Part shown: in pieces, positions 1 through 35,109 of the stretch | Numbering within the stretch: position 1 is the stretch's first letter | Layout: the number at the start of each line of letters is the position of its first letter | NCBI GenBank assembly: GCA_026671195.1 | Contig: JAPOHD010000001.1 | Coordinates: 1 to 35,109, forward strand | Length of the DNA stretch: 35,109 nt | Source: Draconibacterium aestuarii | GTDB taxonomy: Bacteria > Bacteroidota > Bacteroidia > Bacteroidales > Prolixibacteraceae | Direction: 5' to 3' | Notes under the pieces: model-generated | Databases searched by the model: none | Seen by the model: the letters and a program-made list of their open reading frames with translations, nothing else | What the model was told of the DNA's origin: nothing | Position numbers and translations under genes: made by a program

Positions 1-930
1 CATCATAAGTTATTGTATAGGTTCCGTCGGGCACACCGGTAAACGAAAAAACAAGCGATCCGTTTCCTCCGCATTCGGAAGGATTTACAGGAGTAACAAA
101 AAGTGTAGGCGTTGTTTTAGGTGCTGCTGTTTTGGTTGTCGCATCACTGGTACATCCATCAAGAGCTTGTGTAAGCCAGTAATTGCCTGCAGAATTAACT
201 GTAATAGAAACTGTAGATTCAGTGGTGCTCCATTCCAGAGCTGCACCGGTTTCATATGACGTTGCAGTTAAAGTAGAAGTGCCGTCGCAGTTGTTGGTAA
301 CCGAGAAATCCGGCGCAGTGGGTGGATTTGGATCCGACAGGTTTGCATTTTTACCTGTAACAGAAGTACAGCCATCCACTGTAATCTGAAGGTTGTTGTA
401 AATTCCTGCCGGTGCCGATACCGAGACCGTATCTCCTGAAACCGGAACACTATTAAAAGAACCTCCATCATAAGTTATTGTATAGGTTCCGTCGGGCATA
501 CCGGTAAACGAAAAAACAAGCGATCCGTTTCCTCCGCATTCTGAAGGATTTACAGGAGTAACAAAAAGTGTAGGCGTTGTTTTAGGTGCTGCCGTTTTGG
601 TTGTCGCATCACTGGTACATCCATCAAGAGTTTGTGTAAGCCAGTAATTGCCTGCAGAATTAACTGTAATAGAAACTGTAGATTCAGTGGTACTCCATTC
701 CAGAGCTGCACCGGTTTCATATGAGGTTGCAGTTAAAGTAGAAGTGCCGTCGCAGTTGTTGGTAACCGAGTAATCCGGCGCAGTGGGTGGATTTGGATCC
801 GACAGGTTTGCATTTTTTCCTGTAACAGAAGTACAGCCATCCACTGTAATCTGAAGGTTGTTGTAAATTCCTGCCGGTGCCGGTGCCGAGGCCGTACCAC
901 CCGAAACCGGAACACTATTAAAAGAACCAC
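1..930 (-). repeat. Two tandem 465-bp (155-codon) in-frame repeats, plus the edge of a third
   Basis: Units at 1-465 and 466-930 differ at only about 15 positions by eye. A third copy starts at 931 and is identical for roughly 50 bp, then diverges to about 1040. The period is a multiple of three, so copy number can change without breaking the frame. Each unit encodes a Cys-containing beta-rich module. More units probably lie left of position 1. Confidence 0.93.
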
Positions 931-1480
931 CATCATAAGTTATTGTATAGGTTCCGTCGGGCACACCGGTAAACGAAAAAACGACTGATCCATCGCCCAA
1001 ACATTCGGTTGGATTGTTTTCATTAACAACGGAAAGTATCGGAATTGCATTAACTGTAACCGAAATTTCATTGGATGGATATTCAGTTAGACAATCTACA
1101 AATTCAACTAAACGTCTGAACATTGTTGTTTCAGAAAGATTAGATGCTGTATAGTTTATGCTGGTTGCACCGGCTATATCTTCCCAGCTTCCGGAAGTAT
1201 TTAATTGCCATTGAAAAGTAGAGTCTGTTGAAGGACTTATTGTCGGTTCCAGACCTGTAAAACTCACGGATTCTCCGGAACAAATTGATGTGGGAGTTGT
1301 AGCATTGATAACATTATTTGTTACCTCTGTGGGACATCCTTCTGGGAATGAAATAGCAGAAAGAACCGGTGTGTTTATCAGAGTGGGATTTGAGCAAAGG
1401 TCGGTGCTCGTGTTTTCAGAAAAACTTATATTACTAATGATTAGAAAAATAAATACCAGACGCGTAACCATTATCTTCAT
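1..1480 (-). CDS. Repeat-rich secreted/surface protein, N-terminal part (runs off the left edge)
   Basis: The frame is open from the ATG at 1480-1478 to the window edge, about 493 codons, with no stop, so the protein continues outside. It begins MKIMVTRLVFIFLIIS, a short basic stretch and hydrophobic core typical of a Sec signal peptide. The body is Thr/Ser/Gly/Asn-rich with regularly placed Cys, and has Ig-like or PKD-like beta-sandwich wording such as SFTGVPDGTYTITYDGG and SAGNYWLTQ. From about residue 184 it is built of 155-residue units, two of them almost identical. In Bacteroidota this architecture is usual for large exported adhesin or gliding/T9SS cargo proteins, whose sorting domain would lie at the C-terminus beyond this window. 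The exact role is unknown. Signal peptide and repeats are seen; surface location is inferred. Confidence 0.8.
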   Translation of the reverse strand, partial: MKIMVTRLVFIFLIISNISFSENTSTDLCSNPTLINTPVLSAISFPEGCPTEVTNNVINATTPTSICSGESVSFTGLEPTISPSTDSTFQWQLNTSGSWEDIAGATSINYTASNLSETTMFRRLVEFVDCLTEYPSNEISVTVNAIPILSVVNENNPTECLGDGSVVFSFTGVPDGTYTITYDGGSFNSVPVSGGTASAPAPAGIYNNLQITVDGCTSVTGKNANLSDPNPPTAPDYSVTNNCDGTSTLTATSYETGAALEWSTTESTVSITVNSAGNYWLTQTLDGCTSDATTKTAAPKTTPTLFVTPVNPSECGGNGSLVFSFTGMPDGTYTITYDGGSFNSVPVSGDTVSVSAPAGIYNNLQITVDGCTSVTGKNANLSDPNPPTAPDFSVTNNCDGTSTLTATSYETGAALEWSTTESTVSITVNSAGNYWLTQALDGCTSDATTKTAAPKTTPTLFVTPVNPSECGGNGSLVFSFTGVPDGTYTITYD

Positions 1481-1917
1481 ATCAGACAGTTTTTTCAACT
1501 TAAAAGTTGCTAATTAGTAAATGGGATCGCTCTGGAAGCACAAGAACATTGGGTAAGTATAATTAACTGCTTTTCAATGATTGGTTTAGACAAGTTAATG
1601 CCTTAAATCAGTACATTTCGTTATTCAATTTACAAAATTGATGCGATAAATGCTAACTAATAAATATAAACTGATGGACTGTTAAATTTTATACGGTTTT
1701 TAAGCTGATTTACAATTTGAGTACGATACGCATTATTACTCTAAATTGAACAAGAAATAAGTAAGAACAGTCTTTTAAACGATTGAAGGTTAACGATACA
1801 TTTTAAGAAATTTTTAGCGACAATTTTTGTTTTGATTTATATGCAGCTAACAGATCGGTTATATTGAATATATGATCAATACGATGTTTGCAAATAGAAT
1901 AGTACACAATTGATTTC
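1481..1917. other. Intergenic, no gene seen
   Basis: AT-rich spacer upstream of the repeat protein. It should hold that gene's promoter, but I could not find a clear TAnnTTTG box on the minus strand. No ORF here has a recognisable product. Confidence 0.5.
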
Positions 1918-2082
1918 CTAAGAATGTCCCTTTACAACAATCAGCATAATTTTTAAATTAAACTTTAAAACGCTATAAATCTGGAAGATAAGGCAGGTTC
2001 GCCAAAACTTGGTTGCTTTGGTTGGAATTGGCGGATAAAATTCATCTTTGTATGCGGTTGTAACTTTGTTTTGTTTTTCCAT
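1918..2082 (-). CDS. Small 54-residue protein, unknown function
   Basis: An ATG at 2082-2080 opens 54 sense codons ending in TAG at 1918-1920. The product starts MEKQNKVTTAYKDEF and ends KIMLIVVKGHS. It has a hydrophilic N-terminus with a Pro-rich YPPIPTKATKFW segment, followed by a mostly hydrophobic/amphipathic half from about residue 27 that could sit on or in the membrane. It lies 136 nt downstream of the interrupted SQR-like gene on the same strand, so it may share its transcript. Codon use is ordinary and the composition is protein-like rather than random. I do not recognise a named family. It could be an accessory membrane peptide, or a chance ORF. Confidence 0.5.
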   Translation of the reverse strand: MEKQNKVTTAYKDEFYPPIPTKATKFWRTCLIFQIYSVLKFNLKIMLIVVKGHS

Positions 2083-2218
2083 ATTTTTTAGTTTTATTAT
2101 TCATTAATAATCGAAATTTCAAGGAATTCATATTTGTAGCATTTATTAAAATGGATTGATGAGAGATTGAAAAAGATTGAATGCAGATTGAAGTTTTCAT
2201 TTTATTCTCACTTATTCC

Positions 2219-3490
2219 TTATTCCGGCAACAACCACCAGAACGGATAACCTTTGGCTTTGTGTAAGAACATATAGTGCAGGAAAAGTTTGATCCAGTGT
2301 CCGGCCAGTCCGATTTCTCCTACGGTAGATTTGATGTTTCTTCCCCAGTCGGGGTATTTTTCCCAGTCGGGAACCACCGGAGAAACAGTTATGGTAGCAC
2401 CCAGACCTTTGGTCATGTTGTACCCGGCCGAAACAATACAGGCAGCACCCATACGTCCCATATTGGCAGTATGTTTGCGTTCAAATTTTCCACTCTTTAT
2501 TCTTTCTGCAATATTTTCTGCCACAATTTTACCGATCACACCCGATGGCATTCCGGTGCGTGGTGGAGCCGGGGAAATGGCTCGTCCGTTTGCACTTTTC
2601 ATGGGTTTTGAAATGGAATGCGGCGGTGCAAAAGCAATACCGGTTGCATACATATTTCCGTAAGTGGGATTCTGATACGTTTGTGGCCAGTCCTTTATGC
2701 TCCACTCCTCAAATGGTTTTGGATTGTAATCGGCGTCCACTTTCATAAAGCCATTGGTAGCAAAAACCGTGGATGTAATGTCTTCTCCATTTTTATCGAA
2801 AGCTTTTATGGGCTGTCCCGCGAAACCCGGAATCAACATGCAAAAATCGCCCACTTCGTATTCGTTCGAAATCCAGGTAATATCTGCCATGTGCGAAAGT
2901 TTCCGACGTTTTAGCTCGAAAGCGATATTCAACGCATATTAGAAAGCCGCTCCCTGGCAGGTGCCCATTGGATGACCGGTTCCGATAAGGAAACGTTGCT
3001 TTTCTCCTTTTTTCATCTTTTCGATACTTTTCTTCAGTTCTTCCCAGGCGTGGGCAGCGTGATCGTACGAACAAACCGAGACCGTGTTTTTCCCCGGTCC
3101 CATACTTTCGGTAACTTCGAAGTTTAGTTTTGGTCCGGTGGCGTTTACCAGATAATCGTATTCCACCCGGTCGGTTTCACCTTTTTTATCAACCGAAGTA
3201 TATTCAATATCCACAAATGCGGTGTGAGAACCGGTAGCTCCTTCAGGATGAATCGCGGTAGCTTTTGCCTGTCGAAAATCAATTCCCCAGCGGTTGTACA
3301 CTTTATACTGGTCGAAACGTAACTGGTCGGGTTTCATTTTACCAACGCCCACCCAAATATTCGAGGGTAACCACTGGTAATATTTACTTGGCGAAACAAC
3401 AATTACATCGTGGTTTTTACCTAATTTCTTTTTGAGAAATGCTGCGGCAGTATGACCGGAAATACCTGCACCTAATACGACTACCTTCAT
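2219..3490 (-). pseudogene. Sulfide:quinone oxidoreductase-like FAD/NAD(P) oxidoreductase, interrupted by an in-frame TAA
   Basis: The N-terminal half (3490-2939, 183 aa) starts with the dinucleotide-binding fold MKVVVLGAGISGHTAAAFL and carries YKVYNRWGIDF and VNATGPKLNFE. It stops at TAA 2941-2939 directly after CQGAAF. The same frame continues with Y-A-L-N-I-A-F-E-L-K to the stop at 2219, giving about 423 codons in total, so a single codon (probably GAA to TAA) separates the halves. SQR family enzymes oxidise sulfide to sulfur and pass electrons to quinone using FAD and paired cysteines. Candidate cysteines are C178 (in TCQGAAF) and the Cys in GAACIVSAG near the C-terminus. The C-terminal end GHWIKLFLHYMFLHKAKGYPFWW fits membrane attachment. 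The join GDF-CMLIPGF may also lack a segment present in relatives. A sequencing error or stop readthrough cannot be excluded. Confidence 0.8.
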
Positions 3491-3600
3491 AAGATTAGAT
3501 TTTTGTTTTTTATGATTAACAAAAAGAAGCTCTGAAAGTTAAAGTGAAATTAGGTTTAATGTAATGTTGTTCAGTAGTTTATGTGATGTGAGTTACAGGC

Positions 3601-4182
3601 TTAGCCTTTGGGGATACAAACCACATGATGTTTGTTTTCGTTTACGATATTGAATAAACCGGAATCCGTAATTTTAAAAATGGTTTTAACACGCGGTTGG
3701 TGACCATCTTCAATGATTACACTGCCATCGGGTTTTACGATTCGTGCCAGTTCTGTTAAAAGATTTACGGGTTGTTCTATCATATGAAACATATCTAGCG
3801 CGTAAACCACATCAGCTGTATTGTTGGGGATGGCGCACGAATAATCATCTGCCAAAAATGCCTCCACATTTTTCAATCCGTATTTCTTGGCTATTTGCTC
3901 AACGTTTTTTATGGCCAGTGGGTGGATGTCGACCGCCAAAACTTTTCCTTTAGTGCCAACAGCTTCCGAGGCATTTTTTATATAGCGGGCAGGGCCACAG
4001 CCATAATCAACCACTACCTGTCCTTTTTGCAAATTGAGGGTATTAAAATTCTTGTTAGAATAATTACCGAAAAGGTCAGCTATTTTCATGGTAAAGCTCA
4101 TCATCCTGAAAAACAGATTGGGAATAGTTTCGTGTTCAGTTCCTGTAACTACAACGCCAATGGTTCTCTTTTTTGTTTTCAT
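3601..4182 (-). CDS. Class I SAM-dependent methyltransferase
   Basis: 193 residues starting MKTKKRTIGVV. SAM-binding motif I is VVDYGCGPARYI (about residues 57-68). It is followed by the acidic motif II VLAVDIHPLAIKNVEQ, and by ADVVYALDMFHMIEQP and LARIVKPDGSVIIEDGH, the usual order of a UbiE/Methyltransf_11-type Rossmann fold. No substrate-specific domain is visible, so the acceptor (quinone, lipid, metalloid or small molecule) is unknown. It is on the same strand as the interrupted SQR-like gene, 110 bp upstream of it, and the pair could be cotranscribed. Length is normal for a single-domain enzyme. The fold is certain and the function is not. Confidence 0.85.
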   Translation of the reverse strand: MKTKKRTIGVVVTGTEHETIPNLFFRMMSFTMKIADLFGNYSNKNFNTLNLQKGQVVVDYGCGPARYIKNASEAVGTKGKVLAVDIHPLAIKNVEQIAKKYGLKNVEAFLADDYSCAIPNNTADVVYALDMFHMIEQPVNLLTELARIVKPDGSVIIEDGHQPRVKTIFKITDSGLFNIVNENKHHVVCIPKG

Positions 4183-4624
4183 TTTCTGTTTTGTTACTTG
4201 TTTTTAGCTGATATAAAGGTAGTAATGTAAAATCTGGCGACGAATTATTTTTTTTGAAAATGGGAAATTTATCGGTGAAAGGAGTCGTACCTTTTTTGCG
4301 TTATTCAATTGAAAAAATCGTTTGATGATTTATAAATGATAGACCAAAGGTTGACAATATTTATGTTTCAGGGAATATTGTTTGCTTTTGGTAGCCCTGC
4401 TACCGCTCGATTCTACTTTAAATCCGCATATCTCACAATTTTTTAATTTATTTGTTTTGGCTTTATTGAATTCGTTGCTTTTGGTTGCAATTTTTAATAA
4501 ACCAACATGGTTTTGAATTAATTTTTATCCTCTTTAATGATGTTTGTTAAAGTTTGGACATATTATATTTATTGGTATTGATTCTTCCTCAGTATTGAGC
4601 CCGGGCATCAACAAGTCAATTGCC
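4183..4624. other. Intergenic AT-rich spacer
   Basis: No protein-like ORF. It holds a small hairpin at 4390-4404 (GGTAG/CTACC arms, 5-nt loop). The stretch next to 4625 should contain the end of the degraded insertion sequence, but I could not pick out a terminal inverted repeat. Confidence 0.5.
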
Positions 4625-5850
4625 TTAAGTTTTGAAGCAGTGGGCCCCGTATAACCTTAGTTTGGATTGCCCGCTGGATTTCACCCACTTGCCCGGGATA
4701 CAGATAAAACGAAAGATAAATTTTTTAATCCTGGAATTTGCCGCTAAAAACGTTATCCCTTTAGAAAACTTTTCAATGATGTGAGCATAAAAGTTCCTGC
4801 ACATTGCCATAATTAATAAGAAAACGGTGTTCTGTTCAAGTTTTGAAAAGGGCATTTTGTCCTATCCAAAATCATTTTTTAAAACATCAAACTCCCTTTC
4901 TTGTGTACCCCTGGCATTATAAAAAAATACCACATGATCGTCTGCCATGTCAAAGTTGTTGGTCATAATAGGGCTGTAATTACAGGCTTCTCCTGTAAAA
5001 GCGTTTAATTGCCCATCTCTCCGGGGCTCTTTGGTGACCACTATCCGGTAGGCTTTTAAATTATCAGTATTATCTCCATGGTCCCTGGCTGAACGTTCAA
5101 ATGGCGTAAATGTAGTTGAGCCCCTTAGCAATATTTTATCGCCTACTTTTACCTCTTTCCATTCCTTGATATTGGTTATGGCCTTTTCTAAAACATTGGT
5201 CATCCGGGTCTTTACAAAAATGCGTTTTGTATTCATATCAATTGCCTTGATTATTTCATAGGTGTATGAGCACGAATCTGGCCTAATGACACCGATTGTT
5301 ACCCCGGTTGCATGTAGCAATGAGCTCACCCTTTCTATGGTTTCATGTTGTAAAAAATGGGCATTGCTCCGTCAATTCCTGTTTTCGAGATAAACAATAT
5401 GTTTAGCTATCATTCCAACCCCTGAGCAATAGCCATTCTCTTTTTATAGGTTAGTTGTGCATCGGCTTTTTCAGTAAAAATTAAAGTATTGTCATAATTC
5501 TAAATCACATTGTCTTTTTGGAATCCCGGCAATAACGATAACATTTTCATGTTTAGCCTGTTCAGCTTTTCTGCGAGCGAAAAGTGGTGTTCTACTTTCC
5601 CCCGTTTTGCTGTAAAATATTGTGGTGTGTCGAATAGTGATTTAATATGCTCTAAAACCCTGTCGGGGCTGGGAATATTAATAAACGGTGTACCTCGAAA
5701 ACCTTCCTTTAGGTTAATGGCAAGGTCTTCGGCACAATCGCCTCCACAAAAGAATACTGACCAATAAGACATGATTATATCAAACCAATTGTACTTGCAT
5801 TGCTTGGGCAGGGCAGGCAACTTTAATAATTTTATTTAATTTAAAATCAA
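4625..5850 (-). pseudogene. Degraded IS1380-family transposase (insertion sequence remnant)
   Basis: Three conceptual fragments line up in order with an IS1380 (DDE, IS4-like) transposase. Fragment 5820-5500 has KQCKYNWFDIIMSYWSVFFCGGD and IPSPDRVLEHIKSL. Fragment 5371-4865 has VYLENRN upstream and RPDSCSYTYEIIK, YRIVVTK, GEACNYSPIMTNNF and NARGTQEREFDVLKNDFG. Fragment 4861-4625 has DKMPFSKLEQNTVFLLIMAMC and ends GKWVKSSGQSKLRLYG. Putative catalytic acids survive (Asp in NYDNT, Asp in RPDS, Glu in REFDVLKNDF). Lesions are TAG at 5500-5502, a frame change near 5410-5430, TGA at 5372-5374 (likely from GGA), TAG at 4862-4864 (likely from TGG), and a missing or degenerate N-terminus with a TAA near 5836-5838. 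The element is dead as an autonomous transposon. Confidence 0.9.
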
Positions 5851-6070
5851 CCCTTGATAAATGGTATTTCCGGCAAGCTTATGAAACTTAGTTTGAAACA
5901 ATTAGAAATAGTAAAAATTAGTAATGCGTACGAAATGAGCATGCAGGATATTTACAGCCAGAAGGATCATTAAAAATAAGTGCGGGTTTTATACGTTACC
6001 TTTTTTAATACCGAATTATGATCATATCAGAAACAACATTAAACATAATCCATAATTATTAATTTACACG
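5851..6070. other. Intergenic region upstream of the propeller gene
   Basis: AT-rich and should carry the promoter of the gene at 6071. No exact TAnnTTTG box was found. A 30-codon frame at 5881-5973 exists but has nothing to support it. Confidence 0.4.
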
Positions 6071-8200
6071 ATGAAGTATTTATTTATAACCATTACTGTT
6101 ATGGTGATAAGCATTCAGGTTAACGCCCAGCGCTCAATAAATTTCGAAGTATTTACCAATTCCTTCTTCTATCAGAATCAGGAAATAAATACCAACAAAA
6201 AAATTCACACGAATGACATCCGTCAGTTTTATCTGACAGTAAACGATACCTGGATGTTTCTTCATGCAAATGGCAGTATTCAAAAAAGTAGTGGCAGTGG
6301 ATTCACAAGTATTGATAATGCAGTTTACCGTGATCATCCCTCTTACAGTAAAGAACCGGCAACCTTCTTTTTCCCGATTTCTGAGGAAGAGTATTACTTA
6401 AGTACAGGTAAAGAACTGATCTTTGTTAAACCAGATAACACTGCACAATTCCTTGCTTCCGAAAAAGATTTCAGGCAGTTGAAGCCTCTCGAACTTAACA
6501 TTGTACAGCTAACAGCAGCTTCTAAAAATGATAATGGTGAAGTTTTTTTGGCAGGACTAAACATTGCCCGAAAAGAAACCGGTATTGATGGTGTTACAGC
6601 CGGGCTTGAGAATAATCCCAATGGTATTTTTAAAATTGCTGATGGTACTATTGAACAATATGATCCGGTGCCGGGTAAACCCGTGAATGTTTTAGTCTGT
6701 GCAGGCAATGGTATTACCTGGGCTGCAACCGATAAAGAACTGTTAAAATATGAAGATGGAGCCTGGAAAGTGTATGACGAAAAATATTTTAATCTGGAGG
6801 AGTATTTCATTGTTGATATTTGTGTTGATTCCCAGAACAGGTTGTGGGTGGCAACAAACAAAGCAGTAGGCGAATTTGCCGATAATGAATTTAAGGCTTC
6901 GAACTTTTTAGATGACATTGAAGAAATTCAATACCAGACAATCCATGTTGATGATAACAATATTATCTGGTTGGGTACACGGAATCATGGTGCTTTTATG
7001 ATTTGGAATGATGTAAAAAATCATTATTCAACGACGAACAGCCCATTGGTTTCTAACTCAGTGAGGGGGATATATTCGACTGGTGATAACAAAATAATAT
7101 TTGTTTCAGGGGGACGAACTGTGAACAAAGACGAGAAAATCATTTCCCAATTTGGCGGTAGTGGTATCACAACACTTGAAATTGATAATCGGTATTTTTC
7201 AAAAGAATTTAAAATGTTGAGTGCCTTTAATTCGGACGACTCCTTTGAGTACAGGACATTTCAAACGAATAACGGAAGTATCTATTCCTTAAAAGAGACT
7301 AAATTATTCAAGGTTGAAGGAGGCAAGTTTGAAGAGATTGGAATATACCCGGATAATAAATTGCTGAATTACATTCAGGAGGTTGCATTTGATTCGATAG
7401 GGCAAATTTGGGCAGCCACAAACCACGGTTTGAAAAGGTTTGATGGTACTGCTTCTGTAACATTTGACGCAGATCCGGAAATTGCGAAGAAACAGGTTTT
7501 GCATGTTGCAGCCGATAAGAACGGGCACGCCTGGATTGGCACACGAGCCGGACTTGCCAAATTTGATGGAAAGAATTGGACGGGCTACAATAAAAAGAAT
7601 TCAGCTTTGCCTGATAATACAATTAAAGCAGTTTTTTGCGATAGCAAGAATAATACCTGGGTAGGCAGTAAAAATTGGTTGGCCGTAATAAAAGATGGTA
7701 ATTTTACTGTACACGATAAAAAAACTTCTGAAATTGGGAAAGCCGGTGTTTTTAAAATTAAGGAAGCTCCTAATGGAGATATTTGGATGGGTGCCGGTGA
7801 TGGACTGGCAAAATACAGCAATGGAAATTTTGAGTTTGTAGATGCTTTTAAAAAGAAATACCCCGGAGATTTTTTTATTTACAATGATTATATAATTGCA
7901 CGTGCTTCATCGGTGGGTATTATTGCTTATAATATGGCAACTGAAGAGTTCAAAACGTACGACGACTTTTTGTTAAGCAAAAAAGTAAATGGAATCGGAT
8001 TAGTAGGCGATGAAATCTGGATACAAATCAACGAACCCAAAAAGATGAGTGGTCTTTCTCCAACAGAAAAGGCTGCATTGGAAGAACAACGAAAAAAGAT
8101 TCCGGAGGAACACCTGCGAATCATGGATAATGATAAAAACTTTGATTACGAATATACTTTAATTAAATATCCATTGGAAAAACTTCTGGAGCGTAAATAG
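6071..8200 (+). CDS. Secreted beta-propeller protein with two-component-regulator-type propeller repeats
   Basis: 709 residues with a clear signal peptide (MKYLFITITVMVISIQVNAQ, cleavage after NAQ). The rest is a chain of propeller blades with the recurring pattern D-x-x-N-x-x-W-(I/V)-G-T-x-x-G-(L/A)-x-x-(F/Y)-(D/N)-G, for example HAWIGTRAGLAKFDGKNWT, NTWVGSKNWLAVIKDGNFT, IWMGAGDGLAKYSNGNFE and IWAATNHGLKRFDG. These resemble the Reg_prop repeats in the periplasmic sensor of Bacteroidota hybrid two-component systems. No transmembrane helix, histidine kinase, or DNA-binding domain follows; the chain ends in a charged tail (YPLEKLLERK). It therefore looks like a free periplasmic or exported propeller, perhaps a binding or scaffold protein. 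The flanking genes (IS remnant, citrate synthase) give no functional hint. Confidence 0.85.
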   Translation: MKYLFITITVMVISIQVNAQRSINFEVFTNSFFYQNQEINTNKKIHTNDIRQFYLTVNDTWMFLHANGSIQKSSGSGFTSIDNAVYRDHPSYSKEPATFFFPISEEEYYLSTGKELIFVKPDNTAQFLASEKDFRQLKPLELNIVQLTAASKNDNGEVFLAGLNIARKETGIDGVTAGLENNPNGIFKIADGTIEQYDPVPGKPVNVLVCAGNGITWAATDKELLKYEDGAWKVYDEKYFNLEEYFIVDICVDSQNRLWVATNKAVGEFADNEFKASNFLDDIEEIQYQTIHVDDNNIIWLGTRNHGAFMIWNDVKNHYSTTNSPLVSNSVRGIYSTGDNKIIFVSGGRTVNKDEKIISQFGGSGITTLEIDNRYFSKEFKMLSAFNSDDSFEYRTFQTNNGSIYSLKETKLFKVEGGKFEEIGIYPDNKLLNYIQEVAFDSIGQIWAATNHGLKRFDGTASVTFDADPEIAKKQVLHVAADKNGHAWIGTRAGLAKFDGKNWTGYNKKNSALPDNTIKAVFCDSKNNTWVGSKNWLAVIKDGNFTVHDKKTSEIGKAGVFKIKEAPNGDIWMGAGDGLAKYSNGNFEFVDAFKKKYPGDFFIYNDYIIARASSVGIIAYNMATEEFKTYDDFLLSKKVNGIGLVGDEIWIQINEPKKMSGLSPTEKAALEEQRKKIPEEHLRIMDNDKNFDYEYTLIKYPLEKLLERK

Positions 8201-8296
8201 TTCTTGTTCCATTTTATTTCGAACAGAGTCTTTAATAATTTAGCTACGCTGATTTTCAATTCAGAATATTTGTGTTTCAGCAAGGCGTAAAATGAG

Positions 8297-8339
8297 ACAT
8301 ATAAAAAAAGCCGGTAATAAACCGGCTTTTTTTATATGT
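8297..8339. terminator. Bidirectional rho-independent terminator
   Basis: Perfect 19-bp arms (8297-8315 and 8321-8339) around a 5-nt AATAA loop. The GC core is GCCGGT/ACCGGC, flanked by A7 and T7 runs, so each strand ends in a U-tract. It lies between the convergent propeller gene (+) and citrate synthase gene (-) and serves both. Confidence 0.95.
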
Positions 8340-8347
8340 TGTTGCTG

Positions 8348-9667
8348 TTAACAATCTGATTTTTTCCCTTCAGCCTGTTCTTTAAACCAGCTAAGGGGGT
8401 GAGAAGTTGGTCGCTCAATCGGCATACCGTAAATACGGTCGTTTACCAGTGAAGCCAAAACACCTAATGCACGCGATACTCCAAACATTACTGTATAGAA
8501 TGAGTACTCCTTGATTCCGTAGTGATACAACAGCGAACCACTGTAGGCATCAACATTCGGCCAAGGATTTTTAATTTTTCCAACACTGCCTAAAATCGGT
8601 GGAACAACCCGATACAATTGATTGGCAAGATTTACCATTTTGTCGTCCTTAATATACTTATTGGCAAATTCTTCCTGTGCAGTAAAACGTGGATCAGTTT
8701 TACGAAGTACGGCATGTCCGTATCCCGGAATAACACGTCCGTCTTCCAGTGTTTTTTTGCAGTATTCTGCAACCTGCTCATCAGTTGGTGTGTCGGTATC
8801 CAGTTCCTCAAGCATTTCAAACATCCAGAAAATTACATCCTGGTTGGCCAAACCGTGCAAAGGACCTGCCAGACCAGTCATTGCTGCAGCATAACAGTAA
8901 TATGGATTACTTAGTGCCGAACCAACAAGATGGGCAGTATGAGCCGATACGTTTCCTCCCTCATGGTCAGCATGAATGATCATGTACAAGCGGAACAAAC
9001 GACGAATGTCTTCCGAATCAAATCCCATCATATGTGCCAGGTTACCTGCCCAGTCTAAATGTGGATTCGGTTCAATATGTTTGCTGTTATGAAACTGACG
9101 ACGATAAATATATGCTGCCACACGAGGTAAACGTGCAATCAGATTCATTGCATCTTCGTAAGTAGCATCCCAATAGTATTTTTTATTTACTCCGGCACGA
9201 TATGCTTTCTGAAAACTTGATTCAGTTGCCATTGAAAGGATAGCAGCGCTAAATTGTGTCATTGGTTTCGATGTTTTTGGCATTGCATCAATCACATCAA
9301 AAGTATGTTGCGGTACGTGGGCTCTGGTTGCCAAATCTCTTGAAAGGTTCAATGCATCTTCCTGCGATGGAATTTCGCCAATGAGCATCAAATAAAGTAA
9401 GCCTTCAGGAATGGGTTCACCGTCCGGATTAATTTTAGGCAGTTTTTCCTGTAATTCAGGAATGGTATAACCTTTAAAACGAATTCCTTCTGCAGGATCC
9501 AGTTTTGAAGTATCGGTAACCAAAAGTGGAATACCTTTCATTCCAGTTAATACTTGTCCGAGTGTAACTTCACCCAGAACAACATCGGCGTGTTCTTTTT
9601 TGAGTCGTTGGAACTCCTTGGCGCATTTATTGGCCTTCTGATAAAATCTGTACTTAATATATTCCAT
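8348..9667 (-). CDS. gltA: Citrate synthase, mitochondrial-like type
   Basis: 439 residues. It condenses oxaloacetate and acetyl-CoA to citrate, the first TCA step, in the cytoplasm. The catalytic triad of the family is present: His271 in GPLHGLANQ, His318 in GYGHAVLRKTDPR and Asp373 in NVDAYSG. The wording (IHADHEGGNVSAHTAHLVGSALS, RPTSHPLSWFKEQ) resembles the eukaryotic dimeric enzyme rather than the NADH-inhibited hexameric E. coli GltA, as is usual in Bacteroidota. The first about 30 residues are charged and helical as in mitochondrial enzymes. It is the last gene of the acn-idh-icd-gltA series, 31 bp after icd, and ends at the shared terminator. Confidence 0.96.
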   Translation of the reverse strand: MEYIKYRFYQKANKCAKEFQRLKKEHADVVLGEVTLGQVLTGMKGIPLLVTDTSKLDPAEGIRFKGYTIPELQEKLPKINPDGEPIPEGLLYLMLIGEIPSQEDALNLSRDLATRAHVPQHTFDVIDAMPKTSKPMTQFSAAILSMATESSFQKAYRAGVNKKYYWDATYEDAMNLIARLPRVAAYIYRRQFHNSKHIEPNPHLDWAGNLAHMMGFDSEDIRRLFRLYMIIHADHEGGNVSAHTAHLVGSALSNPYYCYAAAMTGLAGPLHGLANQDVIFWMFEMLEELDTDTPTDEQVAEYCKKTLEDGRVIPGYGHAVLRKTDPRFTAQEEFANKYIKDDKMVNLANQLYRVVPPILGSVGKIKNPWPNVDAYSGSLLYHYGIKEYSFYTVMFGVSRALGVLASLVNDRIYGMPIERPTSHPLSWFKEQAEGKKSDC

Positions 9668-9698
9668 TTGTATTAGATATTATTTATTACTGTCTGTT

Positions 9699-10964
9699 TT
9701 AGTGCATATTTTTAATAATGGCATCGGCAAATTCGGAAGTGGTTAAAAGCGTGGCACCTTCCATTTGTGCATGCAAATCAGATGTTACTTTTCGCCGTGC
9801 AAATACATGTTCCATTGCATCGTACACATGTTCGGCAGCTTTGTCCCAGCCCATGTATTCCAGCATCATAACTCCTGAAAGAATAAGAGAGCCCGGATTG
9901 GCTTTCCCTGTTCCTGCAATGTTAGGCGCGGTACCATGTGTAGCTTCAAAAATAGCATAACCACTCAGGTAGTTGATGTTGGCTCCCGGCGATATTCCAA
10001 TACCTCCAACCATGGCAGCTAGTTGGTCTGAAACATAGTCGCCGTTAAGATTCATTGTGGCAATTACCGAGTGGTCCCATGGATGAAGCAATGACTCCTG
10101 CAAAAATGCATCGGTGATACAGTCTTTTACAATTACCTTTCCGTCTTTTTTTGCAGCTTCCAGAGCTTTGTCGGCATCTAACTGACCTTTTTCTTTTTTT
10201 ATTTTTTCAAATTCACGCCAGGTAAACGTCTGTTCCGCAAATTCGTTTTCAGCCAAATCATAACTCCAGTTTTTAAATGCACCTTCGGTAAATTTCATAA
10301 TATTACCCTTGTGCACAATTGTTACTGAAGGCAGATTTCGTTCGATGGCATACTCAATGGCAGCTTTTGTTAAACGCTCTGATCCATCCTTCGAAATGGG
10401 TTTAATTCCAAACGACGATGATTCGGGGAAACGAATTTTGTCCACTCCCATTTCGTTGATCAGAAAATCGCGGAATTTTTTGGTCTTTTCTTCACCAGTC
10501 ATGTATTCGATACCTGCATAAATATCTTCAGTGTTTTCTCTGAAAATGTGCATGTCGACCATGGATGGATAACGAATAGGGGAGGGTACACCTTTGAACC
10601 AGCGAACAGGTCGTACGCAAACATACAAATCAAGTGTTTGACGCAGTGCAACGTTTAACGAACGGATACCTTCGCCAACCGGAGTTTGCAGTGGACCTTT
10701 AATTCCGATCAAATATTCTTTAAAAGCTTCCAGCGTTTCATCCGGCATATAAGTACCGGTTTCACGAAACGCTTTTTCTCCGGCTAAAACTTCCTTCCAG
10801 GTAATTTTTCGGGAGTCTCCGTAAGCTTTTGAAACAGCTGCATCAATAACCCTTTGCGACGGGCCACTGATGTCCTTTCCTATGCCATCACCTTCAATAA
10901 ACGGGATTGTTGGAAAATCAGGTACTACCAACTTCCCGTTAACTATTTTGGTTTTATTTGTCAT
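9699..10964 (-). CDS. icd: Isocitrate dehydrogenase, E. coli Icd-type fold with non-NADP cofactor residues
   Basis: 421 residues. It converts isocitrate to 2-oxoglutarate and CO2. Substrate-site features are intact: Ser102 in [11 protein letters not shown] (E. coli Ser113, the IDH-kinase site), [11 protein letters not shown], the [14 protein letters not shown] lysine region and [16 protein letters not shown] metal-binding Asp residues. The four residues that hold the NADP 2'-phosphate in E. coli (Lys344, Tyr345, Tyr391, Arg395) are here Asn348, Ile349, Ser395 and Ala399 by alignment around HGTAPNIAG and VTSDLHAQ. I infer NAD preference or relaxed specificity. It lies between gltA and the GxxExxY unit; a second, unrelated-type IDH is encoded just upstream. 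Confidence 0.95.
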
Positions 10965-10970
10965 ATATAT

Positions 10971-11485
10971 TTCTCGCAGATTTCGCGGATTATCGCTGAT
11001 ATTATAATTTATTTACAACTCTTTTTATCGAGTCTGAGATTGATTCTGAATTAAAATTAACCAGTATTCCCAGCTTTTTGTTCGAAAGCTTTAAATAGGT
11101 TAATACTTGTTTGTAGTGAACGTTTGCCAATGTTTCTACTGATTTTAATTCAATAATTACTTTGTCTTCAATTAAAATATCAATTCTGAATCCTTGTTCA
11201 AATTTTATTTTTTCATACATAAAGGGTAGTGCAACTTGTCGTTCGATTGAATACCCTAATTTCTCAATTTCGTAACTTAATGCTGTTTCATAAACCGATT
11301 CAAATAAACCCGGTCCAAGATTATTGTAAACTTTGAAAATCGCGCCTCTTACATCGTAGGAAATTTGATTTTCAATACTGTCCATTTATTTTTGCTTTTA
11401 AGTTACAATATATTGTTATTATTTCAGACAGATGACTCAGATTTTTGCGTATTAATTTCCACGTTATCCGCGTAATCTGCGAGAA
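10971..11485. mobile_element. Compact GxxExxY unit with terminal inverted repeats
   Basis: The ends are ttctcgcagatttcgcggat (10971-10990) and, on the minus strand, the same 20 bases with one change (11485-11466). Inside each end the sequence continues as degenerate 9-mers of the CGCrGATTw kind. The unit contains one gene, 11002-11385, and fits exactly between the icd start codon (10964) and the idh stop codon (11489-11491). Imperfect terminal palindromes around GxxExxY genes are, as I recall, typical of this family and suggest mobility; no transposase is encoded here. Confidence 0.7.
11002..11385 (-). CDS. GxxExxY family protein (predicted PD-(D/E)XK nuclease-like)
   Basis: 127 residues. 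The family signature GLFESVY is at about residues 25-31, after an N-terminal helix ([17 protein letters not shown]). Next comes a nuclease-like core: [21 protein letters not shown], where the D-x-(n)-E-x-K arrangement (Asp in RIDIL, Glu and Lys in IELK) matches the PD-(D/E)XK active site, then a C-terminal helix [11 protein letters not shown] and LGILVNFN. The family is widespread in Bacteroidota and environmental bacteria, often in several copies per genome, and its function is not established. Here it sits inside inverted repeats between two isocitrate dehydrogenase genes and on their strand, so it would be read through by TCA-operon transcription. Confidence 0.9.
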
Positions 11486-11488
11486 AAT

Positions 11489-12715
11489 TTAATTCAGTTT
11501 TGCCTGAAGATTTTCGTCAAGTGCTTCCAAAAATTGTTCGGTAGTTAGATAATCAGCTTCGGTTAATGCTTTACCATGAACAATCAAGGCCAAATCTTTG
11601 GTCATTTTACCCGATTCAACGGTTTCAATACATACTTGTTCCAATGCATTGGCAAAACCAACTAATTCTTCGTTTTCATCCAGTTTCCCACGGAAAGCCA
11701 AACCTCTGGTCCATGCAAAAATGGAAGCTATTGGATTTGTTGATGTTGGTTTACCTTGCTGGTGCTGACGGAAGTGACGTGTAACAGTACCATGTGCTGC
11801 TTCTGCTTCCATTGTTTTTCCATCCGGAGTAACCAAGGTCGATGTCATTAATCCAAGCGATCCAAAACCTTGCGCTACCGTATCACTTTGTACGTCGCCA
11901 TCGTAATTTTTACAAGCCCATACATATCCGCCTTCCCATTTCATGGCTGCGGCTACCATGTCGTCGATTAAACGATGTTCATATGTAATTCCAAGTTCAT
12001 CAAATTTTTCCTTGTAATCAGATTCAAATACTTCCTGGAAAATATCTTTAAATCTTCCATCGTATCTTTTCAAAATCGTATTTTTTGTTGACATGTACAA
12101 CGGCCATTTTTTTGTAATTGCCTGTTGCATGCAGGAATGCGCAAATCCATAAATAGATTCGTCGGTATTGTACATTGCCATTGCAATTCCATCTCCCTGG
12201 AAATCGTATACGTTATGTGTAACAGGTTCGCTGCCGTCTTCAGGAGTAAAAGTAATGGTTAACTTCCCTTTTCCTTTTGATACAAAGTCGGTGGCACGGT
12301 ACTGGTCGCCAAAAGCATGACGTCCGATACATATTGGTTTGGTCCATCCCGGAACCAGGCGTGGTATATTATTTATGATAATTGGCTCACGAAAAACAGT
12401 TCCACCTAAAATGTTACGTATGGTACCATTGGGCGATTTCCACATTTCTTTCAAGCCAAATTCTTCAACTCGCGCTTCATCGGGAGTAATGGTCGCACAC
12501 TTTACGCCAACACCATATTTTTTTATTGCATTTGCAGCATCAATGGTAATCTGATCGTCTGTTTCATCACGGCTTTCCATACCTAAATCGTAATATTTTA
12601 AATCGATATCCAGATAAGGAAGGATAAGTTTTTGCTTGATAAAATCCCAAATTACTCTTGTCATCTCATCGCCGTCGAGCTCTACGACCGGATTTTGAAC
12701 TTTGATTTTTTGCAT
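11489..12715 (-). CDS. NADP-dependent isocitrate dehydrogenase, eukaryotic homodimeric type
   Basis: 408 residues close to the length of cytosolic IDH1 (about 414). It shows [36 protein letters not shown], Arg132 in [16 protein letters not shown] (same numbering as human IDH1 R132), the [29 protein letters not shown] metal-binding segment, and the NADP loop [17 protein letters not shown] with the Arg-His pair that binds the 2'-phosphate. It makes 2-oxoglutarate and NADPH in the cytoplasm. This lineage is distinct from the Icd encoded downstream, so the two enzymes probably supply different reduced cofactors. It follows acn on the same strand after a 198-bp spacer with its own -7 box. Confidence 0.96.
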
Positions 12716-12762
12716 TGTTCTAAATTAATTTACTGGTTATTTTGATTTTTGAAATTGGTTTT

Positions 12763-12770
12763 CAAATTTA
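12763..12770 (-). promoter_or_regulatory. Bacteroidota -7 promoter box for idh
   Basis: Minus-strand TAAATTTG fits the TAnnTTTG consensus and lies 47 bp before the idh ATG (12715). No good TTTG -33 element is seen at normal spacing. Confidence 0.5.
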
Positions 12771-12844
12771 TTTCTAAAGATTTGGTGCTTGTGTTGCCGC
12801 TGTTAAATCCGCTTTTACACTGCGCCTTTATGTATTTTGGTAGT

Positions 12845-12872
12845 TTAACCCCGGCGTAAAATCCGGGGTTAA
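12845..12872. repeat. Intergenic hairpin, possible copy of a dispersed palindromic repeat
   Basis: TTAACCCCGG and CCGGGGTTAA arms (10 bp) around an 8-nt loop, between acn and idh. A similar CCCCGG...TAAAA...CCGGGGTTA hairpin, also preceded by GCGCCTTT at about the same distance, lies at 19241-19263. It may also reduce read-through from acn. Confidence 0.7.
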
Positions 12873-12913
12873 TATCTTCGAAACCGAGAAGAGTCTATTT
12901 CTTCTGCTGGTTA

Positions 12914-15175
<2,262 letters not shown>

Positions 15176-15498
15176 AAGATATTTAGTTTTTTTTAATTTG
15201 TCTGCGTACTACTTATCATTTTGAAAAACAATAAATATCGCGAAAAGTTGACGGATTTCCTATAAAAAATAACTATAGCACATGAATTTAATTGATAGTT
15301 TTTCAATAAATAAAAGGAAATAAAGGGAAGTAGTTTGTAACCATTATCACATTATGTAATGTATATTGATTTTATTATTGTAATGAAACAAGGCATTTAT
15401 CCTCTCTACAATATATTGAAATGTGCTAATGGGTTAGTAATGAGTGTGTCGTGTGTTTTTTATTCAGTTTAATTTTAGAAAAACTTGCAGAAAAAAAC
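15176..15498. other. Intergenic region upstream of acn
   Basis: AT-rich, no gene. It should contain the acn promoter (minus strand) and the 3' end of the ppc transcript. I found no exact TAnnTTTG box and no strong terminator hairpin. Confidence 0.45.
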
Positions 15499-18249
15499 TT
15501 AGCCGGTTGTGCCCATCGCATTTGATATGGCATTTACCGAAATCAGTAATAAATTCAAGTCATTTTCCTTGTCATCGTCTGAATCATAAGCCGTTTCACG
15601 CCATTTTTTAAGTATTCTGATTTGATTTTTGTGTAAAACATTTAAAACTTCAGCACGAAGAGAAGTGGAATAAAAGTGGTTTTTTCGTCTCACATCCATT
15701 GGAAGAACAAGCAATTCCTGCAAATAACTGCGGGTTTTGTGTAGCTCTGCCATTACGTGGTTCATAATGGTTTCTCTAACTTTCTGTTTATTTACCAATG
15801 CAGCATAGGCAGTCATAATTTTTTCATCGGTGCTGGCCAGGCTTGTGTCGATGTTGGTAAAAACATAACGGATAAAATGGCTCGTTTTTATGAGCTGTTT
15901 TAGCGTGTCGTACATGTCGGGATACTCGTTTTTGAGTTTTTCGAGTGTTGAACCAACTCCATACCAGCTTGTAATGTGGTAACGCGACTGACTCCAGCTA
16001 AAAACCCATGGAATGGCCCGTAAATCGGCAAATGAGGGTTTGCCTGTTCTTCGTGAAGGACGGGATCCAATTTTACTTTGTTCAATAACATCGATTGGGG
16101 TTGCTTGTCGGAAAAATTCAAGGAAATGTTCGTTTTGTAATAACTGAGAATACAATTTTTTCCCTTCTATTCCCATAAATTCAACAATTTCAGCTGCAGC
16201 GTTTTTTGGTTTGTCGTTGTGTTTGTGAAGCAAAGTATTCAGTGTACTTCCCGAAAGCATTAGTTCCAGATTATAGGCTGCATTTCCTTTGTTGGCATAT
16301 TTTTTTTCAATGGTTTCTCCTTGCTCTGTCATTTTTATTTTTCCGTCGAGGGTACCATGTGGCAGGCTTCTAAAAAACCAATGTACCGGTCCGGCGCCCC
16401 TGCTTATTGACCCACCTTTCCCGTGAAAAAACTTAATGTCAACATTGTGTCGTTTTCCCACCTCGGTTAATTCTTTTTGTGCCTGAAATAAAAACCAGGT
16501 ACTGGCAAGTATACCGCCATCTTTATTGCTGTCGCTGTAGCCGATCATTACTTCCTGCGTGTTACGGCTCTGTTTATTTTCCGCGCGTTGATGTTCTAGA
16601 CTGTTTTGAACTTCGGGAATCCTAAAGTACTCATCGAGAATTGATGGACTGGCAATTAAATCTTCGATGGTTTCAAACAGAGGAACTACGTGAATTCTTG
16701 AAACCAGAGTTTGGTCGAAGAATGTAAGTCCGGCTTCTCTGGCCAATAAATAAACGGTTAGCAAGTCGTCCACATTTCGGGTCATACTTACAATAAACGA
16801 ACCCAGTGCCGAGCCTGAATATTTGTCGAAATGGTTTTTTACCACTTTCAGGTAATCTAAAACATTTTGTGCTTCCAACGGCAATTGGGTAAAAGCATTT
16901 ATAAATGGCCTGTTACTTTTTAGTTCTTCATGTATAAGCTGTGTTTTATTTTCGTTGTTGTACTCTCCGTGAATATGCGAGGCCTGGATAATTTGCAGCA
17001 ATGCCTTTTTGTAATACGCACTGTTTTGACGAATATCGAGTTGGGCCAGGTGAAATCCAAAGGTTTTTGTTTTTTGGATTACCGGCATTAACGAATGGTA
17101 AACCAACGATTCTTCCTCGATTTCAAGTAAACTTTTCTTTAAAATCAAAAGGTCGTCAATTAATTCTTCCTGATGCTTGTAGCAGCCTTTTTTTTCGATT
17201 AATTCAAAAACCTGACCTTTGCCAATGTCAACCGGAAGTCGTGCTATTAACGCCAGTACATAAAGTTTGAATGCTTCTTTTTTGTTGGTTCTAACCAGGG
17301 ACTTTAATTGTGTACCATTTTGCGATACTATTTCTTTAAACCGGTCTGAAATAATTTTTGGAAGCTCATTTAAATCGAAATAAAAACTTAATTCTTCGGC
17401 TAACTTGAGCAATTCGTTTTTTAGAATTAGAAATGCATTTAATCTAAGTTTTTTTAAAGTGTAATTGGTTAATTCGGCTGTTACCAATGGGTGTCCGTCG
17501 CGATCGCCACCAATCCAGCTTCCAAATTTAATCATCGGGAAACTATCATTTTGTATAAGTTTGTCGCTGTTAAATCCGTTGAATTTCCACGCTTGTAGCA
17601 ATCTTCTATGCGTAATTTCAATAATTTCAGGAAAAACGTTGGTGAAATAGTGCAGCACATTTTCGAGTTCTGTTTCTACATTTGGTTTTTCCATGTAAAA
17701 CTCATCGATGTGCCAAATGGCATTTAATAAACGTTTGATTTGTTCGCGGTTTTCCTCTATTTCAAAGGAATTGTACATTGAGTTTTCGCGTTGTAATAAA
17801 AGCAGGTACAACTCGCGGTATTTTTTCAAAACCACCGGACGTTTTGCTTCGGTAGGATGAGCGGTAAGAACAGGCTCAACTTCTATCGTACCCATTGATT
17901 CCAGAATTTCATCTTCTGAAATGTTATTGGCTTTTAAATGTTGCAGACTGTTGGCCCATAGTCCGTTAATTGATGATAGTGTGTTTTGCTCTTCTGTTTT
18001 CCTTCGGTTCTGCACCGCGCCGTTTGTTTCAACTAAATTTAGTAATTGAAAAGCTACAGAGAACAGGTGAAAATTTTTACGCCCGAACTGAATAGCCTCA
18101 AATTTTGAGCTGGCACACAGCCATGGAATACATTCGGCGAGTTCATTCTCTTTGTTTTCCAATAAAACTTCCTTCAAACAAATTAGAAGAAATTCGAGGT
18201 CGTAATAGGGTTTTCCGAGATTTTGTTTAAGTGTTTCAAGTTGCAACAT
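15499..18249 (-). CDS. ppc: Phosphoenolpyruvate carboxylase
   Basis: 916 residues from the ATG at 18249. It carboxylates PEP with bicarbonate to oxaloacetate, feeding the citrate synthase encoded in the same region. Motifs in order are VEPVLTAHPTEAKR (catalytic His), KFGSWIGGDRDGHP, LAQLDIRQ, EVMIGYSDSNKDGG, FFHGKGGSISRGAGP, TEQGETIEKKY, GSRPSRR and RAIPWVFSWSQSRY. The C-terminus ends NAMGTTG, close to the usual NTG end. An upstream in-frame TTG at 18273 would add eight residues, but it lies just beside a -7 box at 18286-18279 and about at the expected transcription start, so the ATG (MLQLETLKQNLG) is preferred. An asparagine- and lysine-rich N-terminus is ordinary for this phylum. Confidence 0.95.
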   Translation of the reverse strand: MLQLETLKQNLGKPYYDLEFLLICLKEVLLENKENELAECIPWLCASSKFEAIQFGRKNFHLFSVAFQLLNLVETNGAVQNRRKTEEQNTLSSINGLWANSLQHLKANNISEDEILESMGTIEVEPVLTAHPTEAKRPVVLKKYRELYLLLLQRENSMYNSFEIEENREQIKRLLNAIWHIDEFYMEKPNVETELENVLHYFTNVFPEIIEITHRRLLQAWKFNGFNSDKLIQNDSFPMIKFGSWIGGDRDGHPLVTAELTNYTLKKLRLNAFLILKNELLKLAEELSFYFDLNELPKIISDRFKEIVSQNGTQLKSLVRTNKKEAFKLYVLALIARLPVDIGKGQVFELIEKKGCYKHQEELIDDLLILKKSLLEIEEESLVYHSLMPVIQKTKTFGFHLAQLDIRQNSAYYKKALLQIIQASHIHGEYNNENKTQLIHEELKSNRPFINAFTQLPLEAQNVLDYLKVVKNHFDKYSGSALGSFIVSMTRNVDDLLTVYLLAREAGLTFFDQTLVSRIHVVPLFETIEDLIASPSILDEYFRIPEVQNSLEHQRAENKQSRNTQEVMIGYSDSNKDGGILASTWFLFQAQKELTEVGKRHNVDIKFFHGKGGSISRGAGPVHWFFRSLPHGTLDGKIKMTEQGETIEKKYANKGNAAYNLELMLSGSTLNTLLHKHNDKPKNAAAEIVEFMGIEGKKLYSQLLQNEHFLEFFRQATPIDVIEQSKIGSRPSRRTGKPSFADLRAIPWVFSWSQSRYHITSWYGVGSTLEKLKNEYPDMYDTLKQLIKTSHFIRYVFTNIDTSLASTDEKIMTAYAALVNKQKVRETIMNHVMAELHKTRSYLQELLVLPMDVRRKNHFYSTSLRAEVLNVLHKNQIRILKKWRETAYDSDDDKENDLNLLLISVNAISNAMGTTG

Positions 18250-18278
18250 CTTTGTAGAGCTTAGTTTTACCAAGTTAA

Positions 18279-18286
18279 CAAAAATA
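18279..18286 (-). promoter_or_regulatory. -7 promoter box for ppc
   Basis: Minus-strand TATTTTTG matches TAnnTTTG, 29 bp before the preferred ATG. A TTTG on the same strand at 18315-18312 is 25 bp away, longer than usual for a -33 element. Confidence 0.55.
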
Positions 18287-18395
18287 GTTGTAAAGTTGTT
18301 TTCGATCCAATCAAAAGAGGTCAGGCATAGTTGTAAATGCCCGATGCAAATCCTTAATAATTAGAATGTATGACACTCGTTTGTTGTAATTCCCT

Positions 18396-19151
18396 TTAGA
18401 TCTTTACAATACAGGAATCAGGGCACCAACCTTTGTTTCCGTCGGCCAGTTTAATTTCTTTCCAGGTATTTAAGCTGTCAGTAATTTCTACTTTAACACC
18501 TTCGTACATTAGAAACAGATCGGTGCCGGTTTCGGTTGGCGAACTTTTAACCGTTACACGCGGACAAAAAACGATGGCATGGTTTCGCTTATTGATTTTA
18601 GCTTTTTGTTGTGCGGCCATTGAAAACGAAAAACCAGAAGATACAATGGCCAGAATACCGATCCAAAATGAAATTCGTTTTACTGAAGCTATTCTGCTAA
18701 ACACAAACAATCCCACCAAAATCAGGAAAATGATAAAAGTGCCGATACTTATAAATGCCCAGGTATCAGCAGGATATTTATTTACTACCGATGTTCTCCA
18801 GCGAAGGAAAAAAGGTTGCGGCAATTCGTCAATTTTTGTGACAACGTATTGGTTGGCAATATTCAGATTGAATTCAATATCCTCGTCGTGTGGAGCTAAT
18901 ACTTTGGCGCGTTCGTAGTTGAGGATGGCATTATTTACATCACCATTTTTATAATAGGCATTTCCCAGGTTGAAATACAACTTTGCCGATTCTTCGCCGC
19001 TGGCAACAATCGATTCGTAAATTGAGACCGCCTCCTGGTATTCTTCGGTAGTAAAATATGCGTTGGCTTTTTCCCAAAGTTGTTGGTTGTTTTTCTGAGC
19101 CATCATGAAAAACGGGGCGACAATTAATAGGAGTGCAACTATTTTTTTCAT
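18396..19151 (-). CDS. batE: BatE: TPR and SH3-like membrane protein of the aerotolerance operon
   Basis: 251 residues. A signal peptide (MKKIVALLLIVAPFFMMAQ) is followed by TPR-like helices (LWEKANAYFTTEEYQEAVSIYESI, AKLYFNLGNAYYKNGDVNNAILNYERA). Two transmembrane segments come next (about 130-152 and 163-180), and a C-terminal SH3-like domain with VKSSPTETGTDLFLMYEGVKVEI and NTWKEIKLADGNKGWCPDSCI. This is the BatE arrangement. Bat proteins are linked to aerotolerance and envelope stress resistance in Bacteroides, Leptospira and Francisella, though their biochemical activity is unsettled. It is the last gene of the operon and is separated from batD by a spacer with strong hairpins. Confidence 0.88.
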   Translation of the reverse strand: MKKIVALLLIVAPFFMMAQKNNQQLWEKANAYFTTEEYQEAVSIYESIVASGEESAKLYFNLGNAYYKNGDVNNAILNYERAKVLAPHDEDIEFNLNIANQYVVTKIDELPQPFFLRWRTSVVNKYPADTWAFISIGTFIIFLILVGLFVFSRIASVKRISFWIGILAIVSSGFSFSMAAQQKAKINKRNHAIVFCPRVTVKSSPTETGTDLFLMYEGVKVEITDSLNTWKEIKLADGNKGWCPDSCIVKI

Positions 19152-19173
19152 AATCTATTCAACTTTTCTGTGT

Positions 19174-19287
19174 AAGGCGCATGTTTGGTCCGCTTTCAAA
19201 TAACATGCGTGGATGCGCCTTTTCGTTTTCTTGTCATTTTCCCCGGGTTAAAACCCGGGGTTATTTTTGTATAGCCCTTACAGGGCA
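19174..19287. repeat. Three consecutive hairpins between batD and batE
   Basis: Hairpin 1 has AAGGCGCAT (19174-19182) and ATGCGCCTT (19213-19221), with further pairing inside. Hairpin 2 is CCCCGGGTT-AA-AACCCGGGG (19241-19260). Hairpin 3 is GCCC-TTACA-GGGC (19275-19287). The run resembles REP-type intergenic palindromes; hairpin 2 resembles 12845-12872. It could damp or process the operon mRNA before batE. Confidence 0.75.
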
Positions 19288-19311
19288 TTTTTTCAAACTG
19301 CGACTTTCTTT

Positions 19312-21141
19312 CTATCTCTTTATTTGTTTTTCAAACCGGCTCATTGTCGTTGCCGCCTTTTTGTACAATTCGTGGCGGGCTTCAGAACCACCTGCAGGCG
19401 CATAGCGGGCAAATTCGCACTGCTCAACTACTTCTTCAAAATCTTTTATTACGTCCTCTTCAACCTTGCGTTCTTTTAACGTATTGATTGCCGATTCACG
19501 GTTTAAGTCGGCTACCGGAATACCCAGCTTATCGCTTAAATAGCCCCAGAAAGCTTTTAATATGGCTTCGTGGAAGGCTTCATTGTTGTTGTGTTTCATG
19601 TAGCCGGAAGCAGCTTTTAAACGTTTTGTGGCAATACGGTTTGCTTTTTTATTGCGTACCAGTGCGATGTTGGCATTTTCGCGTGCTTTCTTTCGGTAAA
19701 TAAAATACAGAAGTACAAACATCAATGTACTAACTGCGTAGATCATGTAGAAGAGCAAACTTCCGTAAAATGTAGTTCCTCTCGATTTAAATGCCGGGTT
19801 TCCTTGTTTGATAAAACGTATGTCTTTTCCAATAAGGCGAACATCTTCTTTGCGTAACGAACTAACTACTGTTGCCGATTGTTCTTCGCTTCCTTTTGTA
19901 ACTTTAAGTTTGTATTCGGGTGTCGATTTTGTAACATATTTTCCGGTGGATGGATCGAAATACGCAAACTTTAACGGCGGAATAGTGTAATCTCCTTCAA
20001 ACCTTGGCTGAAAAAGGTATTCAATGGTTTTTGCGCCTGAAACTCCATTGTCGTTGGCTTTTACATTATCGGTTGCACGTGGATCGTACACTTCAAAGTC
20101 GCTTGGTAGCTCCAATTCTGGAGTACGAACCAGCCGAATGTTTCCGTTTCCACTTACTTTTACAGTTAATGTTACCGCATCGTTGGTGGTTACCTTCTCG
20201 CTGCTTATGTCGGAAGTAATGTTGAAATTACCCACACCTCCCATATAATCTGCCGGTGCTGCCGGCAAATCTTTTACATTAACGGTAACTGCATCCGATG
20301 TGACACGGGCTTTAACCGTTCGGTAGTTATCAAAAAAATCGTCGAAAAAACTTCGGGCTTTAACCCGCTGGCGTACCAAAAGTGCCATGCTAAATGGCTC
20401 AATTTTTAAGCGGCCATTTTGTTGCGGGAAAAGAACTGTTTTTTTGAGTACCCCAACCTGGTAAATTTTATCGTTGTACACCTCGCGGGAGAAGTTGATT
20501 TGTTGCGGAATGTCGATATCCTGGGTATAAAAACCTTCGTAAGTCGGAAGATTTACTTCATCGAAACCGGCGATGGGAATATTCGGATCGACATACAATT
20601 TTACAGTGGCAATAATTTGCTCACCTCGAAACGGATTACGTTTATTTAACTCAACGCGAACAAAAAGATTGTCTTCATCAAGATCGATGTTTTGAGTTGT
20701 TCCCTGCGTTTGTCCGCCACTTCCTCCTTGTGCTTGCGGTGCTTGTGTTGTTGAAGCTTTTACAACCTGAATTGTTAATGAATTTGATTCGTAAACTTTG
20801 CCATCCACTTCAATCGAACCCGGGCGTATTTCAAAGCTTCCTTCTTTTTTTGCCCTTAAAACATAGGTATACGAATATTCAACCTGCGTTGTGGTTTTTC
20901 CGTTAATGGTTTGAATACTGGTGGAAGAACCCTGGCTCGGACCCATTAAAATCTGAAAATTATCGCTCAGCCCCGGCGGAAGTTTTAGGTTGCTGCCGCG
21001 TTCGTTAAGCGAAAAGCTGAGTCGGAATTGTTGTCCCATTTCAACTGCGCTGGGTGCACTCATCACAAAACGTGTTTGAGCTGCCTGGGCCACCATAACC
21101 GTACAAAACAGGAAAATATATGTTATAAATTTCTTCATCAT
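19312..21141 (-). CDS. batD: BatD: large exported/membrane protein of the aerotolerance operon
   Basis: 609 residues with a signal peptide (MMKKFITYIFLFCTVMVAQA). The long extracytoplasmic part is made of beta-sandwich domains typical of BatD: FVMSAPSAVEMGQQFRLSFSLNERG, SYTYVLRAKKEGSFEIRPGSIEVDGK, VDPNIPIAGFDEVNLPTYEGFYTQDI, LTVKVSGNGNIRLVRTPELELP and YLFQPRFEGDYTIPPLKFAYFDP. A single transmembrane helix (FYGSLLFYMIYAVSTLMFVLLYF, around residues 440-462) leads to a cytoplasmic helical domain ending in FEKQIKR. It follows batC after a 121-bp spacer. It probably works with the vWA proteins BatA/BatB in the envelope. Confidence 0.92.
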   Translation of the reverse strand: MMKKFITYIFLFCTVMVAQAAQTRFVMSAPSAVEMGQQFRLSFSLNERGSNLKLPPGLSDNFQILMGPSQGSSTSIQTINGKTTTQVEYSYTYVLRAKKEGSFEIRPGSIEVDGKVYESNSLTIQVVKASTTQAPQAQGGSGGQTQGTTQNIDLDEDNLFVRVELNKRNPFRGEQIIATVKLYVDPNIPIAGFDEVNLPTYEGFYTQDIDIPQQINFSREVYNDKIYQVGVLKKTVLFPQQNGRLKIEPFSMALLVRQRVKARSFFDDFFDNYRTVKARVTSDAVTVNVKDLPAAPADYMGGVGNFNITSDISSEKVTTNDAVTLTVKVSGNGNIRLVRTPELELPSDFEVYDPRATDNVKANDNGVSGAKTIEYLFQPRFEGDYTIPPLKFAYFDPSTGKYVTKSTPEYKLKVTKGSEEQSATVVSSLRKEDVRLIGKDIRFIKQGNPAFKSRGTTFYGSLLFYMIYAVSTLMFVLLYFIYRKKARENANIALVRNKKANRIATKRLKAASGYMKHNNNEAFHEAILKAFWGYLSDKLGIPVADLNRESAINTLKERKVEEDVIKDFEEVVEQCEFARYAPAGGSEARHELYKKAATTMSRFEKQIKR

Positions 21142-21262
21142 CGTTTCAATCCTACAAAATTATTGTTTTTGTTTAATTGCCTTTCAAAGTTTAGTATTAA
21201 AAAACAATACTTAATATTTAATGTCATTAGTCATTAGTCAATTGCGACTGCCGATTCTTTAT

Positions 21263-22060
21263 CTACCATTCTTTTTCCGATCGCGACCTCTGGGCTTTTG
21301 CAGCCTTCTCTTTTTTTACTTTATCCTGTATATCGCGTTCGTCGTTTTGCAAAGCCTGTAATAACTGCTCAGCATCTTGTTTCGAAATCTTATTCTGCTG
21401 AGGCTGTTGCTGTTGTTGGTCTTTATTTTGTTGATCTTTATTCTGATCCTGGTCCTGGTTTTGCTGATCTTTATTTTGATCCTGATTCTGGTCCTGCTTG
21501 TCCTTGTTCTGATCCTTATTTTGATCTTTGTCCTGATCCTGGTTGTCTTTATTCTGGTCTTGATTTTGATCCTGGTTTTGTTGTTCTTCCTTCTTCTTTT
21601 TTAGCATTTGCGCATAAGCCAGATTGTATTTGGTTTCCAGATCGGATGGATTTTCGCGCAATGCCTTTTTGTACGATTCAATACTTTCGTCCAGCTTTTC
21701 CTGCATCAACTGTGTATTTCCCAGGTTGTGGTTGGCACGGGCACGGTCAACCGGATCTTCCATGATTTCCGACAATTCGGTGAATTTACCTTCGGCCTCT
21801 TCAAAACGTTGTTGTTTGTACAAAGCGTCGGCCAGGTTGTAATTCCACTGTAAATTTTCCGGACGTTCTTCCAACGCTCTTCGGTATTCGGTTTCTGCAT
21901 TGCTGAATTTTACCGAGTCAATTTTTGTGGTATCACGAACCGCCTCCATAAAAAGCTTGTTCCCGTTTCGCACAAATTTCCGTTCGTTTTGACCGAAAGC
22001 AATACTTGAAATTGCCAGCAGAAATACTATGAAATATATTTTTCTCATCTCAAATGTCAT
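21263..22060 (-). CDS. batC: BatC: TPR protein with a Q/D/N/K low-complexity tail
   Basis: 265 residues (261 if the second Met, M5, is the start, which gives a cleaner signal peptide MRKIYFIVFLLAISSIAFGQ). TPR units run from about residue 53 to 152 (AETEYRRALEERPENLQWNYNLADALYKQQRFEEAE, ARANHNLGNTQLMQEKLDESIESYKKALRENPSDLETKYNLA). Residues about 155-224 are almost entirely Q, D, N and K in QNQDQNKD-type repeats, and the end is charged (KISKQDAEQLLQAL...RSRSEKEW). A polar repeat tail after the TPRs is typical of Bacteroidota BatC. It probably acts as a periplasmic protein-interaction partner of BatA/BatB. Confidence 0.9.
   Translation of the reverse strand: MTFEMRKIYFIVFLLAISSIAFGQNERKFVRNGNKLFMEAVRDTTKIDSVKFSNAETEYRRALEERPENLQWNYNLADALYKQQRFEEAEGKFTELSEIMEDPVDRARANHNLGNTQLMQEKLDESIESYKKALRENPSDLETKYNLAYAQMLKKKKEEQQNQDQNQDQNKDNQDQDKDQNKDQNKDKQDQNQDQNKDQQNQDQDQNKDQQNKDQQQQQPQQNKISKQDAEQLLQALQNDERDIQDKVKKEKAAKAQRSRSEKEW
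21389..21598 (-). repeat. Low-complexity Gln/Asp/Asn/Lys coding repeat in batC
   Basis: About 70 codons of CAG/CAA/GAT/AAT/AAG in short imperfect units (QDQNKDQN type). Units are multiples of three bases, so slippage would change length without a frameshift. The antisense frames are artificially Leu/Ile-rich because of it. Confidence 0.85.
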
Positions 22061-22061
22061 T

Positions 22062-22106
22062 TGTCAGTAATCAATCTTCGTACTTCGGTCTTCCGACTTC
22101 CGTCTT
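22062..22106. repeat. Short simple repeat between batB and batC
   Basis: The spacer is a run of CTTCGTA/CTTCGGT/CTTCCGA/CTTCCGT heptamer-like units. Similar low-complexity spacers are common between Bacteroidota genes; role unknown. Confidence 0.5.
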
Positions 22107-23138
22107 CTATCCAAACAATTTAATATTCTTCAAATACTTGTTTTTGCGCTCAAGAATTACAAATTCGAGCAACAACAACAATAATCCTATGGCAAAGAAA
22201 TACTGGAACTGGTCGTCGTATTCTGAAAAAGTTTTCGACTCCATTTCCGTTTTTTCCATCTTGTTTATTTCATCGAACAGTGCATTTAATCCAACCTGTG
22301 CATTATTTGCCCGAACATAAATTCCTTCTCCGGCCGCCGAAATCTTCTCCAGCATTTGCTCATCCAGCTTTGTAATCACAACATTTCCATCGCGATCTTT
22401 TAAATAGTCGGTTTGCCCGTTTCGCAACACCGGAATTGGCGCACCGGCCGGAAGTCCCATCCCAATGGTGTGAACAATAATTCCTTCTTTTACTGCCGCC
22501 TGCGCCGACGAAATAGCATCGTCTTCGTGGTTTTCTCCATCGGTAATAATAATAATGGCCTTGTTCGACTCACCGGTAGGTGTAAACGAACGTCGTGCCA
22601 AATCTATTGCAGCACCAATGGCAGTACCTTGTTTCGGAACTATTTGTGTATTTACCGAATTCAGAAATAATTTTGCTGAATTATAATCGCTGGTAATCGG
22701 CAATTGAGTGTAAGCATCGCCGGCAAAAACGATCAAACCAATTTTATCGTCTTTTAAACGATCAACCAAACGCGAAATAGCACGTTTTGATCGCTCCAGC
22801 CGGTTGGGTTGAATATCTTCTGCCATCATACTGTTCGATACATCGAGTGCTATGATCAGCTCTATACCTTCGCGTTTTACCGTTTTTAATTTCGAACCAA
22901 ATTGCGGGCGTGCAATACCGGCAATAAAAAAGGCCAGGGCCAGCATTACAACAAAAAACTTAAATACCGGGCGGTTTTTCGAACTAAAGGGCATTAAGTG
23001 ACTGATTATTTCCTGCTGCCCAAACTTTTTTAGTGCCCGGCGGCGCGAAATGCGCGACCAGATAAAAAACAGGGTTAGCACCGGAATAATTAGCAATCCC
23101 CATAAATATTCAATATTTCCAAATCTAAAAATTTCCAT
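22107..23138 (-). CDS. batB: BatB: membrane-anchored von Willebrand factor A domain protein
   Basis: 343 residues. Two N-terminal transmembrane helices (YLWGLLIIPVLTLFFIWSRI and FKFFVVMLALAFFIAGIARPQ) precede a vWA domain with an intact MIDAS motif D-x-S-x-S in IALDVSNSMMAEDI. The later metal-site Thr is in GTAIGAAIDLA and the Asp in IIIITDGENHEDD. A third helix (FQYFFAIGLLLLLLEFVIL) is near the C-terminus. vWA domains bind protein ligands through a divalent metal. It lies 11 bp after batA, so the two are probably translated together and may pair in the membrane. The family link to aerotolerance is known; molecular function is not. Confidence 0.93.
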   Translation of the reverse strand: MEIFRFGNIEYLWGLLIIPVLTLFFIWSRISRRRALKKFGQQEIISHLMPFSSKNRPVFKFFVVMLALAFFIAGIARPQFGSKLKTVKREGIELIIALDVSNSMMAEDIQPNRLERSKRAISRLVDRLKDDKIGLIVFAGDAYTQLPITSDYNSAKLFLNSVNTQIVPKQGTAIGAAIDLARRSFTPTGESNKAIIIITDGENHEDDAISSAQAAVKEGIIVHTIGMGLPAGAPIPVLRNGQTDYLKDRDGNVVITKLDEQMLEKISAAGEGIYVRANNAQVGLNALFDEINKMEKTEMESKTFSEYDDQFQYFFAIGLLLLLLEFVILERKNKYLKNIKLFG

Positions 23139-23149
23139 ACTTCACAATT

Positions 23150-24145
23150 CTAAGGGATACTTCTGAAAAGGGTTACACGCAAGAAAAGGCTTGCAACTAA
23201 AAACAAGGCACCCAGCAACGCAAAAGGCAAAAATTCTTCCGATTTGCGGCTAAACTCTTTTACCTCTATTTTTGATTTTTCCAAAGCGTCTATTTCTTTA
23301 TAAATCTCTTCCAACTTACTGTTACTGGTTGCTCTAAAATATTTACCATCGGTTATGTCGGCAATTTTCTGAAGGGTTTCTTCATCAATTTTTACCTCCA
23401 TGTCGCGCAGCTGCACCCCAAACTGTGTTTGAACCGGGTAGGGGGCAGTGCCAATTGTACCAACGCCTACGGTATACACGCGTATACCAAAGGTTTTTGC
23501 AATTTCGGCGGCGGTAACAGGAGCAACTTCTCCGCGGTTGTTCTCACCATCGGTTAATAAAATAACTACCCGGCTAATGGCTTCGCTGTCTTTTATTCGG
23601 GCAACAGCAGTGGCCAGTCCGTTACCGATTGCGGTTCCATCCTCAATAATTCCACATTTAATGTCTTTAAACAGGTTGAGCAGAACAGCGCGGTCGGTAG
23701 TTAAGGGGCACTGCGTAAATGCTTCGCCTGCAAAAACCACAAGACCAATGCGGTCGTATTCGCGTCCCGATATAAATTCCATCGCCACTTTTTTGGCGGC
23801 TTCCAGGCGGTCGGGCTGGAAATCCTGTGCCAACATACTACTCGAAATATCCAATGCGACCACAATATCAATTCCTTCGGTGGTTACATTTTCCCAGTTT
23901 CTTGAGGATTGCGGGCGTGCCAAAACAATCACAAAAAATCCGATTGAAATAAGTAAACAAACAAAAACCAGGTGGCGTAAATAATGCCTGATGGTTCGTG
24001 GTGCTTTTATTACCGCAGCAGTTGATGAAACCTGGATGCTTGCGGTATTTCGTTTTTGCCTGAGCACATACCATACAATCATGGGCACAAGTACCCACAA
24101 AATATGGAAAAGTTCAGGGTTTTTAAATGTTAATCCTTCAAACAT
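23150..24145 (-). CDS. batA: BatA: membrane-anchored von Willebrand factor A domain protein
   Basis: 331 residues. Transmembrane helices at LFHILWVLVPMIVWYVL and HLVFVCLLISIGFFVIVLARPQ are followed by a vWA domain with MIDAS motif D-x-S-x-S in VVALDISSSMLAQDF. Also present are the metal-site Thr region GTAIGNGLATAVARI and the Asp in VVILLTDGENNRGE. A C-terminal helix is at LPFALLGALFLVASLFL. It is a paralogue of BatB, which follows after 11 bp. Upstream, only 6 bp separate it from the BatD-like gene at 24152. Complete by length. Confidence 0.93.
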   Translation of the reverse strand: MFEGLTFKNPELFHILWVLVPMIVWYVLRQKRNTASIQVSSTAAVIKAPRTIRHYLRHLVFVCLLISIGFFVIVLARPQSSRNWENVTTEGIDIVVALDISSSMLAQDFQPDRLEAAKKVAMEFISGREYDRIGLVVFAGEAFTQCPLTTDRAVLLNLFKDIKCGIIEDGTAIGNGLATAVARIKDSEAISRVVILLTDGENNRGEVAPVTAAEIAKTFGIRVYTVGVGTIGTAPYPVQTQFGVQLRDMEVKIDEETLQKIADITDGKYFRATSNSKLEEIYKEIDALEKSKIEVKEFSRKSEEFLPFALLGALFLVASLFLRVTLFRSIP

Positions 24146-24151
24146 CCTTAA

Positions 24152-25147
24152 CTATTTAATTGTAACTTCTTCAACATCTTTATCATCTTCATCTTTGCCT
24201 TTTTCTTCCTGTTTTTTAGGCTCCTCCTTTTTGGTGTCGTTTATAAAAAAGTAGGCATTTACCAGGGCCATATTATCATCGTCAGGAAGTGGCTGGTACT
24301 TGGCAAACTTAACCAGGTCGGCCAGTTTTAATGTCTGGCTCAGGTCGGCAAACGACTTATCATTTAACAATCCTTTTTGTGCCCTGAAACTTTCAATGGT
24401 TTCATCGGAGGTTTGCTCCAGTGCTCTTATTCCAAACCGATCTTCGATATAATTTCGAAGGGTATTGGTAACCTCGCTGTAATACTGCTTGGTTTTTCCT
24501 TTTTGCCATACCTTTTCTGCTTTAATCCGGTCGAGCTCGCGAATTGCCACAATGTGCGGCGGTTCTTTTGGTTTTGGCGGACGGGCAAAAATAGGCTGGT
24601 TCTTTTTCTTTCTTTTAATAGAATACAGAAGGAAGAATATGATGGCACCAATAAGAATTACGCCTAATATATACGGAGTAACTTCTTTTAATGTAAGCGG
24701 CGCATCGTAAGGCATTTTGATGTCGGTTGGTCCCCTGGTGGTATCAATCTCCATGGTATACACATTCAGGGTAACACCGTTGCTCGGAATGGAGTCGATG
24801 GTACCATCCACGTCGATTTTGAACCAGAAAGGTGGAATCCGGTAACTTCCACTGTCGAAACAGGTAATTGTATATGCCTGAATTTGTTTCATCAGCGATT
24901 CGTCGTCCAACTCAAAAGTATCGACACCCGAAAGGCTGATTAATTCAATCAGGTCGACAATTGTATCGGGCACTGCCGGAAACTGAACATCCACATTTTT
25001 GGGATGATCGATTTCCAGGAACAGTTTCACCTGGTCGCCCAATAAAATATTTGTCGAATCGAGGCTGGCAGTGGCTTTTATTTGCTGCGCGTTTACCGAT
25101 CCGGCGAATAATACAGCGGCTAATATGATTGCTAATTTTAACTTCAT
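24152..25147 (-). CDS. BatD-like/DUF4381-like membrane protein of the bat operon
   Basis: 331 residues. A signal peptide (MKLKLAIILAAVLFAGSVNA) is followed by a beta-sandwich domain (ATASLDSTNILLGDQVKLFLEIDHP ... DSGSYRIPPFWFKID) that recalls one BatD repeat. A transmembrane helix lies at about 156-176 (VTPYILGVILIGAIIFFLLYSI). A cytoplasmic part with helical ELDRIKAEKVWQKGKTKQYYSEVTNTLRNYIEDRFGIRALEQTSDE follows, then a very acidic/basic tail (KKEEPKKQEEKGKDEDD). Position between the DUF58 gene and batA with 6-bp gaps on both sides shows it is a core operon member. Its own name is uncertain; an interacting partner of the MoxR/vWA system is a reasonable inference. Confidence 0.8.
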   Translation of the reverse strand: MKLKLAIILAAVLFAGSVNAQQIKATASLDSTNILLGDQVKLFLEIDHPKNVDVQFPAVPDTIVDLIELISLSGVDTFELDDESLMKQIQAYTITCFDSGSYRIPPFWFKIDVDGTIDSIPSNGVTLNVYTMEIDTTRGPTDIKMPYDAPLTLKEVTPYILGVILIGAIIFFLLYSIKRKKKNQPIFARPPKPKEPPHIVAIRELDRIKAEKVWQKGKTKQYYSEVTNTLRNYIEDRFGIRALEQTSDETIESFRAQKGLLNDKSFADLSQTLKLADLVKFAKYQPLPDDDNMALVNAYFFINDTKKEEPKKQEEKGKDEDDKDVEEVTIK

Positions 25148-25153
25148 TGTTTA

Positions 25154-26032
25154 CTATTTTAATGCCCGTTTTTTAAACAAGGTCATTAACGACTTTACAT
25201 AGTCTTCGTTTGTATTGATGTCCGCATAATCGACGCCACATTTTTTAAACATCGCATCGAGTTTGCCGGCATGTTTTATCCACCAATCGGCATATAGTTT
25301 CCGGGTTTTTCGCGAGCTGCTGTTTACCCAAACATAGTTGCCTTTTTCGGCATCTTTCAGCTTGATCATTCCAATTGAAGGCAGCTCTGTTTCACGTTCG
25401 TCGTATATTTTTAAGGCTACAATGTCGTGTTTGTTGTTGGCAATTGAAAGTGCCATTTCCAACTCCTGGTTTTCGTCCATAAAATCGGAAATAACAAAAG
25501 CTGTGCAACGTTTTTTAATGGCGTTGGTGAGGTAGCGAATGGCTCCGGTAATATCGGTTCCCTGGCTTTCGGGATGAAAGTCGATCAATTCGCGAATGAT
25601 ACGTAAAATATGGCTTTTCCCTTTTTTCGGCGGAATAAACTTTTCAATTTTATCGGAAAAGAAGATAACGCCAATTTTATCGTTGTTTTGAATGGCCGAA
25701 AAAGAAAGTACCGCCGAAAGTTCGGTAATAATGTTCTTTTTTAGTTTTTCGAACGAACCAAAATCACGCGAGGCACTCACATCGATGATCAACATTACAG
25801 TAAGTTCACGTTCCTCTTCAAAAACCTTTATGTATGGCGTGTTGTAACGGGCCGTAACGTTCCAGTCAATGCTTCGGATATCGTCGCCAAACTGGTATTC
25901 ACGTACTTCCGAAAATGCCATACCCCGCCCTTTAAAAGCACTGTGGTATTCTCCCGCAAAAATATTTCGCGACAGGCCACGTGTTTTTATCTCAATCTTC
26001 CGTACTTTTTTTAATAAATCAGTTGTTTCCAT
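25154..26032 (-). CDS. DUF58 domain protein of the moxR-bat operon
   Basis: 292 residues, soluble. The N-terminal DUF58 signature is AGEYHSAFKGRGMAFSEVREYQFGDDIRSIDWNVTARYNTPYIKVFEEERE, followed by a vWA-like fold with DVSASRDFGS (D-x-S-x-S) and FVISDFMD. DUF58 proteins are nearly always encoded next to MoxR ATPases and are thought to link the ATPase to the membrane vWA partners. Here it is the second gene after moxR, followed by the BatD-like gene after 6 bp. The spacer to moxR holds a palindromic repeat. Complete. Confidence 0.92.
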   Translation of the reverse strand: METTDLLKKVRKIEIKTRGLSRNIFAGEYHSAFKGRGMAFSEVREYQFGDDIRSIDWNVTARYNTPYIKVFEEERELTVMLIIDVSASRDFGSFEKLKKNIITELSAVLSFSAIQNNDKIGVIFFSDKIEKFIPPKKGKSHILRIIRELIDFHPESQGTDITGAIRYLTNAIKKRCTAFVISDFMDENQELEMALSIANNKHDIVALKIYDERETELPSIGMIKLKDAEKGNYVWVNSSSRKTRKLYADWWIKHAGKLDAMFKKCGVDYADINTNEDYVKSLMTLFKKRALK

Positions 26033-26033
26033 T

Positions 26034-26166
26034 AAAAGCCCCCTTTCCCTTCGGGATTTCCCCCCAAAGGGGAAAATATAAACGGATATTTGTCTTTTTC
26101 AAATTTATAATAATTATAATTTGACTCGTTCTTGTTCTCCCCCTTGGGGGAGTTCGATGGGGCCTT
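26034..26166. repeat. Palindromic intergenic element between moxR and the DUF58 gene
   Basis: The left arm (26034-26077) and the reverse complement of the right arm (26133-26166) share the pattern A-A-G-C-C-C-C...C-C-C-C-A-A-G-G-G-G-A-A. Each arm also folds alone (TTTCCCC/GGGGAAA and CTCCCCC/GGGGGAG). The element fills the spacer, and the right arm overlaps the last codon of moxR. This G/C-block type of palindrome is frequent between Bacteroidota genes. Confidence 0.75.
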
Positions 26167-27160
26167 ATGGTACCTCTACCGTATTTAAAATATCGGCAAC
26201 AATTTCTTCCGAGGTAATGTTATTGGCTTCGGCTTCGTAGCTTAATCCAATACGGTGGCGTAATACATCCGGACAAACCGCCCGAACATCTTCAGGAATT
26301 ACATACCCGCGGCGTTTGATAAACGCAAAAGCTTTGGCTGCCTGTGCCAGGCTGATTCCTGCCCTTGGTGATGCACCGTAAGCAATCATGTCGTTGTATT
26401 TCTCCAGTTTGTATTCGTTGGGCTCGCGTGTTGCAAAAACAATATCCACAATGTATTTCTGAATTTTTTCATCCATGTACACATCTTTTACCACATCGCG
26501 GGCGCGAATAATATCTTCGGGTGCCAAAATAGTTGAAGTTTCGGGGAACTGGCGCAACAGGTTCTGGTTGATGATTTGGCGCTCTTCCTCTTTTTTCGGA
26601 TAGTTGATTACCACTTTCAGCATAAAACGGTCGACCTGTGCTTCAGGAAGCGGATAAGTACCTTCCTGTTCAATTGGGTTTTGCGTTGCCATTACAAGGA
26701 AAGGTTCATCGAGTTTAAAGGTGCTGTCGCCAATTGTAATCTGGCGTTCCTGCATGGCTTCGAGTAATGCCGACTGCACTTTTGCGGGTGCCCGGTTAAT
26801 CTCGTCGGCCAAAACAAAGTTGGCAAAAATAGGCCCCTTTTTAATCGAGAATTCTTCCTTCTTCTGGCTATAGATCATGGTTCCCAAAAGGTCGGCAGGA
26901 AGCAAGTCGGGAGTAAACTGTATACGTGCAAATTTTGCACTAATTGTTTTCGACAGCGAATTAATTGCCAGTGTTTTTGCCAAACCCGGAACACCTTCCA
27001 AAAGAATGTGCCCGTTGGAAAGCAAACCAATCAGCAGGCTTTCTACCAGGTGTTTCTGCCCCACAATTACTTTGTTCATTTCCATGGTGATCATGTCAAC
27101 AAATGAACTTTCTTTCTGAATCCTTTCGTTTAATTCTTTAATATCAACTGTTTGGTTCAT
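26165..27160 (-). CDS. moxR: MoxR family AAA+ ATPase
   Basis: 331 residues. Walker A is GVPGLAKT (about residues 56-63), Walker B VLADEINRAPAKVQSALLEAMQERQ, sensor 1 MATQNPIEQEGTYPLPEAQVDRF, and the C-terminal lid includes GASPRAGISLAQAAKAFAFIKRRGYV. MoxR ATPases act as chaperone-like remodelers with vWA-domain partners, here presumably the DUF58 protein, BatA and BatB. It is the first gene of the bat operon, and a -7 box lies 65 bp upstream of the ATG. The stop codon lies inside the palindromic repeat that separates it from the DUF58 gene. Confidence 0.95.
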   Translation of the reverse strand: MNQTVDIKELNERIQKESSFVDMITMEMNKVIVGQKHLVESLLIGLLSNGHILLEGVPGLAKTLAINSLSKTISAKFARIQFTPDLLPADLLGTMIYSQKKEEFSIKKGPIFANFVLADEINRAPAKVQSALLEAMQERQITIGDSTFKLDEPFLVMATQNPIEQEGTYPLPEAQVDRFMLKVVINYPKKEEERQIINQNLLRQFPETSTILAPEDIIRARDVVKDVYMDEKIQKYIVDIVFATREPNEYKLEKYNDMIAYGASPRAGISLAQAAKAFAFIKRRGYVIPEDVRAVCPDVLRHRIGLSYEAEANNITSEEIVADILNTVEVP

Positions 27161-27224
27161 ATCCTACTTTTATATTTTATTGTTTTATTTTGATTGTTAC
27201 GACGCTTGTTTTCTTTAAGAAGCG

Positions 27225-27232
27225 CAAAGATA
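27225..27232 (-). promoter_or_regulatory. -7 promoter box for the moxR-bat operon
   Basis: Minus-strand TATCTTTG is a perfect TAnnTTTG. A TTTG at 27260-27257 lies 24 bp upstream, slightly far for a -33 element. The predicted start gives a leader of about 60 nt. Confidence 0.65.
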
Positions 27233-27239
27233 AGTTTGT

Positions 27240-27593
27240 TTACTTCACCTGCCTAACAAACCAGCGTCTGTTTTTCGACGTACGAAAATAAGCGATTGCA
27301 AATATAATAAGCCATTATAATTGTTAAAAAATTTTAATGAAAAATATAGGTAATAATCAGGAGACAGAAAGATGGTGTAAAAGAACAAAGCAGCTTTTGC
27401 TGAATAATACTAATAACACATCAAAATGAGTGATGTAAATTGTTTCTTTTTCTCTTCTTCATTGGAAAATAGTTTCGTAACTACGGCTATGAAAATATTT
27501 TTCGCTTTGAATAAGAAAAAACAATTGACTTGGGTCGAACTTCGTTTCAATTTATTTATCAATCATTTGAACATGCAATTGGTATAAAACGTA
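27240..27593. other. Intergenic region between the bat operon promoter and the esterase gene
   Basis: AT-rich; no ORF with protein-like composition, no strong hairpin and no clear repeat. It separates two minus-strand units. Confidence 0.45.
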
Positions 27594-28469
27594 CTATTTT
27601 TTTTGAATGGGAATTTCGAGGATGCCGGAAAGGAAGGTCGCTAACTTGTCTTGTGATTGGGAAAACACACAATTAAAATCGTGTTCGCAATTTAATTCGT
27701 AATAATTAACCGGAATATCTTCACTTTTAAGCAGAGATAAAAATGTTTTGTGAGGGGATTTGAAGAAGGACGCAACAAGAAACAGCGCAGGGTTTTTATC
27801 TTTCCTGAGAGATTTATTGTTTGGCACAATCCAGTTATAAGGGCAAAAATGGTTGTAGTAATACACCGAGTCGGAATTGCTAATACGTTTTGTCATTTCA
27901 GGTTGAAAATAGAGCATTTCCTTCCAGTTAAGAATTGCTCCATCAAGCGAAGCGGCACCACAAAATAACTCAGGATATTTAGTGTAGAAATTAATTGCTG
28001 CGCCACCTCCGGCCGACCAACCTAATATAATCAGGCTATTGTTGGTTCTGAATTTTTGATTGATATGGGGTATTATTTCTTTTATAACGTTGGTTTCCAA
28101 CAGCGTTTTGTTATCGTAATGGTCGCCCCAAAAACCATCTTTCCCATCGGGGAAAATCAGGATAGTTTCGGGGAGTGTGCCGGCTTGCGACTGATTTCTG
28201 AAGAAGTTAATAATCTGTTCTGTGCGGGGATTTATAAAGTACTCATTCATTCCGTGCAGATAATAAATAACCGGGTAGTTCTTTGCGCTGTTGTTATACG
28301 ATTCAGGGAGTGAAATATAGAACCCGATGGGGTAATGGCTTATCGGACCCATAAAAGTATGGGATTGGTTTAATGCTGAATTTTGTGCAGTTAAAGCAGT
28401 TGTTGCCAGTATAAAAATCATGTTCAACAAAATCATGGCAGATTTTTGTTTCAACATTACAATTTTCAT
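27594..28469 (-). CDS. Secreted alpha/beta-hydrolase, esterase-D/putative esterase family
   Basis: 291 residues. The N-terminus MKIVMLKQKSAMILLNMIFILATTALTAQ is a signal peptide; Met5 or Met12 could be the true start. The oxyanion-hole region is YPVIYYLHGMNEYF. The nucleophile elbow G-x-S-x-G is GWSAGG, followed by GAAINFYTKYPELFCGAASLDGAI, and the likely catalytic His is in NCEHDFNCVF. The fold matches the PF00756-type esterases related to antigen 85, feruloyl esterases and enterochelin esterase, acting outside the cytoplasm. Substrate is unknown; no sugar-binding module or polysaccharide-utilisation genes are adjacent. It is transcribed alone. Confidence 0.85.
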   Translation of the reverse strand: MKIVMLKQKSAMILLNMIFILATTALTAQNSALNQSHTFMGPISHYPIGFYISLPESYNNSAKNYPVIYYLHGMNEYFINPRTEQIINFFRNQSQAGTLPETILIFPDGKDGFWGDHYDNKTLLETNVIKEIIPHINQKFRTNNSLIILGWSAGGGAAINFYTKYPELFCGAASLDGAILNWKEMLYFQPEMTKRISNSDSVYYYNHFCPYNWIVPNNKSLRKDKNPALFLVASFFKSPHKTFLSLLKSEDIPVNYYELNCEHDFNCVFSQSQDKLATFLSGILEIPIQKK

Positions 28470-28587
28470 TGGAAGCTGATTTTTTATGCGGGTACGTGAA
28501 AGGGCTATTTGAGTTACGGTGTTTTAATTTTTAGTTATCGCCCCATAAACTCTTCCCATGTAATAGGAACATTTATAAATTATATGT

Positions 28588-28595
28588 TATGTTTG
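28588..28595 (+). promoter_or_regulatory. -7 promoter box upstream of the gene at 28656
   Basis: TATGTTTG fits TAnnTTTG and would give a leader of roughly 54 nt. No TTTG is found at the -33 position. Confidence 0.5.
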
Positions 28596-28655
28596 TTGAA
28601 GAGGTAATTCCTTTGTTTGTTTCAGGGACGCTACAAACACTAACAAATAGTTTAA

Positions 28656-29051
28656 ATGAATAATTCGTCAAGATTTGAATTTAATCCCCGGACAGGGATT
28701 CTTTTTAAATATTATTATGGTCCAATTTCGGTAGAGGCTATCAGGGATTCGTGGACAGTGGCCATTAAGCAACAGCTGCTCCCCGAAAATATACGTGGTT
28801 TTGTGCTGGATTACCGGGAGGCGCATTTCGACTTTCACATAAAAGAGCATATTGCCATTGTTGAATTTTATCGCGGGCACCCCGAAATATTTGGAAACAA
28901 ACGTGTTGCCATTATTTGCGAAAATCCGGAAGACATTGTATATCCAATTTTATTTCAAACGCACGATAATGGGTACGAGTCGATGATTTTTAGTACCATG
29001 GAAGCTGCCATTGCATGGGTTGCCGATTTTGAGATGGAGTGGCAAGCTTAA
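28656..29051 (+). CDS. Small unknown protein, possibly STAS/SpoIIAA-like
   Basis: 131 residues, no signal peptide or membrane segment. It begins MNNSSRFEFNPRTGILFKYYYGPISVEAIRDSW and contains RGFVLDYREAHFDFHIKEH, KRVAIICENPEDIVYPILF, and ends FSTMEAAIAWVADFEMEW. The alternation of strands and amphipathic helices, with EAAIAWV near the end, recalls the STAS/SpoIIAA-like fold in Bacteroidota proteins that often carry a C-terminal A-x-x-W-L helix. I cannot name a family with certainty. It has its own -7 box and lies upstream of truA on the same strand, which also has its own box, so it is probably monocistronic. Confidence 0.75.
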   Translation: MNNSSRFEFNPRTGILFKYYYGPISVEAIRDSWTVAIKQQLLPENIRGFVLDYREAHFDFHIKEHIAIVEFYRGHPEIFGNKRVAIICENPEDIVYPILFQTHDNGYESMIFSTMEAAIAWVADFEMEWQA

Positions 29052-29174
29052 CCTCTTCATTTTATTATTATTCACCCCAGCTTACAGCTAGTATTTTCAA
29101 AAAGTATGTAATTCCGAGTCGCACCCATTTTTTTTACTTCAGATAAAGATTTCGGCTACTTTCAACTTTTTCTG

Positions 29175-29182
29175 TAATTTTG
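29175..29182 (+). promoter_or_regulatory. -7 promoter box for truA
   Basis: TAATTTTG matches TAnnTTTG. It overlaps the GTG at 29182, which therefore cannot be a start on this transcript; the ATG at 29203 is used. Confidence 0.6.
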
Positions 29183-29202
29183 TGGCTCACAAAACAAACG
29201 GA

Positions 29203-29955
29203 ATGCCACATCGCTACTTTTTACAACTTAGTTACAAAGGAACAAATTACCACGGTTGGCAAATTCAGCCTAATGCCATTTCGGTGCAGGAGGTAATGGA
29301 AGATGCGCTATCGAAAATTTTACGCGAAAAAATAGCCGTTGTTGGAGCCGGACGTACCGACACCGGTGTTCATGCATCGTTTTTTGTGCTTCACTTTGAT
29401 ACTGAAAAAAAAATCCCTGCCCATCTGGATATTGTTTACAAACTGAATAGTTTTTTGCCATCGGATATTGCCGTGCAAAAAGTGTGTGGGGTGGATAATG
29501 AGTTGCATGCCCGCTTTAGTGCAACATCGCGTACGTACCATTATTTTATAACTACCGAGAAAAATCCGTTTATTACCGAAACCAGCCATAAATATCTGAA
29601 ACCGCTTGATGTTGCTAAAATGAATAAGGCGGCTCAAATTCTTTTCGATTACGAAGATTTTACCAGCTTTAGCCGTTTGCATACCGATGTAAAAACCAAT
29701 AATTGCCATATTATGCAGGCCGAGTGGAAGGTGGAGGAAAAGAGGCTTGTTTTTGTAATTAAAGCCGACCGGTTTTTACGCAATATGGTGCGTGCAGTTG
29801 TGGGCACATTGCTGGAAGTGGGCAAAGGTAAACTCTCTCTTAACGGATTTCGCGACATTGTGGAGAACAAAGACCGCGGGGCAGCCGGTGCTTCGGCTCC
29901 TGCACAGGGTTTGTTTCTGGTTGATATTGAGTACCCGGAGGAAAGTATTCAGTGA
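29203..29955 (+). CDS. truA: tRNA pseudouridine(38-40) synthase
   Basis: 250 residues from the ATG at 29203. It isomerises uridines 38-40 in the tRNA anticodon arm. The catalytic Asp53 lies in [11 protein letters not shown]. Other family features are [55 protein letters not shown] and [20 protein letters not shown]. An in-frame GTG at 29182 would add seven residues but lies within the promoter -7 box. Length is normal for bacterial TruA. It stands alone, between the unknown 131-aa gene and a repeat-filled spacer before the B12 operon. Confidence 0.96.
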
Positions 29956-30153
29956 TCAGTTTTAGTAAACAGTTGAACCCTGGCATACTGTGTGAGGGAT
30001 TGAAACGATACCCCGCAGTGTAACGAGGAGTTTAGAGGAAAGCCCGACCCGAAGGGGCACACCCAAAAAACAGAATTTTGAAAATAAAGACTACGACTCA
30101 AAATTTTCGTCACTTTTTTTAAAAACTCAATACTGCGACTGAATACTGTAAAC
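29942..30153. repeat. Repeat-filled spacer between truA and the B12 riboswitch
   Basis: It opens with AGTATTCAGT at 29943-29952 and nearly ends with the reverse complement ACTGAATACT (30139-30148). Between them is a GC-richer block (about 29990-30067) with GAAAGCCCGACCCGAAGGGG, then an AATTTTGA/TCAAAATT hairpin near 30072-30104. The block resembles dispersed Bacteroidota repeats I remember, but only one copy lies in this window. Confidence 0.55.
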
Positions 30154-30159
30154 TTTCTT

Positions 30160-30167
30160 TATCTTTG
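30160..30167 (+). promoter_or_regulatory. -7 promoter box for the B12 operon
   Basis: TATCTTTG is a perfect TAnnTTTG, ending a few bases before the riboswitch; predicted transcription start about 30174. Confidence 0.65.
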
Positions 30168-30169
30168 TG

Positions 30170-30330
30170 CGCGTTGGTTGCGAATTGTTTCGCTTTAAGG
30201 GAATCCGGTGAAAGACCGGGACTGTACCCGCAGCTGTAAATCCATGTATTGATTGCTACTTACGCCACTGTTTGAAATTAAATAACGGGAAGGCCGCAAT
30301 TGGAGGATGAGTCAGAAGACCTGCCAGCAA
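30170..30330 (+). ncRNA. Cobalamin (adenosylcobalamin) riboswitch
   Basis: Hallmarks appear in the right order: AAGGGAATCCGGTGAAAGAC, CGGGACTGTACCCGCAGCTGTAA, GCCACTG, GGGAAGGCCGC and the closing GATGAGTCAGAAGACCTGCC, which contains the B12-box-like segment. Ligand binding normally represses the downstream genes, here B12 import and adenosylation. About 117 nt separate it from the first ATG and would contain the expression platform. No strong U-tailed terminator is visible, so control may be translational. Confidence 0.97.
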
Positions 30331-30447
30331 AAATTTTAAATGAACGAACTTCGGGAATAAAGTTTCGGGAATCATACTTCTGATTTCGATCCATTTCCCT
30401 GATTTTGGTTAAGCAGATTATTAATTGAAGAGCGTAAAATTATTTTT

Positions 30448-31104
30448 ATGAAAGCATTTGCTTCGTGGAGCGGTGGTAAGGATTGTATGCTTGCACTTTA
30501 TCGGTTTCTGAAAGATTCGGAAAACACGGTGGAATGCCTGGTAAATATGTGCGATACAGATGCTGTTCACTCGCGCTCGCATGGAATAGACAAAAACTGG
30601 ATTAGAAAGCAGGCAAAGCAAATGGAGATTGAAGTAATTCAACCTGTTTCTGATTTTGCAGGCTATGAAAAGGTATTTAAACATCAAATTTCAATTTTAA
30701 AAGAAAGAAATGTTGAAGCCGGTATTTTTGGCGACATATACCTTAAAGAGCACAAGGTTTGGATTGAGCGCGTTTGTTCTGAAATGCAGATTCAGGCTCT
30801 ATTCCCATTGTGGGGAGAAAATACAGAGGATTTGTTGAAAGAGTTTATCGGTGAGGGTTTTAAAACAATTCTGGTGGCTATACGTAACGATGTGCTTGAT
30901 AATTCATGGCTGGGACAGGTAATCGATACCCGGTTTTTAGCAGATATAAAGAAACTGGATGGAGTTGATCCTTGTGCCGAAAATGGAGAATATCATAGTT
31001 TTGTATTTGATGGTCCGCTTTTTTCAACTGCTCTTGATTTTACCACAGGAGCTACAATTACATCAGGTAATCACAATTTTTTACACTTAAAGCAGAATGA
31101 TTAA
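30448..31104 (+). CDS. DUF71/COG2102 PP-loop ATPase (diphthine-ammonia-ligase-like), B12-regulated
   Basis: 218 residues. The PP-loop motif is SWSGGKDCMLAL near the N-terminus, and the C-terminal family motif is GVDPCAENGEYHSFVFDGP. The archaeal/eukaryotic relative is diphthine-ammonia ligase, an ATP-dependent amidating enzyme, but bacteria lack diphthamide. Comparative genomics has placed a bacterial subgroup in B12 salvage, and the present gene fits: it is the first gene after the cobalamin riboswitch and overlaps btuF by 8 bp. An ATP-dependent amidation or activation of a corrinoid side chain is a plausible role, not a proven one. Confidence 0.88.
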   Translation: MKAFASWSGGKDCMLALYRFLKDSENTVECLVNMCDTDAVHSRSHGIDKNWIRKQAKQMEIEVIQPVSDFAGYEKVFKHQISILKERNVEAGIFGDIYLKEHKVWIERVCSEMQIQALFPLWGENTEDLLKEFIGEGFKTILVAIRNDVLDNSWLGQVIDTRFLADIKKLDGVDPCAENGEYHSFVFDGPLFSTALDFTTGATITSGNHNFLHLKQND

Positions 31105-31912
31105 GAAAATTTTATTTGGAATTTTGTTGATGGCCTTTACGGGCATACAGGCTATTGCTCAGAAAGTTGAACGGGTGGTTTCGCTTACGCCGTCAATAAC
31201 AGAAAATATTTACATGATTGGAGCACAGAATAAACTGGTGGGTTGTACTTCGTACTGTACCGAGGCAGTTAAAGATGGTGTGCAACAAGTAGGGTCAACG
31301 GTTGAAGTAAATGTGGAAAAAGTTTTGGCACAACAACCCGATTTGGTGCTGGCCATGGAATTGACCAAACCACAGGACATTGCCACCATCCGAAAACTCG
31401 GTATTAAAGTGGAGATAATTCGAACCCCGAAAAACTTTGATGAGATTTGCACGCAAACACTGGCCTTGGGGAAACTGGTGGGGCACAGTGCTGAGGCGGA
31501 ACAGGTAGTTCAGTCGGCAAAAACTACGGTAGAAGCTATTCGTAGAAAAGCAAATAAACTGGATCGGTCAAAAATATTCTTTCAGATTGGTGCCAAACCC
31601 ATTTTTACGGTTTTGGAAAATACCTTTATGAATGATTTTATAACCCTCTGCAACGGCGAAAACATTGCGGAAGGAATGACAAAAGGAACAATTACACGCG
31701 AAAGTGTTTTGCTGAAAAATCCGGACGTAATTGTTATTGCCGAAATGGGAGGTTTTGGTAAAGACGAACAAAAGGTTTGGTATACTTACGAAAGTATTTC
31801 GGCAGTTAAAAACAACAAGGTATTTTTAATATCCTCCGAAACATCGTGCAGTCCTACACCTGCCAACTTTGTGAGTGCTTTGCAGGATGTTTATCAATTT
31901 GTAAGTGAGTAA
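31097..31912 (+). CDS. btuF: Cobalamin ABC transporter substrate-binding protein
   Basis: 271 residues with a signal peptide (MIKKILFGILLMAFTGIQAIAQ) and no lipobox Cys at the cleavage site. The body is the helical-backbone class III binding fold: RVVSLTPSITENIYMIGAQNKLVGCTSYC, PDLVLAMELTKPQDIATIRKLGIKVEII, LKNPDVIVIAEMGG, and the final SAVKNNKVFLISSETSCSPTPANF. It presumably binds B12 in the periplasm and delivers it to BtuC2D2. The start overlaps the preceding gene by 8 bp and the end overlaps cobO by 8 bp, so translation is probably coupled. Specificity for B12 rests on the riboswitch and neighbours; the fold alone would also fit a siderophore binder. Confidence 0.9.
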   Translation: MIKKILFGILLMAFTGIQAIAQKVERVVSLTPSITENIYMIGAQNKLVGCTSYCTEAVKDGVQQVGSTVEVNVEKVLAQQPDLVLAMELTKPQDIATIRKLGIKVEIIRTPKNFDEICTQTLALGKLVGHSAEAEQVVQSAKTTVEAIRRKANKLDRSKIFFQIGAKPIFTVLENTFMNDFITLCNGENIAEGMTKGTITRESVLLKNPDVIVIAEMGGFGKDEQKVWYTYESISAVKNNKVFLISSETSCSPTPANFVSALQDVYQFVSE

Positions 31913-32444
31913 ACCGATGCAAAAAGGATTAATACATATTTATACCGGCAACGGGAAAGGCAAAACCACTGCATCTGTAGGTTTGGCTGTTCGTGCCTTG
32001 GGACATGGTTTTCGGGTTGCTTATGCTTCGTTTTTTAAAAAGCCCGATACGTATGGTTACAACGAAATCGGCATGCTGAAAAAACAGGGAGCTACGGTGT
32101 TCACTTTTTCCGAAGGTATGCCCATGGCAAATCCGCAAATCAGTCCCGAAGAATACCATGCATCTACGCAGCAGGGATTAAGCGAATTGAAAAAGTTTAT
32201 AGCTGAAAATAACACCCAATTGCTGGTGCTCGACGAGATTTTGATTGCCATAAAATATGGTTATATTTCGGAGGATGAATTGCTTGAATTTATCGAGAAC
32301 AAACCGCTTGAAACTGAGTTGGTTTTAACCGGCAGGGGTGCAACTGAAAAGATAAAAAAGAAAGCGGATTACATTACCGTTCTCTCGAAAGAAAAACATC
32401 CCTATGAAAGCGGAGTGCCGGCCAGGGAAGGAATTGAATATTAA
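31905..32444 (+). CDS. cobO: Corrinoid adenosyltransferase, CobO/BtuR type
   Basis: 179 residues. It transfers the adenosyl group of ATP to the cobalt of corrinoids to make the coenzyme form. The P-loop is IYTGNGKGKTTASVGLAVRALG near the N-terminus. LLVLDEILIAIKYGYI and LVLTGRGATEKIKKKADYIT are the family's later motifs, and the C-terminus KHPYESGVPAREGIEY is typical. Met5 (MQKGLIHIYTG) is an alternative start, since the annotated ATG lies within the btuF end. Together with btuFCD it converts imported corrinoids to adenosyl forms, whose level is sensed by the riboswitch upstream. Confidence 0.94.
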   Translation: MSKPMQKGLIHIYTGNGKGKTTASVGLAVRALGHGFRVAYASFFKKPDTYGYNEIGMLKKQGATVFTFSEGMPMANPQISPEEYHASTQQGLSELKKFIAENNTQLLVLDEILIAIKYGYISEDELLEFIENKPLETELVLTGRGATEKIKKKADYITVLSKEKHPYESGVPAREGIEY

Positions 32445-32458
32445 AGTCTGAAAATAAA

Positions 32459-33469
32459 GTGAATAGTAAATACATTAAATGGCTCTTATTTTTAGCCGGG
32501 TTATTACTTCTTTTGGCGATTTCAATCGTCATTTCGTTGTCATCGGGCGAAGTGAAAATTTCGATTAGGCAACTCCCCGAAATTTTTGCCAATAAAACCA
32601 GCATCGAATATATGGTGCTTACAAAAATTCGTATTCCACGTTTGTTGCTGGCCATTGGAGTAGGAGGGGCGCTGAGTTTATCGGGGGCCATTCTGCAGGG
32701 CATTTATCGTAATCCACTGGTTGAACCTTATACTTTGGGAATATCGGGTGGTGCTGCTTTGGGAGTGGCCATTGCCATTGTTTTTGGATTAAATACAATC
32801 AGCTTTTTATCCTTACCACTGTTTGGATTTGCAGGGGCATTGGTTACACTGTTTATTGTTTATTTTTTGAGCGTAAAACGTGGCGGTTTAAGCATAAACA
32901 GTATGTTGCTTATTGGGGTGATGGTTAGTTTTGTGGCATCGTCGGCCATGATGTTTCTGATGTCGATAACTACAACCGACAACCTGCAGAGTATTGTTTT
33001 CTGGGTAATGGGATCGTTGGATGAATCAAATAACCTGCTGATTCGAATTGCTTTTTATTCATCGCTTGCCGGCTTGTTGCTGACCTACTTTTTTGCGCAA
33101 CCTTTAAATGCGTTGCGTTTGGGCGAAGTAAAAGCAAAACATCTTGGAATTAATACCAATATTACCATAAAACTATTGTTTTTTGTGGCCTCGCTGTTAA
33201 CCGGAATTGCGGTTGCAGTTGCCGGTGTTATTGGTTTTGTTGGGTTGGTAATTCCGCATATTGTTCGCTTGATTATTGGTAATGATTACCGTATTTTAAT
33301 TGCCGGATCGTTTTTGGGCGGTTCAATTTTCCTGATCCTTTGCGACACCGTTGCGCGTACTATAATTTCGCCCAACGAATTGCCCATCGGAGTAATTACC
33401 GGTTTTGCCGGTGGGTTGGTTTTTATTGTTGTTTTAAGTCGTTCAAAATCGCATTTTAAATTGAATTAG
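32459..33469 (+). CDS. btuC: Cobalamin ABC transporter permease (FecCD/BtuC family)
   Basis: 336 residues with about ten hydrophobic helices. Family landmarks are RIPRLLLAIGVGGALSLSGAILQGIYRNPLVEPYTLGISGGAALG, a G-x-x-x-F-W-V-M-G-S-L-type segment (IVFWVMGSL), LGI in the cytoplasmic coupling region, and GFVGLVIPHIVRLIIGNDYR. The start is GTG at 32459. Fourteen bases separate it from cobO and one base from btuD. It forms the membrane channel for corrinoid uptake. FecCD permeases also carry iron siderophores and haem; the B12 assignment depends on the riboswitch and cobO. Confidence 0.92.
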   Translation: MNSKYIKWLLFLAGLLLLLAISIVISLSSGEVKISIRQLPEIFANKTSIEYMVLTKIRIPRLLLAIGVGGALSLSGAILQGIYRNPLVEPYTLGISGGAALGVAIAIVFGLNTISFLSLPLFGFAGALVTLFIVYFLSVKRGGLSINSMLLIGVMVSFVASSAMMFLMSITTTDNLQSIVFWVMGSLDESNNLLIRIAFYSSLAGLLLTYFFAQPLNALRLGEVKAKHLGINTNITIKLLFFVASLLTGIAVAVAGVIGFVGLVIPHIVRLIIGNDYRILIAGSFLGGSIFLILCDTVARTIISPNELPIGVITGFAGGLVFIVVLSRSKSHFKLN

Positions 33470-33470
33470 T

Positions 33471-34271
33471 ATGAACGATCTTTTTCAAATAGAAAATTTC
33501 TCTTGTGGATATTCGGGCAAGTTTGTGTTGGAAGATGTAAGTTTTCAGATATCAAAAGGTGATTTTGTTGGAATTATTGGCCCGAATGGTTCGGGGAAAA
33601 CAACGCTTTTTAAAGGAATTTCGGGAGAATTACCGGCCTTGTCGGGTAGCTCGAAATTAAATGGGAAGAATCTCCAGAAAATGGGTTTGAAGGAAAAGGC
33701 TACTAATTTGGCAGTTGTTACCCAAACCATAGAAATTGGTAGTATGACCGTTGAAGAGTATGTGTTGATGGGCCGCATACCTTACCGTAATCAGTTTCAG
33801 TTTTTCGAAACAGCTGAAGACATTGCCATTGCAGAAAAATATATGGAGCTAACCGGTGTTACCCGTTTACGGCACAAATTTATGAATGCGCTGAGTGGCG
33901 GAGAACAGCAGCTGGCTGGAATTGCCCGCGCACTTACGCAGGAACCTCAGTTGCTTTTACTCGACGAACCAACATCGCATCTGGACATTACGCACCAGGT
34001 ACAAATACTGAACTTAATCCGCCGTTTAAGCCGCGAACTGGGGTTAACAGTACTAATGATCATTCATGACCTGAACCTGGCCGGTGAATATTGCGATTCG
34101 CTGATAATGATGCAACACGGACGGATGCGCAAAAAAGGAGTGCCGGCCGAAGTGCTGAACTACAAGGATATTGAAGCTGTTTACGACACTGTTGTAATTA
34201 CTCGTATAAACCCTGTATCCGGGAAACCTGTGGTGTTTTTAGTTTCAGAAGAAGTCATTCAGAAGAAGTAG
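33471..34271 (+). CDS. btuD: Cobalamin ABC transporter ATP-binding protein
   Basis: 266 residues. Walker A is IGPNGSGKTTLFKGI, Q-loop VTQTIEIGSMTVEEYVLMGRIPY, ABC signature NALSGGEQQLAGIARALTQEP, Walker B LLLLDEPTSHLDI and switch His in IIHDLNLAGEYCD. It is a complete FepC/BtuD-class ATPase. The sequence LSGGEQQ-(L)-AGIARAL is usual for iron/B12 importers. It starts one base after btuC ends and is the last gene of the operon; the downstream 60 bp holds a palindromic CAGT-rich repeat between it and the convergent carbonic-anhydrase-like gene. Confidence 0.94.
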   Translation: MNDLFQIENFSCGYSGKFVLEDVSFQISKGDFVGIIGPNGSGKTTLFKGISGELPALSGSSKLNGKNLQKMGLKEKATNLAVVTQTIEIGSMTVEEYVLMGRIPYRNQFQFFETAEDIAIAEKYMELTGVTRLRHKFMNALSGGEQQLAGIARALTQEPQLLLLDEPTSHLDITHQVQILNLIRRLSRELGLTVLMIIHDLNLAGEYCDSLIMMQHGRMRKKGVPAEVLNYKDIEAVYDTVVITRINPVSGKPVVFLVSEEVIQKK

Positions 34272-34331
34272 ACAGTATTCAGTTACAGTTTACAGGAAGT
34301 CAAAAACTGAAAACTGAAAACTGCGACTGTC
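34270..34331. repeat. CAGT-rich inverted repeat between convergent genes
   Basis: GACAGTATTCAGTTACAGTTT near 34271 pairs imperfectly with AAAACTGAAAACTGCGACTGTC ending near 34330 when written 5'->3'. It shares AGTATTCAGT with the truA-riboswitch spacer. It may act as a weak bidirectional terminator. Confidence 0.55.
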
Positions 34332-34333
34332 AA

Positions 34334-34849
34334 CTATTCTTTGTACCAACTGGAATACAAATGATAGGCATCGGCAATCCGGTTTACTTCGCCATGCAAT
34401 AGTTCGGGGCTAATGTCTTTTACCTTTTTAGCTGGAATTCCCGCATAAACACTTCCCGATTCTACAATGGTCCCTTTGGTAACTACCGAACCTGCCGCAA
34501 CAATCGAATTACTTTCAATTACAGCATTATCTAATATTACCGCGTTCATTCCAATCATTACATTGTCTTTAAGCGTACAGCCGTGAATAATGGCGCCGTG
34601 CGCAATGGTTACATTGTTGCCAATATTTGTTGGCGACTTTTTATACGTGGCATGAATAGTTGCATTATCCTGCACGTTCGAATTATTGCCAATTTTAATA
34701 TAATGAACATCGCCACGCAGCACTGCACTGTACCAAATGCTGCAACCGTCGCCAATTTCAACATCGCCAATTAATGTTGCTGTTTCGGCTAAAAAACAGT
34801 CTTTCCCAATTTTTGGGGTCTTATTGTTAAGTTCTCTTATTAATGCCAT
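34334..34849 (-). CDS. Gamma-carbonic-anhydrase-like left-handed beta-helix protein
   Basis: 171 residues from the ATG at 34849 (MALIRELNNKTPKIGKDCFLAETATLIGDVEIGDG). Hexapeptide repeats (I-G-D-G-x-x, N-V-x-I-G) fill the middle. The zinc-type His residues are in ATIHAT and NVTIAHGAIIHGCTLKDNVMIGMNAVI, as in the YrdA/PaaY branch of gamma carbonic anhydrases. An upstream in-frame ATG at 34882 would add MFVINLKSIQI, but it lies inside a TAnnTTTG promoter box. CO2 hydration is possible, though many YrdA-like proteins have unproved activity. Convergent with btuD and with its own promoter. Confidence 0.9.
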   Translation of the reverse strand: MALIRELNNKTPKIGKDCFLAETATLIGDVEIGDGCSIWYSAVLRGDVHYIKIGNNSNVQDNATIHATYKKSPTNIGNNVTIAHGAIIHGCTLKDNVMIGMNAVILDNAVIESNSIVAAGSVVTKGTIVESGSVYAGIPAKKVKDISPELLHGEVNRIADAYHLYSSWYKE

Positions 34850-34875
34850 TATCTGAATTGATTTTAAATTAATTA

Positions 34876-34883
34876 CAAACATA
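34876..34883 (-). promoter_or_regulatory. -7 promoter box for the carbonic-anhydrase-like gene
   Basis: Minus-strand TATGTTTG matches TAnnTTTG, 27 bp before the ATG at 34849, and covers the upstream ATG at 34882. Confidence 0.6.
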
Positions 34884-35109
34884 GAAAATCCTTAAAACTA
34901 TCAGATCAGTCATCAGAAACTTGTTAAATAATGGTTACATTTGCTTCATATTTGTAAAAACAACCATCATCGAAACCGGTTCTGAAATTATGATTTTGTA
35001 GTTTTAGGGTCGTTTTTTTATGGATTGAACAGACGGATAAATAGGAAAAACGGAGAGTTGTTGATTAATGTGACGATTTGAAGCTTTTTCAGTAAAGAAA
35101 TAATTTAAG

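Follow-up and report, generated by a model that had tools for sequence, protein, structure and literature searches.

RAYTs are mostly single-copy genes that are inherited vertically. The REPINs, as described in the available passages of the source paper, are pairs of palindromes that form imperfect hairpins, lie between genes and are tied to a particular gene type (PMC3116915). In the S23-coding IVS of Coxiella, according to the accessible part of its description, the ORF lies in the loop of a 28-bp imperfect stem with tandem heptamers upstream of the ORF (PMC4990558). Multicopy tandem short repeats, which form opposite-strand pairs at variable distance, are described for Geobacter in excerpts of PMC2700814. 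The TAACTGA heptamers of Beggiatoaceae appear, in extracts of PMC4679880, as intergenic short-period direct repeats that also occur inside operons and are scattered over phyla, the author suggesting that a repeat-binding protein may be a mobile element. In the available portions of the two latter papers, intergenic short-period repeats thus appear as separate cases, under labels such as 'multicopy sequences', 'global regulator sites' and heptamer repeats, and their maker is unnamed (PMC2700814, PMC4679880). A literature search that covered few subscription journals and no preprints found nothing joining GxxExxY proteins (PF13366, TIGR04256, PDDEXK_3) to such repeats, and those literature passages that name GxxExxY, as available in excerpt, do not concern repeats.

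The locus considered here is a GxxExxY gene enclosed by inverted repeats in a 35,109-nucleotide stretch of Draconibacterium aestuarii DNA (the window). The reading that we favour by a little is that of a REPIN-like system with palindromic ends that are acted on by the system's own minimal Cas4/RecB-like nuclease rather than by a Y1 transposase, and of which the unit in the window would be a coding member.

Anatomy of the unit between icd and idh

The unit and its two neighbours are made up as follows.

10970..10990, + strand: left arm, outer inverted repeat TTTCTCGCAGATTTCGCGGAT, 20/21 complementary to the right arm
10975..11001, + strand: three tandem degenerate 9-bp units with the inward words CGCAGAT, CGCGGAT and CGCTGAT (by eye)
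11002..11385, − strand: GxxExxY gene, 127 aa, PD-(D/E)XK_3 nuclease-like protein (ORF, profile matches, AlphaFold2 model)
11386..11465, − strand: inner part of the right arm, weak degenerate units plus the gene's AT-rich upstream leader (by eye; of the unit's parts, the weakest)
11466..11486, − strand: right arm, outer inverted repeat (reverse complement TTTCTCGCAGATTACGCGGAT; inverted-repeat comparison, reverse end-pattern match at 11465-11481)
9699..10964, − strand: icd, NADP isocitrate dehydrogenase, downstream neighbour (TIGR00183, 592.1 bits, and NF005425, 617.2 bits, both above cut-off)
11489..12715, − strand: idh, second NADP isocitrate dehydrogenase, upstream neighbour (TIGR00127, 758.8 bits, cut-off 397.15)

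The outer arms are separated by 475 nt, and a hand calculation that assumes uniform bases gives a chance expectation of approximately 3e-6 for finding, within some 600 bp, an inverted pair of 21-mers that mismatch at one position or none. The earlier note on this DNA had described 20-bp repeats with one mismatch; the single mismatch is confirmed, and the arms measure 21 bp. Its statement that they continue inward as degenerate 9-bp units holds for the left side, where CGCAGATTT CGCGGATTA TCGCTGATA follow one another at 10975-11001, the right side being weaker by eye. The unit stops 5 nt short of the icd start codon (10964) on one side and 2 nt short of the idh stop codon (11489) on the other, leaving both genes undamaged, as had been proposed. 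By profile matches, the surrounding genes form a same-strand TCA-cycle series, aconitase, idh, icd and citrate synthase, in which the unit fills the gap between idh and icd; gene order and shared strand suggest a single operon. Elsewhere in the window, a cobalamin riboswitch (RF00174, 99.3 bits) is found at 30158-30342 on the + strand, directly upstream of + strand ORFs.

The GxxExxY protein

The 127-aa ORF matches TIGR04256 (GxxExxY) with 140.7 bits (cut-off 35) and PF13366 (PDDEXK_3) with 138.6 bits (cut-off 22), which bears out the earlier identification of a PD-(D/E)XK-like gene within inverted repeats. The AlphaFold2 model has a mean pLDDT of 95, and its best solved structural match is 4ic1, of Cas4/RecB-like fold; the nearest solved folds are DNA nucleases, with tRNA splicing endonucleases also in the match list. 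In an alignment of 47 GxxExxY sequences the D...ExK active-site residues D69, E79 and K81 are invariant, as is a further E, and Q93 and Y97, which we take to resemble the QxxxY motif, are nearly so. Cas4 proteins ligate an iron-sulphur centre through cysteines; none of the twelve invariant columns of the alignment is a cysteine. Fold and active-site residues fit the superfamily, and the protein is thus predicted to be a minimal Cas4/RecB-like PD-(D/E)XK nuclease. Weak profile matches to Cas4 (E 0.0046) and to phrog_1706, 'CRISPR/Cas system associated' (E 2e-5), were also obtained, and the profile built from the 47 sequences matched no sequence of a solved structure up to E 1.

Identity as a defence system was rejected, all PADLOC matches being weak (E ≥ 0.0036), as was a phage origin, since none of 50,697 phage records matched, although two viral contigs did. 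Matches were found in 7 of 72,556 plasmid records.

Repeat-built arms across the family

TIGR04256 matches are present in 33 of the 37 genus genomes, with up to ten per genome when fragments are included, and in none of the other four. Among 148 Bacteroidota genomes 74 match at E ≤ 0.001, 73 of them over the cut-off that none of 14 control genomes reached.

A plain swapped-arm test on 33 genus loci gave a weak result (median 11.0 for own arms versus 9.0 for swapped ones, with 5/33 at or above the 99% line), after which a larger set with ORF controls was used as the main test. This comprised 80 named loci, the best 80 of at least 559 relatives, and 29 Bacteroidota loci, 108 of the 109 being usable. 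With the best 80 of at least 559 relatives thus included, an arm score of at least 13 was reached by 66 of the 108 loci and by 3 of 192 control ORFs. The view that the window holds a chance palindrome in an ordinary intergenic gap could draw on the 42 loci of the same selected set that missed this score; by taking into account the 66/108 versus 3/192 contrast and the 20/21 complementarity, it is left with a negligible probability.

Across GxxExxY loci of several phyla the arms share a consensus heptad, CRCNRAK, which is repeated in tandem every 9-11 bp and points inward. The 108 loci, again with the best 80 of at least 559 relatives, contain 530 inward and 217 outward heptads, compared with approximately 55 in shuffles, counts that are descriptive, the core having been read off by eye in a portion of these data; neither the swapped-arm nor the ORF controls rely on it. 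Outside Bacteroidota, with taxa read from record titles (the labels of MAGs may be wrong), clear arms were seen among the matches listed in Pirellulales (L225), Desulfobacteraceae (L228), a Rhizobium MAG (L230), Nostoc (L238), Acidobacteria (L261), Verrucomicrobia (L263) and Lentisphaerae (L273). Also among the matches listed, arms were not clear in Methanothrix (L295, 8.5), Zetaproteobacteria (L274, 7.5; L283, 8.5), a Pirellula (L281, 7.5) and a second Acidobacteria record (L256, 7.5).

Some units have identical arms that are private to them, over 51/51 nt in L223 and 33/33 nt in L147. The more alike two proteins are, the more alike are their arms (116 loci; Mantel r 0.39 overall and 0.27 for pairs below 60% identity, P 0.0005). 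Spacers did not distinguish own from swapped arms: in alignments chosen by score, spacer-versus-core identity was 0.80/0.95 for own and 0.79/0.93 for swapped arms, so that no claim is made on spacers.

In the genome of the window, three further GxxExxY genes are present, one with an in-frame TAA. Two copies have matched inverted arms, with CACAGATTA-type words (L004, score 15.5) and ACCACAAAGT-type words (L005, score 17.0), and the stop-bearing copy (L006, score 8.0) has short-period repeats on both sides without a matched inverted pair. By eye, the end sequences of the four copies differ and the style of repetition is common to them. Ends common to all copies, a trait of classical IS and MITE elements, are thus not seen in this genome, yet copies of one protein type can share ends. 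At one mismatch or fewer, a 17-nt end pattern finds the two arms of the window unit alone; at up to three mismatches it finds 76 matches versus 14 for the reversed control, and two of the three places read among these (L303 and L304) resemble gene-free hairpins by eye.

Gene-free hairpins and their candidate partner gene

The relation between gene and solo hairpins was quantified for one arm type, T1, that of the L185-type gene; the link obtained is for T1, with the window's own arm type outside it. The pattern was counted in the 37 genus genomes, the counts being of arms and including those of the gene itself, and the reversed control gave no match in any of them. Nine genomes carry a matching gene at 78% identity or more (the next best is at 45%), and these have 8, 11, 21, 21, 22, 22, 24, 25 and 25 matches (median 22), versus a median of 1 and a maximum of 14 in the 28 non-carriers (P 1e-5). 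The carrier counts are not independent because the genomes are related; within one clade, eight carriers differ from three non-carriers (7, 8 and 14 matches) with P 0.012.

Complete T1 solos are imperfect hairpins of approximately 80-120 bp with GAAC...GTTC ends. Their arms mispair at fixed A/T positions, with 13/56 cells matching versus 22.8 expected (P 0.002); the corresponding values for A/G cells are 24/56 versus 28.4 (P 0.12), and for all two-state cells 37/112 versus 51.2, in 14 hairpins left after dereplicating 25. An earlier count gave 25/90 cells versus 41.6 expected in 15 of 19 hairpins, four having been dropped for a poor left arm or as a likely ortholog. Such mispairing is unexpected if perfect pairing were required, and could stem either from selection that disfavours perfect palindromes or from ancestors that were already asymmetric. 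At G009:C21:252174-253096, eight T1 arms lie on one strand with a period of about 128 bp as a tandem array.

Three sites of one genome (G002) were followed in relatives and look mostly inherited. Site A, readable in 17 genomes, holds a T1-like hairpin in five (G002, G024, G030, G012 and G001), a CGCAGATT-type sequence in two, no insert in five, 7-bp-period repeats in three (G005, G029 and G020) and other sequence in two, one of these being a longer, mixed-looking insert in the window's genome. Site C, readable in nine, holds the hairpin in G002, G007 and G034, a 20-bp 7-bp-period repeat in G013 and in G009 (flanks 96-97% identical to those of G002), other sequence in G006 (7-bp-like by eye), G017 and G019, and no insert in the window's genome. 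Site B is readable in G002 alone. The contents of sites A and C indicate that gaps change hands between element kinds. On the homing element also suggested earlier, which would insert into a cognate target and disrupt it, the observation is again that related species have elements of different kinds in these gaps.

The same counts bear on the view that another enzyme, a Y1/RAYT transposase or an IS, mobilizes the hairpins and that the GxxExxY gene rides in their loops as a passenger. T1 hairpins do occur in genomes without the matching gene (14 matches in G027 and G034, 12 in G028, 9 in G001, 8 in G013, 7 in G029 and G032, 6 in G004), Y1_Tnp matches are present in 35 of the 37 genomes, and 1 of 12 Y1 loci has a triple-core site at one mismatch or fewer. 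However, the number of Y1 matches does not follow that of T1 matches (rho 0.23, P 0.17, 37 genomes), G031 has 14 Y1 matches and zero T1, none of the 12 Y1 loci examined has a T1 site, and arm similarity tracks the GxxExxY protein across phyla. A Y1 transposase as the hairpin partner is therefore unsupported by the counts, and the passenger view, which may apply through a specific Y1 subfamily or an IS, is considered rather improbable.

The icd-idh junction in relatives

A survey of 61 genomes returned 30 loci, of which 26 cover the junction. Ten of these have the GxxExxY unit, all in a single orientation and one (L040) with an in-frame TAG; two have what by eye are remnants, a solo hairpin only (L057) and a gutted unit (L058); six have another palindrome and eight have neither. 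Thus, the proposed comparison of the junction revealed a polymorphic gap, and of the two findings that the earlier note had named as refuting mobility, presence of the unit in all relatives and absence of its ends elsewhere, the first does not hold; as to the second, the exact ends are private to the unit at one mismatch or fewer, and ends of the same kind recur. On the icd/idh tree, filled and unfilled states are interleaved, which implies several losses or gains. No convincing target duplication and no clean empty site were found at the icd-idh gap or at T1 sites A and C, a weak GTTTTAATA-like direct repeat being seen by eye at site C only. The nearest relative examined also has the unit at this site, 91% identical, and in the present genome the unit has probably stayed between idh and icd by vertical inheritance.

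The other palindrome, of about 100 bp and unrelated, is TGTCATTTCGAAGGAGG...CGAAATGACA (L051-L053, L055, L056 and L063). Of 12 Y1 transposase loci, four contain its short core, in one or two copies, for which reason the palindrome may be a REP of those genes.

Copies at unrelated sites and possible retention by the host

Among 102 GxxExxY loci of the genus, most of the high-identity pairs listed share their flanks, which indicates mainly vertical inheritance. Proteins 89-95% identical are also found at sites without shared flanks, chiefly between the L187-type and L195/L209 loci, where similarity is bounded by the arms TGTCTGAAT... and ...ATTCAGACA; L067 or L073 compared with L068 is a second such case. 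By eye, the L187-type and L195/L209 sites both follow the stop of a similar-looking permease end, so that paralogous regions may have recombined with each other. For pairs at unrelated sites dS comes to 0.80-1.29; these are old, and young transposition was rejected.

Two other arrangements were noted. The related genes L187 and L209 lie approximately 5 kb apart on one contig (G002:C1, ~169.8 and 175.1 kb). At L298 (G009:C21:323000-341000), nine T2-type arms with CACGAATT words at up to two mismatches surround one GxxExxY gene, mostly in the gaps of an apparent sugar/glycosyltransferase gene cluster, with an apparent decayed second copy beside the gene.

The strongest rival to the REPIN-like reading is that of a domesticated host gene: a vertically kept structure-specific nuclease, whose hairpins would be autoregulatory or chromosomal binding sites and whose present-day mobility would be nil. 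A host role could explain the many orthologous copies, for instance those of four species whose proteins are 100% identical and whose flanks are shared. Purifying selection acts on the protein (dN/dS 0.00-0.25 in 13 pairs), the gene's neighbours are mostly on the same strand (upstream at 88/107 and downstream at 80/106 loci), and the phage and plasmid counts given above are also in line with a host gene. It is less easily reconciled with a junction filled in 10 of 26 cases and holding neither element nor palindrome in eight, with copies at unrelated sites, with unit-private arms identical over 33-51 nt, and with gene numbers that range from none in four genomes to ten in others, fragments included. 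Overall, domestication is judged unlikely, though it deserves serious consideration.

S23 genes as a possible parallel class

Four-helix genes (TIGR02436) are present in 36 of the 37 genus genomes. Their flanks, in 27 of 30 loci, have a strong 7-bp periodicity (0.368 at lag 7 and 0.363 at lag 14; control, 0.25-0.28), and GxxExxY flanks a weaker signal at lags 9-10 (0.313 and 0.301; control, 0.284 and 0.247). Own S23 arms score mildly better than swapped ones (median 13.0 versus 10.0). In L300, three S23/four-helix genes (4090-4440, 6515-6928 and 7872-8249) occupy gaps of one ABC-transporter gene cluster.

By analogy with the 23S rRNA IVS, the arms of the GxxExxY unit could act at the RNA level: paired in the transcript, they would form a stem, with the ORF as its loop, and be either cut or protected. 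The layout resembles that of the Coxiella S23 IVS, with its 28-bp stem and tandem heptamers, in the part of the description available (PMC4990558), the S23 loci of the genus have 7-bp-period flanks, and GxxExxY genes are mostly co-directional with their neighbours. However, the nearest solved folds are those of DNA nucleases, even if tRNA splicing endonucleases are listed too, the unit has no match to any Rfam family, and T1 solos mispair at fixed positions. The unit is, moreover, in the icd/idh gap and not in a 23S rRNA gene, and its ORF is GxxExxY and not S23/four-helix. An RNA-level element is thus regarded as very improbable.

Proposed mechanism

In the preferred, REPIN-like reading, the unit would belong, as a coding member, to a widespread family of palindromic elements, all ending in inward tandem CRCNRAK heptads spaced 9-11 bp apart. 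The GxxExxY protein would recognize these arms as a hairpin, a cruciform or an extruded single strand and would nick them, and the DNA that they bound, with or without the gene, would occasionally be copied or moved into harmless intergenic gaps. The gene-free hairpins would then be non-autonomous derivatives, as REPINs are of RAYTs. Binding and cutting of the arms by the protein are inferred, as is their dispersal through this activity.

The earlier proposal of a minimal mobile element is supported in part, by the recurring arms, the polymorphic icd-idh gap, the copies at unrelated sites and the link between gene and T1 hairpins; it has to be qualified in that movement is old (see the dS values above) and left no clean target duplication. 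Taken together, arms and hairpins suggest a class of mobile elements, so far without a name, that are tiny and for the most part ancient. More tentatively, and as a proposal that we would not yet back, GxxExxY proteins may be the engines of an unnamed, phylum-crossing kind of palindromic mobile DNA, the nuclease reading the inward tandem CRCNRAK grammar rather than fixed ends, with S23 proteins serving a parallel 7-bp class of which the 23S rRNA IVS is a special case, and both classes competing for the same gaps. Linking one repeat grammar to a single nuclease family and another to S23 proteins gives each a testable candidate partner. If true, this would explain what a common protein family of so far unknown function does, and would show that REPIN-like elements can come about with no Y1 transposase.

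Comparison with known systems

There is a close likeness to REPINs and RAYTs, which, in the passages available, share intergenic imperfect hairpins formed from palindrome pairs and associated with one gene type (PMC3116915). A further point in common, documented here for T1 (median of 22 versus 1 pattern matches), is that genomes with the gene are rich in hairpins that lack it but have its arm type. The differences are that a PD-(D/E)XK protein (PF13366) and not a Y1 tyrosine transposase lies between the arms, that the ends are tandem degenerate heptads 9-11 bp apart, and that a genome may have up to ten GxxExxY matches with differing arm sequences.

S23 elements, as far as the available part of PMC4990558 goes, also carry their small ORF in a loop closed by imperfect inverted repeats, and the S23 copies of the genus likewise lie in intergenic gaps between short-period (7-bp) flanks; however, the protein is helical and unrelated, the period is 7 rather than 9 bp, and the classic IVS is inside rRNA and removed by RNase III. 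The Geobacter repeats resemble GxxExxY arms in being tandem short repeats paired on opposite strands, but their unit is an octanucleotide, read as a possible IHF/HU site, and no nuclease gene is named in the excerpts available (PMC2700814). The TAACTGA repeats share a short period, an intergenic location, occurrence also inside operons and a spread over several phyla; they are mostly direct rather than inverted and, in the available extracts, come without an identified binding protein (PMC4679880). Finally, Cas4/RecB-like nucleases share the fold (4ic1 being the best match), the weak Cas4 profile match and the E, D and ExK residues with the GxxExxY protein, which differs from them in its length of only 127 aa and in having no invariant cysteine.
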